Source: Nitrososphaerota archaeon
GTDB lineage: Archaea > Thermoproteota > Nitrososphaeria > Nitrososphaerales > Nitrosopumilaceae
Reading direction: 5' to 3'
NCBI GenBank assembly: GCA_021323705.1
Contig: JAJPKL010000038.1
Span: 1-64,000, forward strand
DNA length: 64,000 bases
Position numbers and translations under genes: made by a program. Numbering within the stretch: position 1 is the first letter of the stretch; each line of letters begins with the position of its first letter. The notes beneath the pieces are model-generated. The model was not told the DNA's origin. It ran no database searches and worked only from the letters and a program-made list of their open reading frames with translations. This document shows positions 1-64,000 of this stretch, piece by piece.

Positions 1-61
1 CACCTACAATGGCTGCCGTTGCAAGAATAGCGATCAACGCGTATTCTTTATGAGTACTCAT
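1..61 (-). CDS. N-terminus of a small membrane/secreted protein (truncated by window edge)
   Basis: Minus-strand ATG at 61 reads MSTHKEYALIAILATAAIVG, a signal/TM-like start that continues off the window. Confidence 0.4.
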   Translation of the reverse strand, partial: MSTHKEYALIAILATAAIVG

Positions 62-459
62 CTTGCCTGCGATTAAGTTGAATGGGTATTTATGTATATT
101 TAAAAAATATCCTAGTATATCGAATCAACCAGCGATCTTAAAGGATGATCGTTTGATGTTTTGAAGTCTGTATTATTGTGTAAGGGTTCCATCTGCTAGA
201 TTTATCGAGCTTTGCTTTTGTAACTAGAACAAGTTCTAGGTAATCACATACACAAAATAATATCAATGGACATCTTCAATCTTGGCAAAGTATTTTGGGA
301 CAAAGTCGGAGATGATTCTCACTATTTAAACTCGAAAAGTTGCTGGCAAAAACAATTGACCGAGGCCGTAGATTAGATATATATTAACCTCTCGGTAGAA
401 GCATCGTAGTTTGTTGCTTAGTTATGTGTTTACAGCTAATGTTCAAAGGAGGTTTTAAC

Positions 460-711
460 ATGTCTGGCAAGAAAGAAAAAATTCTGATTCCAGATCACAT
501 CTATGTTCCAAAACATGAGATAATGACAAAAGAAGAAGCAGAAAAAGTATTAGAAAAATATCATACAAAACCAACCGAGATGCCTTTGATTTATGTCAGC
601 GATCCTGCAATCAGAGGACTTGGAGTAAAGCCAGGTGACATGATAAAGATAACAAGAAAAAGTCACACTGCTGGTGAAAGCATCTACTATAGGTACGTGG
701 TGGAAGAATAA
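460..711 (+). CDS. rpoH: DNA-directed RNA polymerase subunit H (Rpb5-like)
   Basis: ILIPDHIYVPKHEIMTKEEAEKVLEKY...LPLIYVSDPAIRGLGVKPGDMIKITRKS is typical RpoH; AAAGGAGGT precedes ATG 460; overlaps rpoB. Confidence 0.93.
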   Translation: MSGKKEKILIPDHIYVPKHEIMTKEEAEKVLEKYHTKPTEMPLIYVSDPAIRGLGVKPGDMIKITRKSHTAGESIYYRYVVEE

Positions 712-3700
712 TGGCAAACGTTTCACACAAGAGATGGCCAATAGTTCAAGATATTCTAAAGAGAGAAGGAATCGCAAGACAACACCTCAACTCGTATGAT
801 GAGTTTCTTGAACGAGGCCTTCAGAGTATCATAGATGAAGTAGGTCAAATTGAAATTGAAAGTGCGGAATACCCCTATAAGATTCAACTTGGAAAAGTAA
901 AACTCCAACAACCTCGCATGATGGAATTAGATGGTTCAATAACACACATTGCTCCAATGGAGGCTCGATTAAGAAATGTAACATATGCTTCTCCTATAAT
1001 GCTTGAAGCAAGTGTTGTCGAAGACGGAAAAATTCTAGAATCAAGATATGTCCACATTGGGGACATGCCGGTGATGGTGCGCTCCAATGCCTGCATCTTG
1101 CATAATCTTTCAGAACAAAAACTTGTTGAATATGGTGAGGATCCAAATGATCCTGGTGGATATTTTATCATCAATGGCTCTGAACGTGTGATTGTAGGAC
1201 TAGAAGATCTTTCTTACAACAAAATCATTGTTGACAAAGAAACCGTGGGCGGAAATACTGTGTTCAAAGCGAAAGTGTATTCATCAATTGTTGGTTATAG
1301 AGCAAAACTGGAACTTGTAATGAAAAATGATGGTCTGATTGTAGCAAAAATTCCTGGCTCTCCTGTGGATATTCCTGTAGTTACTTTGATGCGAGCACTT
1401 GGACTTGAATCAGACAGAGAAATTGCAGCTGCAGTATCTCTAGTTGACGAGATTCAAGATGAACTTGAGGCCTCATTTGAAAAATCAGGAGATGTACCAA
1501 CAGCTAAAGATGCAATAGTGTACATCAGCAAAAGAATTGCTCCAGGTATGTTAGAAGAATTTCAGATAAAGAGAGCAGAGACACTGCTTGATTGGGGACT
1601 CTTACCACATCTTGGCAAGCACCCAGACAACCGAAAGGAAAAATCGCTCTTTCTTGGCGAAGCAACCTGTAAACTAATTGAACTAAAACTAGGATGGCTA
1701 ACCCCTGATGACAAGGACCACTATGGAAACAAAGTCATAAAATTTGCAGGCCAGATGCTTGCAGACCTGTTCAGAACTGCTTTTAGAAATCTGGTGCGAG
1801 ACATGAAGTACCAGCTAGAGAGATCAGGACAAAAAAGAGGAATAAACGCAGTAGCAGCAGCTGTTAGGCCGGGTATTGTTACAGATAAACTAAACAACGC
1901 AATTGCAACAGGAAACTGGGGACGCGGTCGTGTAGGTGTCACTCAACTTTTGGACAGAACCAACTATCTGTCTACGATAAGTCACCTTAGAAGAATTCAA
2001 TCACCGCTTAGCCGAAGTCAACCCAACTTTGAGGCAAGAGATCTTCACGCAACACACTTTGGAAGAATATGTCCAAGTGAGACTCCGGAAGGATCTAACT
2101 GTGGACTGGTAAAGAACTTGGCTTTGTCTGCAATCATTTCAGTAAACGTGGCATCAGAGGATATCATTGAGAAACTTTACGATTTGGGTGTCACTTATGT
2201 TTCAGATGCAAAAGATGATCTGAAAAAAGAGGGAACACGTGTATTTGTAGATGGAAGACTGATTGGATATTACAGAGATGGCCAAAAGCTTGTAGACTCA
2301 CTAAGAGAACTTAGAAGGAACTTTAAGATTCATCCACATGTTGGAATTTTCTTGTACCAGTCAAGTGTAGAAGGCTCAACGAAGAGACTCTATGTCAACT
2401 GCAATGCTGGCAGAGTTCTACGACCGCTGATTGTAATCAAGGACAGCAAATTGTTACTAACACAAGAACTCATCGATAAGGTCAGCAAAAAGTTTCTGTC
2501 TTGGACAGATCTTTTGCACATGGGTGTAATTGAGCTAGTTGATGCAAACGAAGAAGAAAACTGTTACATTGCAATAGATGAAACCGACATGAAAAAACAC
2601 ACTCACATGGAAATATTCCCCTCTGCAATTCTCGGAGCTGGTGCATCAATTATTCCATATCCAGAACACAACCAGTCTCCAAGAAATACATACGAGTCAG
2701 CCATGGCAAAACAAAGTCTTGGCTTTTCAACTCCTTTGATGAATGCAAGCACGTACGTGCGACAGCACCTAATGCTTTATCCGCAAACACCAATTGTTAC
2801 AACAAAGGCAATGGGCCTGTTGGGACTAGAAGACAGACCGGCAGGACAAAATTGTGTTGTTGCAGTGTTGCCATTTGATGGTTACAATATCGAAGACGCA
2901 ATCGTACTGAGCAAGTCCTCTGTTGAGAGAGGTCTTGGAAGAACCTTCTTCTACAGAATCTATGAAGCTGAAGCCAAGCAATACCCTGGAGGAATGCGAG
3001 ACAATTTTGAAATTCCTACTGCAGATGGAAACATCCGAGGATTCCGCGGTGACAAGGCATATAGATTACTTGAAGAAGACGGTGTCATTGCAACTGAGGC
3101 TACAGTACAGGGAGGAGACATACTCATTGGAAAAACAAGCCCTCCTAGATTCATGGAAGAATATAGAGAGTTTGAGGTAAAGGGACCATATAGAAGAGAC
3201 ACATCAATAGGTGTACGACCGTCAGAAAACGGAGTTGTTGATACTGTTGTTATGACACAATCACACGATGGTGGAAGAATGTATAAAATTCGAGTAAGGG
3301 ACCTGAGAATCCCAGAGATTGGAGACAAGTTTGCATCACGACATGGACAGAAAGGAGTAGTTGGTTTGCTTGTAAATCACGAGGACTTGCCATATACAGT
3401 TGATGGTGTCGTGCCAGACGTTATGATAAATCCGCACGCCTTCCCATCAAGAATGACAGTAGGAATGTTTCTTGAATCTGTAACAGGAAAGGCTGCGGCT
3501 TTGCGCGGATCTAAAATGGACGGCTCTGCATTTGTCGGAGAAAAACTAGAAGACATTAAAGGTGTCTTAGAAGCTGCAGGCTTCAAATATTCTGGTAAAG
3601 AGACAATGTACGATGGCAGGACTGGAAAAGCATTTCCAGTTGATGTCTTCTTGGGAGTTGTCTATTATCAAAAACTTCACCACATGGTTGCAGACAAGAT

Positions 3701-4058
3701 ACATGCAAGAGCAAGAGGTCAAGTGCAGATGTTGACCAAACAACCAACAGAAGGCCGTGCAAGGGGTGGAGGACTCAGATTTGGTGAGATGGAAAGAGAC
3801 TGTCTTATTGCGTATGGTGCATCAATGATGTTAAAGGACAGGCTTCTTGAAGAATCTGACAAGGCAGAGATCTATGTCTGCGAGAGATGTGGACTAGTGT
3901 CATATTATGATATCAAACAAAGACGATTTGTCTGCAGAGTGTGTGGAGACAAGGCAAAGGTAACATCAGTATCAGTTGCATATGCCTTCAAACTCTTACT
4001 GCAGGAAATGATGAGTCTTGATGTTGCCCCAAGACTTTTGATAAAGGAGAGAGTGTAA
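711..4058 (+). CDS. rpoB: DNA-directed RNA polymerase subunit B (unsplit)
   Basis: 1115 aa; RpoB motifs such as GDKFASRHGQKGVVG, YNIEDAIVLSKSSVERG and a C-terminal zinc ribbon. Confidence 0.97.
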   Translation: MANVSHKRWPIVQDILKREGIARQHLNSYDEFLERGLQSIIDEVGQIEIESAEYPYKIQLGKVKLQQPRMMELDGSITHIAPMEARLRNVTYASPIMLEASVVEDGKILESRYVHIGDMPVMVRSNACILHNLSEQKLVEYGEDPNDPGGYFIINGSERVIVGLEDLSYNKIIVDKETVGGNTVFKAKVYSSIVGYRAKLELVMKNDGLIVAKIPGSPVDIPVVTLMRALGLESDREIAAAVSLVDEIQDELEASFEKSGDVPTAKDAIVYISKRIAPGMLEEFQIKRAETLLDWGLLPHLGKHPDNRKEKSLFLGEATCKLIELKLGWLTPDDKDHYGNKVIKFAGQMLADLFRTAFRNLVRDMKYQLERSGQKRGINAVAAAVRPGIVTDKLNNAIATGNWGRGRVGVTQLLDRTNYLSTISHLRRIQSPLSRSQPNFEARDLHATHFGRICPSETPEGSNCGLVKNLALSAIISVNVASEDIIEKLYDLGVTYVSDAKDDLKKEGTRVFVDGRLIGYYRDGQKLVDSLRELRRNFKIHPHVGIFLYQSSVEGSTKRLYVNCNAGRVLRPLIVIKDSKLLLTQELIDKVSKKFLSWTDLLHMGVIELVDANEEENCYIAIDETDMKKHTHMEIFPSAILGAGASIIPYPEHNQSPRNTYESAMAKQSLGFSTPLMNASTYVRQHLMLYPQTPIVTTKAMGLLGLEDRPAGQNCVVAVLPFDGYNIEDAIVLSKSSVERGLGRTFFYRIYEAEAKQYPGGMRDNFEIPTADGNIRGFRGDKAYRLLEEDGVIATEATVQGGDILIGKTSPPRFMEEYREFEVKGPYRRDTSIGVRPSENGVVDTVVMTQSHDGGRMYKIRVRDLRIPEIGDKFASRHGQKGVVGLLVNHEDLPYTVDGVVPDVMINPHAFPSRMTVGMFLESVTGKAAALRGSKMDGSAFVGEKLEDIKGVLEAAGFKYSGKETMYDGRTGKAFPVDVFLGVVYYQKLHHMVADKIHARARGQVQMLTKQPTEGRARGGGLRFGEMERDCLIAYGASMMLKDRLLEESDKAEIYVCERCGLVSYYDIKQRRFVCRVCGDKAKVTSVSVAYAFKLLLQEMMSLDVAPRLLIKERV

Positions 4059-7000
4059 TGTCATCTGAAACAATCAAAGTAATTGATGGAATCAAGTTCT
4101 CTGTCTGGTCCCCAACGGAAATAAGAAAATACTCTGTTGCTGAGATTACCGCTCCTGAAACCTATGATGAGGACGGCATGTCAGTTCAGGGTGGACTGAT
4201 GGATGGCAGACTTGGTACGCTAGAGCCAGGTCAGAAATGTCTTACCTGTGGAAACACTGCAGCAAGATGTCCTGGGCACTTTGGCCACATCGAGCTTGCC
4301 GAGCCAGTGTTGCACATTGCATTCATTGATAACATCTACAAACTCTTGCTGACAACCTGTAGATCATGTGCCAGACTAAAGATACCGCAGGAGGAACTTG
4401 AGGAATATCATCAAATCATGCAAAAAGAAGCAGCATACAGCGTAATCTCAATCAAGCACATACCAGACGAAATAATCGAAAGAGCAAAGAAAGAAAAGAC
4501 TTGTCCGCACTGTGGCAAGGCACAATATGAAATGATATTTACCAAGCCAACAATTTTCATTGAACGCACAGAGCTTGGAGAGAACAGGTTACTTCCAATT
4601 ACCATACGAGAAAGATTTTCACACATGATAGACGATGACCTAAAACTGCTTGGATACGACCCAACAACTGCAAGACCTGAATGGTTTGTACTCCAAGTCC
4701 TGCCTGTACCGCCTGTCACAGTAAGGCCCTCTATAATTTTGGAGACTGGAATTAGATCTGAGGACGACTTGACACACAAACTTGTCGACATCATAAGAGT
4801 AAACCAAAGGCTCAAGGAAAGCAAGGAGGCAGGAACACCGCCATTAATCGTGCAAGACCTTGTAGACTTGTTGCAGTATCATGTAACTACATATTTTGAT
4901 AATGAAGTTTCTGGAATTCCGCAAGCTCATCACAGATCTGGCAGACCGCTAAAAACACTTACACAAAGGCTGAAGGGAAAGGAAGGAAGATTCCGAGGCT
5001 CGCTGTCAGGTAAGAGAGTAGACTTTTCAAGCAGAACTGTAATCTCGCCAGACCCAAGCCTTGAGATCTCAGAGGTTGGAGTTCCAGAATCTGTTGCAAT
5101 AAAACTTACTATTCCAGAGGTTGTTACAGAATGGAACATTGATAGACTAAAGAAACTTGTTATCAATGGACCAAACAAATTCCCCGGCGCCAACTATATC
5201 GTAAGACCAGATGGTGTAAAGATAAGGCTAGACTTTGTTGAAGACAGGGAAACAATAGCTAACAACATCGAGATTGGTTATCTGGTTGAAAGACATCTCT
5301 CTGACGGTGACATTGTCATGTTCAATAGACAGCCATCACTGCACCAAATGTCCATAATGGGCCATTATGTCAGGGTGCTGCCAAACAAGACCTTTAGATT
5401 GCATCCTTCTGTCTGTCCGCCTTACAACGCAGACTTTGATGGAGATGAAATGAACCTTCACGTACCGCAAAGCGAGGAAGCAAGAGCAGAAGCAATACTC
5501 TTGATGAGAGTGCAGGATCAAATAATATCTCCAAGATACGGGGGACCAATAATTGGAGCACTTCGTGACTTTATCACGGGTGCCTATCTGCTTACAAAAG
5601 ATGACACAACCCTTACTCCACAAGAATTTGCAAACTTGGCAATGCTTGCTGGATACCAAGGGACATTTCCAGAGCCACAAGTTAAAGGAAAGGGAGGGCC
5701 GCTTTACACTGGCAAACAACTGTTCTCTCTGTTTCTGCCAAAAGACTTTAACTATGTAATTACATCCAAGTGGTCAAAAGGAACCAAGGGTCCGACAAAA
5801 GATGTTGTAATCAAAAACGGACAACTTGTAAGTGGAGTAATTGACAAGGCATCAATTGGTGCTGAAGAACCAGACAGCGTCTTGCATAGAATAGCCAAAG
5901 ACTATGATTATGACACTGCAAAGCGTTTTCTAAATTCCATACTTATAATGCTAAAGCAATTCATTACAGGTTATGGATTCAGCTATGGATATGCAGACTT
6001 GGAGCTATCTCCAAAGACCAAGGAATCCATACTTACAGACATCCATGAATCTTATGACAAGGTATATGATTTCATTTCTCAGGCCAAAAAGGGAACACTA
6101 CAGCTCAGTAGAGGACTCTCAGCAGAAGAAGCACTAGAGGCCTACATTGTAAACGAACTGTCAAAGGCAAGAGACAGGGCGGGCAGCATGGCAGACAAGT
6201 CATTTGACGAAACAAATGCAGGAAGAATCATGGCAACAACTGGTGCAAGGGGTTCCTCACTAAATATAGGACAGATGGCAGGAGCACTTGGACAACAATC
6301 GATTCGTGGTAGAAGAATACACAAGGGTTACAGTAACAGGGCATTGCCGCACTTTAAAGAAAATGATACAAATCCAGACTCGAGGGGATTTGTCAAGTCA
6401 AACTATAGAGATGGACTTTCAACACTGGAATTTTTCTTCCATGCAATGGGTGGAAGAGAAGGCCTTGTAGACACTGCAGTAAGAACCCAGCAAAGTGGTT
6501 ACATGCAGAGGAGATTGATAAACGCACTAGAGCATCTCAAGCTGGAATATGATCATACTGTAAGAGACCCCCACGGACACATCATACAGTTCCTGTACGG
6601 CGAAGATGGAATTGATGTATCAAAGAGCGACCATGGTGAAGCATTTAGAATTTTAAGGTTGATTGAATCTGAAAGCATCATTGATTCTGGCAAAAAGGCA
6701 ACAAAGGAAGATGTTGGAGAACTTGTAAAGAAATACACCAAGACATTCAATCCTCGTCTGGCACAAACAGTTCATGATGCACTAGCAGAATCAAAACTGA
6801 GCAGAGACGGTGTGGAAAAAGTGTTAAAGAAAGCACTTGAGCTATACGACAAGGCAAAGGTAGAGCCAGGCCAGGCAGTCGGTGTAGTTACTGCACAGTC
6901 AATAGGTGAGCCTGGTACCCAGATGACACTTAGAACCTTCCACTTTGCAGGTATCAGGGAAAGAAACGTCACTCTTGGACTTCCAAGACTGATCGAACTT

Positions 7001-7852
7001 GTAGATGCAAGAAAGAAACCTGTCACACCTACAATGGACATCTACTTGGAGGAAAACTACAAAAAATCAAAGGAAAAAGCAATCAAGGTAGCCCGTGAAA
7101 TTCTGCATACAAAGATAAGTGCGCTGATTACAAGCACTGAAACTGACTATTCTACAAAAATCAAACTAAATCTAAACCAAGACAGGCTAAAGGAGAGAGC
7201 ATGTACGGTAGAAGACGTTGTTGCTGCATTGCAGTCATCTAAGAAAAAGTTTGAGATAGAGACTAGCGGCCATTCAATTACACTTACACTTCCTGAAGAG
7301 TCTGATGCTCAGACAATCCTCAGCCTACGAAACAAGGTGCTCTCAGCAACAGTCAAAGGAGTAACCGATGTCGAACGCGTAACAATCGTACAGCAAGGAG
7401 ACGAGTGGGTTATCCAAACATCTGGCTCTAACATTGCAAAGGTGATGGAAGTTGATGGCATTGACAAGAAAAACATCAGGACAAACAACGTCTTTGAGAT
7501 TGCAAATACGCTGGGAATAGAGGCTGCTCGAAACGCACTGATAAATGAGCTCAGCTCTACACTTGAGGACCAAGGACTTGAAGTCGATGTCAGATACATC
7601 ATGTTGGTAGCAGACTTGATGTGCTCAAGAGGATACTTGCAGCAGATTGGAAGACATGGAATTGCAGGTACGAAGACAAGTGTACTGGCAAGAGCAGCGT
7701 TTGAGATTACAGTTCCTACAATAGCAGAAGCTGCACTGGCAGGAGAGGTTGAAGAACTAAAAGGAGTAACAGAAAATGTCATAGTTGGTGCAAACATTCC
7801 AATCGGAACAGGCACGGTAGATCTTTACATGAAGGTGGTAGAAGATGGTTAA
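4058..7852 (+). CDS. rpoA: DNA-directed RNA polymerase subunit A (A' and A'' fused)
   Basis: NADFDGDEMNLHVPQ catalytic motif plus A'' region (GEPGTQMTLRTFHFAG) in one 1264-aa ORF. Confidence 0.97.
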   Translation: MSSETIKVIDGIKFSVWSPTEIRKYSVAEITAPETYDEDGMSVQGGLMDGRLGTLEPGQKCLTCGNTAARCPGHFGHIELAEPVLHIAFIDNIYKLLLTTCRSCARLKIPQEELEEYHQIMQKEAAYSVISIKHIPDEIIERAKKEKTCPHCGKAQYEMIFTKPTIFIERTELGENRLLPITIRERFSHMIDDDLKLLGYDPTTARPEWFVLQVLPVPPVTVRPSIILETGIRSEDDLTHKLVDIIRVNQRLKESKEAGTPPLIVQDLVDLLQYHVTTYFDNEVSGIPQAHHRSGRPLKTLTQRLKGKEGRFRGSLSGKRVDFSSRTVISPDPSLEISEVGVPESVAIKLTIPEVVTEWNIDRLKKLVINGPNKFPGANYIVRPDGVKIRLDFVEDRETIANNIEIGYLVERHLSDGDIVMFNRQPSLHQMSIMGHYVRVLPNKTFRLHPSVCPPYNADFDGDEMNLHVPQSEEARAEAILLMRVQDQIISPRYGGPIIGALRDFITGAYLLTKDDTTLTPQEFANLAMLAGYQGTFPEPQVKGKGGPLYTGKQLFSLFLPKDFNYVITSKWSKGTKGPTKDVVIKNGQLVSGVIDKASIGAEEPDSVLHRIAKDYDYDTAKRFLNSILIMLKQFITGYGFSYGYADLELSPKTKESILTDIHESYDKVYDFISQAKKGTLQLSRGLSAEEALEAYIVNELSKARDRAGSMADKSFDETNAGRIMATTGARGSSLNIGQMAGALGQQSIRGRRIHKGYSNRALPHFKENDTNPDSRGFVKSNYRDGLSTLEFFFHAMGGREGLVDTAVRTQQSGYMQRRLINALEHLKLEYDHTVRDPHGHIIQFLYGEDGIDVSKSDHGEAFRILRLIESESIIDSGKKATKEDVGELVKKYTKTFNPRLAQTVHDALAESKLSRDGVEKVLKKALELYDKAKVEPGQAVGVVTAQSIGEPGTQMTLRTFHFAGIRERNVTLGLPRLIELVDARKKPVTPTMDIYLEENYKKSKEKAIKVAREILHTKISALITSTETDYSTKIKLNLNQDRLKERACTVEDVVAALQSSKKKFEIETSGHSITLTLPEESDAQTILSLRNKVLSATVKGVTDVERVTIVQQGDEWVIQTSGSNIAKVMEVDGIDKKNIRTNNVFEIANTLGIEAARNALINELSSTLEDQGLEVDVRYIMLVADLMCSRGYLQQIGRHGIAGTKTSVLARAAFEITVPTIAEAALAGEVEELKGVTENVIVGANIPIGTGTVDLYMKVVEDG

Positions 7853-8159
7853 GCTCTTAGAAAAGGCCATTAAAGATGCAGTAGAGGACGGCAAGTGCTT
7901 TTTTGGAACAAAAGAGGTGCTAGGCTCTATCAAGAACTCTAAACTAGTTGTATTATCACACTCTATACCAACATCAACCACACAAAAAATAGTTGAAGCT
8001 GCCAAGGGTGCAAAGGTGCCAACACTAAACTACAAGGGGTCTTCAGTGGAGCTTGGAAGACTGTGTGGAACACAGTTCCGCATTTCTGCAGTGTCGCTAA
8101 AAACTTTGAGCGATACCAATCTTAAGGCAATTATAAAAGACGTGGAAACAGAGAAGTAA
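7845..8159 (+). CDS. rpl30e: Ribosomal protein L30e
   Basis: L7Ae/L30e fold protein of about 104 aa between rpoA and nusA, the usual archaeal position. Confidence 0.88.
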   Translation: MVKLLEKAIKDAVEDGKCFFGTKEVLGSIKNSKLVVLSHSIPTSTTQKIVEAAKGAKVPTLNYKGSSVELGRLCGTQFRISAVSLKTLSDTNLKAIIKDVETEK

Positions 8160-8236
8160 GAATAAATGTCTTATTTTTCTCAAAACCGTCTATCAAGATT
8201 TAAATGTCCCCCTAAGAGATCGAGTTTAAAAAAGGT

Positions 8237-8695
8237 ATGACAGAGACAATCAAACTGACAACAGATCAAATAAAACTAATGTCACTTTTTCAAAACGTGA
8301 CTGGTGCAACTGCACGTGACTGCATCGAAGATGAAAAACAAGATAGAGTAATTTTTGTGGTAAATCAAGGAAAGATGGGCCTTGCAATAGGAAAGGGAGG
8401 CTCTACCATACGAAACCTGCAAAATGTTGTCAAAAGAAATGTTGAACTTGTTGAATATTCTGAAGATCCTGCAGAATTTCTAAAAAACATGCTAAACCCA
8501 AAGCTGGTATCCGAAGTTAAATTAAACAAAAGGTTAGATGGTTCTCTTCAAGCAATTGTTCTTGTAGATGCAAAGAAGAAGGGAATCGTAGTAGGCAGAG
8601 AAGGCAGGAATGCTGAAAAGGCACGGCTGCTTGCAAAAAGATACTTTCAAATTTCCAGTGTGTTGATACAAAGTCCTGAAAAAATAATGGAGTAA
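8237..8695 (+). CDS. nusA: Archaeal NusA-like transcription factor (KH domains)
   Basis: KH motifs [15 protein letters not shown] and [22 protein letters not shown]; synteny. Confidence 0.9.
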
Positions 8696-8702
8696 TGATA
8701 TA

Positions 8703-9140
8703 ATGGCAAAATCCCCCCTTGGTCTATTTGCAGGAAGAGTCCTCAGAGACAAAAGAAAGAGGCAGAAATGGTCTATTGGAACCTATAAGCGAAGACAGCT
8801 AGGGCTGGACAAAAAAGCAAGTCCTCTTGGAGGTGCACCGCAAGCACGCGGTATCGTATTAGAAAAAGTGGGGATTGAGGCAAAGCAGCCAAACTCTGCT
8901 GTAAGAAAATGTGTCCGTGTCCAGCTAATAAAAAACGGCAAGACCGTAACAGCATTCCTTCCAAAAGACGGTGCTCTAAATTTCGTTGACGAGCACGATG
9001 AGGTTCATGTAGAGGGAATGGGTGCATCTATGGGCGGAGCAATGGGTGATATTCCAGGAGTAAGGTGGAAGGTTTTCAAGGTAAATGGCACATCACTTAA
9101 AGAACTTGTTTATGGTAAGAAAGAAAAGCCGAGAAGATAG
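8703..9140 (+). CDS. rps12: Ribosomal protein S12
   Basis: [30 protein letters not shown]. Confidence 0.96.
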
Positions 9141-9142
9141 AG

Positions 9143-9742
9143 ATGACTGAGACACAGAACCTTTTACTTTTTCGAAAATGGGATACATCAAAGATTGAGA
9201 TAAAAGATCCAGGACTGCGAAATGTCATATCTCTAAAAAAGGAGATTGTTCCAGTATCCTTTGGTCGCTCTGCACTAAAGCGATTTAACAAGGCAGAGGT
9301 AAACATAGTTGAGAGGCTGGTAAACAAGATCTCTCACTTTGGCAAAAAATATGCAAAGAACACCGGTAGAATGGGCGGCAAAAAGATTCATGCAATAAAC
9401 ACTGCAAAAGCAGCACTTGAAATAATTCATCTTAAGACTGGAAAGAACCCAGTTGAGGTCTTGATAAGGGCAGTAGAGAACTCGGCTCCAAACGAGGATA
9501 CTACAAGAATAGTATATGGTGGAACCGTATACCATGTGTCAGTTGATGTAGCGCCACTTAGAAGGGTTGATCTTGCGCTGAGGTTTATTGCAGAAGGGGT
9601 TAGAGACGCATCATTTTCAAATCCAAAGGCACTGGAGGAAAACTTGGCAGAGCACTTGATACTTGCTGCTGCAAACGACATGAACGCACCTTCTGTAAAA
9701 AAGAAGAACGAGCTAGAAAGAATTGCAATGGCCTCAAGATAG
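9143..9742 (+). CDS. rps7: Ribosomal protein S7
   Basis: NTGRMGGKKIHAINTAKAALEIIHLKTGKNPVEVLIRAVENSAPNEDTTRI. Confidence 0.96.
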   Translation: MTETQNLLLFRKWDTSKIEIKDPGLRNVISLKKEIVPVSFGRSALKRFNKAEVNIVERLVNKISHFGKKYAKNTGRMGGKKIHAINTAKAALEIIHLKTGKNPVEVLIRAVENSAPNEDTTRIVYGGTVYHVSVDVAPLRRVDLALRFIAEGVRDASFSNPKALEENLAEHLILAAANDMNAPSVKKKNELERIAMASR

Positions 9743-9761
9743 AGGCGCTTTTTAAAAAAGA

Positions 9762-9865
9762 TAGCCCGAGGCAGATTCGAACTGCCGTCTCCAGGTATCC
9801 TCTCATAAGATCCAGAGCCTGGAATCCCTAGCCCAAAAATTGTTTGGCCACTAGACTATCGGGCT
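9762..9865 (-). tRNA. tRNA-Gln (anticodon CUG), apparently intron-containing
   Basis: Minus strand AGCCCGATAGTCTAGTGG...CCAGG-CTCTGGA...CCTGG...ACGGCAGTTCGAATCTGCCTCGGGCT; 7-bp acceptor stem, T-arm and anticodon stem identifiable; about 30 nt longer than a mature tRNA. Confidence 0.85.
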
Positions 9866-9977
9866 ACCGAAACGGGTGGTATGCGTTGAGAATATAATTA
9901 TTGTGTATGGTCAGAAATGTTCTTTGAATAAAAGAGATCAATATGCGAGTACAAATTAATAGAATGATCTAAATAAC

Positions 9978-10157
9978 ATGAAATCTGTTTTCCAAATGAT
10001 GAAAGTATACGGCTCATGCGCATCCTGCAGCTTTGAAGCCTCTGGTGAGACACTAGAGCAACTTGATGCCAAATTCAAACACCATTTTGTCATGCTAGGC
10101 CACTCGTCATACTTCCACAAAGAAGGCATCAAAGAAAAGATAAGAAAAATTTCATAG
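9978..10157 (+). CDS. Small Cys/His-containing protein (59 aa)
   Basis: ATG at 9978: MKSVFQMMKVYGSCASCSFEASGETLEQLDAKFKHHFVMLGHSSYFHKEGIKEKIRKIS*; below the ORF-track size cutoff. Confidence 0.6.
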   Translation: MKSVFQMMKVYGSCASCSFEASGETLEQLDAKFKHHFVMLGHSSYFHKEGIKEKIRKIS

Positions 10158-10218
10158 GTTTTCACACCTCTCCTACAGATTTTGCTGTAGATTTGTATGT
10201 CATAAAAATGGGGAAGAG

Positions 10219-10545
10219 TTATTGGAGCAATTTTGTTGCAGCCAATTTCTTCTCTATTTGTTTTGCTCGTACCACAAATGCTACAAAGATTCCACCAAAG
10301 ATTGCACCCGATATTATGGTGGCTCCAATGACTCCATCAGGATTCAGGTATGGAGTGCCTGAGCCTTGTCCGGGATGCGCCTTTACTTCCTCTACGCGTT
10401 CTCTTGCAAGCTTCAATTGCTCTTCAAGAGTTGTTCCACTGTTTGCTGGCGGTGGATATGTCTGTGCAAATGCCAATGGCATTAGGGTGCTTGCTGCAAC
10501 AAACGCAACCAGTGTTGCAGAAAGCACTGTCTTGTTTTGGTTCAT
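10219..10545 (-). CDS. Predicted membrane protein: signal/TM - TLEEQLKLARERV...GSGTP module - C-terminal TM
   Basis: Likely start MNQNKTVLSATLVAFVAASTLMPLAFAQ (10545); two hydrophobic segments; module shared with the product of 10633..11439. Confidence 0.75.
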   Translation of the reverse strand: MNQNKTVLSATLVAFVAASTLMPLAFAQTYPPPANSGTTLEEQLKLARERVEEVKAHPGQGSGTPYLNPDGVIGATIISGAIFGGIFVAFVVRAKQIEKKLAATKLLQ

Positions 10546-10576
10546 AATACATGATAGGCAAATTTTAGATTTAGCG

Positions 10577-10602
10577 TTTGATGAAAGTAGAATTTCATCA
10601 AA
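10577..10602. promoter_or_regulatory. Perfect inverted repeat, putative operator
   Basis: TTTGATGAAA-GTAGAA-TTTCATCAAA between the divergent starts at 10545 and 10633. Confidence 0.7.
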
Positions 10603-10632
10603 AGTTTTACATATGATCGTGACTAATTTATT

Positions 10633-11439
10633 GTGCATTCTGATATGCTACAAGATAAAACAAGGCAGCCTGTACCGGAAAGAGTTAGCATCTATGATAC
10701 CGATGATGAAAGACTAAGGGCATTAGGCGAGGTTTTGATAACTGATGTGAGCAGAACCATCTTAAAATTATTGTTTGATGAAACACTTACAGCAAATGAA
10801 ATTGCTACAAAGACCGGATTTTCATTACAGCTTGTCAGATATCACCTAAAAAAGTTGCAGGATGTTGGACTGGTTGATATACCGAAGATAGGAAAGAACA
10901 CAAAGTCTCATGACATGAAATACTATCATGCAACAAAGTTTGCAATAGTAATAATACCTTCCAAGTTCTCAGAAAAGACCAAATCAAGCAAGTTGCTTGT
11001 CAGATCATTTAAATCAATTTACCGACTGGGCGCAGTTGGAATTGTTGCAATCGGATCATGGTTTGCAGCGTTAGCACTTCAGGGAGCAGGCATAAACACT
11101 CCTGATGTTGGACAGCAGATCCAAAACATCCCAAGCGGCGAGGGTTCGACAAGCTACAACCCATTTTACAACGGGGTTGGTGGCCCGTATTCAGGCGATG
11201 GAGGGATAGGGTCTGGTGCTACACTGGAAGAGATGCTAAAGCTAGCAAGAGAACGCGTCACTTCAGTGTTACATCATCCACATGCTGGTTCTGGCACTCC
11301 ATTTTTCAGTTCGACTTCACCTTCGCCAGAATTTTTCTGGCCCATGGTAATTGTACTTGCTGTCTTAGCAGCTGGTATATCCATGGAGATAATCATGAGA
11401 TTCCTGAAGGTAAAGCAGGAAAATTCTGAACTGCAATAA
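10633..11439 (+). CDS. Membrane-tethered HTH (ArsR-like winged helix) regulator with extracytoplasmic sensor module
   Basis: N-terminal HTH (SRTILKLLFDETLTANEIATKTGFSLQLVRYHLKKLQDVGLV), central TM, TLEEMLKLARERV...GSGTP module, C-terminal TM. Confidence 0.8.
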   Translation: MHSDMLQDKTRQPVPERVSIYDTDDERLRALGEVLITDVSRTILKLLFDETLTANEIATKTGFSLQLVRYHLKKLQDVGLVDIPKIGKNTKSHDMKYYHATKFAIVIIPSKFSEKTKSSKLLVRSFKSIYRLGAVGIVAIGSWFAALALQGAGINTPDVGQQIQNIPSGEGSTSYNPFYNGVGGPYSGDGGIGSGATLEEMLKLARERVTSVLHHPHAGSGTPFFSSTSPSPEFFWPMVIVLAVLAAGISMEIIMRFLKVKQENSELQ

Positions 11440-11452
11440 TTCCAAAATTGGC

Positions 11453-11704
11453 CTACTCGTTTGTTCTAAGGACTTTGGCAGAAAGGACTTCGTTATTTTT
11501 GTGAATTTCTCGAATTATTTCATCCATGTGCTCTATAGTGGGAGTTGTTATCTTGGCTATCAAGTCATAATGACCAATTGTGGGTTGAACCTCTCTTATT
11601 GTATCTTCTACGTTCAAATTGTTAATTATTCTCTTTTCTGCACCTTCTTCACATTTCATCAATACATATGCACTAGGCATGGGATCTAAATGGGGCAATT
11701 GCAA
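11453..11704 (-). CDS. Stand-alone Lrp/AsnC ligand-binding (RAM) domain protein
   Basis: AYVLMKCEEGAEKRIINNLN...GHYDLIAKITTPTIEHMDEIIREI; no HTH. Confidence 0.85.
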   Translation of the reverse strand: MQLPHLDPMPSAYVLMKCEEGAEKRIINNLNVEDTIREVQPTIGHYDLIAKITTPTIEHMDEIIREIHKNNEVLSAKVLRTNE

Positions 11705-11839
11705 TTAAGTCACGCTCACTGTAAAGGACAGTAACATTCTTCGTTAAGATTCTTCGATTTATCTAATTTTACTGCAAACAGCTTACATTCCAAATAAATT
11801 CATGATATAAAACATAGAAGATTAATCTGAAATCAATTG

Positions 11840-11858
11840 TGGTATTTTTAAAATACCA
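11840..11858. promoter_or_regulatory. Palindrome upstream of the RAM-domain ORF
   Basis: TGGTATTTT-T-AAAATACCA ending 12 nt before the ATG at 11871. Confidence 0.5.
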
Positions 11859-11870
11859 TCAATGTGAAAA

Positions 11871-12103
11871 ATGTGTGTGAAAGAGGCATTTGTCCTAATT
11901 AACTGCGAATCTGGCAGCGAAGACAAGGTAGTGGATGAACTCTCAAAGATGGATAAGGTAAGCGAGATACAAAAAATAATGGGAGTTTATGATGTGATAG
12001 CAAAGTTGGAAGCAGACTCGGAAAGCGACATAAAAATGTGGTATTGTCAAAAATACGAAAAATATATCCAGTAAATTCCGTCTTGACACTTTCTACCGAA
12101 TAA
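11871..12103 (+). pseudogene. Lrp/AsnC RAM-domain protein interrupted by a single-base frameshift
   Basis: First frame AFVLINCESGSEDKVVDEL...GVYDVIAKLEADSESDIK; adding one A to the A5 run at 12032-12036 continues as NVVLSKIRKIYPVNSVLTLSTE*, a typical RAM C-terminus. Confidence 0.7.
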
Positions 12104-12282
12104 TATCAGTAGGTGTGGATCTTTGATATCGTGTTGGCTAAGAGGAACAATTTCCAAATCTATTTTAAATAACCGAATTTCATACTTTTAGTGATGCTAC
12201 ATAGAATTAGAAATCATTATTGCGCATTTAAAATAAAAAATGATTTACTAGACAATGGTATTGCATTAAGAGGAAGAAGAAA

Positions 12283-13326
12283 ATGATTCAAGTTAAAGGA
12301 TATGCCGCGCAAAAAGCGAGCGCCCCGCTTGCACCATATTCCTTTCAAAGGCGTGACCCGCGTGATCACGATGTTGTAATCGATATCAAATACTGTGGAA
12401 TCTGCCACACCGACATACATCAGGTAAATGATGGTTGGGGAGGCTCTATCTATCCTATGGTCCCAGGTCACGAGATTGTAGGAGTCGTATCTGAAGTAGG
12501 ACCAGGTGTAACACGTTACAAGGTAGGTGATAAGGTGGGAGTCGGGTGTTTTGTAGATTCGTGCAGAAAATGCAGCTCGTGCCAAAGAGGTCTTGAACAA
12601 TACTGCCAGGAAGGGATGACTACAACCTACAATGGAATGGAAAGAGATGGCAAAACTGTAACTCAGGGAGGCTATTCAAACAAAATAGTGGTGGACGAAA
12701 ACTATGTTTTACGTATGCCAACAAACCTTGCATTTGAAAGTTTAGCACCGCTTCTCTGCGCAGGAGTCACACTCTACTCCCCACTAACACATTGGAAGGC
12801 AGGACCTGAAAAGAAGGTTGGGATAGTGGGACTTGGCGGGCTTGGACACATCGGAGTCAAGATAGCACACGCACTTGGAGCCGAAGTCACCGTACTGTCA
12901 CACTCACTTTCAAAACAAGGTGATGCAAAAAAACTTGGTGCAGACAAGTTCTATGCTACATCCGACCCGAAAACCTTTGAGATCCTAAAAGGATACTTTG
13001 ACTTGATAATCAATACCGTATCATCTGAGATTGACCTAAACTCATATCTTGATCTTCTTACACTTGATGGTACGATGGTTCTTGTTGGAATTCCTGAGAC
13101 CCAGACCACGCTTGGCGCATTCTCTCTTGTCAGTGCACGAAGAAATCTTTCAGGCTCGCTAATCGGAGGTATAAAAGAAACTCAAGAGATGCTTGACTTT
13201 TGTAGCAAGCACAACATTACCTGCGATGTTGAACTAATCCCTATTCAGAAGGTAAACGAGGCCTATCAAAGAATTCTAAAAAGTGATGTCAGGTATAGAT
13301 TTGTAATTGACATCAAGTCACTTTAG
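12283..13326 (+). CDS. Zinc-dependent alcohol dehydrogenase (cinnamyl-alcohol dehydrogenase/YahK-like family)
   Basis: [58 protein letters not shown]. Confidence 0.93.
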
Positions 13327-13335
13327 CGCAGTAAA

Positions 13336-13596
13336 ATGGTAAATTACAAAAAACTGCCTCCAGATGTATACTATTCAATAAAAAGATCGCTTAGAGAGGA
13401 TTTCATTTTGTCACAATATCCATCATATCATGATTCTATGTTGGAATCATTTGAAATTGTATCAATTGATGGAAAAATCTCAGTCTATTACTACAAAGAC
13501 GGTACGCTCGAAATTCAAGGAAGTGACACAAATCCAACGTTTCGTAGAATTGTAAGAAAGGTCAACAGTCTAGCATCAAAAAAAGACTATATTTGA
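13336..13596 (+). CDS. Hypothetical protein (86 aa)
   Basis: Complete ORF in tandem between the ADH and aldo/keto reductase genes. Confidence 0.65.
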   Translation: MVNYKKLPPDVYYSIKRSLREDFILSQYPSYHDSMLESFEIVSIDGKISVYYYKDGTLEIQGSDTNPTFRRIVRKVNSLASKKDYI

Positions 13597-14636
13597 TTGC
13601 ATTTGAAACGCAACAAGAAAACATGGAAACTGAATCTTCAGCATCTCAATTAGCTCCAGACTTGAAAATATGCCGTATTCTAAACGGCATGTGGCAAACA
13701 GCAGGTGGACACGGCCAGATAAACGCCGAGGATGCAATTGCAGAAATGCGCCTGTATCACAACTCTGGTTTTACAACTTGGGATATGGCAGACATTTACG
13801 GTCCTGCTGAAGAATATCTTGGAGAATTTAGAAAAAGGCTCGAAAAGGAAAGGGGGGAATTAGAGCTTGGTAGCATGCAGGCATTGACTAAATTTGTACC
13901 AAATCCCGGACCTATGACAAGAACCATAGTAAAACATCACATCGACAAATCACTCCGCAGGATGAACGTGAAAACAATTGATGTTGTACAATTTCATTGG
14001 TGGGATTACAACGATACCAGTTACCTTGACGCACTACATCACCTCTCAAAGATTCGTGACGAGGGAAAGATAAGACATTTGGCATTGACAAACTTTGACA
14101 CTGAAAGGATCTCAATCATGGTAGAAAATGACTTCAAATTAATCTCAAACCAAGTGCAATACTCTATACTTGATACAAGGCCTGAAATCAAGATGGTTCC
14201 GTTCTGCCAAAAACACGGAATGAAGCTGTTGACCTACGGAACTATTCTGGGTGGATTCTTATCTGAAAAATATCTTGAAAAGCAAGAACCTGCAAGGTCT
14301 GCACTTGATACACTGAGTTTGCAAAAATACAAGCAAATGATTGATGTGTGGGGAGGATGGAAACTATTTCAAGAATTACTTGTGGTGCTAGACCGTATAG
14401 CAAAAAAACACCACGTAAGCATTGCAAACGTTGCCACGCGATATATTCTTGACAAACCAGCAGTTGCAGGAATAATAATCGGAGTGCGTCTTGGAATATC
14501 GGAACACAGGTCAGACAACATGCGCGTATTCAAATTGAAACTAGACAAAGAAGACACCGATGCTATAAGATCAATTACATCAAGGTCTCAAGACTTGTTT
14601 GCAAGGATTGGTGACTGTGGTGATGAATACCGGTAA
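13593..14636 (+). CDS. Aldo/keto reductase family protein
   Basis: WDMADIYGPAEEYLGEF, DVVQFHWWDY, HLALTNFDTERI, catalytic-region pattern of AKRs. Confidence 0.88.
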   Translation: MIAFETQQENMETESSASQLAPDLKICRILNGMWQTAGGHGQINAEDAIAEMRLYHNSGFTTWDMADIYGPAEEYLGEFRKRLEKERGELELGSMQALTKFVPNPGPMTRTIVKHHIDKSLRRMNVKTIDVVQFHWWDYNDTSYLDALHHLSKIRDEGKIRHLALTNFDTERISIMVENDFKLISNQVQYSILDTRPEIKMVPFCQKHGMKLLTYGTILGGFLSEKYLEKQEPARSALDTLSLQKYKQMIDVWGGWKLFQELLVVLDRIAKKHHVSIANVATRYILDKPAVAGIIIGVRLGISEHRSDNMRVFKLKLDKEDTDAIRSITSRSQDLFARIGDCGDEYR

Positions 14637-14664
14637 AATATAAAAAATGGAAAACAAAATACAG

Positions 14665-15303
14665 TTATTTCTTACGTATGGAATCAAGTCTTGAAAATAC
14701 TGGATTGAGATACTTGCTAGAGCCTACTACAAAAGCACTCAGGCCAGTTCCAACAAGTATGCCTGATACTACATCAAGAGGATAGTGATCGCCTACATAG
14801 ACTCTCGAATAAATCACCAAGAATGCTTCTGCTAAAAGTATCAGAGATGGTATGATTTGTTTTCCCTTGTTAAATCTTGCAAGCATTACAAACGCACCGC
14901 CTGAAACTATTACTGCATGACCTGATGGAAAGGAGGGATCAGTCTCTTTCACAAGTATGTTATCAGGATTTACCGATGTTGGCCTTGGTCTGTCAATCTC
15001 GTCCTTCAGGACAGTTCCAAGCGGTATCAGTATGATAAAAGATATGACAAGTAATGTTGCAGTTCTTCTCCCGTCTGCTCCTCCAAACACGAAAAGCAAG
15101 GCGGTAGTCGCTATCCATACTGCTTCTCTGCCATACTTTGTCAAGGAGACCATTAGCTGGTTGATGATTTTACTGTGTGGATTGTTTATTGCTGTAAATC
15201 CAGAATAATCTAATTTTGTAATTTGAGGGTTATTGCTTGTTACCAACAAGGCAAGTACGGCAAAAATTGCAAACAGTACAATGCCTACAATGTAATACTT
15301 CAT
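14665..15303 (-). CDS. PAP2-family membrane phosphatase
   Basis: KDEIDRPRP...SFPSGHA...SRVYVGDHYPLDVVSG. Confidence 0.92.
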   Translation of the reverse strand: MKYYIVGIVLFAIFAVLALLVTSNNPQITKLDYSGFTAINNPHSKIINQLMVSLTKYGREAVWIATTALLFVFGGADGRRTATLLVISFIILIPLGTVLKDEIDRPRPTSVNPDNILVKETDPSFPSGHAVIVSGGAFVMLARFNKGKQIIPSLILLAEAFLVIYSRVYVGDHYPLDVVSGILVGTGLSAFVVGSSKYLNPVFSRLDSIRKK

Positions 15304-15381
15304 CTAAGTACCTTCCAAAATGACACTATAAAATCTAATTAGCAATTCTCGTGTTTCTATACTATATAGTTTAATCAAAAG

Positions 15382-15702
15382 CTACTTTGTACTGGCCTCA
15401 CGTACAGCCGTAGCATAGTCACAATCAGCTCTGAGCCTCATGTACGGAATTAGTCTATAATGTATCGAGTAGATCTTTTTTTCCTTGTATAGGATTCCCT
15501 TTAACAAAAGCGAGACAAACCCTCCGGCTACTCTGGACGAGGGGATTCCAAGCTCTTTGCATACCTCATCGCGCTTTTTCTTGTACTGTTCTAAAGTAAA
15601 GCTGACGTTGTTTATTTCAAGAATTAGAGGCCACATGACTTTTTCCCAAACCAGTCTCCTGTTTTGGGTTGCAGAAGCATATTTCCCCTTCTGGGTCAAC
15701 AT
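15382..15702 (-). CDS. Hypothetical protein
   Basis: 106-aa ORF, codon usage plausible, divergent from 15738. Confidence 0.55.
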   Translation of the reverse strand: MLTQKGKYASATQNRRLVWEKVMWPLILEINNVSFTLEQYKKKRDEVCKELGIPSSRVAGGFVSLLLKGILYKEKKIYSIHYRLIPYMRLRADCDYATAVREASTK

Positions 15703-15737
15703 TGATAACGTTCAAAAGTATTCTCTCAATTTATTAG

Positions 15738-16445
15738 TTGATGCAAAATAAAATTGAGGAAGCACTAGACGCCCTGTCAAAAAACTGGAAGATTGAACCA
15801 ATAATTCGTGATTTCATTTTGGGAAAAAGAACCGATGCGTCAGACTTTCAGATCAAAGTAAACGATGTAATATTTCACATACCGTATTTGTCTGCAGATG
15901 GAGGCTATGTGCTCTGGAAATGTTACTGGCCTGACTGCCACAACTGCTGTAACCGACAGGGAAGGTTGCCTCTTACATCAAGCGACCTGATAACGATTAG
16001 CAAGAACTTGAAGTATGGTAAGGTCTCCGATTTTGTAAAAAAAGAGACCAATGTTAACACGTGGGAAGAGCGTGGTCCTGCAGGCAATTCCATAATAATG
16101 ACCATGATAAACCTCAAGAGAAAAAGCGATGAGACCCAAGCAGAAGACGGTACCCATATACGATGTAGGTTTTTGGACGAAAAGGGGTACTGTGGCTTGC
16201 ATCCTTCAAGGCCTGGCGTGTGCTATCTCTATCCATTTTCATCTTGGCTTGAAAACGAGAAAGGCAAGGCACGAGTGCATGCCACGTTCCAGTTTACTGG
16301 GGACTGCCCAGGATTTTATTTTGCAAAATCAATTGATGAAATGAAAGAAATTCTTAATGAATATTCCGCGATTGTATACGACTATACCATGAAATCAAAC
16401 AGGACGACTCGAGAGAATTTTGGATATGTAAGTATGACCTTTTAG
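15738..16445 (+). CDS. YkgJ-type cysteine cluster protein
   Basis: CYWPDCHNCCNRQGRLPLTSSDL...CRFLDEKGYCGLHPSRPGVCYLYPF. Confidence 0.82.
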   Translation: MMQNKIEEALDALSKNWKIEPIIRDFILGKRTDASDFQIKVNDVIFHIPYLSADGGYVLWKCYWPDCHNCCNRQGRLPLTSSDLITISKNLKYGKVSDFVKKETNVNTWEERGPAGNSIIMTMINLKRKSDETQAEDGTHIRCRFLDEKGYCGLHPSRPGVCYLYPFSSWLENEKGKARVHATFQFTGDCPGFYFAKSIDEMKEILNEYSAIVYDYTMKSNRTTRENFGYVSMTF

Positions 16446-17449
16446 GCTCGCGCTACCTTCATCATGTCGGCCATTCGAATTTCCATTCCAAACCGCCATT
16501 CATTTTTCTTCATGTATCTGTAAATTGCAATTAGATCAGCAAAGTTCTTCAACATGCCAAACTTGCTATCCATCTTGCTTCTCACAAAAGTCAGCACTCT
16601 TGAATATATCGCAAATTTCTCTAATACCTTCTGGCGGTATCTCTCATTGTTTCCAATATTTTCCACAAATATGTCAGCACAAGTCATGCTGGGAATGATT
16701 CCTTCACCAAGCAGGGGATAGACGGTTCCTATGGATTCTCCTACTCCAACCACCTTGCCGTGATAAAACGGCTCGCACATGTCAGGAGTAGCAAGTCGAA
16801 TTGGCCTTCCTACGGTCTTGATTACTTTGCCGCCATATTTTTTCAAGAAAGCATTGGTCTCATCAATGTGGTTTCTATTCTTATCGCCAGCACCTATGTG
16901 TGCGAGATTTTTTCCAAGCGGAAAGTACCAAAAGTAGCCGCTCATCGACGAAAAGGGTTTGAGATAAAAGTCATCAAAAGGAACGCCGTTCTCATACTCT
17001 ACCTTGTACTGAAAAGTTGGCAGATGGAAATCGCGCGGCAGTCTTGGAAGATAAGACCTGTGAAAACCTGTGGAATCTATTATTATGTCAAACTCTGACT
17101 CCAACTCCTCAATCTTTGGAGCTTTTCCGTAGTTAATCTTGCAGCCCTTTGCCATGTCTTTTATCAAGCCTATCTTGTTGTATGTGCAAAGACCCATCAA
17201 TTTGATGGTGAACTGCTCTGAATTCATGCTGATGTACATCTTTTTTCCGTCATGTATGAGATAATCATTGAAATCTAGATTGCACTTTCTTGCAAATTCT
17301 TCCATGGGACCTTTCGTGGTGCCCCAAGCACATATGGAATCGTGGTTTTCTACGGTGCTTCTCTCAAAACCTACTACTTCGTGTTGATCTTTTAGTCTTG
17401 CAAGAAGATATGCGCCTGCAACTCCTATGCCAACTACAGCTATTTTCAA
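16442..17449 (-). CDS. FAD-dependent oxidoreductase, geranylgeranyl reductase-like
   Basis: MKIAVVGIGVAGAYLLARL dinucleotide fold; GVGESIGTVYPLLGEGI. Confidence 0.82.
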   Translation of the reverse strand: MKIAVVGIGVAGAYLLARLKDQHEVVGFERSTVENHDSICAWGTTKGPMEEFARKCNLDFNDYLIHDGKKMYISMNSEQFTIKLMGLCTYNKIGLIKDMAKGCKINYGKAPKIEELESEFDIIIDSTGFHRSYLPRLPRDFHLPTFQYKVEYENGVPFDDFYLKPFSSMSGYFWYFPLGKNLAHIGAGDKNRNHIDETNAFLKKYGGKVIKTVGRPIRLATPDMCEPFYHGKVVGVGESIGTVYPLLGEGIIPSMTCADIFVENIGNNERYRQKVLEKFAIYSRVLTFVRSKMDSKFGMLKNFADLIAIYRYMKKNEWRFGMEIRMADMMKVARA

Positions 17450-17497
17450 ACGAGCTTATACCTCAAGTGACCTAATAAAAAGATGTGGACCGTTTGA

Positions 17498-20371
17498 TTA
17501 TTCTATTAGTATGGCAGGCTTGTATGGTCTGGCTGTCTTTGCCTTGTTCTTTGGGTCGTACTTGTTTTGATCAGACTCGGAAAAAACTTGGAGACCTATT
17601 CCATATTCAGTTTTTATCAAAGACTCTAGTTCAGATAATATCTTTGTCTCATCGACAAGACCAATTTTGTTTTTGGCATCTCTGTCATCTTGAGGATCAG
17701 ACAAGATGTCATTTACTGTCTTTTTAACGAAATCGGGATCTTTTTTTATCTCCTCAGTCTCTTTGTCAGATATCAGCGATTTGATTATGTTGCCGATGTT
17801 GACATCTCCACTTATGACTGTGGATAAAATTTTCTGATAAGCCCTTACTTTCCATGTGGATGCAGTATAGATTGTAATCTTCTTTGGACTCATCTTTGTT
17901 ACCTTTACTATGTTTCTAATATCCTCTATTGTGCGGCTCAGTAGAGACTCTGACTGGAGTGCAAGCAGATCAATCTTTGCCTCATCTGGGAGGGGCCACT
18001 GGGACTCTGAGGCAAGCCCTTGGTTTCCAAGCCTAGACCACAACTCTTCTGAAACGTATGGCGCAAAAGGTGACATCATTGCAACTCGTGCGGAAAAGAC
18101 TTTGTGCAAAATCCCAAGGTGGTCTTTCCTGCCTTTTGCCTCTATTCTCTTGAGATACCACTGCAGGTCAGTATCAAACTCGTACAAAACATAGTGCAGC
18201 GCCTCCCTCAGTCTCATTTTTTGTATAGATGTGGTTGTCTTTGCAATTAATTGCTGTAAGCGGCTGTAAATCCATCTATCTTCCTGTGCAAGCGCGGTCT
18301 CCTTTGTGTCATTGTACCTTGTAGCTTCGTCAAGCATGCCCTCAAGCTTGTTCTTGATTCCTCGAACCGCTTCCTGGTTAAAGTCTGCGTCTTGTAACAG
18401 CTCTGCGGAAACTAGAATTGCAAGTCTGATGGAGTCTGCCCCATGTATCTTGATGGCATCTCGTAGGGGTATTATGTTTCCCATTGACTTGGACATTTTT
18501 TTGCCGTCCATCAAGACCGAGCCGTTGACAACTATCTCTTCAGGCCAATATTTTCTTGGAAATATGGCAAGATGGTTAAAAATGAAAAACGTCAAGTGAT
18601 TTGGAACAAGGTCGCGACCTGAATGTCTGGCATTGACAGGATAATAGTATTGAAATTCTTTCTTTATGGATTCCAAATTTTCTGGTGAAATTTTAGACTC
18701 TGATGACACTTTTTGCAAGTCTCCCTTCTCAAGAAATACATAATCAAAAAATGAATCACTGATGTACTCTGGTTTTATCTCTCCTGACTTTACATATTTT
18801 ACTATGGTGTAGTAGGCCATGTAGATGACAGAGTCTGACAGGCTCTCCACTATCCAATTCTTATCCCAGGGGAGCTTGGTCCCAAGGCCGTGCTGTCTTG
18901 CACATGCTCTCTCTTTTAGCCAGTCGACCACATGGTTGAACTCGTTTCTAATCTCTTCAGGAAGTATTCTCATCTCATTTATCCATGAGTGCACCTTTTC
19001 TTTCCATTCTGGATTTGAATAATTGAGAAACCATTGATTGTCCAAAAGTTTTACAACACATTCTGCGCCACACCTGCATCTCACTGGGTTTTCGTTCAAC
19101 TCATACAGGATGTCTGCATTGCCGCTGTCAAGAATCCATCTTTTTACCTCTTCTTTTGCAACTGTGACTGATTTTTGAGAGAACTTGCCTGTGTTTTGTT
19201 TCAGCTTGCCGCCGTAGAACTCCTTTGAATAAAGTTCCTTTGTGGCCTCTTCTAACTTTGGACTGTCTTGGCTGGTTATGCCAAGTTTTTCGATCACATC
19301 TCTTGCGGGTATCTCGCCGTAACCCTCTGTCTCAATTATTGAGATGGGCCTGATCTCCGAAAGGGATGAAGGAAGATTAGCGTATTTGGAAGTCTCTTTT
19401 TTTAGATCTTCTAATGCTTGATAGTCAAACGGTGCATGTGCAGGAACAGACATTACAACTCCTGTTCCATTGTCGCTTTTGACAAACGTTGCAGGAAGTA
19501 TGAAGATCTCGTCGTCTCTTCCGGGAACCTTGACCTTCTTGCCTACAAGTTGAGCACCTGGCATGATCCCTGTCTTTGTCACCTTTTTATTTAGAAATCC
19601 CAACTTTGTGGCGCACTCAGAAGTGATTATCCATTCTTCGTTGTCTACCTTGGCAATTTCATAGTTGACATTTGGATTCATCCAGATGTTGGTAACCCCA
19701 AATATTGTTTCTGGGCGCAAGGTAGCTGTAGGCAAGACATAGTTGTTGTACTTGAACTTGATAATTGTATATTCTGTAAAACTTGGCTCGACATCGCCCA
19801 GAGTATCATGCTGTGATACAGGATTTTGATCCTTTGGACACCAGCCAACAGGATGTGTTCCTTGCACAACAAGACCATTTTCTTTTAACTTTTTGAATTG
19901 CCACTCTATGAATTTGTTGTAAAAGGGATCTATTGTAGTAAACTCTCGCCTCCAATCTATCGAGTACCCCATCTCTATCATGCCTGCTTTGATCTCTTGA
20001 TGGAAATAGTCTGCAATCTTTACAGGGTCTGAAAACTCTCTTATTTTTTCATCAGGAACCTTGTACAGAGTACGAAATGCTTCTATGAGATCCTTGTCAT
20101 TTTCTTGAACTCTTCTGGCCATGCCAAGTATTGGAGTGCCTGTATAGTGGAATCCCATGGGAAACAGTACATTATATCCCTGCATTCGCATGAATCTTGC
20201 ATGCACGTCAGCTAGCGTGTATGTCCTGCCGTGTCCTATGTGTTGAGGCGAGTTGGGATAAGGATATGCTACTGTCACAAAAAATTTCTTTCTTGAATCT
20301 GGGTTGCTCTCAAACTGTTTTTCTGCAAGCCACTTTTGCCTCCACTTTTCTTCTATTGGTGCCCAATCCAT
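17498..20371 (-). CDS. leuS: Leucyl-tRNA synthetase
   Basis: PYPNSPQHIGHGRTYTLADVHARF and KMSKSMGN signatures; 957 aa archaeal type. Confidence 0.96.
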   Translation of the reverse strand: MDWAPIEEKWRQKWLAEKQFESNPDSRKKFFVTVAYPYPNSPQHIGHGRTYTLADVHARFMRMQGYNVLFPMGFHYTGTPILGMARRVQENDKDLIEAFRTLYKVPDEKIREFSDPVKIADYFHQEIKAGMIEMGYSIDWRREFTTIDPFYNKFIEWQFKKLKENGLVVQGTHPVGWCPKDQNPVSQHDTLGDVEPSFTEYTIIKFKYNNYVLPTATLRPETIFGVTNIWMNPNVNYEIAKVDNEEWIITSECATKLGFLNKKVTKTGIMPGAQLVGKKVKVPGRDDEIFILPATFVKSDNGTGVVMSVPAHAPFDYQALEDLKKETSKYANLPSSLSEIRPISIIETEGYGEIPARDVIEKLGITSQDSPKLEEATKELYSKEFYGGKLKQNTGKFSQKSVTVAKEEVKRWILDSGNADILYELNENPVRCRCGAECVVKLLDNQWFLNYSNPEWKEKVHSWINEMRILPEEIRNEFNHVVDWLKERACARQHGLGTKLPWDKNWIVESLSDSVIYMAYYTIVKYVKSGEIKPEYISDSFFDYVFLEKGDLQKVSSESKISPENLESIKKEFQYYYPVNARHSGRDLVPNHLTFFIFNHLAIFPRKYWPEEIVVNGSVLMDGKKMSKSMGNIIPLRDAIKIHGADSIRLAILVSAELLQDADFNQEAVRGIKNKLEGMLDEATRYNDTKETALAQEDRWIYSRLQQLIAKTTTSIQKMRLREALHYVLYEFDTDLQWYLKRIEAKGRKDHLGILHKVFSARVAMMSPFAPYVSEELWSRLGNQGLASESQWPLPDEAKIDLLALQSESLLSRTIEDIRNIVKVTKMSPKKITIYTASTWKVRAYQKILSTVISGDVNIGNIIKSLISDKETEEIKKDPDFVKKTVNDILSDPQDDRDAKNKIGLVDETKILSELESLIKTEYGIGLQVFSESDQNKYDPKNKAKTARPYKPAILIE

Positions 20372-20376
20372 CTACG

Positions 20377-23082
20377 TCACTTTCCAAGGACTGATTGTTC
20401 GGCAGCAATGAGGGCGTCCTTTATCTTTAGCATGTCTTTTCCTCCTCCCTGTCCAAACGTGTCCCTTCCTCCTCCAGAGCCTCCGAGAATCTTGGCCATA
20501 TCTCTTACCAAATCTCCTGCCTTCTTTGTCTTGACAGCATCAGTGCCAGAAAATGCAACTATGTGAATTGATCCGTTTTTTACAATTAATGCGCAGTAGA
20601 TTAGGGACTTGTCGAGGTTAACTGCCTGTTCTCCAACTGCAATGTGGTACTCGTCATCAAGCTCTTCTTCTACGGTAGTAAACAACTTGACATTTCCAAT
20701 ATTCTTTGCCTGTGCTATTGCAGCTTTCGCAGAATATTCTGATGTCCTTTTTATTATCTGCTTGAACTTCTTTTTTGCATCCTCGCCGTCTCTGACAACA
20801 TGCTCAAATGATTCTAGAACTTTCTCCTTGCTTGAACCAAGCGACTTGACGATTTGCGATATCTTCCTGTCTTGATTCTGCGTGTATTTTATGGCTGCCT
20901 CCCCTGAGACAAATTCTAGTCTCACAACACCATCCTGAATCCTTTCTGACTTTGTAATCTTGATCAAGCCGAGTTCACCTGTCTTGCTTACGTGGGTCCC
21001 TCCGCAAGCTTCAACATCAAGACCATCGATGTTTACAATTCTAACCATTTTTACTGGGACCACTCCGCCTTGGTATATCCTAAACCCGTATCTCTGCTCC
21101 GCATCTCCGCGCTCAAACTCGTTGATAAGAATAGGAAGGTCTTTTCGAATTGCAAGGTTTGCAAAATCTTCAATCTTTGCTATCTCTTCTTCCGTAAGAT
21201 TTGAGTGATGAGTGATATCTAGCCTCGCGTAATCTTTTTCTTTGAATGCAGAGTGCTGCCATATCCAGGAACCAAGCATGTTTCTTGCTGAGGCGTTGAC
21301 TACATGCGTACTTGTGTGATGTCGTGTAATGCCGTAGCGCCTTGCTACATCTATGCTGCATTTGATGACCTCTCCTTCTTTTGGAACGCCATCTTTGGTC
21401 TCATGAACTACAACGTTGCCGTGCTTGTTCACATCGATTACATCATACTTTCCAATCTTTCCATGGTCGGGCTCTTGGCCTCCTCCCCGGGGATAAAATG
21501 ACGTCTTATCAAGTACCACATACTTTCCATTTAGCACTCGGAGAACCTTGGCCTCAAATTCGTGCGGATCTTCCTTGTAGTACAACAAATCCGTGTCTGG
21601 AATCTTGTCCAAATTCAACTGTACTGATTTTTCAGCTTTTTCTGACTGGTGCAAGTCAGAGAGCTTTTCATAAAATGTAGGCGGAATCTCTGAAATAATG
21701 CCAGTCTCCTTTAGAAAGTCGGGTGTTATACCATCAGATTCGTATAAACGAATCAAGTCATCGACGCCAAGTTTTTTATTTTGAGTTCTCAGTGTACCTG
21801 CAATGTTTGTCATCCTCACTCGAGATTCCTTGTATCTCTCTTTTTCGATTCCAATTATTGTTTTGACATCATTTCGCGTTCCTTCAAGCTCGGGATAGGT
21901 TGCTCTCAGATAGTCTATATGCAGGTCAATCAGATCATTGAGATCAAAGTTCCACCCAAACCTGTCCATTGTTGCCAAGGTGCGCCTCAGTATCATTCTA
22001 AGGTTGTATCCTCCACCCACGTTACTTGGCAGGGCGCCGTCTGATATGGCAAATACTAGAGTTCTCAGATGATCTGAAATGAGGTAGATTCCCTCAAGTG
22101 GGGAGATGATCTTGTCCATTTTTACTTCATCTATGCCTGCCAACGAGGCTGCACTCTTTCTTGCAATTGACAGGTCTGCAGATTCGGAAAGAGTCTTTGC
22201 AATGGCCCTAAAATATTTCGAGACCGTATCAGAATTTGCATCCAAGCCCACCTTTTCTATCATGTATTTTGTTATGGGTCCAAAACAACAATCATAGGCA
22301 GTTGGGGTCCCCATAGTAATCCAGGCAAATCTTTCAAGTCCTGCCCCCATGTCTATTATCTTCTGGTCCAAGACAGAATAGTTCTCAAGCTCGCCTTGAA
22401 ATTCGGTAAACACTGCGTTGCCAAGTTCCAATCCGCGCACAAAATATTCTAATGATGACCCAAAAGAACCGCCACCTGCCCACACATCTTCGACAAAAAC
22501 TATCTCTTCTTTGTTGATTCCAAATTTTTCAGTGAGAAGTCGAAAGTCAAGCTCAACACACTTGTCTTTCCAATATCCTTGCGAGTTTGGTATGCTGTGC
22601 TGACCAATCATGCAAAAACTTGAAAAATGTCTGCCTGTTATACCTACATTTTCAATATCTTTGAATCTAAGGCATGTCTGCGGCACTACCAAGGGATTTG
22701 CTGGAAATTCAAAGACTACCTTTGAACCCATGACTCGCTGAAAATCTACTATTGAAGCAATTGTAAAATAAAGATCATCTCTCCATCTGCATACGACTGG
22801 ATATCTGCTAACTGATTTGTGCCCGTTATTTACAAAAAAAGACTCTACCTCTTTCCATGCTTGTGTGTAGTCAAATCGTTTTTTGGTGGGAGGATCACCT
22901 ATGAAGGAATAACTGTTCTCTATGTGGTCAGGACAAAAATTCTGTTTGTCATTTAACACCCAGAAATATCGTCCGCACTTGGAGCAAGATTTTCTTTTGA
23001 ATCCCTCGTTTTCAAAAAGCGCGACCTTGTAATACCTGTCGGGTTCTGATGAAAACTTGGCAAGAATCTGGCTCTTATCCAT
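20377..23082 (-). CDS. alaS: Alanyl-tRNA synthetase (archaeal type)
   Basis: N-terminal Cys motif (CSKCGRYFWVLN...FCPDH), HHTSTHVVN, DVEACGGTHVSKTGE, GSGGGRDTFGQGGG. Confidence 0.96.
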   Translation of the reverse strand: MDKSQILAKFSSEPDRYYKVALFENEGFKRKSCSKCGRYFWVLNDKQNFCPDHIENSYSFIGDPPTKKRFDYTQAWKEVESFFVNNGHKSVSRYPVVCRWRDDLYFTIASIVDFQRVMGSKVVFEFPANPLVVPQTCLRFKDIENVGITGRHFSSFCMIGQHSIPNSQGYWKDKCVELDFRLLTEKFGINKEEIVFVEDVWAGGGSFGSSLEYFVRGLELGNAVFTEFQGELENYSVLDQKIIDMGAGLERFAWITMGTPTAYDCCFGPITKYMIEKVGLDANSDTVSKYFRAIAKTLSESADLSIARKSAASLAGIDEVKMDKIISPLEGIYLISDHLRTLVFAISDGALPSNVGGGYNLRMILRRTLATMDRFGWNFDLNDLIDLHIDYLRATYPELEGTRNDVKTIIGIEKERYKESRVRMTNIAGTLRTQNKKLGVDDLIRLYESDGITPDFLKETGIISEIPPTFYEKLSDLHQSEKAEKSVQLNLDKIPDTDLLYYKEDPHEFEAKVLRVLNGKYVVLDKTSFYPRGGGQEPDHGKIGKYDVIDVNKHGNVVVHETKDGVPKEGEVIKCSIDVARRYGITRHHTSTHVVNASARNMLGSWIWQHSAFKEKDYARLDITHHSNLTEEEIAKIEDFANLAIRKDLPILINEFERGDAEQRYGFRIYQGGVVPVKMVRIVNIDGLDVEACGGTHVSKTGELGLIKITKSERIQDGVVRLEFVSGEAAIKYTQNQDRKISQIVKSLGSSKEKVLESFEHVVRDGEDAKKKFKQIIKRTSEYSAKAAIAQAKNIGNVKLFTTVEEELDDEYHIAVGEQAVNLDKSLIYCALIVKNGSIHIVAFSGTDAVKTKKAGDLVRDMAKILGGSGGGRDTFGQGGGKDMLKIKDALIAAEQSVLGK

Positions 23083-23159
23083 TTCACAAGTTTTTGTTCT
23101 GAAGGATATTAAGCATTCTGAAGCAACACATTAAATATGATCTTTTTTGAGATTTTCTT

Positions 23160-23672
23160 ATGTTCATATTTGAAAAGAAGGGGTGGAAAGAAGGAGATTA
23201 CGTTTTCACCTCACAACAAAACGGTGACTATAGGGACATGGTTATCGGTATGGTGACAGGAGTAGAAAATTCAAAGATTGGAGTAAATGGTATCATAGTA
23301 AACGCGGTTGGTCTGAAAAACAAAATCTCTCAAGGAAAAGCAGGGCCGCAATCTGAACAAATGCTGAAAAACCCAGACCCAAAAGAAGCCGTTTTTGCTT
23401 TGATTTACAGAGTAGAATATGACAACTTTACAGGCATCTTCGATGTAAACACAGATCCTGTCATAAAACTGCACAAGAATACTTACAACACACTCACCGG
23501 CTGGGTGAGGGAATCTATTCCGGAATTGATAAACAATGTACTTTCTTTGCCTGAAGGACAGGAAAAAGATCAGGCAAAAAGGATTTTGAAACAAAGGATG
23601 GATACATTATACGACAAAGACCTGAAGAGATACATGTATTCTGTATGCCGAAGTCTTAAGATCCTAAACTAG
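23160..23672 (+). CDS. Hypothetical protein (170 aa)
   Basis: Complete ORF; no family recognised. Confidence 0.7.
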   Translation: MFIFEKKGWKEGDYVFTSQQNGDYRDMVIGMVTGVENSKIGVNGIIVNAVGLKNKISQGKAGPQSEQMLKNPDPKEAVFALIYRVEYDNFTGIFDVNTDPVIKLHKNTYNTLTGWVRESIPELINNVLSLPEGQEKDQAKRILKQRMDTLYDKDLKRYMYSVCRSLKILN

Positions 23673-23749
23673 TTCCAACTAAGTTGTGTTAATTTTTTCA
23701 TGAGAATCTCCATAGTTTTATATTATGGCTCTTGCAAAATCCGTTTACA

Positions 23750-24052
23750 ATGGAATACGTATATGCTGCATTGCTTTTGCACAAACAAAAGAAGGAGATC
23801 AATGAGGCAAACATTACAAATGTGATCAAGGCCTCAGGAGCTACCGTAAACGAAGCTCAGGTAAAAGCACTAGTGGCAGCACTTGCCGATGTGAACATTG
23901 AAGAGGCAATCAAATCTGCACCAGTTGCAGTGGCAGCAGCAGCGCCAGCAGCACCAGCCGCAGGTGGTGCAAAGGAAGAAAAGAAAGAAGCTGAGGCACC
24001 TGCAAAGAGCGAAGAGCAGGCAATGGAAGGCCTTTCAGCACTGTTCGGTTAA
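23750..24052 (+). CDS. rpl12: Ribosomal protein L12 (P1)
   Basis: [23 protein letters not shown]...Ala-rich hinge...[13 protein letters not shown]. Confidence 0.94.
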
Positions 24053-24125
24053 AAATCAGTTCATTTCTATTTCTCTTTTTTGTAATCCTCAAGATTATTT
24101 ACCGTCATATCTAATACCTTGTAAT

Positions 24126-24761
24126 TTGACTGACTTTTCACTCCCGGTTCAAGACACAATTCTTCTCTTGGACCTTTTTGGGACTATGGCTTTTGCAGTT
24201 ACTGGTGCCTTCAAGGCAATAGAACACAAAGCTGACATTGTGGGCATAATCATTCTGGCAACAATTACAGGTGTTGCAGGTGGCACAATAAGGGATATAG
24301 TGATGGGGCATTTTCCACCGCACTCTGTCTCTGATCCGTATTATGTTACAATAACAGTTGCAACTGGAATAACCATATTCTTTCTTTATCCAAAGATGCA
24401 AAAACACTGGAATCTGTTTTTAAAATTTGATGCGATTGGTCTTGGCGTCTTTACTGCCATAGGTGCAACGTTTGCCTATCAGACCTACGGCATGAACTTT
24501 CTTGCCATCGCTTTGGCAGGCATGGTTACTGCAATAGGGGGAGGAATACTGCGTGATATGTTTGTAAATGAAATTCCAATAGTGTTTGTAAAAGAACTCT
24601 ACGCATCTGCAAGTTTCTTGGGGGTGGTAGTTTTTTATGTCGTGCTAAGTCTTGGCTCAAACCTTGAAGCCGCAACAGTCTCTTCCATTATGGTAGCAAC
24701 TGTGCTTAGGCTTGTGGCAATGAAGTATAATTGGAACCTTCCAAAGGCTCGCGAAAGATAA
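24126..24761 (+). CDS. TRIC/UPF0126 family membrane channel-like protein
   Basis: Two repeated halves GTMAFAVTGAFKAIEHKADIVG...GVAGGTIRDIVMG and GVFTAIGATFAYQTYG...TAIGGGILRDMFVNE; in-frame TTG at 24126. Confidence 0.85.
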   Translation: MTDFSLPVQDTILLLDLFGTMAFAVTGAFKAIEHKADIVGIIILATITGVAGGTIRDIVMGHFPPHSVSDPYYVTITVATGITIFFLYPKMQKHWNLFLKFDAIGLGVFTAIGATFAYQTYGMNFLAIALAGMVTAIGGGILRDMFVNEIPIVFVKELYASASFLGVVVFYVVLSLGSNLEAATVSSIMVATVLRLVAMKYNWNLPKARER

Positions 24762-24765
24762 TTTC

Positions 24766-25632
24766 TTACTGTGTAGTGTAGTTCTTTAGTTTGCCAGATA
24801 ATGCAGAAGCCTGGGCATGAGCCTTTTGCAACGTTTGATTCTTTGTCTCTTCTGTAAGATAGCCAGACTCTATTGCAAGTGAGCGGGCCTGTTGTGCTGC
24901 CTTGGCAAGGATGGCATTAACATTTTCCTTTGTGATGTAGCCTATCTCGATTGATAGTGCCATGGCTTCTTGGTGTGCCTTTGCAAATGCCTCTCTGTAC
25001 TTTTCTACATCTATTACCAGCTCTTCTTGGTTGTAGACAATGTTCTCTTCAAGTGCAGAGTTTAGGACGATTCCTGCCTCAACTGGCTTGACATCAAGCT
25101 TACTGAGAAGAGTTGCAAGTTTGACCGAGATTACATCTCCTTTCTTTGCAACCGTAGAATCTTTGGTAATCCATACTGTACCTTGGTCGATCTTTGTAGC
25201 AATTCCTGCCTCCTTAAAGTCGGTGAGGATTGGACCTGGAGTTATTCCGGTGTTGGCTGCCTTTATGACCACATCTATGCTTGCCTTGTCTCCGCCTCTT
25301 GCTGCTAGCATTATCTTGTTCTTTCCAAGCAGGATGTTTAGCTTATGTGGACTGATGTTTGTGAACATCAAAACGCACTGGCCAACCAACTTGTCAACGA
25401 GTTTTTCTACTGCTGGTATCTTCAGAGAGGCCAGCGCCTTTTGTGCTACCTTGTCCTTGACACTTATGATCTCAACTTCGCCTTTGAATTTCTTTCTTAG
25501 CGGCAATAATTGGGAAGATCTTACCTTTTCCATTCTAACTAGTGCAATAACTTTGTATTTTTTTGGAAGCTCCTGAACCTGCTGATACATCTGCACTTTC
25601 TTTTTAGGATAACTGGTTCTGTTCTGCTGCAT
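24766..25632 (-). CDS. rpl10: Ribosomal protein L10 (P0)
   Basis: VIALVRMEKVRSSQLLPLRKKFKGEVEI...TGITPGPILTDFKEAGI. Confidence 0.94.
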   Translation of the reverse strand: MQQNRTSYPKKKVQMYQQVQELPKKYKVIALVRMEKVRSSQLLPLRKKFKGEVEIISVKDKVAQKALASLKIPAVEKLVDKLVGQCVLMFTNISPHKLNILLGKNKIMLAARGGDKASIDVVIKAANTGITPGPILTDFKEAGIATKIDQGTVWITKDSTVAKKGDVISVKLATLLSKLDVKPVEAGIVLNSALEENIVYNQEELVIDVEKYREAFAKAHQEAMALSIEIGYITKENVNAILAKAAQQARSLAIESGYLTEETKNQTLQKAHAQASALSGKLKNYTTQ

Positions 25633-25633
25633 C

Positions 25634-26290
25634 TTACTTTGCTCCTGCTGCTTGCGGCTTGGCTATCTTGCCCATTGTGGTCTTTACCATTACTTTTTTT
25701 ATGTTCTTGTCACCGCTTGGCAATTTTTTCTCAATCGTACTAATTACAGCGTTTGCGTTGGCAGCCAAATCTTCGTCTGCCATGGACTCGTCGCCAATCT
25801 TACATGCAAGAGAAAGGGAATTTCTCAGCCTCACCCTAATTGAGGATCTGAATCTATCCAAAATTGATTCTATAGGAGCATTGAATGGAACTGGGGTGGG
25901 CATCTTTCCTCGCGGACCCATAAACTGACCAAGAGTTTTACCTACATTTGCCATGAGCTGTGTATCTGCAAGAAAGAAATCATAGCCGTTTATCAGCTTG
26001 CGTGACTCTCTCTTGTTGGTGCCAATTTGTGCAAGCTGTGTCCCGTCTACGACCTTGTCGGCGTTTGCGTTTTTGGCCTTTAGTCCAAGATCGCCTGAAG
26101 CGATAACGCATACAGATGCAGGCTGGTTTAGTTTCTTGGGCAGCTGGACAGTCTCATTTATTGCAAAACCTTTCTTTACATCGATATCTTTGAAAACCAT
26201 GATTAGCTCTAGAGATTGCTTGAACTTTCTCTCCTTTTGGTTCTTCTTAGCTTCAGTTATCATCTGAGATATCTGTGACTCGTTGATCAT
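25634..26290 (-). CDS. rpl1: Ribosomal protein L1
   Basis: FLADTQLMANVGKTLGQFMGPRGKMPTPVP. Confidence 0.95.
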   Translation of the reverse strand: MINESQISQMITEAKKNQKERKFKQSLELIMVFKDIDVKKGFAINETVQLPKKLNQPASVCVIASGDLGLKAKNANADKVVDGTQLAQIGTNKRESRKLINGYDFFLADTQLMANVGKTLGQFMGPRGKMPTPVPFNAPIESILDRFRSSIRVRLRNSLSLACKIGDESMADEDLAANANAVISTIEKKLPSGDKNIKKVMVKTTMGKIAKPQAAGAK

Positions 26291-26457
26291 TACGAAAGGG
26301 CTTTCTGGGAGCCTATTTAAAATCGTTTAGCGCCGGAACTGTTCGAAAATGGCTTGCATCTAAAAATTTCATTTTATGAAGTTTAAATTGTAAGAAGATC
26401 AGTTTTCGACAATAGAACATACATTTATTAAATAGTAACAAAAAGTAGCTCGCAAAC

Positions 26458-26916
26458 TTGCACAAATTTGACGAACTAGACATGAAAATAATCACAGAGC
26501 TTACTCGCGATGGTAATATTTCTGTGCCAAACCTATCAAAAAAATTAGGAATAAACACATCTGTATTGTATAGCAGAATCAAGAGACTAATCAAAAAGAA
26601 ACTCATCAAGAAATTCACAATAATGGTGGATGAATCTCTCATAGGTATTGGTGTGCGAGCCACTATGGGAATAAACCGAGACCCAAAACTAAAAGACCAG
26701 ATTCACAAAGCACTCATGAAGACACCTGAGGTCATAGAAATATCTGAGGTTACAGGAAGGTTTGACATTCTGATTACTTTACGATCCAAGAATCTCGAAG
26801 AGCTTCATACTGTAGCAATCGAAAAGATTGGAAAGATCGAAGGAATACAGAACACTGAAACCTTTGTAGAACTTCAGAGAACAGATAAGGATCCTATATA
26901 CACTGTAACTGAATAA
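26458..26916 (+). CDS. Lrp/AsnC family transcriptional regulator (full length)
   Basis: HTH (DMKIITELTRDGNISVPNLSKKLGINTSVLYSRIKRL) plus RAM domain; TTG start. Confidence 0.92.
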   Translation: MHKFDELDMKIITELTRDGNISVPNLSKKLGINTSVLYSRIKRLIKKKLIKKFTIMVDESLIGIGVRATMGINRDPKLKDQIHKALMKTPEVIEISEVTGRFDILITLRSKNLEELHTVAIEKIGKIEGIQNTETFVELQRTDKDPIYTVTE

Positions 26917-26917
26917 C

Positions 26918-27400
26918 TTACTTGAATTTGTCGTCCCACTTGCCTGAATTAATCTCGGCAGTTACTTCCTTGGGATTTTTTCCATCTACTTTGATTCCAA
27001 GACAGAGGCAAGTTCCGATGACTTCCTTTGCAGCAGCTTTGAAGTCTGTTGCGTAGGAAGAATCAATTTTTAATTTTGCGACCTTTACTGCAGAATCTAA
27101 TGTGATGTCTCCAACCCATGTGGCCCCAGATGTTCCAGAACCCTTCTGAAGGCCAGCTTCCTTCAAAATAAGAGCCGCTGCCGACGGAATTCCTACATCG
27201 ACTGACCACTGTTTTGTTTTCTTGTCTACGGTTACGGTTACTGGCACCTTCATTCCTTCAAAGTCTTTAGTCTTGTCGTTGATGGCATTGACTATTTGCA
27301 GAATGTTCACACCCAACGGTCCTAGCGTTGGACCTAGTGGCGGACCAGCACTTGCTTGACCTCCTGTTACCAATGCAGAAACGGTTTGAACATCTGTCAT
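26918..27400 (-). CDS. rpl11: Ribosomal protein L11
   Basis: ASAGPPLGPTLGPLGVNILQIVNAIND. Confidence 0.96.
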   Translation of the reverse strand: MTDVQTVSALVTGGQASAGPPLGPTLGPLGVNILQIVNAINDKTKDFEGMKVPVTVTVDKKTKQWSVDVGIPSAAALILKEAGLQKGSGTSGATWVGDITLDSAVKVAKLKIDSSYATDFKAAAKEVIGTCLCLGIKVDGKNPKEVTAEINSGKWDDKFK

Positions 27401-27437
27401 GATTTCTTTTCCCTCTTCACTGTAAATTTAATCCTTG

Positions 27438-27893
27438 CTACTGGGTTGATGGTTTGAGATAGTTTGCGTCTACGGTTACTGGCAATTGATACGGCGCGTC
27501 AAGTAAAATCACTGTTGCTTCTTCCTTGTCGTGATCAATTCTAGTGATTGTGGCCTTCATGCCCTTGAAAGGACCTCCAATTATCTCAACTACCTGATCA
27601 ACTGATAATTCTGACACTGTTGATTTCTTGACAAGATAGCCCTCAATGTCCTTGAACTGTAGTTCGCCTCTGAGCTGGCCTCTGATGTGCCTCATTCCTT
27701 GCAATGCATCAAACGCTGCATTTGCATCAATTGCTTCTATTACGACATAACCCTTTAGATTTTCTAGCAGCAAAACAGATTGCAGGTTTAATTTTTTCAG
27801 CTTGATTCTATTCTCCAAAAGGCCGAGCACAACCTTTTCTTGACCTCCCGTGGTCCTAACTGCAAAAAAGTGAGATTTTACTTCTTGTGTCAA
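27438..27893 (-). CDS. nusG: Transcription elongation factor NusG/Spt5
   Basis: NGN plus KOW (VDQVVEIIGGPFKGMKATITRID). Confidence 0.94.
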   Translation of the reverse strand: MTQEVKSHFFAVRTTGGQEKVVLGLLENRIKLKKLNLQSVLLLENLKGYVVIEAIDANAAFDALQGMRHIRGQLRGELQFKDIEGYLVKKSTVSELSVDQVVEIIGGPFKGMKATITRIDHDKEEATVILLDAPYQLPVTVDANYLKPSTQ

Positions 27894-27895
27894 TC

Positions 27896-28075
27896 TTATC
27901 TATGTCCTAAATTGATTACCGCAAATGTAAACTGTATAATGAAGCCAATTCCGCCAACAGTGGCCATACCGAGCACTACTAGTCGTAAATGTTGCATATA
28001 ATCATCCTTATCTGATTTCCTCGCAAGCTTGATAGTGTTTGCCATATCCTTTAGCATCTGTTTTGGATTTACCAT
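27896..28075 (-). CDS. secE: Preprotein translocase subunit SecE
   Basis: MVNPKQMLKDMANTIKLARKSDKDDYMQHLRLVVLGMATVGGIGFIIQFTFAVINLGHR*; 59 aa, upstream of nusG; missed by ORF track. Confidence 0.88.
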   Translation of the reverse strand: MVNPKQMLKDMANTIKLARKSDKDDYMQHLRLVVLGMATVGGIGFIIQFTFAVINLGHR

Positions 28076-28153
28076 TAAGAAGCAGTACCAAAGTGTACTT
28101 ATAATTCTTATTTCGGACCTTCTGTAATTTTGGCACAGAACTTGCCTTCAGTC

Positions 28154-28759
28154 TCACTTGATCAACAAAACTGGCGCTGTAGCTTTTTGGGATACCCCGA
28201 TTGATACGCTACCCAGCATCAACCTGTTATCGCCTTTTCCACGCGTTCCCATTATGATGAGATCAACCTTATTTGAATTGGCAAAGGCAACCAGAGAATC
28301 TGACACAGCGGATGAAACAATTATCTCTGTTTTGAGTGGGATCGCAAATTTCTTTGAAACCGTGCGCATCTTATCAAAATTTTTCTCCATTGCGGCAAGT
28401 TTTTCCTTATCTACAATTTTCTTGCTTGGTTCTTGAATATCAAGAAACGAACTTTCAAAAAATGAGCTAGACATCACGGTACCAACCGTGATCGAAGAGC
28501 CGTATTTGCTTGCCAGATCAAGAGCAAATTCAAAGGCGCGGTTAGAAAATGCAGAGCCGTCATATGGAACAAAGATGTGTTTGATTAACGAAATGTCAGC
28601 TTCTTTGCATATTAGATCAGAGCAAACAATTTGTTTTTGCTTGAATGTGATCGGAATCTCGTGAAGATGGCCGCAGGTGCCCTCTTTACACTCGTTTCGA
28701 GTTCGTTGAATCTTTATTGTATATCTAGACAATGCAGACCACTTTGTAGATCTGCTCAA
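28154..28759 (-). CDS. Universal stress protein (UspA) domain with Cys-containing N-terminal extension
   Basis: KHIFVPYDGSAFSNRAFEFALDLA...LIIMGTRGKGDNRLMLGSVSIGVSQKATAPVLLIK; extension has four Cys. Confidence 0.85.
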   Translation of the reverse strand: MSRSTKWSALSRYTIKIQRTRNECKEGTCGHLHEIPITFKQKQIVCSDLICKEADISLIKHIFVPYDGSAFSNRAFEFALDLASKYGSSITVGTVMSSSFFESSFLDIQEPSKKIVDKEKLAAMEKNFDKMRTVSKKFAIPLKTEIIVSSAVSDSLVAFANSNKVDLIIMGTRGKGDNRLMLGSVSIGVSQKATAPVLLIK

Positions 28760-28873
28760 TACGCCATAAACGTCAGTTTGTTTAAAAAATAAAACACTCT
28801 TCGTGCATCATGATCGGGCTTATCAAAAGACATGATGACTTCACTTTAATAGTCTATTTTTGATTCCTACAAC

Positions 28874-29653
28874 ATGCAGTTGCTTGTGGCGTACAGTTCA
28901 GATCCGGCCGGATATAACATGGCATCTTACATTGCGCAGGATATGGAAAAACATGATGATGTGCTCTACAAGGGAAAACGTTTTGATCTGGCTATGATCT
29001 CTACGCCAGCAATTTCTGCAGATTGGTTGGAAGAAAAATACAGTTATGATGGCTATGTGTTTTTGTCAAAGCATGCATCTGAAAGCGGTACGCTTGCACT
29101 CACATGCCATAGCACGGGAAACTTTTCGGACGCGCAGTTTGGAGGATTTTCACGTCAGGTTGCAATACCTCATCCTCATCTTCAAAAGTCATACATGAAA
29201 CATTTGTGGAGTAATCGAGATGACTATACAAAATTTGAAATTACTATTGAGGCGACCCATCACGGTCCAACTGCGCTCAACAAGCCAGCACTCTTCATTG
29301 AAATTGGCACCACGCAGAAAGAGTGGAGTGATAAGGAACTGTGTGAAAGCATAGCCAAGATAGTGGTAGGCGAATTTAATCATGAGCCAGAAAGACACAA
29401 AGTCGCAGTATGTTTTGGTGGGACGCATTATCCTGAAAAGTTCAACAAAGAACTAATCGAGGGAGAGTTTGCATTGGGCACCGTTATGCCCAAGCACGCA
29501 TTAGATAATTTGGATGAAACATTATTTTCGCATATATTGGATAGAAACAAGGAGGCCAAGTACGCACTAGTAGATTGGCGAGGTCTTGGGCAAAACAAAA
29601 AAAAGATAGTTAGCCTTGTACAAAATACAGATCTTGAGATGGTAAAAGTTTGA
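28874..29653 (+). CDS. dtdA: D-aminoacyl-tRNA deacylase (archaeal DtdA/GEK1 type)
   Basis: ATHHGPTALNKPALFIEIGTTQKEW, CFGGTHYPEKF. Confidence 0.88.
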   Translation: MQLLVAYSSDPAGYNMASYIAQDMEKHDDVLYKGKRFDLAMISTPAISADWLEEKYSYDGYVFLSKHASESGTLALTCHSTGNFSDAQFGGFSRQVAIPHPHLQKSYMKHLWSNRDDYTKFEITIEATHHGPTALNKPALFIEIGTTQKEWSDKELCESIAKIVVGEFNHEPERHKVAVCFGGTHYPEKFNKELIEGEFALGTVMPKHALDNLDETLFSHILDRNKEAKYALVDWRGLGQNKKKIVSLVQNTDLEMVKV

Positions 29654-29946
29654 AGCTAGAAGAAAAAGTTTACAAAAAACTATTGGAGGTTCCAAAAGGC
29701 CAAGTTACAACATATGGCGAACTTGCAAAGGCCGTTGGATTAAAAAATGGACAGAGAGCAATTGGGCGAATCATGAATAAGAACCCATATCCAGTAATAG
29801 TTCCGTGCCATCGAGTGATAATGTCAAGCGGTAAGGTGGGAGGCTATGCATGGGGCGAAAAAATCAAAACAAACATGCTAGTAAAAGAGGGAGTAAAAAT
29901 TAGGAACGGGAAAATTATAGACTCTAAAATAATTCACAGGTTTTGA
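29650..29946 (+). CDS. ogt: Methylated-DNA-protein cysteine methyltransferase (MGMT) domain protein
   Basis: VPKGQVTTYGELAKAVG...PYPVIVPCHRVIMSSGKVGGYAWG; PCHR active site; TTG start overlapping dtdA stop. Confidence 0.9.
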   Translation: MKLEEKVYKKLLEVPKGQVTTYGELAKAVGLKNGQRAIGRIMNKNPYPVIVPCHRVIMSSGKVGGYAWGEKIKTNMLVKEGVKIRNGKIIDSKIIHRF

Positions 29947-29948
29947 GT

Positions 29949-30398
29949 TTATTTCTTGGAGCGCACTTCTTCTATCAAGCTTCTCAGGTGTGCCAAGTTT
30001 CTTACCTGGTTTCCGCTTACCTGCTTGTATAGCTTCCAGTAAGACTCGTTTGTAATCTCTTTTCTTGCCTTGGAAACGCTTAGCTGATGGCGCATTGCTC
30101 TGATCCTTTTGACATAGACTTCTTTCTTGCCTATTCTGGCCCCTTTTCTGCCCTTCTTTGATCCTTGTTTTGTACTGCGCTTTTTGTGTTGGCTCTTTTT
30201 GAAGTATGCTCTTCCTCTCGATGTGCCTTTGATTGGTTTGATTTCAATTACATTTGCAGTGATCAGACTTCGTATGTTATCACGCGTGATGGCGTCAGTA
30301 ACATCATCTAGATAATTTGGATCAAACTTTATCCTGTCTACTCCGACTCCCAGAATTCTGGAGACGAGTTGTCTTTTGGTCTTAAGATTTACTACCAC
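29949..30398 (-). CDS. rpl19e: Ribosomal protein L19e
   Basis: NLKTKRQLVSRILGVGVDRIKFDP...KKGRKGARIGKKEVYVKRIRAMR. Confidence 0.94.
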   Translation of the reverse strand: MVVNLKTKRQLVSRILGVGVDRIKFDPNYLDDVTDAITRDNIRSLITANVIEIKPIKGTSRGRAYFKKSQHKKRSTKQGSKKGRKGARIGKKEVYVKRIRAMRHQLSVSKARKEITNESYWKLYKQVSGNQVRNLAHLRSLIEEVRSKK

Positions 30399-30783
30399 TT
30401 GTAGACACTCTCGCGTTGAAAACTTTGAAGTTCTTCTCTTTTGCCTTGGCTATCATCTCAAGTCTTTTCTTTTTCCCAACACCGTGACCAAATCTGATCC
30501 CGTCGGTTTTTGGGTTGAGTTTTTCTAAATCTTTCAAATTGTAAACTAGATTATCTGTATAGCCTGATGGGTGGAGTCCTCTTGCAATCTTTGGACCGCC
30601 ATGGCCTATTTTTACAAGTGATGGCCAGCCCTTCTTCTGTTTTCTCTGGTGGTTGTCAATGCCTTTAGGTTTCCTCCACGCTGCAGAAAGCCTAGCATAT
30701 CTCCAACTTTCTTGTCTGATAAAGCTAGGTTTGTTCTGTAATACTTTTTTCCTAAGTTCCAGAGCTTCTTTGTTGATCGGCAT
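30382..30783 (-). CDS. rpl32e: Ribosomal protein L32e
   Basis: KPSFIRQESWRYARLSAAWRKPKGIDNHQRKQKKGWPSLVKIGHGGPKIARGLHPSG. Confidence 0.94.
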   Translation of the reverse strand: MPINKEALELRKKVLQNKPSFIRQESWRYARLSAAWRKPKGIDNHQRKQKKGWPSLVKIGHGGPKIARGLHPSGYTDNLVYNLKDLEKLNPKTDGIRFGHGVGKKKRLEMIAKAKEKNFKVFNARVSTSGSKS

Positions 30784-30883
30784 GTAGAGGTCTTTGCCTA
30801 AATTTTACAATAAATACGTTTCTTGGTATGCCATGAATGATCCGAAGAGATAATAAGGAAATTGCGACGAAACGGTTTATCTG

Positions 30884-32488
30884 ATGATTGAGGATTTGGA
30901 GCCAACCAGTACTCGTCTACTTGTATCTCAATTAGAACAAATTGGTATCAAGCCAGGAAAGGTACAGAGAAACTCACAAGTTCAGGATCTGGTGAACCTC
31001 ATAGTTGAAAAAAACGAGGGCACCATGACCGCAAATAAGGCAATAGCTGTCAAAACCGGCAAATATACCGGAAGATCTCCTGATGACAGATTTATCGTTG
31101 ATGATGAACAGACTCACAATACCGTAGACTGGGGAAAGATAAACCACCCCTTTCCAAATGATAAATTTGACAATCTGTTTGAAAAGATGAAAAAGCACAT
31201 AGAAAATAAGGAAATTTTTGTTTTTGATGGATTTGTAGGCGCAGACAAAGAACACAGATTGCCAATTAGAATCATCACTGATCATGCATGGCAGAATCTC
31301 TTTGTCAGACAATTATTCATAAGACCAACCCACGAAGAGCTAGAATCACACAAACCAGAATACACGCTTCTTTCAATAAATGATTTCAAAGCTGTTCCTG
31401 AGATTGATGGAACCAGAACAGATGTCTTCATCATACTAAATTACACAAAAAAAATCGTTTTGATTGGGGGCACTTCGTATGCTGGCGAAATAAAGAAAGC
31501 AATGTTTTCAGTTATGAACTACTCTCTTCCTCCAAAAGGAATTTTTCCAATGCACTGTTCTGCTAACATTGGAAAGAACGGGGAGACTGCATTATTTTTT
31601 GGACTCTCAGGTACTGGAAAAACAACGCTATCTGCAGATTCCAATAGGATGCTTATAGGGGATGATGAACACGGCTGGTCCGACAGGGGGGTATTCAATT
31701 TTGAAGGCGGATGTTATGCAAAGTGTATTAATCTCAACCAAGATGCTGAACCCCAAATCTGGGATGCGATAAGATTTGGTACTGTGTTGGAAAATGTTGT
31801 AATTGACAAGGAAACAATGCTGCCAAACTTCAACGATAGTAGTCTTACAGAAAATACTCGAGCTGCATACCCTCTTGACTACATTCCGGGCGCCATAGTT
31901 CCAAGCATGGGTGGTAACCCCAACGTCATCATCTTCCTAACTGCAGATGCGTTTGGTGTGATGCCTCCAATTGCAAAACTCACAAAAGAAGGTGCGATGT
32001 ACCACTTTATGTCTGGTTATACAAGCAAGCTTGCAGGAACAGAGCGGGGCATCACTGAACCCAAAGCGACATTTTCAGAATGTTTTGGCGCTCCATTCAT
32101 GTCAAGACATGCGTCTGTTTACGCAAAACTTCTTGGAGAAAAAATAACCAAACACAACACTACAGTATATCTTGTTAATACCGGATGGTCGGGAGGCCCG
32201 TATGGGATAGGAAAGAGAATGAACATAGGACACACCAGAAGAATGGTTACTGCCGCACTTACCGGAGAACTTGGCACTGTCAAGTACAGACATGATGACA
32301 TATTCAATCTAGATGTGCCTATCGAATGTAATGGCGTGCCTTCTGAAGTGTTGAATCCGCGCAATACTTGGTCTGAAAAGGACGCCTATGACAACTCTGC
32401 AAAGAAACTAGCTCAGATGTTTGTGGAAAACTTTAGGAAGTTTGGAAGCGTTTCAAAGGAAATTGTTGACGCAGGGCCAAAAATCTAA
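30884..32488 (+). CDS. pckA: Phosphoenolpyruvate carboxykinase (ATP)
   Basis: FFGLSGTGKTTLSAD, IGDDEHGWSDRGVFNFEGGCYAKCI. Confidence 0.96.
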   Translation: MIEDLEPTSTRLLVSQLEQIGIKPGKVQRNSQVQDLVNLIVEKNEGTMTANKAIAVKTGKYTGRSPDDRFIVDDEQTHNTVDWGKINHPFPNDKFDNLFEKMKKHIENKEIFVFDGFVGADKEHRLPIRIITDHAWQNLFVRQLFIRPTHEELESHKPEYTLLSINDFKAVPEIDGTRTDVFIILNYTKKIVLIGGTSYAGEIKKAMFSVMNYSLPPKGIFPMHCSANIGKNGETALFFGLSGTGKTTLSADSNRMLIGDDEHGWSDRGVFNFEGGCYAKCINLNQDAEPQIWDAIRFGTVLENVVIDKETMLPNFNDSSLTENTRAAYPLDYIPGAIVPSMGGNPNVIIFLTADAFGVMPPIAKLTKEGAMYHFMSGYTSKLAGTERGITEPKATFSECFGAPFMSRHASVYAKLLGEKITKHNTTVYLVNTGWSGGPYGIGKRMNIGHTRRMVTAALTGELGTVKYRHDDIFNLDVPIECNGVPSEVLNPRNTWSEKDAYDNSAKKLAQMFVENFRKFGSVSKEIVDAGPKI

Positions 32489-34527
32489 CTCTTTCCAAGT
32501 CTGCCACCTAGACCTACTGCAACAATTAGTACAATTATTCCGGAAATGATTGCCGCCTCTTTTGTCGGTATGCCAATATTTTGAAGATCTAGTATGTTTC
32601 TTTGGGAAACATTGTTGACAAGAATAGTCTGGTATGCCTCATCTGTCTTGTTTGTGCTTGATATCTGAGCCAAGACCCAATACTGGCCCTTCTCATAAAC
32701 AGGTAGAGATCTGGTTTCTTGTGGAGTGATTGAGGTACTAGTGGTCTGACCCGTGTCAGATTCTATGAGGGAAATTTTTGCGTATGACCATTTATCGGGA
32801 TAGTCAAGCAAAAAGTGAAGCGTCCCATTTCTTTGGTCAACTAGGAGGGTGCCTTTGGTTACATGAGTCACAACAGGTATGTGGTAGCTTGACTTGGTAT
32901 CGTTTAAAATGAGAAATCCGTCGTAGGTTCCTTCCTTTTTGGCATTGTCAGAAAGTTTCACATTCAAGGTGTCACCTGACTGGGAATAATCAAAATTTAG
33001 ACTAGAGTCGTTTGACGAAAAACTTGCCTTCAAGTGGGGTATGGCAGAGCCGTCGATTGTCTTCATATACAAAGTCTTTGTCTGAGAATTGTTGTCAAAA
33101 GAGAGGTTAAAGACCAAGCCGTGGGGAACTATGATCAAGTTAGATTCTAGTGCTCTTGTAATGTTTAATCGGCCGCTTCCAACAGCAGAGATTGGGAAAA
33201 GTTTACCGTATGCATCAGTAACTGGGTCGGTAGTTGTAACAAGCAACGACGTCACATCTTCGGGGGACAATCCTGGATGCTTTTGCAAAATAATTGCGGC
33301 GGCGCCTGCCACATGAGGAGCTGCAAAGCTTGTACCGCTTGTAACATTGTACTTTCCCCCAAGCGTTGTAGAATTGATAAAGACTCCGGGTGCGACAAGA
33401 TCTGGTTTTATGTAGAAGGGGGATACTGGTCCCTCGGAACTAAAAGGCGCAACAAAGTCTGGATGATAAAACACATTCAAACTTCCTACCGTGTCTGAGG
33501 TCAGAGCAGATCTGAGCGCCAAGCCGTCCTCCTTTGACATTGAGGTTACAGGTATTCTTGGGGAATATGCTGCAGTCTTGTTTGGCTCTACCAGTTCGCC
33601 AATGAATATGCCGGTATCGTTGTTGAATATGATAAGAGCCTTTGCGCCCAAATCAGCTGCATTTTTTTCCTTTTCAGCAAAGTAGACTTTTTGTCCCTTT
33701 ACATCACTTCCTCTCTCTTCTAAAAGTATGGAACCTTTGATCTCCAAGTTTTTCAGATCTTCAAGCCTTCCGTATCCGCCGTAGATTATCTTGCCTTGTA
33801 TTGTACCATGCAACGCTTGGGTTCCAACCATTGGAACTATCTGGTATTGTTTTTTGCCAACTTCAAAGGTTGCAGCAAGACTTGATGTGAGATTGTTGTA
33901 TGACGCACCAACAGTAATTGCGTTGATGTCTTTTCCTGGACTGCCAATTGTGTCATCCAGTGGGCCGTTATTTCCTGCAGCTACAACTACAACGATACCG
34001 TTCTTTACTGCTTTGTCGATTGCATCATCGATTTCATCGTTTGTTTTGTTTATTCCTAAGCTAATGTTGATGACGTTAACACCATCCTGCATTGCATGCT
34101 GGAGTGCTTTTACAATATAGTCTGATGAGACCGCTTCGCCTGTTGATGAAACCTTGTATGCAAGCAGCTTTGCCTTGGGGACAATTCCTGTAAAGTTTCC
34201 ATCGGCTGCAATGATTCCTGCAACTTCGGTACCGTGGCCATTAGTATCCAGAGGCTTTTCATTTGCATTGACGTAATCATATCCTCCAATTACTTTTCCA
34301 GAAGGACCATAGCCAAGAAGATCTGGATGGTTGTAGTCTATGCCGGTATCTATGACTCCAATCTTGATTCCCTGGCCGTCAAGACCATCTAATCTTGCTG
34401 CTTTGACTCCAACAAGCTCCATGCTTTTTTGAAGATTGTTTGAAATTTCCTGCTCACTTGACTTTGATACAAATAAAATTATACAAAAGACACAGAGGAA
34501 AGAAAAAATCAGTAACCGATTAACCAC
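32485..34527 (-). CDS. Subtilisin-like serine protease (S8) with PA-like insert and C-terminal TM
   Basis: GVIDTGIDYNHPDL, NGHGTEVAGIIAA, SGTSFAAPHVAGAAAIIL; signal peptide and C-terminal hydrophobic segment. Confidence 0.94.
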   Translation of the reverse strand: MVNRLLIFSFLCVFCIILFVSKSSEQEISNNLQKSMELVGVKAARLDGLDGQGIKIGVIDTGIDYNHPDLLGYGPSGKVIGGYDYVNANEKPLDTNGHGTEVAGIIAADGNFTGIVPKAKLLAYKVSSTGEAVSSDYIVKALQHAMQDGVNVINISLGINKTNDEIDDAIDKAVKNGIVVVVAAGNNGPLDDTIGSPGKDINAITVGASYNNLTSSLAATFEVGKKQYQIVPMVGTQALHGTIQGKIIYGGYGRLEDLKNLEIKGSILLEERGSDVKGQKVYFAEKEKNAADLGAKALIIFNNDTGIFIGELVEPNKTAAYSPRIPVTSMSKEDGLALRSALTSDTVGSLNVFYHPDFVAPFSSEGPVSPFYIKPDLVAPGVFINSTTLGGKYNVTSGTSFAAPHVAGAAAIILQKHPGLSPEDVTSLLVTTTDPVTDAYGKLFPISAVGSGRLNITRALESNLIIVPHGLVFNLSFDNNSQTKTLYMKTIDGSAIPHLKASFSSNDSSLNFDYSQSGDTLNVKLSDNAKKEGTYDGFLILNDTKSSYHIPVVTHVTKGTLLVDQRNGTLHFLLDYPDKWSYAKISLIESDTGQTTSTSITPQETRSLPVYEKGQYWVLAQISSTNKTDEAYQTILVNNVSQRNILDLQNIGIPTKEAAIISGIIVLIVAVGLGGRLGKS

Positions 34528-34600
34528 AAGTTATCTGCAGGTTGACTAGATAAAATGCATTTGCAAAACCATAAATTGCAAGAACTATGTTGAGACTTTT

Positions 34601-35218
34601 ATGGCAAAATACGAGCTTCCGAAATTACCGTACGCATACGATGCGTTGGAGCCACACATTGATGCCAAAACAATGGAAATACACCACTCTAAACATCATC
34701 AGGCCTATACTGATGGCTTGAACAAGGCTCTGGAAACTTTAAGCTCTGAACTGCAAAACATGGAGCTGACAAAGCTACTTGCAAGCATGGACAAAGTTCC
34801 AGAAAGCTCAAAGAGCGCAGTGAATTTTCATGGAGGAGGATACGACAACCACTCTCTGTTTTGGAGTAACATGAAACCAAATGGTGGCGGAAAACCAGGC
34901 GGAAAGTTGGCTGACGCAATCAATGCGGCATTTGGCAGCTTTGATAGCTTCAAAGATAAGTTCACAAAGGACACAATCGCAATCCAAGGAAGCGGTTGGG
35001 GATGGTTGGTGTACAATCCGCAAAGCAAGAAAACTGAATTCACTACAATGCCAAATCAGACAAGTCCTAGAACCAAGGGTTTGATACCGTTGTTGGGATT
35101 GGACGTTTGGGAACATGCATACTACCTCAAGTACCAAAATCGCAGAGCAGATTATGTTGGTGCGTGGTGGAATGTCATAAACTGGGATGAAGTAGACGCA
35201 AGACTATCAAAAGCATAA
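34601..35218 (+). CDS. sod: Superoxide dismutase (Fe/Mn)
   Basis: LPKLPYAYDALEPHIDAKTMEIHHSKHHQAYTDGLN; LGLDVWEHAYYLKYQNRRADY. Confidence 0.96.
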   Translation: MAKYELPKLPYAYDALEPHIDAKTMEIHHSKHHQAYTDGLNKALETLSSELQNMELTKLLASMDKVPESSKSAVNFHGGGYDNHSLFWSNMKPNGGGKPGGKLADAINAAFGSFDSFKDKFTKDTIAIQGSGWGWLVYNPQSKKTEFTTMPNQTSPRTKGLIPLLGLDVWEHAYYLKYQNRRADYVGAWWNVINWDEVDARLSKA

Positions 35219-35379
35219 ACCCTTTTTCTTTTTGTTTCTATTTTGCTGTTTGAGACACAAATTATTTGAAAATAAACCAAATCCACACATGAAAACAACA
35301 TTTCTAATGTCGGCCTTAAATTCAATTCATAGGAAAGTCTAGCAATTTGTAATAAAAATGAGTTTAAGCGTGTTTCAGC

Positions 35380-35520
35380 CTAAAATCTTTTTTCGCCACG
35401 ATGCTTTGGTAAGCAATCACGACAATATACTGGTCTTCCTTCTTTTGGTTGGAAAGGAACCTGTGTTTCTTTCTTGCAATCTGAGCAAGTAACAGGATAC
35501 ATTTGTCTGTCTGATGACAT
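35380..35520 (-). CDS. Small CxxC...CxxC zinc-ribbon protein (46 aa)
   Basis: MSSDRQMYPVTCSDCKKETQVPFQPKEGRPVYCRDCLPKHRGEKRF*; absent from ORF track. Confidence 0.75.
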   Translation of the reverse strand: MSSDRQMYPVTCSDCKKETQVPFQPKEGRPVYCRDCLPKHRGEKRF

Positions 35521-35620
35521 GATTTTTTATCTATGTTACTCAATAAGAACTATTGACACGGATTGATTTGACAAGGAGCGTATTTTTCAGAATGCATTTA
35601 TAGGCGGGTAAGAGAATTTT

Positions 35621-36049
35621 TTGCAAATGAGTGAAGAACAAGCTCAGGCATTGATGCAACAACTGCAAGCACTTGAGGGATATCTGGCAGATGTATTACA
35701 GCGAGAAGAGTCTGTAATGAGACTATTGCAGGAGGCATCAAGTGCTATTGAATCCATCAAGTCGATTGGAGGCGATGCTGCAAGTGAGACTCTAGTACCA
35801 GTCGGTATGGGAGCTTATGTAAAAGCAAAGATAGAGCCAAACCAAAAAGTGGTCGTGCATGTGGGTGCTGGCACCTCAATCGAGCAAGACAGAGATTCTG
35901 CAATTAATTATGTGGAGTCCAGAATAAAGGAATTGGAAATTGTACTACAACAGTTGGCAGCCCAGAGGCAAGAAGTATCTCTTAGACTTGAACAAGGACA
36001 GCAGGAAATGAACAAACTTATACAATCAAGCCGCGGTTCTACGCAGTAA
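35621..36049 (+). CDS. pfdA: Prefoldin alpha subunit
   Basis: Coiled coil - TLVPVGMGAYVKAKI - VHVGAGTSIEQD - coiled coil. Confidence 0.92.
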   Translation: MQMSEEQAQALMQQLQALEGYLADVLQREESVMRLLQEASSAIESIKSIGGDAASETLVPVGMGAYVKAKIEPNQKVVVHVGAGTSIEQDRDSAINYVESRIKELEIVLQQLAAQRQEVSLRLEQGQQEMNKLIQSSRGSTQ

Positions 36050-36061
36050 GGAAAATCTGTC

Positions 36062-37483
36062 ATGTTTGATAAACTACGAAATGCGTTTTCTTCAGCAGTA
36101 AAGAGCTTTGGAGAAAAAGAACTAAAGGAAAAGGATATTGACGAAGTTCTGTTTGAACTTGAGATAGCGCTGCTAGAATCCGATGTTGCAACTGAAGTAA
36201 TCGATATGATAAAATCTGATTTGAAAAAACAACTAATTGGAACAACCGTTCAAAAAGACAAGATAAATGAATTTGTCAAGCACAGCCTCAGGCAAAGTAT
36301 CTCAAACATGTTTGATGCTACCCCAAAAATTGATGTTTTGTCTAACATAAAAAATAAGAAGGAAAGGGGAGAGCCGTACATCATCTCATTTATGGGCATA
36401 AATGGAACAGGAAAAACTACAACCATTGCAAAGTTTGCTAATCTTTTGCGCGAAAACAAGCTCTCAGCAGTAATTGCAGCAGCAGATACCTACAGAGCAG
36501 GGGCAATCGAACAGATAAGTGAGCATGGAAAGAGGTTAAACGTCAAAGTCATTGCACAGAACTATGGGTCGGATCCGGCTGCTGTATCACGTGATGCTGT
36601 ATTGTATGCAAAATCCCACAAGGTAGATTGTGTATTGATAGATACTGCAGGAAGAATGCAGACAAGTAAGAACCTCATGGATCAGATATCAAAAATCAAC
36701 AAGGTTGTAAATCCAGATCTGAAATTATTTGTGGGTGATTCTTTGGCAGGAAATGATACGGTCAGCCAAGCAAGGGAATTTCACAATTATACTAAATTTG
36801 ATGGCGCAATTCTTACCAAAAGCGATGCAGATGCACGCGGAGGCGCTGCAATATCCATTGTAAAAATTACATCAACTCCCATCCTATATCTGGGAGTGGG
36901 CCAAGAATACAAGGACCTGAAGCCATTTGACAAAGACTCGTTTTTGGAATCGTTGTTTGGAGCACAGGAACCCCTGCCTGAGATACAAACGCAACAAAAC
37001 GAAAAACCTCCAAAACAAACCGAAGTAATCGATGTTAAAGAAAAAGTAAGCATGACAAAAGAACCTGCAGTTGAAATTAAAGTAGAACCAAAACCTGAAC
37101 CAAAGATAGAACCAAAACCTGAACCAAAGATAGAACCAAAACCTGAACCAAAGATAGAACCAAAAATCAAACAAGAGGTAAAACAAGAAGTAAAAGCTAA
37201 ACCCGTAGAAGAAATTCAGGGCGATGATCCGTTTGCCGGAATTACAACTAAGGACATTGAAAAATACTCAGATCTTTATGATGTACCACCTCCAGAAAGT
37301 GACGAAGAGGCAAGAAAACTAGCATCTAAGATAAAACAATGGATTGCTAACGGCAGGCCAAAACCAACAGAAGAAAAAGATGTTATTGAAGAGGAAACTG
37401 ACGAGGAAACTGAGGAGAAAGAAATGTCTGAAGACGAAAAGCCAAAAAAGAAACACTCAATGTTTGGATGGTTAAAGAAATGA
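36062..37483 (+). CDS. ftsY: Signal recognition particle receptor FtsY with repeat-bearing C-terminal extension
   Basis: FMGINGTGKTTTIAKFA, DTAGRMQTSKNLMDQ, TKSDADARGGAAISI; extension of about 170 aa after the GTPase domain. Confidence 0.95.
   Translation: MFDKLRNAFSSAVKSFGEKELKEKDIDEVLFELEIALLESDVATEVIDMIKSDLKKQLIGTTVQKDKINEFVKHSLRQSISNMFDATPKIDVLSNIKNKKERGEPYIISFMGINGTGKTTTIAKFANLLRENKLSAVIAAADTYRAGAIEQISEHGKRLNVKVIAQNYGSDPAAVSRDAVLYAKSHKVDCVLIDTAGRMQTSKNLMDQISKINKVVNPDLKLFVGDSLAGNDTVSQAREFHNYTKFDGAILTKSDADARGGAAISIVKITSTPILYLGVGQEYKDLKPFDKDSFLESLFGAQEPLPEIQTQQNEKPPKQTEVIDVKEKVSMTKEPAVEIKVEPKPEPKIEPKPEPKIEPKPEPKIEPKIKQEVKQEVKAKPVEEIQGDDPFAGITTKDIEKYSDLYDVPPPESDEEARKLASKIKQWIANGRPKPTEEKDVIEEETDEETEEKEMSEDEKPKKKHSMFGWLKK
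37085..37156 (+). repeat. Three perfect tandem copies of a 24-bp unit in ftsY
   Basis: (GAACCAAAACCTGAACCAAAGATA)x3 encoding (EPKPEPKI)x3, followed by partial GAACCAAAA. Confidence 0.95.
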
Positions 37484-38397
37484 AGCTAAAAACAAAGGAC
37501 CTCCTAACACTAAACGAACTTGAGAAAACTGAACTCTCTAGAATAATAGATGACGCAATAAAGATGAAAAAAGATCTAAAGAAAGGAATCTCAAAACCTC
37601 TTCTCAAAAACAAAACGCTTGCAATGATATTTCAAAAGCCATCAACTAGGACACGGGTAAGCTTTGAAGCCGGAATGTTTCATCTTGGAGGGCATGCCTT
37701 GAACCTTTCTGCAGACGAGTTACAGCTAAAAAGGGGAGAAACCATAGAAGACACGGCAAAGACACTTTCACGATATGTAGACTTGATAATGGCAAGGGTT
37801 TATTCCCATGAAGAAGTAGAACTACTTGCAAAAAATTCACCCATTCCTGTAATCAACGGACTTTCTGATTCTTTTCACCCCTGCCAGATATTGGCAGATC
37901 TTATGACAGTCAAAGAACAGAAGAAAAAGCTGGCAGGACTTAAACTAGCATGGATTGGCGATGGCAACAACGTCTGTAATTCGATGGTATACGGATGTGC
38001 AAAAACCGGCATAAACATTAGCATAGCAACCCCAAAAGGGTACGAACCAAACCACGATGTGATAAAAGAATCTAGCAAGCTAACCGATGTGAAATTATCA
38101 AACAGTCCAGAAACTGCCGTAAAGGATGCAGATGTTGTAGTTACAGACACTTTTGTTTCTATACATCACCAAACAACCGATAGAACAAATGATTTCCTTC
38201 CACATTTCCAGGTCAACTCATCTCTTATGAAAAAAGCCGACCACTCGGCAATTTTCATGCACTGTCTTCCTGCTAAAAGAGGACAAGAGGTTACAAGTGA
38301 AGTCATTGACGGTCCGCAGTCAGTAGTCTGGGATGAAGCTGAAAACAGACTCCATGCTCAAAAGGCTCTTATGGTGGCATTGCTGCGACGAGTCTAA
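37480..38397 (+). CDS. argF: Ornithine carbamoyltransferase
   Basis: FQKPSTRTRVSFEAGMFHLGG, HPCQILADLMT, MHCLPAKRG. Confidence 0.95.
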   Translation: MKLKTKDLLTLNELEKTELSRIIDDAIKMKKDLKKGISKPLLKNKTLAMIFQKPSTRTRVSFEAGMFHLGGHALNLSADELQLKRGETIEDTAKTLSRYVDLIMARVYSHEEVELLAKNSPIPVINGLSDSFHPCQILADLMTVKEQKKKLAGLKLAWIGDGNNVCNSMVYGCAKTGINISIATPKGYEPNHDVIKESSKLTDVKLSNSPETAVKDADVVVTDTFVSIHHQTTDRTNDFLPHFQVNSSLMKKADHSAIFMHCLPAKRGQEVTSEVIDGPQSVVWDEAENRLHAQKALMVALLRRV

Positions 38398-38443
38398 CGT
38401 TTATAAGAGCTTCACCAAAATTTTTTGTAAACAGGTAGTATAG

Positions 38444-38932
38444 ATGGCATATTCGCAAATATTACGCAGGTCTCGAGAAGAAAAAACCAACTATGGTAGA
38501 AGAAGAAATCTTCTCATGGGTAGGCGAGACTTTATCACAGTTCAAATATCAAACGAGAACACACTTGTACAGATCCATAAACCAGAACTAGCTGGAGACA
38601 AAGTACTGTCATCTGCTCATTCCAGATCTCTTTTGAAAAAAGGATGGAAAGGTTCTAGAAAAAGCATTCCTGCTGCTTATCTTACGGGCTATCTTGCAGG
38701 TAAAAAAGCGCTGGCTCAAGGTGTTGACAGTGCAGTTCTTTATGTTGGTACCAGAAGATATACGCAAAGAATCGCAGCGGCATTGAAAGGAATAATAGAT
38801 GCCGGACTAGAGGTACCTGCAGATGAGGAAACTTTTCCTTCTGAAGATAGGATCACTGGAAAACATCTCAAAGTCGCAAATGAGATCGAGAAAGTAAAAT
38901 CCGCAATAGATGGCGAGGTAAAAAGCAAATGA
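38444..38932 (+). CDS. rpl18: Ribosomal protein L18
   Basis: TNYGRRRNLLMGRRDFITVQISN...AAYLTGYLAGKKAL. Confidence 0.94.
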   Translation: MAYSQILRRSREEKTNYGRRRNLLMGRRDFITVQISNENTLVQIHKPELAGDKVLSSAHSRSLLKKGWKGSRKSIPAAYLTGYLAGKKALAQGVDSAVLYVGTRRYTQRIAAALKGIIDAGLEVPADEETFPSEDRITGKHLKVANEIEKVKSAIDGEVKSK

Positions 38933-39558
38933 GCAGATCAGAAACAAGACAAAAATCAAGAGAGCAGGAGGAGGCATGGGTTCCAAGAACCACACTGGGA
39001 AAGCTAGTTGCAACTGAAAAAATTACTTCTATGAAAGAAATCTATGAGAATGGTTATAGGATTCAAGAAGCAGGAATTATCAAAAAATTATTGCCCGGCA
39101 TCAAGACTGAAGTTATTGACGTAGGAATTGTACAAAAACAGACTACAAACGGTGAATACACTAGATTCAAAGCTCTAGTGGCAGCAGGCGATGAAAACGG
39201 ATGGCTTGGCATCGGGCAAGGAAAATCAAAACAAATGAGAATTGCAATAGAAAAAGCTACCAATCAAGCATATCTTAACGTCAGTCCAGTAAAACTCGGC
39301 TGTGGAAGCTGGGAGTGCAAGTGTGATCAACATCACTCTGTACCATTCAAAGTTAGAGGAAGGGGAGGAAGCGTAACTGTCGAGATTATTCCAGGTCCAA
39401 GAGGCCTAGGACTTGTGGCAGGTGGAAACATCAGAAACTTGTTGAAACTGGCAGGTCTAAAAGACGCTTGGACCAAGAGCACCGGTTCTACAAATACAAT
39501 GACATCTACATCAAGGGCAGTCTTGAATTGCTTGAGACAAACATTTAGTCAAGGTTGA
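38929..39558 (+). CDS. rps5: Ribosomal protein S5
   Basis: WVPRTTLGKLV, GLGLVAGGNIRNLLKLAGLKDAWTKSTGSTNT. Confidence 0.95.
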   Translation: MSRSETRQKSREQEEAWVPRTTLGKLVATEKITSMKEIYENGYRIQEAGIIKKLLPGIKTEVIDVGIVQKQTTNGEYTRFKALVAAGDENGWLGIGQGKSKQMRIAIEKATNQAYLNVSPVKLGCGSWECKCDQHHSVPFKVRGRGGSVTVEIIPGPRGLGLVAGGNIRNLLKLAGLKDAWTKSTGSTNTMTSTSRAVLNCLRQTFSQG

Positions 39559-40031
39559 GTGTAATGGGCAAAGCTTTCTTGGTAGTTAGAATGAAAGGAA
39601 CAATCAATGTTCCACACTGGGCAAACACAACACTAGATCTGCTTCATTTAGACAAGAGATTTAGAGCAACCATAGTTCCAGAACGCGACAACACAAAGGG
39701 AATGCTAGACAAGATTAAGCACTATGTTTCATGGCAAGAAATTGACGTTCCAACTGCAAAGGAACTTTTGGAGAAGAAGGCAAGAAAAGAGGGTTATAGG
39801 AAAATTACCTCTGAAGACATTACAAAGCTTGGATTTAAAACAACTGACGACTTGGCAAAATCTATAGCAGAAGGGGCAGTTGCATTGTCAAAATTAAAAC
39901 CGCTCAAACCATGGTTTGCCCTGTCTCCTCCAAGACACGGCTTTAAGCGAAGCACCAAGAAGATGTACGGTGAGGGAGGAATACTGGGAAACCACAAAGA
40001 ACTGCTTGCACAAGTGAGGTTAATGATGTAA
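39555..40031 (+). CDS. rpl30: Ribosomal protein L30 (L7)
   Basis: VVRMKGTINVPHWANTTLDLLHLDKRFRATIVPERDNTKGMLDKIKHYVSW. Confidence 0.93.
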   Translation: MSVMGKAFLVVRMKGTINVPHWANTTLDLLHLDKRFRATIVPERDNTKGMLDKIKHYVSWQEIDVPTAKELLEKKARKEGYRKITSEDITKLGFKTTDDLAKSIAEGAVALSKLKPLKPWFALSPPRHGFKRSTKKMYGEGGILGNHKELLAQVRLMM

Positions 40032-40032
40032 G

Positions 40033-40455
40033 ATGGCCACAAGACTGCGAAAGACAAGAAAATACAGGGGAGGAAGAAACCATGGCTGGGGACAAATAGG
40101 ACAACACCGAGCAAGTGGCCACAAGGGCGGACTTGGAAAGTCTGGCATGCATAAACATCATTTTATCAGAATGCTTCTAACAGATCCAAAACATTTTGGT
40201 CATGATTCTACTCACCCGCCACATCCAAACCTAGTAAGAAAATGGGCAAGTGTGCGAGATCTAGATGACATCTATGCAAAACATGGAAAGCAAGAAGGCG
40301 GAAAAAAGGTTATAGATCTCTCAGAACTTGGCTATGACAAGTTGTTAGGAGGAGGACAAACAAAGAATGCTTACGTTGTAAAAGTAGAGCGATTTTCTGC
40401 TGCTGCAGAAGAAAAACTTAAAAAATCTGGTGGCGAGGTGCTCGCAGCAGCATGA
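40033..40455 (+). CDS. rpl15: Ribosomal protein L15
   Basis: RLRKTRKYRGGRNHGWGQIGQHRASGHKGGLGKSGMHKH. Confidence 0.95.
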   Translation: MATRLRKTRKYRGGRNHGWGQIGQHRASGHKGGLGKSGMHKHHFIRMLLTDPKHFGHDSTHPPHPNLVRKWASVRDLDDIYAKHGKQEGGKKVIDLSELGYDKLLGGGQTKNAYVVKVERFSAAAEEKLKKSGGEVLAAA

Positions 40456-41885
40456 GTGAAGAAGGAACATCTACCGGTTTTCTCAGAACAATAATTTCAA
40501 AGGCAGAAACTTACATTCCACAGGTGCCCAAGCCCAAGAAAAAGATTCCACTGCATATCCGACTGATATGGTGTGGAGTGGCCCTTTTCATATACATGAT
40601 TATGGGGCAGACACCCCTTTATGGCGCATCAACTCCTGCCTTTGACTTTCTTGCATTTGCAAGAGTAATCTTTGCCTCCCAACAAGGTACGCTAGTAGAA
40701 CTTGGTATAGGGCCTATAGTAACGGCTGGACTTTTGATGCAGCTCTTGAAGGGTTCTGAAATATTTCATTTGGATTTCAAAAAGCCAGAGGATAGAGAAC
40801 TCTATCAAACGGCTACAAAGATTGTAACATACATTGTAATCATTGCAGAATCTTCGTTATATGGAATGGCTGTGTATGGACCAAGGCTTCCAAATCACGA
40901 AGCAGCCCTTATCCTAATTGGCCAACTAATTGGCGCGTCAGTGATTATCATGTTACTTGATGAACTGGTTCAGAAAGGATGGGGAATAGGAAGCGGAATC
41001 AGTTTGTTCATTGCTGCAGGTGTTGCCCAGCAGGTTGTTTGGGCATTGATAAGTCCAATTCCTGCAGGAGATGGCGGACCGGTTGGAGTTATTGCAAATA
41101 TTATCTATGCATTTTTGCATAATGACTTTAGTAACCTGATGTTTAGGGCAAACCAGATACCCAGCGTCTTTGGCCTACTCATTACGGCAGGTGTACTGTT
41201 AATCTTGGTATACACTCAGGGAATCAAGGTAGAGATTCCTATCGTATCAACAAAATACCGAGGATTTTCTGCAGTGTATCCAATCAAGCTGATGTACGTT
41301 TCAAACATCCCTGTAATCTTGGCATCTGCACTAACTGCCAATGCTGTGTTTGTCGGCCAAATACTGTGGGCAAACTTTAACCCACGGAATGCAAATCCTC
41401 TTATGAATTTCCTAGGTATGTTTGACCCGACCTCACCATCCACCCCGACTGGTGGTCTGCTTTATTATGTTACAGCGCCGCGTGGCCTTGATATTGTTGC
41501 ACTAGATCCTTTCCGTGCCGTTGCCTACATCTTATTCATGGTAGGAATAGTGGTTCTATTTGGAAGACTCTGGATTGAGCTTGGAGGACTGTCTGCCAAA
41601 AGTGCTGCAAAGAACCTTCTTGATGCGGAGGTGCAGATACCAGGTTTTAGGCGTTCTAACCAGCCTGTAGAAAACCTACTGCAGAAATACATTCCATCTG
41701 TTACAATAATTGGTTCTATTATTCTTGGACTATTAGCTGGGTGTTCAGACGTTTTGGGAACCTTTGGCTCAGGGACAGGAATGTTGCTCACAGTTGACAT
41801 CTTGATTAACTACTACAACCTCCTTGTAAGAGAAAGAGTAGAAGAAGTAATGCCTGCCTTGGGTGCTCTACTTGGCAGAAAGTAA
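40452..41885 (+). CDS. secY: Preprotein translocase subunit SecY
   Basis: Multi-TM; PLYGASTPAFDFLAFARVIFA, WGIGSGISLFIAAGVAQQ; synteny. Confidence 0.96.
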   Translation: MSEEGTSTGFLRTIISKAETYIPQVPKPKKKIPLHIRLIWCGVALFIYMIMGQTPLYGASTPAFDFLAFARVIFASQQGTLVELGIGPIVTAGLLMQLLKGSEIFHLDFKKPEDRELYQTATKIVTYIVIIAESSLYGMAVYGPRLPNHEAALILIGQLIGASVIIMLLDELVQKGWGIGSGISLFIAAGVAQQVVWALISPIPAGDGGPVGVIANIIYAFLHNDFSNLMFRANQIPSVFGLLITAGVLLILVYTQGIKVEIPIVSTKYRGFSAVYPIKLMYVSNIPVILASALTANAVFVGQILWANFNPRNANPLMNFLGMFDPTSPSTPTGGLLYYVTAPRGLDIVALDPFRAVAYILFMVGIVVLFGRLWIELGGLSAKSAAKNLLDAEVQIPGFRRSNQPVENLLQKYIPSVTIIGSIILGLLAGCSDVLGTFGSGTGMLLTVDILINYYNLLVRERVEEVMPALGALLGRK

Positions 41886-42477
41886 GCGAGTAATAATTGT
41901 CGGAATTCCAGGGGTTGGAAAAACCACTGTAGTCTCTAAGGTTGTTGAGATCTTAAAAGCAAAAAACATCAGTGTCAGCGTATCTATATTTGGCACTGTC
42001 ATGTTTGATGAAGCAAAAAAGACCAAAGGAATCCAAAACAGAGATGATTTACGCAAATTGACGGTAAAAGAACAAAAGGACCTTCAGTCAATGGCAGCAA
42101 GAAAAATTGCTTCAATAACAGACGAAGCCGTAATCGTAGACACACATGCCTTCATTTCTACAAAAGAGGGATTCTATCCGGGCTTGCCGCATAATGTCTT
42201 GGAAATTCTCATGCCTGATAGCTTTATCATGATAACTGCTAGACCTGAAGAGATTTACAATCGAAGAATGAAAGACACTACAAGAAACAGAGACATTGTA
42301 TCAATTGATGCAATCAAGAAGGAACTTGATGTCACAAGCGCTATGCTGTCTACTTGTTCCATACTGTGTGGTTCTCCAATAAAGATGGTTCTCAATACAG
42401 AAGGAAAGATTGAGGAAGCAGCAAAAGGAATTGTAAGTGCAATGGGGTTTAACAATGGAACCAATCATAGTTTCTGA
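41863..42477 (+). CDS. adkA: Adenylate kinase (archaeal AdkA type)
   Basis: RVIIVGIPGVGKTTVVSKVVEIL...VDTHAFISTKEGFYPGLPHNVLEILMPDSFIMI; true start probably near 41875. Confidence 0.9.
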   Translation: MLYLAESKRVIIVGIPGVGKTTVVSKVVEILKAKNISVSVSIFGTVMFDEAKKTKGIQNRDDLRKLTVKEQKDLQSMAARKIASITDEAVIVDTHAFISTKEGFYPGLPHNVLEILMPDSFIMITARPEEIYNRRMKDTTRNRDIVSIDAIKKELDVTSAMLSTCSILCGSPIKMVLNTEGKIEEAAKGIVSAMGFNNGTNHSF

Positions 42478-42542
42478 CCTCTTGTCTGTCTCTAATGGTA
42501 CAATTGCAAGACTTTCAAAGACTATAATGGAAGCAAGCTAAA

Positions 42543-43127
42543 TTGCTTAGATCAGTAATAATATCAGGTCCTCCAGCCATAGGAAAGACTACCATTGCAA
42601 AGGGGCTTGCAAAGGAATTTGGCTTGAAATATCTCAGCGGAGGAGATGTGCTCAAAGAGCTGGCAAAAGAGGAGGGGTTTAGTACTGAGAGGGATGATTT
42701 TTGGGATACTGAGGCAGGAATGAAGTTTCTAAACATGAGAAAAGGAAACCCGGAATTTGATAAAATAGTAGACGAGAAACTAAAGAAAATATTTGTAACT
42801 GAGAATGTGGTGATAACTAGCTATACACTTCCCTGGTTGGTTGACGACGGAATAAAGATATGGCTTGCAGGCTCTCAAGAAAACAGTGCAAAGAGAATGA
42901 CAACAAGGGACAACATCTCGATTGATGACGCATCGGAGATTGTGAAAAAAAGATATGAAGAAAACAAAATGATATACAAAAAATTGTATGGGTTCAATTT
43001 TGGGGACGACTTGACGGTATTTAATGAAATAATAAATACAGACGGGCTGGGTCCAGAACAAGTTCTTGAACGTGCAAAGGAGGTAGTGAAAAATCGATAT
43101 GGTGCTCAAACAACTAGAAAATCTTAG
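42543..43127 (+). CDS. cmk: Cytidylate kinase (archaeal)
   Basis: SVIISGPPAIGKTTIAKGLAKEFGLKYLSGGDVLKELA; TTG start. Confidence 0.9.
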   Translation: MLRSVIISGPPAIGKTTIAKGLAKEFGLKYLSGGDVLKELAKEEGFSTERDDFWDTEAGMKFLNMRKGNPEFDKIVDEKLKKIFVTENVVITSYTLPWLVDDGIKIWLAGSQENSAKRMTTRDNISIDDASEIVKKRYEENKMIYKKLYGFNFGDDLTVFNEIINTDGLGPEQVLERAKEVVKNRYGAQTTRKS

Positions 43128-44097
43128 GGTCATAGACCAAGACATAACAAACGATTTGCATGGTACTTACTATGACAAAAGATCAATTGAACAGCTGCTC
43201 AACTACGGATTCATACTGCTGGATAAGCCAAACGGGCCCACAAGCCATGAAACCGTTGCGTGGGTAAAGAAGATACTAAATGTTCCAAAGGCAGGGCATA
43301 GCGGTACCCTGGACCCACAAGTCTCAGGAGTGCTGCCAATTGGTTTTGGAGAGGCGACCAAGGCGTTGATAATTCTCTTGCTTGGACCAAAGGAATACCA
43401 CTCACTGGGAAGACTGCACTCGCTGCCTTCTAAAGAAAAACTAGATGAAATCATAAAATTATTGACAGGAAAGATTTACCAAAAACCTCCACAAAGATCG
43501 TCGGTATCGCGGCAAACTAGGGTAAGGACCATATATGAAATTGAAATCATAGAACAAAAAGAACGTCTATTACTTGCACGCATTTTATGTGAGTCGGGTA
43601 CCTACATAAGAAAAATTTTCTATGACATGGGAGAGCTTTTGGGACCAGGTGCTACCATGATAGAACTGCGGAGAACACGTGTGGGACAATTCAACGAAGA
43701 TTCTAACCTAGTGAAGATGCATGATTTAGTGGATGCATATGCGCTATGGAAAGAAAAAAATGATGAATCAAAACTGAGAAAAATACTGATGCCAATTGAA
43801 TACTGCCTCAGTGAGATAAAATCAGTTGTCATAAGGGATTCTGCAGTGGATGCACTCTGTCATGGTGCACAGCTTGCAATACCTGGAATACTTGAGATCT
43901 CATACGGTATCAAAAAAGGAGACACGGTGGGTATCTATACTCAAAAAGGCGAAGTTGTGGCCCTTGCCCAAGCCATAATGTCAGAAGATGAGATAATTGA
44001 AAACACCAAAGGATTTGCGTTTCAGATTAAAAGAATCATTATGGCTCCTAACACCTATCCGAAGAGCTGGCGCTCAAAGGCTATTGTTAACAATTAA
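43099..44097 (+). CDS. cbf5: tRNA/rRNA pseudouridine synthase Cbf5/TruB
   Basis: GFILLDKPNGPTSHETVAWVKKIL...GHSGTLDPQVSGVLPIGFGEATK; PUA-like C-terminus. Confidence 0.94.
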   Translation: MVLKQLENLRVIDQDITNDLHGTYYDKRSIEQLLNYGFILLDKPNGPTSHETVAWVKKILNVPKAGHSGTLDPQVSGVLPIGFGEATKALIILLLGPKEYHSLGRLHSLPSKEKLDEIIKLLTGKIYQKPPQRSSVSRQTRVRTIYEIEIIEQKERLLLARILCESGTYIRKIFYDMGELLGPGATMIELRRTRVGQFNEDSNLVKMHDLVDAYALWKEKNDESKLRKILMPIEYCLSEIKSVVIRDSAVDALCHGAQLAIPGILEISYGIKKGDTVGIYTQKGEVVALAQAIMSEDEIIENTKGFAFQIKRIIMAPNTYPKSWRSKAIVNN

Positions 44098-44124
44098 AAA
44101 GGAATCAAATTTACATTTTGAAAG

Positions 44125-44574
44125 TTGATCCCAAAAGGGGCTACCATTTGTTTTGTTATAGGGACAATAGGTGCAGGAATACTTGGCGCCTATTTGTTCC
44201 AAATATCAAGCCAGACGCCAACGTTAGTATATCAAGACGGACCGTCGCTTTCTGTAATACCTGATAAAATCAACTATCGCATGGGCGAACCAGTCCACAT
44301 CAGGATAATCAACTCTGGAACCGTCCCTCTGACATTTTCTGATTCTTCATTTGGGTTAAAGATTCGAGGCTTGGATGGCACCATAATATACTCTCCTGTT
44401 GCTTCCCAAGTGGTATCGACGTTGTCACCACACGAAGAAAAGTTGTTTGTTTGGAATCAAACAAAAACTGATGGAGGTAAAATCTTTGAGGGAAGGTACA
44501 AAATCGAATCCAATACGTCACCTAACGCAGGCAATGTAATAAAAAAATCAATTACGATAAACATCTTCCAGTAA
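44125..44574 (+). CDS. Membrane-anchored protein with BsuPI-like/Ig-fold domain
   Basis: N-terminal TM, then LSVIPDKINYRMGEPVHIRIINSGTVPLTFSDSSFGLKI; TTG start. Confidence 0.65.
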   Translation: MIPKGATICFVIGTIGAGILGAYLFQISSQTPTLVYQDGPSLSVIPDKINYRMGEPVHIRIINSGTVPLTFSDSSFGLKIRGLDGTIIYSPVASQVVSTLSPHEEKLFVWNQTKTDGGKIFEGRYKIESNTSPNAGNVIKKSITINIFQ

Positions 44575-44650
44575 CTTTTGAAATCATGTGGAAAATCAAT
44601 TAACGTAATATATGGTCATTTTTACAACGAGATTGACATGGCGAAATGAT

Positions 44651-44747
44651 GCCGGGGTCGCCTAGCCTGGTAGGGCGCGCGCCTGGAAATGCAAACCATA
44701 AAGCGCGTACTCGCAAGGGTTCGAGAGTTCGAATCTCTCTCCCGGCG
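44651..44747 (+). tRNA. tRNA-Ser (anticodon GGA), with a putative 13-nt intron at 44689-44701
   Basis: GCCGGGG/TCCCGGC acceptor; CGCGC-CTGGAA[intron]A-GCGCG anticodon arm; type II variable arm (ACTC...GGGT); GAGAG-TTCGAAT-CTCTC T-arm. Confidence 0.9.
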
Positions 44748-44924
44748 CCTTTGATCTTACTATTTAAGTTTTGAACGTAATTTTTTCAATTTCAAAAAAT
44801 TCGTTGGGCACTGAACTATTTTTCAAAATCCCTTTGTGGGTTCTAAATCAAACACAAATGTGATTTAATCACTACCGATAAAATCGTACATGATTAAAAA
44901 ATAAAAAAGAAAAGGAATTATTCC

Positions 44925-45458
44925 TTATTTGCTTGGTGTAGTTCCTATGACAACTGGACCTTCTGCTGAACCCATTGCCTTGTAAAACACATCGCCCATA
45001 GGTCCTCCCATACCATGAAACATCACAACTTGTCCTGGCATACCAGAAATTCCATCAGGTGCCTCTGTGTTTGAGAGCACTTGTCCGTTGCCTGCATCAA
45101 CTATGACAAGATGTGTCTTGCCTGTGCTGTCAAGGACCTGGAAGTTGTACACATAGTATCCTTGGTATGGTCCAAGCTGGCCTCCTGTCACTGTACCGCT
45201 CGTTACAGCAGACTGGGCAGTATTTGTAGCATCGATAAACTTTGTCTTGACACTCTGCATCAGAAGCTGGTTTATGTTGACGCTTCCTTGAATTGTAGGT
45301 ATATTGATTGGTTTGCCAAATATGGTCTCGCTACCGTTGGTTGATGCCGAACTGGAGGTGTCTGCGTACACAGATACTGTGGTTCCAATGGCAGCAATCA
45401 TTGCTATACCTAGGACAATTCCAAGCATTGTCTTTTTGTTTGAAATGATTTTATTCAT
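44925..45458 (-). CDS. Secreted/membrane-anchored PepSY-like protein
   Basis: Signal peptide; YQGYYVYNFQVLDSTGKTHLVIVDAGNGQVLSNTEA resembles the PepSY core. Confidence 0.7.
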   Translation of the reverse strand: MNKIISNKKTMLGIVLGIAMIAAIGTTVSVYADTSSSASTNGSETIFGKPINIPTIQGSVNINQLLMQSVKTKFIDATNTAQSAVTSGTVTGGQLGPYQGYYVYNFQVLDSTGKTHLVIVDAGNGQVLSNTEAPDGISGMPGQVVMFHGMGGPMGDVFYKAMGSAEGPVVIGTTPSK

Positions 45459-45522
45459 TGCAAAGGCAATAACTGCAGTAAATCTATAAAATTTTGTTCA
45501 ACCTTGTTAGTTCATAATATTA

Positions 45523-45540
45523 GGTAACATAGTTACCGAG
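45523..45540. promoter_or_regulatory. Operator-like palindrome, copy 1
   Basis: GGTAAC-ATA-GTTACC (45523-45537); 17-mer GTAACATAGTTACCGAG (45524-45540) recurs inverted at 45942-45958. Confidence 0.75.
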
Positions 45541-45650
45541 ATACATAATTAGTTGAAATCTAACTTCTCGTTATGTATTTCACAGTAGGATCATACTCTA
45601 TTCGTAATTGTATAACACAAGACGCAGTATTGGTTTGATGGGGAAATTGT

Positions 45651-45941
45651 TTGTCGCATGAGTACAGAGACAGAATCTTCATAAGAAAAGACATCTTACT
45701 TGCTCTGACAGAAGCAGGAGAACTAAATCAGACATCTCTTCTCTCACGTTGTGGTCTGAACATTGTCGCTCACAAGGATATATTGGAAGATCTGGAAAGG
45801 AAAGGTTTCATAAGTAGAACAGAAGAACCTTGGGGCAGCAAGAAAATAGTAAAGTATAACATAACAGACAAAGGAATTCATGTTTTAAAGAATGTCTTGG
45901 ATCCATACGAAGAACTTTTTCCAAGAAAAAGTAAGGAGTAA
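45651..45941 (+). CDS. Small winged-helix transcriptional regulator
   Basis: IRKDILLALTEAGELNQTSLLSRCGLNIVAHKDILEDLERKGFISRTEEPWGSKKIVKYNITDKGIHVL; TTG start. Confidence 0.82.
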   Translation: MSHEYRDRIFIRKDILLALTEAGELNQTSLLSRCGLNIVAHKDILEDLERKGFISRTEEPWGSKKIVKYNITDKGIHVLKNVLDPYEELFPRKSKE

Positions 45942-45958
45942 CTCGGTAACTATGTTAC
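45942..45958. promoter_or_regulatory. Operator-like palindrome, copy 2 (inverted)
   Basis: CTCGGTAACTATGTTAC, exact reverse complement of 45524-45540. Confidence 0.75.
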
Positions 45959-45985
45959 AGAAGCATTTTAAGACAAACAAAGGGA

Positions 45986-46600
45986 GTGCATGATACCGTG
46001 TCAGAACCTGATAACGAACCGCCACCAAAGGAGAGTGAACGCGAGAGCGTCTTCAAGGTTTTAGATGAGCTTGTTTCACACATGTTCACTTTTAGAAACG
46101 TTGCCATGATGCTAATCATTTCTGCATTTGTCTTGGTCCCAATCTCTCTTGTCATTGCGGTTTTGTTGCTATCTGGTCCATCTTTAGTTCCAGGACCAGA
46201 GGTTCATTTCGTAAGAGTTGGAATGATGAACGGTACTGGACCGATAAATGGTACGGGTTTTAACGCAAGCTACATGCCAGGTCAGGTATTCATTCAGAGA
46301 GCTACTAATATGACAGGCGGAGGCGAAATAGTGTCCATACAGAGGGGACCACCTGATATTATGTACCTTCCACCTGGTCCTCCAAAATTCATGATCTCCG
46401 GTGGTCCATTTCCGCATCAAATTCTTGACATTAGTACCATAATCATTGTATTCATTGTGATCTCGATCGTGTTGTCATCGATATACCTCTTTATAGGCAT
46501 CAAGGAATACAGCTTTTTCTCAAAATGGAACAAGAAATTCCGCAGGTACACGTCCTTGAAGGAAAAAGCCGAAAGGGAGCTTGGTGAGGACAATCCATAG
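45986..46600 (+). CDS. Two-TM membrane protein with extracytoplasmic loop
   Basis: GTG start; hydrophobic segments AMMLIISAFVLVPISLVIAVLLL and ISTIIIVFIVISIVLSSIYLFI. Confidence 0.75.
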   Translation: MHDTVSEPDNEPPPKESERESVFKVLDELVSHMFTFRNVAMMLIISAFVLVPISLVIAVLLLSGPSLVPGPEVHFVRVGMMNGTGPINGTGFNASYMPGQVFIQRATNMTGGGEIVSIQRGPPDIMYLPPGPPKFMISGGPFPHQILDISTIIIVFIVISIVLSSIYLFIGIKEYSFFSKWNKKFRRYTSLKEKAERELGEDNP

Positions 46601-46690
46601 AAAAAAAAGACATCGATGATACAAGAATTTGTATACAACTCGTAAAGATTGACCCAAGTGATATTATTCAAGACAAATCTTTTCATTTTA

Positions 46691-47044
46691 TTAATTTGAA
46701 ATTGCTGGCAAATATTCTACCGTAGCATTGGCAAAGCCAGTAATTTTGGAATTGTAACTTGATACACTACAGCTTCCCATACCAAAGAATACAGGTATAT
46801 CTTGCGAAGATATTTGAGAAGAGTTTAGGCCAACTGCAATATCCATGTCACTTGGACAGGTAAGTGGTATGGAGTAGATTCCTTTTGCATCATGTGGTGC
46901 TGTGAGGGCATAAACAACCGGATAGTTTTCCCCTGCATTGTGAGGAATGGAGGGAGGAACAACAGAGACCCCTAGGCTAACATTCATGAACTTTCTGGGA
47001 TATCCTAGAAAGGTTCCAGATGCAAGGACTGTCTGGTATTTCAA
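46691..47044 (-). pseudogene. 3' part of a secreted/surface protein gene whose 5' end runs into a transposase remnant
   Basis: PPSIPHNAGENYPVVYALTAPHDAKGIYSIPLTCPSDMDIAVGLNSSQIS...; N-terminal about 15 codons overlap antisense to the IS remnant, no signal peptide. Confidence 0.5.
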
Positions 47045-47273
47045 GCAGAGGATTGCAAGGAACCTAGAGATGGAAAAGAAATTTTGGGAGGAGATGAGGA
47101 CACAGCTTGAAATGTGTAGAATTTCTGTCAGGAAGGGTCAGTCAAAGGAACCTGTTATTATTGAGCTTGGCAGACGGCGGTCAAGGAGAGTATTAATGCA
47201 AATCCGTGATAATCGCATCAGACTCCATATGGGCGTGAATGATAAGAATTGCTTCAAACATTGCCCGATTTAA
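46970..47273 (+). mobile_element. Remnant of an IS5-like transposase gene
   Basis: MNFLGYPRKVPDARTVWYFKQRIARNLEMEKKFWEEMRTQLEMCRISVRKG resembles the IS5-type transposase N-terminal region; no DDE catalytic core. Confidence 0.55.
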
Positions 47274-47457
47274 CAGAGAAGTAACAAAATAACCACCACG
47301 TAGGAGCTAGTCTGTGAATTCAAACTCGGGATTGAAGCTAATTTAGCTAAATTCATCCATGGGCTTGTTTTAGTGTAGGCTTTTAACTAAAACATAAAGG
47401 CATCGAGTATTCCTGTACAAGTCGTAGTAAGAATTAGAACAAAATCGTATGGGATTT

Positions 47458-47976
47458 TCAATCAAACTCTCCCCCATGTGTGATAATGTGAAGAATTACA
47501 AGTGTTATCAATAATACTGCTAGAATAAATTGACCGTGCACCAGCCTTCCAAAAATTTTCAAATCTTTGTCTGAAGCATATTTGAGAATTATTCCACTTA
47601 TCATCGAGACAGTCATTACTATTACCAATGAAAGAGATATGGCATCCAGTTCATGGATAAGCAGTAATCCATGAGAGAGACCCGCAAAATATCCAACTGA
47701 ATTTAACATTATGTGAAAATTCAAAATTGGTTTGTAGATAGGTACAATTCCTTGTGAAATCTCAGGTCCTCCAACCAATTTCAAGATGGAGGTTTTTCTT
47801 ACCATGTTGAATATGACAAGCGAGAGATTTGCAACCAATCCAGAACCAATGGAAATCCAGCCCAGCGTTATAGCTGTGTGATTCCCTTCCCCATCTTCCC
47901 CATATGCTACTGCTGGAATGAAAAGAAGAATCAATAGCAAGGGAAGTATCTTTGGGTTTTTTGAAAAAAAATGCAT
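47458..47976 (-). CDS. Multi-TM membrane protein with conserved-looking His residues (cytochrome b-like?)
   Basis: Signal/TM start, about 4-5 hydrophobic segments; LNFHIMLNSVGYFAGLSHGLLLIHE and LVHGQFILAVLLITLVILHIITHGG. Confidence 0.6.
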   Translation of the reverse strand: MHFFSKNPKILPLLLILLFIPAVAYGEDGEGNHTAITLGWISIGSGLVANLSLVIFNMVRKTSILKLVGGPEISQGIVPIYKPILNFHIMLNSVGYFAGLSHGLLLIHELDAISLSLVIVMTVSMISGIILKYASDKDLKIFGRLVHGQFILAVLLITLVILHIITHGGEFD

Positions 47977-47980
47977 AAAG

Positions 47981-48280
47981 CTACACCAAACTCTTGGCTA
48001 TAGCCTTTCTTTTTGCTTTGTAGATCTTCCAGGCAGAATACACTACAACACTTACTATTGCAGCTACAGTGACGAACAATATCAGACCAGAACTATCAGA
48101 TTTCACTGAATGTTCTGTCTCATGTTCTTCCTGTTCTGTCTGAGGTGTTGTAGCAGTTGTTTGTTTTTCATGAATGTTGCCTACTTCGGATACTTCGTTT
48201 TCTGATTCTGCAAAAGCCATTGCAGGTACAATTATGGCAAACATTACTAATGCCACTAGTCCGTAGGGAAGAATTTTCAT
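47981..48280 (-). CDS. Small secreted protein with C-terminal TM anchor
   Basis: Signal peptide MKILPYGLVALVMFAIIVPAMAFAE; Glu/Thr/His-rich linker; C-terminal TM plus basic tail. Confidence 0.65.
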   Translation of the reverse strand: MKILPYGLVALVMFAIIVPAMAFAESENEVSEVGNIHEKQTTATTPQTEQEEHETEHSVKSDSSGLILFVTVAAIVSVVVYSAWKIYKAKRKAIAKSLV

Positions 48281-48384
48281 TGAGAGTATATTATCTAAAA
48301 CGGAATAAAACCGGTTCTACCATTTTCGTTGATGAGAACAGGAGTTAATTATTAAATGAGGGCAAAATAATGGCAAATCAATTC

Positions 48385-48403
48385 TACGTTGGGAAGCAAC
48401 GTA
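48385..48403. promoter_or_regulatory. Inverted repeat in the divergent intergenic region upstream of the P-type ATPase
   Basis: TACGTTG-GGAAG-CAACGTA. Confidence 0.45.
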
Positions 48404-48484
48404 TTTACTTTAACTACTGCCTAATTATCATAACTGATATCTATACTGTCGTTATAAATTTTTGAAATTCCGCCATATCTAGTA

Positions 48485-50347
48485 ATGAACATCACAGAAA
48501 AGGATAATCAAAATCCAACGATATTCCTAAAACAATACCCTATTCCGGTAGTTGCACTGTGTGGCCTAATACTAGGAGGATTGCTTCATGCCTTTTACAA
48601 TTCAGAAACTGGTCATATTGCATGGCTTGTCACTTTGCTTGTTGGTGGTTCTCCTATAGTTTGGCAAACCTTCAGAGGAATACTTCACAAACATTTTGCC
48701 TCAGACATTGTAGCCATGATGGCAATTATCGCATCCATAATACTTAATGACGCATTTCCTGGTGTTATCATAGTTTTAATGCAATCCGGTGGCAAAGCAT
48801 TAGAAGATTATGCTTACAAAAGGGCAACATCGTCTCTTGATGTTTTACTTTCAAGATCACCAAAAACTGCAATTAGAAAAGAAGATCATGTTCTGAATAC
48901 CATTAACGTATCAGACATCCAAGTAAATGATGTTCTAGTTATTCGACCAGGCGATCTGATTCCAGTGGATGGAAATATAGTAAGCTCAGAGGCTCATATC
49001 GATGAATCATCGCTCACAGGAGAACCCCTATCAAGAACCAAAAAATTGGGAGACCAGGTATTTAGTGGAACAGTAAATGTTGGCAAAGCATTTGAAATAA
49101 GAGCCACAAAAAGAAGCGAAGAAAGTCAATACTCAAAGATAGTCAAACTTGTCAAAAAGGCTCAGGAAGAAAAAGCACCGATTCAAAGACTAGCTGACAA
49201 ATATGCAGTTTGGTTTACTCCACTTACTTTAGGAATAAGTGCAATTGGCTGGTTGCTGACAAACAACTTTGAAACAATACTTTCAGTGTTAGTTGTTGCG
49301 ACCCCATGTTCTCTAATCTTTGCCACTCCAGTCGCTATAATTAGCGGAATAAACAAGGCAGCTAAAGCAGGAATCATTGTAAAATCAGGTTCTGCAATAG
49401 AACAAGTAGGAAAGACAGAAGTTGTTGTATTTGATAAAACTGGAACCATTACCTTTGGAACTCCAAATGTGGAAAGAATTATTTCTTTTGGTGACGTTCC
49501 TCCCGACGAAATATTACGTAAGACTGCAAGTTTGGAACAGTTATCGTCGCATCCCATTGCTACTATGATCACACGCAAAGGCGAGGAAAAATTTGGCAGA
49601 CTCCAAATACCAAAGAATTTTCGTGAGATCTCAGGGGCAGGTGTAGAAGGTTATGTGGAAGGGGAATACATTCTAGTAGGAGCCCCTAGCATATTTGAAA
49701 ATCTAGGCAGTGAAATCTCAAAGTATTTTGGAGATGTAAATAATCAGATAAAAACTGAAGGAAGAATGATAGCATTTGTTGGTATTAATAACAAACTTTC
49801 GGGCGCTATTGTATTTGGGGACAAAATAAGGCTCGAAGTTCCACAAATGATACAAAATTTGAAAAAAGATGGTATCAAGCAAACAATTCTATTGACAGGT
49901 GACAACTTTGTCAATGCAAAAAACATTGCTGCCGAGGCTGGAATGTCATCTTTTAAAGCAGAGTTGTTGCCGGAGCAGAAAGTAGTAGAAATTAAGAAAC
50001 TTAAGCAAAGTTTTGACACTGTTATAATGGTTGGAGACGGCATCAATGATGCTCCAGCTCTGGCCGCATCCACTGTGGGAATAGCCATGGGTTCGCGCGG
50101 AACAGCAATTTCTGCCGAAGCTGCAGACGTTGTACTTTTGGTTGATAACGTATCCAAAGTTGCAAACACAATTGAGATAGGAAAACGAACCATAACTGTC
50201 GCAAAACAAAGCATCTTTGTTGGTCTTGGCTTGAGTTTTGTTCTCATGGGAATAGCTGCCCTTGGTTACTTGCCTCCTGCCATTGGAGCACTACTCCAAG
50301 AAGGACTAGATATTAGTGTAATTTTGAATGCTCTTCGTGCAAGATAA
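48485..50347 (+). CDS. P1B-type heavy-metal-translocating ATPase (TPCS motif)
   Basis: DKTGTITFG, SLTGEP, GDGINDAPALAAS, SSHPIA; TM motif VVATPCSLIFATPVAI; no N-terminal HMA domain. Confidence 0.92.
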   Translation: MNITEKDNQNPTIFLKQYPIPVVALCGLILGGLLHAFYNSETGHIAWLVTLLVGGSPIVWQTFRGILHKHFASDIVAMMAIIASIILNDAFPGVIIVLMQSGGKALEDYAYKRATSSLDVLLSRSPKTAIRKEDHVLNTINVSDIQVNDVLVIRPGDLIPVDGNIVSSEAHIDESSLTGEPLSRTKKLGDQVFSGTVNVGKAFEIRATKRSEESQYSKIVKLVKKAQEEKAPIQRLADKYAVWFTPLTLGISAIGWLLTNNFETILSVLVVATPCSLIFATPVAIISGINKAAKAGIIVKSGSAIEQVGKTEVVVFDKTGTITFGTPNVERIISFGDVPPDEILRKTASLEQLSSHPIATMITRKGEEKFGRLQIPKNFREISGAGVEGYVEGEYILVGAPSIFENLGSEISKYFGDVNNQIKTEGRMIAFVGINNKLSGAIVFGDKIRLEVPQMIQNLKKDGIKQTILLTGDNFVNAKNIAAEAGMSSFKAELLPEQKVVEIKKLKQSFDTVIMVGDGINDAPALAASTVGIAMGSRGTAISAEAADVVLLVDNVSKVANTIEIGKRTITVAKQSIFVGLGLSFVLMGIAALGYLPPAIGALLQEGLDISVILNALRAR

Positions 50348-50374
50348 TTTACATCAAAAGAGGAAATCAAGAAA

Positions 50375-51652
50375 ATGACTGAACTCAAACGCCATCTGGG
50401 GCTTTTTTCCACCACAATGTACGGAGTTGGCATAATTCTTGGTGCTGGAATTTATGTTCTTGTGGGAAGTGCAGCAGGAACTGCAGGAAACTCTGTCTGG
50501 CTTTCTTTTCTTATGGGTTCAGCAGTAGCAGCATTATCAGGTCTGAGTTATGCCGAACTTGGTTCAATTTATCCAAGGTCTGCAGCAGAATTTGTCTTTG
50601 TCAAAAATGCATTCAAAAGTAACTTTCTGGGCTCTACCGTCGGATGGCTGTCAGTCTTTGTTTCAATAATATCTGCTGCCACTGTTGCATTAGGATTTGG
50701 CGGTTACATCACAGAATTCATTCACGTGCCGATCATTGTATCTGCCATGTTGCTTATTGGTTCTCTTTCTATTGTGAACTTTCTTGGAATAAGGGAATCG
50801 TCTTGGATGAATATTGTATTTACCCTTATAGAAGTAACTGGTCTTGCTATAATAATCTACTTGGGTTTCTCATCTGGCCAAGTTGACTCGGTAAATTATT
50901 TGGAGATGCCATTTGGAATACATGGTATTTTTCTTGGATTCATATTGATATTTTTTGCATTTATTGGCTTTGAAGACATGGTAAACATTGCTGAGGAAAC
51001 AAAAAACCCCCAGAGAACAATTCCTAAAGCTATTTTATTTTCAATTCTAATAACAGGAGTAATTTACATTCTCGTTTCACTGTCTGCGGTGCGAATAATG
51101 AATTGGAGTGAACTTGGACAATCCGTAGCACCACTTGCTGATGCAGCAGGCAAAATTATGGGTTTCAACGGCAGAATTCTTTTGTCTGTTCTGGCATTGT
51201 TTGCTACGACCAACACTGTACTGATAATTCTTCTTTCGGGCTCAAGAATGCTATACGGCCTGTCCTCACAAGACTCTCTACCTAAAATATTTGGAAGAAT
51301 CCATCATATAACAAAAACTCCTTGGGCGTCTGTGACACTCATGATGCTTGCATCAATCGCCTTTGTTCTAATTGGTAACATTGTGACTGTTGCAAATATC
51401 ACAGTATTTGTATTGGTTGTTGTTTATGCCATGGTTAACCTTTCAGTCATAATGTTGAGATTAAAAGAGCCAAATGTAGAACGCCCCTTCAAGATTCCAT
51501 TCCATATACGGAACTTTCCAATTCTACCGTCACTTGGCCTTGCTAGCACGTTATTCATGCTTACTCAATTTGATGTTTACGTGACAGTTGCTGGCATAGG
51601 AATAATATGCATTACGACGCTGTTTTTTATTTTCAGCAAACCCAAAATGTGA
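50375..51652 (+). CDS. APC-family amino acid permease
   Basis: GIILGAGIYVLVGSAAGTAGNSVWLSFLMG; FIGFEDMVNIAEETKNPQRTIPKAI. Confidence 0.93.
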   Translation: MTELKRHLGLFSTTMYGVGIILGAGIYVLVGSAAGTAGNSVWLSFLMGSAVAALSGLSYAELGSIYPRSAAEFVFVKNAFKSNFLGSTVGWLSVFVSIISAATVALGFGGYITEFIHVPIIVSAMLLIGSLSIVNFLGIRESSWMNIVFTLIEVTGLAIIIYLGFSSGQVDSVNYLEMPFGIHGIFLGFILIFFAFIGFEDMVNIAEETKNPQRTIPKAILFSILITGVIYILVSLSAVRIMNWSELGQSVAPLADAAGKIMGFNGRILLSVLALFATTNTVLIILLSGSRMLYGLSSQDSLPKIFGRIHHITKTPWASVTLMMLASIAFVLIGNIVTVANITVFVLVVVYAMVNLSVIMLRLKEPNVERPFKIPFHIRNFPILPSLGLASTLFMLTQFDVYVTVAGIGIICITTLFFIFSKPKM

Positions 51653-51692
51653 TCAAAAAAAGATTTGATACAACAAGGCAGGAATTTTATTT

Positions 51693-52238
51693 CTATTTTA
51701 ATGTCAACCCAATTATCATTACAACTTTAGAGTATGAAACTGAGAAAACTTTTGCCACTTCGGGTAGTGTTTTGGCATAATTTGCTGCATCATACTTGTC
51801 TTGCCAGCTTATCGATTTTGCTTCAACTACGAGAATTTTTGCACCTGGCAATGACTGGTGAGCTTGAATCACAAAAGACGACATGTCCGCATTGGATGCT
51901 GGATTTGAGCGTGATATTCCATATGGCGTTGCAATCTCAAGACAGCCATTTTCCACTGTACAGGCAGGTAAGTTATGTTGAGCATTATAGGCAGCAAGTT
52001 TGCTTTCCAAGTTGACGTCGTGGGAAGTAACAATAATTGCAAGCATCGCGCCGTGTCCGCACAGGGATTGATCTGCCCAATTGGAAGAACTATTAGAACA
52101 CGTACTTGTAGCTAATACGTTTGGAATCATCATAGATGGTATAGCTAAAAGAAATGCTGTCCCAACTACGATGTTTCCTTTATTCAATCTAGATATCATA
52201 TGAATTACGCTTGTATTAAAGCTGGCAGCAATTCTCAT
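51693..52238 (-). pseudogene. Truncated protein resembling the N-terminal part of a sedolisin/subtilase-type catalytic domain
   Basis: Signal peptide then ...NADMSSFVIQAHQSLPGAKILVVEAKSISWQDKYDAANYAKTLPEVAKVFSVSYSKVVMIIGLTLK*; ends before a catalytic Ser motif. Confidence 0.4.
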
Positions 52239-52366
52239 CTGTGAAAATGCTATTGTGATTATTTTGGATGATTTTTGCTTTGTATCTGTTGTATGAAAAA
52301 CAAAGCAGTATGAGATTGACTCTCTTAACGAATCTGACCAAACTTAATATTGTTAAATGATGCAGC

Positions 52367-52633
52367 ATGACTGTGCTTCCAGAGCGCTGTTCAATTAGAG
52401 AAAATGGACAAGACTGTCCAATGCCTCCAGAGTTTGTCATCTCAATAAAATCTAAAGATGACGAATACATGGTAGGAGTAACTTGCGATAATCACAAAAA
52501 GATTTTTGGTGATAAATTGGAATCTCTACAAAAGGAGGGCAAAGTACCACAAGGCTCTATTCATTTTGAAGGGCTCAAGCCAGTAGGAACTGCCTGCATC
52601 AAAGTAGACCCGAACGATTTGATTCAGCTTTGA
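52367..52633 (+). CDS. Hypothetical protein (88 aa, 3 Cys)
   Basis: MTVLPERCSIRENGQDCPMPPEFVISIKSKDDEYMVGVTCDNHKK...; complete ORF. Confidence 0.65.
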   Translation: MTVLPERCSIRENGQDCPMPPEFVISIKSKDDEYMVGVTCDNHKKIFGDKLESLQKEGKVPQGSIHFEGLKPVGTACIKVDPNDLIQL

Positions 52634-53585
52634 CCTGATAGATTGGTCTTTTTCCTGCAAGCGAAAGTTCTAAATTTTTTACCGCGATTTCTGCCATCTT
52701 TCTTCTGGTTTCTGCTGTTGCACTGCCAATATGTGGAGTTATCAAGACGTTGGTCAATCTAGTCAATGGATTTGAAGATCCTATTGGCTCGGTTTGGAAT
52801 ACATCCAATGCGGCACCAGCTATTATTTTTCTCTTCAAGGTAAGAACCAAATCTTTTTCATTTATTATCTTGCCTCGAGCGGTGTTCACAAGAAAAGCAG
52901 TTTTTTTCATTTTTCTGAGAAGGCCTGAATTTACTATCTCATGTGTTTTTGGCGTATGTGGAACGTGAAGGGATACAACATCGCTTGTTCTGAACAACTC
53001 GTCAAGTGAGACATATCTTGCATTCAAACTTCTTTCCATCTTGGCAGAGACCCTCTTTCTATTGTGGTATAGTATGTTCATCTCAAAACTGCGCGCCCTT
53101 TGTGCAACTGCCGCCCCTATCCTTCCCATACCCACTATGCCTAGCGTCTTTCCATGCAAGTCAGAGCCTAGGAACTCATATGGGCCAAGTATTGCCTTCC
53201 ATTTTCCTTTACGAATCAGCCTGTCTCCTTCAGTAACTCTACGAAAGAGATCTATCATGAGTGCCATCGTAAGATCTGCTGTGGCCTTTGTAAGCACTTC
53301 GGGAGTATAGCTTACAACAATTCCTCGCTGCGATGCCCTCTTGATATCAATGTGGTCATATCCTACACTGAAAGTGGATATTGCTCTGAGCTTGTTTCCT
53401 GCCTCTATGACATCTGCATCAATTTTGTCATACGGATAACAAATCAATCCGTCCTTTTCCCTTATCTTTGAGATGAGCAATTTTTTTGGCATGGGAATCC
53501 TTCCTGAATGGATCTCAACTTGGTATCTCTTCCTGAGTTCTTTAATTGCAAAATCATGCAAACGGCGTGTAAGTAGAATTTTCAT
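52599..53585 (-). CDS. D-isomer 2-hydroxyacid dehydrogenase (glyoxylate/phosphoglycerate dehydrogenase-like)
   Basis: GKTLGIVGMGRIGAAVAQRA; FLVNTARGKIINEKDLV; NVLITPHIGSAT. Confidence 0.92.
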   Translation of the reverse strand: MKILLTRRLHDFAIKELRKRYQVEIHSGRIPMPKKLLISKIREKDGLICYPYDKIDADVIEAGNKLRAISTFSVGYDHIDIKRASQRGIVVSYTPEVLTKATADLTMALMIDLFRRVTEGDRLIRKGKWKAILGPYEFLGSDLHGKTLGIVGMGRIGAAVAQRARSFEMNILYHNRKRVSAKMERSLNARYVSLDELFRTSDVVSLHVPHTPKTHEIVNSGLLRKMKKTAFLVNTARGKIINEKDLVLTLKRKIIAGAALDVFQTEPIGSSNPLTRLTNVLITPHIGSATAETRRKMAEIAVKNLELSLAGKRPIYQVKAESNRSGLL

Positions 53586-53651
53586 TGAGAAAAGCCCTCA
53601 AAAACTCATTATAATAACTCATTTATAATAACTCTGTATAATTATATCAAA

Positions 53652-53786
53652 TTGAAACACAAAGAAGAATTTGCAGTTTGTGTTCAATGCAGAAATCCCA
53701 TTGAAAAATGTGTCTGCGTATGTCCTTTTTGCGGTGAAAGAGACAAGTGCGAATGTGCACTATTTGATGCAGCAACTGGCGGTTAG
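53652..53786 (+). CDS. Small Cys-rich zinc-ribbon-like protein (44 aa)
   Basis: TTG start: MKHKEEFAVCVQCRNPIEKCVCVCPFCGERDKCECALFDAATGG*; eight Cys; missed by ORF track. Confidence 0.6.
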   Translation: MKHKEEFAVCVQCRNPIEKCVCVCPFCGERDKCECALFDAATGG

Positions 53787-53841
53787 GACTCAAAAGAGGA
53801 ATCATAGCATTATTAATATTTGATGATAGTCTAGGTTCAAC

Positions 53842-55755
53842 GTGGCTTCGATAGATTTAACCTGGGTTATCGGTGGCCCGCAGGGAGGAGGAGTAGAGTC
53901 TGCTGCCAACATATTTGCTGGAGCTTGTGCAGGCTGTGGATTGAAGATTTTTGGAAAAAGAGAATATTATTCTAATATCAAAGGTGAGCACAGCTACTTT
54001 GGTGTACGAGTCTCTGACAAGACAATCAACTCAAATGTGACAGGAATAACAATGCTTGCAGCATTTGACGCAGAGACTCTTTTCAGACATGCAGATGATG
54101 TATATGATGACGGTGCAATTGTATACGAATCTGATCTTGAGAACATCAAGACTGATGAGGTGCCAACCCTTGACAAGCCATTCAAAGCACGATTGGAAAA
54201 ATACATTGCATCAAAAAACAAACCACTTACTGTAAAAGGAATACTGGAAATAGCAAAGGAACGTGGAGTAACACTCTATCCGGTATCATTTAAGACTATT
54301 TTAGCAACGTTGGCAGATGAGATGAACAACCCCGCAATACGAGGCATGTTCAGAATGTTGAACGTTTTGTCGGTATCCGTGTCAATTGGCCTGCTTGGCC
54401 TTCCTCCAGATACACTACTACGATCAGTTGAGGGAGTATTTTCAAGCAAACCAAAGATTGCGGAGATGAACAAACATGCAGCAAACTATGCATATAATTT
54501 TGCAACAGCCAAATATCAAAAATACAAATACCAGCTATCAAAAATTCCAAAAGATTCTGACACAATCCTTGTGCAAGGTTTTCAATCTACAGGTCTTGGA
54601 AAAATGGCAGCAGGATGTAGATTCCAGTCATACTATCCAATCACACCCGCATCAGACGAGAGTGTCTTTTTAGAATCGCACGAAACATTTGACGTGGAAA
54701 ACAATAGGCCGGGATCTACTATTATTGTTCAAACTGAGGATGAGATCTCTGCAATAGGTATGCTTATAGGAGCTGCCCTGACAGGTACAAGAGCTGCAAC
54801 TAGTACATCAGGACCTGGATTTTCTCTCATGGCAGAAGCGCTTGGGTGGGCAGGAATTAACGAAGTGCCAATAGTTGTTACACTTTACCAAAGAAGTGGC
54901 CCATCCACAGGGCTACCTACAAGACATGGGCAGGATGACCTACTCTTTGCAATACATGCAGGGCACGGAGATTTTCCAAGGATTGTTTATGCCTCAGGAG
55001 ACATTGAAGAGGGATTCTACGACACTGCAAAATGCTTCAATTTTGCAGAAACATTTCAGATGCCTGTGATTCACATGATGGATAAATTCATTGCAAGCAC
55101 TGTAGCTACTGTAAAAAGATTTGATCCAAAAAAGATAACAATCCAGCGGGGAAAGCTCTTACAAAAAATAGACAGCACAGATTACAAGAGATTTACGCCC
55201 TCGCCTGATGGTATATCGCCACGGTCACGACTGGGACTAGAAAACGGCATATTTTGGAACACTGGTGATGAAAGCGATGAAGAGGGACACATATCCGAAG
55301 ATCCAATAAACCGAATATACAAGATGGACAAGCGGGCAAAGAAGCTTGAGGTTGCCTTGGATACCATTCCAAGAGAAGACCAAATGGTAAGTCATGGTAT
55401 TTCTGACTTTTGTATTGTAAGCTGGGGTTCTACCAAAGGACCAATCCTTGACGCAATCGAAATGCTACAAAAAGACAACTATAACGTTGGATTTGTACAA
55501 GTAAAACTATTGCATCCATTTCCTACAGAACATGTCAAGTCTCTACTTAAAGACGTCAAAACCATTATAGATATTGAAGCAAATCATTCTGCACAGCTTG
55601 GAAAACTATTAAACGAAAACTTGGATCGTAAAGTTGATTATTATATTGTCAAGTACACTGGAAGGGCAATGACTTGTTCAGAATTATATGAATCTATTAA
55701 GAAAATTATGGACGGAAAAGCCGAGAAAAGGCAGGTGTTGTCATATGGTGTCTAG
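53842..55755 (+). CDS. korA: 2-oxoacid:ferredoxin oxidoreductase, fused gamma-alpha subunit
   Basis: [91 protein letters not shown] start. Confidence 0.94.
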
Positions 55756-57808
55756 CTTATCAGATTACAAGACTGAAGTACATAATGACTGGTGTCCAGG
55801 ATGTGTGTTGCCAGACACACTTCTTCACTGTAATCCATCAGTAAAACAAATCCAGCAACTCAAGGTAGGAGAACGAGTTCTTGGTAGGGATGGCCTTTAT
55901 CACAAAGTAAATGAGATAATGACGCACATTCACAGAGGAAAACTCTTCAAGCTTGTCACAAAATGTTTTGGGGTAACATATCTCACAGATGAGCATCCCG
56001 TATTGATAGTAAGACGCGAACACGAAAAACTACACAACAAAAAGTTTAATGCCATGTGGACCCGTGCAGACCAGATTAACACAAAGGACTATCTAGTATA
56101 TCCTATTCAAAAAGAAGAGGTAGATCGAGACTATATAGAGATTGATTACCAGTTAAAAGAAAAAGATACTGTATCAAAATCTCTTCCGGATAAAATCCCA
56201 CTAAATGAAGATGTTCTACGATTGATGGGATATTACATTGCTGAAGGATACGTGCATAAAAGAGAAATACATTTTACTTTTAATTCAAAGGAGACTGAAT
56301 TTTTAGATGACGTTGCAAATATCATGTCTAAAACATTTGGTCTTGATGGAACAAAAAGTACCAAAAGAAATGCAACTACAATCACCTTCAATTCGGCGCC
56401 TCTTGGAAGGATCTTTTTGGAATGGTTTGGTCACAAATCATACAACAAAAAGATACCGCATTTTGCAATGCTTCTTTCTGTACAAAAACAGAAAAGTCTA
56501 ATCAAAGGTCTCTGGCGCGGTGATGGATGGATTAGCACAGAACAATCACGTGGTAACTTTAAGACAACATCGAAGACCTTGTCAGAGCAACTAAAAACAC
56601 TTTTGCTAAGACAGGGAGTGGTTCCAATAATTACTATAAACAAAAAATATGGAATTCATCGTGAATCCTATTCGATTCAGGTTGGAAATGATAGGGACTT
56701 TGCAGTGTTGTGTACAATACTTGATGAAAAGTTAGAACCCAGAAATCATATAGGCAAGTCACCTTCGTCAATTATTACGCCGGATTATGTGCTGATTCCT
56801 GTAAAAGAGATTGAGAGTTTTGACTATGATGGAATGGTATACAACTTGGAAGTAGATGATGTCAACTCGTATGTGTCCGAAAATGCGATCTTGCATAACT
56901 GTGGGGATTTCGGAATTGTAAATGCTATTCAGATGGCATTAGCAGAAATGGAAGTGCCTCGTCACAAGGCAGCAATTTTTTCAGGGGTTGGATGTTCAGG
57001 CAAAACCTCGCATTACGTAAATGTCTATGGTGTGCACACCTTGCACGGAAGAGTGTTGCCTTTTGCTCAGGGCGCCAAGCTTGCAAACCCTGAGATGACA
57101 GTAGTTGCAGCAGGTGGCGACGGGGACGGGCTTGGAATAGGGGCAGGTCATTTTGTGGCAGCAGGAAGGAGAAATGTTGATATGACTTATTTGATATTCA
57201 ACAATGCAGTTTACGGTCTCACAAAAGGTCAGGCCTCTCCAACTCTGAAACTTGGCCTAAAAACAAAATCGCTTCCAGAGCCTAATGTGAACCAATCAGT
57301 CAATCCAATTGCATTAGCAATAGCTAGTGGTTTTACATTTGTTGCGCGAGGATACGCCTATGATGTGAGACACCTAAAGGACTTGATCATCGCAGCAGTA
57401 AAACACAAAGGACTTTCTTTCATCGATGTACTTCAGCCCTGTCCTACGTACAATGATATCAACACAAGAGATTGGTTTGCAGGCATGGATAACATTGACG
57501 AGATAACAAAAAAACCACATCCAAGAATTTACAAACTAGATGACACTGGATATGACCCGGTTGTACACATTGATTCACCAGATGAAGAAAATGACAAGTT
57601 GACACAAGCTCTCATAAAATCAAACGAATGGGATAGCAAAATCCCAATTGGAATATTCTACAAAAACGAGATAATTGCTCCATATGATGAAAGAATCGCA
57701 GACAGGATTCCCAATTATCTTGAAAACCCCCCTGCCTACCAAGAGATAGAGTCTAACGGTAGGTCCCTGACTGACATTTCAAAAATTCTAGATGCGCTCA
57801 GGGTCTAG
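55745..57808 (+). CDS. korB: 2-oxoacid:ferredoxin oxidoreductase beta subunit, intein-containing precursor
   Basis: Exteins HNDWCPG / [39 protein letters not shown]...[14 protein letters not shown]; frame open through the intein. Confidence 0.95.
55802..56899 (+). other. Intein (366 aa) with LAGLIDADG-type homing endonuclease motifs, inside korB
   Basis: Starts Cys1 ([36 protein letters not shown]), block B-like [22 protein letters not shown] and [38 protein letters not shown], then Cys+1. Confidence 0.95.
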
Positions 57809-57925
57809 TACCTCTTGTACAGCCTGATGGTCACAAATTCTTTACATTGATGACCCAATTTGTTAAATTCGCTTAACGACAATGATATAAGTTATTAGCA
57901 TGTTGCACAGAAGAATAGTTCTACA

Positions 57926-58360
57926 TTGAATTTAGAGGAAGTTAACAAGATATTTCGCAAATCAATTATCAAGGTATATTTTGAGCCAAGCCTTCTGAAT
58001 CTGGATTTCAAAAAATCAAACATAAAACATCCTACCATAAGGGATGACGGCCTCATGCAGACAAACCTTTTGCATCTGTTCTTTGACATTGAAACTGGTT
58101 CAGATTATCCCGATGGTGACGAATGGTTTATGGCAGAATTTCTCTTTCCTTATAATATCAAACTGCCTGACAATCTGAAAGGTCCTGATTACTTTAGTAC
58201 CATGTCTGTTGGTGAGGGCAAGAATTTTTGGAGACACCGTGAGCTTATCCGATACAAATATGGCAAATCAAAAAAACTTGAAGAATCTCTTGATTTCATA
58301 GAAAAAAAATATCGAGAATTAAATTCTATGCTTGAACCTTTAGAAAAAGAAATCAAATAA
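57926..58360 (+). CDS. Hypothetical protein (144 aa)
   Basis: Complete ORF with plausible composition; TTG start. Confidence 0.65.
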   Translation: MNLEEVNKIFRKSIIKVYFEPSLLNLDFKKSNIKHPTIRDDGLMQTNLLHLFFDIETGSDYPDGDEWFMAEFLFPYNIKLPDNLKGPDYFSTMSVGEGKNFWRHRELIRYKYGKSKKLEESLDFIEKKYRELNSMLEPLEKEIK

Positions 58361-58379
58361 TTTTATAATCGTTCTTAAA

Positions 58380-58883
58380 TTATTCTGTCTTTGTTTCAGA
58401 TACATCATAGGTTACATTCCATCTTTCTGTTCTGTCATCAAAATGATATTCTATTTCAGAAATGTCTTTTGGCATTTTCTGTGGATCAAGATGGTACGGA
58501 AGAAGTTCTAAAACAAAATCCATCTTATCAAGTGCAGAATCAAATTGATTTCTGTCATCAATATTTAACATGAATCTGATACTTGGTTTGCCGATAAATT
58601 TGATGTAAAGCCGAAGTGTCTTGCCACCGCCGCGTCTCCTCTTGAATTCTTTTAAAATCGCCTTGGTTTTATCCCATCTTGCTCTTCCGTACCACTTGAA
58701 GAACGCATCATTGAATGCAAGAGGAAAAACGATGTCAATTAGAGTAGTGAAATCTTCATCTGGCTGCTCCCGTTTGTCTTCTTCCACCTCAAAGAGGCCG
58801 TGAAGAAGACTGTACAACACTTCTACCTCCCAAGGAGAAACACCGTAGAATTTTAACGAAAGTGGTGGCTTGGCCGTACTCAT
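58380..58883 (-). CDS. Hypothetical protein (167 aa)
   Basis: Complete ORF. Confidence 0.7.
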   Translation of the reverse strand: MSTAKPPLSLKFYGVSPWEVEVLYSLLHGLFEVEEDKREQPDEDFTTLIDIVFPLAFNDAFFKWYGRARWDKTKAILKEFKRRRGGGKTLRLYIKFIGKPSIRFMLNIDDRNQFDSALDKMDFVLELLPYHLDPQKMPKDISEIEYHFDDRTERWNVTYDVSETKTE

Positions 58884-58931
58884 CCATATGTACTTCTAAA
58901 AAATTCTAATTAAAGGTTCGACTCTGGTATA

Positions 58932-59360
58932 CTAAGCTACTGCCATTTCTTTGACCATGTAGAACCTAACCAATTTGTTTGCTCTTTTGTATTGATGTTC
59001 TTTATTTCCTATCTTTGCATAATAGATGTCATCGAGCATCTTCTTCTCCTCACTTGTTATCTTTCTGCCAAGCAAGCCATCATAACTAGGTCCATTGTAA
59101 AATATTACATTTCCAAGCCCGATGACCACATCTAGGAACAAACTGCTCGATGATATTGCGTTTTTTCTGTTGGCTACAACTGCTTGTCCAATAATGCAGT
59201 GCCTGCTGTTTTCCTGTCTTAGCGTGTCGTTTGAGATGGAAGATCTTACCTGAGATCTTTGCATGGGAGAAAGAAGACTCCAGAGCCAACAGATCTTGTT
59301 AAGGTATTCTAGTTCATGTACGCTCAATCTATGGCTATTGTCTATCCATGACATTGCCAT
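58932..59360 (-). CDS. Hypothetical protein (142 aa)
   Basis: Complete ORF. Confidence 0.6.
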   Translation of the reverse strand: MAMSWIDNSHRLSVHELEYLNKICWLWSLLSPMQRSQVRSSISNDTLRQENSRHCIIGQAVVANRKNAISSSSLFLDVVIGLGNVIFYNGPSYDGLLGRKITSEEKKMLDDIYYAKIGNKEHQYKRANKLVRFYMVKEMAVA

Positions 59361-59417
59361 GTATTGTATATGTAGAACATTGATTTAAGAATTGAAAACG
59401 GGGCCTTTGTTTGAGTA

Positions 59418-59969
59418 CTAGATAGTTAGCAGATATTTGAAGAGGTATAAAACCCCCGTGGCTCCTATGAAAAATACCATGGGTTTCCAAGCCAAAACTG
59501 GAAAACTTGGGGTCTTGAGCTGAACTTTGTAATTGTCCACTACTGCCTTGACATATTTTCTTATTCTTTCATTCCAGATCTTGTATTCTATCTGATGTTT
59601 TTTGAGCATAGACTCAACCTCGTATAAAACTGGTGTTCTCTGGCAAAACAGGTGCTGCAGATAGTCGCGTGAAACTTCGACCTCAGCATGTATTGCAACC
59701 AGTCCTTTTTTCATCTCAAGTAATCGTACGTGCATCTCCCACGGTTTTTTGAGTTTTAATGACAAACCATGGCCTATTTGCGTTGTTTGCTTGTGTTCAA
59801 ACTTGACATGAGTGAAACCCTCATGTGCAAAAATCTTCAACAACTCATCCACACTTCTCTTTACTACTATCGTAAGTTGCTCTACACCGTTTATGTCTAC
59901 CTTGACCATATCCTTCATCCCGTCCAAGAGGGATATTGTTTTTGGATAGCGAGTAAGGAACTCCACCAT
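59418..59969 (-). CDS. Hypothetical protein with C-terminal TM anchor
   Basis: C-terminal PMVFFIGATGVLYLFKYLLTI; complete ORF. Confidence 0.65.
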   Translation of the reverse strand: MVEFLTRYPKTISLLDGMKDMVKVDINGVEQLTIVVKRSVDELLKIFAHEGFTHVKFEHKQTTQIGHGLSLKLKKPWEMHVRLLEMKKGLVAIHAEVEVSRDYLQHLFCQRTPVLYEVESMLKKHQIEYKIWNERIRKYVKAVVDNYKVQLKTPSFPVLAWKPMVFFIGATGVLYLFKYLLTI

Positions 59970-60010
59970 AATCAGGCGTCAAATTGAGCTCTATTAAAAC
60001 TATAGTTGTA

Positions 60011-60826
60011 TCAGATTCTCGTTCCTAGTCCACGAACATATACACACTGATCGTATGAGATTGCCATCTCATTTTCTTGAATCTGTCTATCCGTAAGTTT
60101 TGCACCAGACTCTCTTATGAGTGCAGCAGGAATTGCTTCGTCACCTTCTCCCATCTTGAAGTTTGCAATGGATGCAAGATCATCTGCAACTGCCTGCAAT
60201 GTCACCTTGAGTGGATTTCCATGCAAGTCTTTCTGTCCTCTAAGATCTGACAATGGTTCTATCCCAGCGCATGCAATTGCAACGCCGACCGTACCGCTTC
60301 TTGCAGGCATCAACCTGCTATCTGATATGATAATCCCAACATGTATTTGATATGTAAGAAGAAACTTGCGTCGTAGTTGCTCGGATATGGCATAAGGATC
60401 GGTTGGGTATAAAATTACAGATCCTTTTTTTACGTTGGATTTGTCGATACCTGCATTTGGGGCCATGATGTAATTTGATGAGGTTATTACAAAGCCTGGT
60501 ATTCCGCCAAAAATAACGTCTGATTCCCGCAGAATTATCTCAGCCATCTTCGGCTTGATGCCAAATCTCGACGCAATGTATTCTGCTTCTGAAGATGGCA
60601 GCACTTTGTCGTATTCTACTATTCTTCCTTGAGAATTTGCAACGTATTTGCTTGATATTACAATCACATCTCCAGTCTGAGGCTTTATGTTGTTGGTCTC
60701 AAGATCTGACCTGAGGCTTTCAAACAGATCAAATCTTTCTGTCTTTGGAGTTGACTTGATGGGAAAAACAGATAATGACACAATAATTTTATGGTTGGAT
60801 ATACTATTTAGCGTTCTGCAAAACAA
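60011..60826 (-). CDS. cofE: Coenzyme F420-0:L-glutamate ligase
   Basis: DVIVISSKYVANSQGRIV...IISDSRLMPARSGTVGVAIACAGIEPLSDLRGQKDLHG. Confidence 0.92.
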   Translation of the reverse strand: MFCRTLNSISNHKIIVSLSVFPIKSTPKTERFDLFESLRSDLETNNIKPQTGDVIVISSKYVANSQGRIVEYDKVLPSSEAEYIASRFGIKPKMAEIILRESDVIFGGIPGFVITSSNYIMAPNAGIDKSNVKKGSVILYPTDPYAISEQLRRKFLLTYQIHVGIIISDSRLMPARSGTVGVAIACAGIEPLSDLRGQKDLHGNPLKVTLQAVADDLASIANFKMGEGDEAIPAALIRESGAKLTDRQIQENEMAISYDQCVYVRGLGTRI

Positions 60827-61453
60827 TTATTCAGAAAATGCTTTTTGTCGCTTTGAAACTAGCCTCCTTCTAATTATGAATACTGCAAGCCCTGCAGCAA
60901 TTGCAACCAATGCGACGTCAATCAAAAAATGCGCGTTGTCGCTGTTGGAAGTTTCAGTATTAACAGTAGGACTATTCTCAGTGATTGTGTTTGATGTTGT
61001 CTGGTTTGTTTCCTGTGGCTCTCCTTGTGCTATGTAAATTGGAAAGGTAACTTCATCTAACGAAGTAGAAGTGGCCTTTGAGATGTCAGTATCATTTAGG
61101 TCAATCTCTACCTGATAATTCCCTGGATTATCAAACTGGTATGGTATTCCAACCTTGCCTGCTATTGTTGATCCTCCCGGCATTACAAATATTGGACCAG
61201 TTTCATTTCTTATGATTAGCTTATAGTAAATATCTCCACGCGGAGCTTTGCTTTGTGGATCCAAAAACTGGAGTAGAATGATGGTTGGCTGACCAGAGAC
61301 AGGATTTGCAGGTGAGGTTGCAAGGTTGACATATGCCAACCCTTTGCTTGAAAGTCTAATTTGCGGAGCTGATTCGTCTTGTGCAAAAACTGTACATTGT
61401 ACCAAAGAGAAAAACACTATGAAAGCTGACAATCTTAAGAGTCTGGAAACCAA
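60827..61453 (-). CDS. Secreted protein with C-terminal TM anchor
   Basis: Signal peptide, Ig-like beta-rich ectodomain, C-terminal TM FLIDVALVAIAAGLAVFIIRRRL. Confidence 0.7.
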   Translation of the reverse strand: MVSRLLRLSAFIVFFSLVQCTVFAQDESAPQIRLSSKGLAYVNLATSPANPVSGQPTIILLQFLDPQSKAPRGDIYYKLIIRNETGPIFVMPGGSTIAGKVGIPYQFDNPGNYQVEIDLNDTDISKATSTSLDEVTFPIYIAQGEPQETNQTTSNTITENSPTVNTETSNSDNAHFLIDVALVAIAAGLAVFIIRRRLVSKRQKAFSE

Positions 61454-61542
61454 TTATTTCTTAAATGGCTTTTAATGGAATGTAAAGGTTTGGAGCGGTA
61501 TTTCTGCAAACATTTTAATTTCTAAAAATATCATTTCTTTTA

Positions 61543-62814
61543 TTGAACATTACTGAAAAGATCCTAGCTAGAGCCTCTGGAAGAAACAACGTTTCACCTG
61601 ATGATGTTGTATTTGCCAATGTTGACAAAGTAATGGTACATGACGTATCTGGACCTGGCGTACTTGCAGTATTTGAAAAATTAAAAAAGTCTGGAATGAA
61701 AATTGAAAAATTGTGGAATCCAGACAAGGTATGGGTTGCAGAGGATCATTTTGTGCCGGCCGCCGACAAAATCTCTGCTCAGAACGTTGTACTGTTAACA
61801 CAATTTACAAAAGATTTTGGTATAAGAAAGCATTTCAAATATGGAATGGGCCAGTATGGGATATGTCATACATTGTCTCATGAAGAGGCGATGGTATTGC
61901 CAGGAGAAGTCTATGTAGGTGGTGACTCCCATACAAATACTACCGGTGCGCTTGGAGCGTTTGCTGCAGGGCTTGGCCACACTGACGTAGCATATGTTCT
62001 ACTAAACGGAAAGATATGGTTCAAAGTTCCTGAGACATTGTACTTTAAGCTTAACGGAAAATTACCTGACTATGTAATGGCAAAAGATTTCATTTTGAAA
62101 ATAATTGGAGATATTGGAACCGATGGTGCGGCATACAAGACTATGCAATTTGGCGGAACTGGAATCTCTGAAATGTCTGTAGAGGAAAGGTTGACCTTAA
62201 CCAACATGACCACAGAGGCTGGAGCAAAAAGTGGTATAATCGAACCAGATCAAAAAATACGTGACTATCTAGCGCAGCGAGGTGCTGTCAACTATAATGA
62301 AGTTCACGGAGACCCAGATGCCCAATATGCCAAGCTGTATGAATATGAGGCATCTGAACTTGAACCTACTGTGGCAAAACCCTTCTCACCTGAAAACGTG
62401 ATTGTTGCGCGCGAACTATCGTCTACACCGCTTGACAAGGCATACATTGGATCCTGCACTGGAGCAAAACTAGACGACTTGAGAGCCGCTGCAAAAATTC
62501 TCAAGGGAAGAACAGTAAAGATTAGAACCGAGGTGCTACCTGCTGCCATATCTATCTTCAGAAAAGCAATGGATGAGGGACTGGTGAAAATTTTCCTGGA
62601 TGCAGGTGTGATGGTTGGACCGCCAACATGTGGCGCCTGCTGCGGTGCCCATATGGGCGTCTTGGCAAAAGACGAAGTGTGTATCAGCACTACAAACAGA
62701 AACTTCCCAGGCAGGATGGGCCATGTTGAGTCAAAGACATATCTTGCTTCCCCACTTGTTGCCGCTGCATCTGCAGTAACAGGAAAGATTACAGACCCGA
62801 GGGACCTCAAATGA
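61543..62814 (+). CDS. leuC: Isopropylmalate/homoaconitate dehydratase large subunit (archaeal LeuC type)
   Basis: GDSHTNTTGALGAFAAGLGHTDVAYVL; YIGSCTGAKLDDLRAAAKIL; PTCGACCGAHMGVLAKDE. Confidence 0.93.
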   Translation: MNITEKILARASGRNNVSPDDVVFANVDKVMVHDVSGPGVLAVFEKLKKSGMKIEKLWNPDKVWVAEDHFVPAADKISAQNVVLLTQFTKDFGIRKHFKYGMGQYGICHTLSHEEAMVLPGEVYVGGDSHTNTTGALGAFAAGLGHTDVAYVLLNGKIWFKVPETLYFKLNGKLPDYVMAKDFILKIIGDIGTDGAAYKTMQFGGTGISEMSVEERLTLTNMTTEAGAKSGIIEPDQKIRDYLAQRGAVNYNEVHGDPDAQYAKLYEYEASELEPTVAKPFSPENVIVARELSSTPLDKAYIGSCTGAKLDDLRAAAKILKGRTVKIRTEVLPAAISIFRKAMDEGLVKIFLDAGVMVGPPTCGACCGAHMGVLAKDEVCISTTNRNFPGRMGHVESKTYLASPLVAAASAVTGKITDPRDLK

Positions 62815-63293
62815 AAGGCGCTGTAATAAAATATGAAAGGGACAACATAGACACAGATGTGATTCTGCCAGGTCCGTACCTCAAAATTCATGATTATAAT
62901 GAACTTGCAAAACACGCCATGGAAGGAATTGACAAAGATTTTCATAAGAAAGTAAAGCCGGGAGACTTTATTGTTGCAGGCAGAAACTTTGGTTGTGGTT
63001 CTTCGCGAGAACACGCACCAATAGCTCTTTCATATTCTGGAATAAAGGCAGTCTTGGCAATCTCGTTTGCTAGGATATTTTATAGGAATGCAGTCGACGG
63101 AGCGTTTTTGTTGCCAATTGAAATAGAAGAAGATACCTACAAGGACATATCTGAGGGAGATCAGCTTGAGCTCGAGACGTCTAAAAATGAAATAAGAAAT
63201 CTAACAAAAAACAAGACCTACAAAATGAAGCCGTTTCCTGAATTGATAGGAAAAATTGTTGCAGCCGGCGGCCTGTTTAATTACAAACAATAG
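62811..63293 (+). CDS. leuD: Isopropylmalate/homoaconitate dehydratase small subunit
   Basis: YERDNIDTDVILPGPYLKIHDYNELAKHAMEG...FIVAGRNFGCGSSREHAPIAL. Confidence 0.94.
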   Translation: MKGAVIKYERDNIDTDVILPGPYLKIHDYNELAKHAMEGIDKDFHKKVKPGDFIVAGRNFGCGSSREHAPIALSYSGIKAVLAISFARIFYRNAVDGAFLLPIEIEEDTYKDISEGDQLELETSKNEIRNLTKNKTYKMKPFPELIGKIVAAGGLFNYKQ

Positions 63294-63356
63294 TGACTAG
63301 CTGTAAGTAAATTGTTTGTTATAGCATTATATCTCCGATTTGAAGGTAAATATTAG

Positions 63357-64000
63357 ATGGCAAAAACCTTGTTTGAAAAAATATGGAATTCTCACGTTGT
63401 AGTAGACGAGGGAAATGGCCGTTCTCTCTTGTATGTCGATAGACATCTAGTACACGAAGTTACCTCCCCTCAAGCTTTTGATGGTTTGCGTATGAACAAG
63501 AGAAAAGTACGAAGGAGAGATCTCACTTTTGCAACCATGGATCATAACGTGCCTACAACTAACAGGTCATTGCCTATAGTAGACCAAACATCGGCAACGC
63601 AGGTAAAGGCGCTTGAAAGAAACTGCAAGGAGTTCGGAATCGAACTTTTCGGCATTGACAGTCCGGATCAGGGAATAGTCCACGTCATAGGGCCCGAACT
63701 TGGAATCACCCTCCCCGGTACGACAATTGTGTGTGGAGACAGCCATACCTCTACACATGGAGCATTTGGAGCGCTTGCGTTTGGAATTGGTACAAGTGAT
63801 GTGGAACATGTTTTAGCAACCCAGTGTATATGGATAGAAAAACCAAAAACTTTTGAGATTAGAGTAGAGGGAAAAAGAAAGAATCCTCATTCAGTAACTG
63901 CTAAAGATATCATTCTTTCAATAATAAAAAAAATAGGAACTGCTGGCGGGACAGGCACCACGTTTGAGTACCGGGGAGAAGCCATCTCAGAGCTAAGCAT
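63357..64000 (+). CDS. leuC: 3-isopropylmalate dehydratase large subunit, bacterial LeuC type (runs off window end)
   Basis: [45 protein letters not shown]...DHNVPT...[30 protein letters not shown]. Confidence 0.92.

Follow-up and report, generated by a model that had tools for sequence, protein, structure and literature searches.

A predicted class-1-type intein with a LAGLIDADG homing endonuclease in the CXGC motif of an archaeal 2-oxoacid:ferredoxin oxidoreductase beta subunit

Described inteins at comparable sites

The intein junction reported here has a described counterpart in the MoaA intein of Pyrococcus abyssi, the splicing of which is controlled by a disulphide between Cys-3 and Cys1 (Callahan 2011, as described in PMC10663303 and PMC3922620). 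In that intein, an extein Cys-3 is combined with the catalytic Cys1 and the host is an oxygen-sensitive oxidoreductase, as in the case of KorB. However, the hosts are different, redox control was measured in MoaA, and the two inteins are likened by junction geometry, not by sequence. The mycobacterial SufB intein, which has been reported to be a sensor of oxidative and nitrosative stress (PMC5874633), likewise resides in an Fe-S related host protein, and it is likened here by description, not by sequence. SufB assembles clusters, whereas KorB is an enzyme of central carbon metabolism.

With respect to the fold, the best matches to the KorB intein are the TliVMA and PhoVMA inteins (7qsu, 7qss, 7qst) and PI-PkoII (2cw7). 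They share the Hint domain and the LAGLIDADG endonuclease, but their hosts are V-ATPase or DNA polymerase and their identity to the KorB intein is about 14–19%. The nearest clade outside the KorB site is formed by inteins of archaeal IscU/NifU proteins (L078, L080; SH-aLRT 90). Like the KorB intein, they are inserted in front of a Cys that is conserved in an Fe-S protein (GNP[VI]/CGDLM; insertion points are marked by a slash), but they have another host, lack Cys-3, and are about 31–33% identical.

A second intein is present in the genome under study, in a class II (B12-type, NrdJ-type) ribonucleotide reductase (L001, G000:C3:37533-38624). It is inserted at TNP/CGEQ, which we take to be the commonly known ribonucleotide reductase intein site. 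It extends from C1 to HN/C, like the KorB intein, but is distant from it in the tree.

A search of the open-licence literature for inteins of KorB/OFOR, NuoI, Thaumarchaeota or AOA yielded nothing relevant. At the level of open-licence full texts, this matches the initial annotation, in which KorB was not counted among the commonly cited intein hosts. Provisionally, KorB is thus regarded as an unreported intein host and insertion site.

The korAB locus and the insert in korB

In the window (the whole stretch of 64,000 nucleotides of DNA that was analysed), korB is a single open frame (ORF 55688-57808), and its true start is the ATG at 55745, which overlaps the korA stop. The locus has the following features:

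53842..55755, plus strand: korA, 2-oxoacid:ferredoxin oxidoreductase alpha subunit, a gamma-alpha fusion (NF041170, E 2e-263, above cut-off; Pfam POR, POR_N, PFOR_II)
55745..55801, plus strand: korB N-extein, 19 aa (from the sequence; relatives share the N-terminal stretch)
55793..55795, plus strand: codon of Cys-3, first ligand Cys of the CXGC loop (from the sequence; CXGC cluster ligation in StOFOR2, PMC5020499)
55802..56899, plus strand: predicted class-1-type intein of KorB with a LAGLIDADG endonuclease, 366 aa (profiles, conserved residues, model and fold matches)
55802..55804, plus strand: Cys1, block A (CVLPDTLL), invariant in 24 inteins
55985..55996, plus strand: block B TxxH (T62-D-E-H65); neither T62 nor H65 varies in 24 inteins
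56222..56248, plus strand: LAGLIDADG motif 1 (LMGYYIAEG, acid E148), lost in G142 (LIGYMLVAGG)
56507..56527, plus strand: LAGLIDADG motif 2 (GLWRGDG, acid D241), D to N in G142
56831..56899, plus strand: region of blocks F and G, ending with His365-Asn366, with N366 invariant in 24 inteins
56900..57808, plus strand: korB C-extein from Cys+1 (CGDFG...), the second CXGC ligand (NF041171 match 404-704; beta subunit of PDB 5b48/5b46)

The korB exteins match NF041171 (2-oxoacid:ferredoxin oxidoreductase beta) with an E of 4e-130, above the cut-off. After joining, they align nearly end to end, and across the junction, with 5b48 and 5b46 of Sulfolobus tokodaii (best E 7e-115). The CXGC cluster motif, the TPP-binding domain and the beta C-terminal domain were all recovered from profiles, the PDB alignment and the literature. 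In StOFOR2 of S. tokodaii, Cys12 and Cys15 of the CXGC loop ligate the proximal [4Fe-4S] cluster, which is the only cluster of the enzyme (PMC5020499), and therefore the insert parts two cluster ligands, Cys17 and Cys20 of KorB (numbering after joining). A single korB locus was detected in the genome. An ammonia-oxidising archaeon is the most likely host, given that the genome also carries archaeal amoA and that its relatives bear the names Nitrosopumilales or Thaumarchaeota.

The KorB sequence reads ...NDWCPG, followed by the 366-aa insert (C1VLPDTLL...NAILHN366) and by CGDFGIVNA. The insertion is in phase 0, has exact boundaries (55802-56899) and comprises 366 in-frame codons. Two Pfam profiles match the insert: Intein_splicing (1.3e-10), which exceeds the curated cut-off, and LAGLIDADG_3 (E 5e-17). 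The AlphaFold model of the intein alone has a mean pLDDT of 90.8, and its best PDB matches found with Foldseek are intein-endonucleases, i.e. the TliVMA intein (7qsu, TM 0.78), PI-SceI and PI-PkoII. The model of the full precursor was of low confidence (pLDDT 59.9) and was left unused.

Cys1, the TxxH of block B, the HN/C end, the Hint fold and the exact insertion are all as in class 1 inteins. Block F deviates, as the window intein has VYN instead of VYD and thus lacks the Asp that usually assists splicing, and Asn is found where many inteins have His; this may affect the rate of splicing. The block F Asp position varies among inteins, and such a deviation does not exclude class 1 membership. 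Two motifs with acidic residues (LMGYYIAEG and GLWRGDG) are present, as in LAGLIDADG homing endonucleases.

The initial annotation had placed an intein in KorB at WCPG/CGDFG, and this proposal is borne out by Pfam, Foldseek, AlphaFold and the recurrence at the same codon. Its class 1 features (Cys at the start, ILHN at the end, followed by Cys) also stand, with C1 and N366 invariant in 24 inteins. Hint-fold similarity, the absence of which would have spoken against it, is clear (Intein_splicing, LAGLIDADG_3). The proposed location in an Fe-S Cys motif can be refined to the CXGC loop itself (PMC5020499). As judged from the sequence, it is confirmed that 55802-56899 encode a class-1-type intein in the CXGC motif of korB. 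Our preferred reading, which we give a probability of about 0.93, is that the insert is a bifunctional class-1 intein, probably active, whose LAGLIDADG homing endonuclease directs it to the korB site.

The same korB codon is occupied in 24 species genomes of the families f1, f2, f3, f4 and f59 (Nitrosopumilaceae, Nitrososphaera-type and other archaea); 23 of these alleles stem from a class-wide sample of 400 genomes and one from a phylum sample. Cys1, Thr62, His65 and Asn366 do not vary among the 24 inteins, and all share the junction WC(-3)[PA]G/C1 (24/24). Two subgroups can be distinguished. The first, which comprises the window intein and those of Nitrosopumilaceae, Nitrososphaera-type archaea and G731, ends with LHN. 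The second (families f4, f2 and f59) ends with SGN, SSN or CGN, and has the F-block His as well as the block F Asp. Cys10 was considered as a conserved redox element of the intein, and was ruled out because G731 and the f2/f4/f59 subgroup have Ser or Ala instead. In a congener, G142, both endonuclease acids are lost and the compared splicing residues are kept, a pattern that is as expected if splicing were required but homing were not.

A congener KorB intein that has lost both endonuclease acids is located at L015:1501-2571 (minus strand). It has diverged fast, being 58% identical to the window intein, versus 93% for KorB; its frame is still open and the splicing residues are kept.

Distribution and mobility

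KorB was found in 191 of 200 family genomes, in most of which its frame runs through about 320 aa without a break, and a full-length insert was present in 11 of the 200 (58–100% identity). In the empty alleles, the flanks run continuously without the insert. The 24 KorB-site inteins form one clade versus the inteins at other sites (SH-aLRT 99). In the sampled Nitrosopumilaceae, among which carriers are over-represented, at least nine gains/losses were counted on the KorB tree. Across genera, the synonymous divergence of the intein was lower than that of the extein (pS 0.59 vs 0.76 for the genome under study and G027, 0.56 vs 0.77 for G007 and G053); most pairs were saturated, and only unsaturated ones were used. 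Furthermore, the intein of G151 is rich in GC (GC3 0.56) although the korB that harbours it is AT-rich (0.35 in the extein), and the G731 intein lies outside the clade of its own family (p-AU 3e-85).

The patchy presence, the synonymous divergence, the base composition and the tree conflict argue for horizontal homing. The intein tree also follows the genera in part, and therefore vertical descent with many losses contributes to the distribution. In our reading, the KorB intein has probably spread horizontally by homing, while vertical inheritance and loss form the backdrop. In the endonuclease region dN/dS is low where it is measurable, which, together with the intact acids E148 and D241, suggests that the endonuclease of the window intein is active. 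No confirmed relatives of the KorB intein were found in IMG/VR viral contigs, and no vector was identified, as phage and plasmid matches were only about 20–28% identical and concerned unrelated genes. A clear co-conversion tract was not seen in the korB flanks.

Splicing, redox and inteins at metal-ligand cysteines

According to the preferred reading, korAB would be translated into KorA and a KorB precursor of about 687 aa. Cys1 would attack the Gly-1 bond, and the acyl group would pass to Cys+1. Asn366 would then cyclise and the exteins would be ligated, which would restore DWCPGCGDFG and free an intein of about 42 kDa. The [4Fe-4S] cluster could be built only after splicing. The target of the endonuclease would be the empty site in korB, which is strongly conserved and directly precedes the codon for the second CXGC Cys; its recognition would lead to homing among related archaea. 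We infer that splicing occurs and that the endonuclease cuts. As in the initial annotation, there is strong reason to infer that the unspliced precursor is inactive, because its ligands Cys17 and Cys20 are held 366 aa apart.

It is rather unlikely that the insert serves as a redox gate, a notion that sharpens the suggestion of the initial annotation that splicing could gate central carbon metabolism and could respond to redox or metal. In that case, oxidation would induce a disulphide between Cys-3 and Cys1 (CPGC across the junction) that blocks the first splicing step, and the oxygen-sensitive oxidoreductase would be protected in its precursor form until conditions in the cell are reducing. 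The Cys-3/Cys1 geometry is exactly that of the disulphide-controlled P. abyssi MoaA intein, as described in PMC10663303 and PMC3922620, Cys-3 is found in 24 of the 24 KorB inteins, and the presence of a single korB copy also fits a gate. However, a KorB without an intein also needs Cys-3 for its Fe-S cluster. As Fe-S ligation already demands this residue, its conservation is not evidence of regulation, and the CxxC pair of Cys-3 and Cys1 may be incidental. Related inteins at NuoI site b and in B12-radical SAM, ABCE1, Mrp and radical SAM activase-like proteins also have a Cys-3, but those at NuoI site a and in IscU lack it. In addition, Cys10 of the intein is not conserved across the subgroups, most relatives are devoid of the intein, so gating would be dispensable, and the features of a mobile element (an apparently intact endonuclease, a patchy presence) suffice as an explanation.

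It is very improbable that the insert stays in place as a stable domain of a KorB that functions unspliced. The frame is indeed open throughout, but the two ligands of the sole [4Fe-4S] cluster are split apart (PMC5020499), the splicing residues do not vary even though G142 shows decay of the endonuclease, and the insert is missing in most relatives. Homologues that keep the insert as a stable unspliced domain, which the initial annotation would have taken as a refutation of the intein, were not seen; the relatives are without the insert. An assembly chimera or contamination, for which the fragmentation of the genome into 44 contigs could be invoked, is practically negligible, as 23 further species genomes have the insert at the identical codon with diverging sequences, and extein and intein share one frame that adjoins korA.

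Relatives of the KorB intein at other sites often precede a Cys of NuoI (two positions), NuoB, IscU/NifU, Mrp/NUBPL or ABCE1 proteins. Further hosts with Cys sites are B12-radical SAM, radical SAM activase-like, molybdopterin oxidoreductase and zinc-finger-like proteins; some hosts of related inteins were named by eye, from motifs only. From family knowledge, we take the Cys at the NuoI, NuoB, IscU, Mrp, ABCE1, radical SAM, molybdopterin and zinc-finger-like sites to be metal-binding. Other relatives reside at non-metal sites, in Hel308 (Ser+1), S-adenosylmethionine synthetase, topoisomerase and a GHMP kinase-like protein. Among the best-scoring Pfam inteins of the same class that were inspected, Thr or Ser occupies +1 in nearly all, mostly at P-loops, and only one has Cys+1; this contrast is rough and uncontrolled, and it is confounded because Cys+1 inteins must sit at a conserved Cys and few Cys are as conserved as metal ligands. 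It seems unlikely, albeit conceivable, that an archaeal intein lineage has specialised on metal-ligand Cys (KorB, NuoI twice, NuoB, IscU, ABCE1, Mrp, radical SAM, molybdenum oxidoreductase), with several CxxC junctions and with splicing that depends on the redox or metal state of the cell ahead of cluster assembly. If this were true, inteins would time the maturation of electron-transfer enzymes.

Several additional intein arrangements were observed. Three NuoI-like genes (L111:1-2787, L110 and L145) have two inteins in one ferredoxin motif, inserted before the first Cys (YGR/CVFCGLC) and before the third (CVFCGL/CVDACPF). In L153, L154, L161, L172 and L149, inteins are located between the tandem cysteines of NuoB (ETAC/C...HN/CSVEVGAA). 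The inteins in the ABCE1 ferredoxin domain (L096, L097; CIGCGI/C...HN/CVKKCPF) are shorter (320 aa), and their endonuclease is possibly degraded. In L173, a pyruvate:ferredoxin oxidoreductase beta-like protein is interrupted in its TPP region by an intein of a different kind (NEAYMN/...HN/TGIQRSGATPHGA). Genomes of family f4, which belongs to the same order, are very intein-rich, with up to 11 Intein_splicing matches each (e.g. G701, G618, G693).

A regulatory reading of the KorB intein is attractive, if unproven. With KorB, the range of intein hosts is extended by an Fe-S enzyme of central carbon metabolism, and the position of the insert is one at which the cofactor must be disrupted. The KorB intein also offers another natural Cys-3/Cys1 junction for testing a redox trap, in archaea that live with oxygen. 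The 24 occupied alleles, the many empty ones, and the one that has lost the endonuclease acids and kept the splicing residues form a ready control set.
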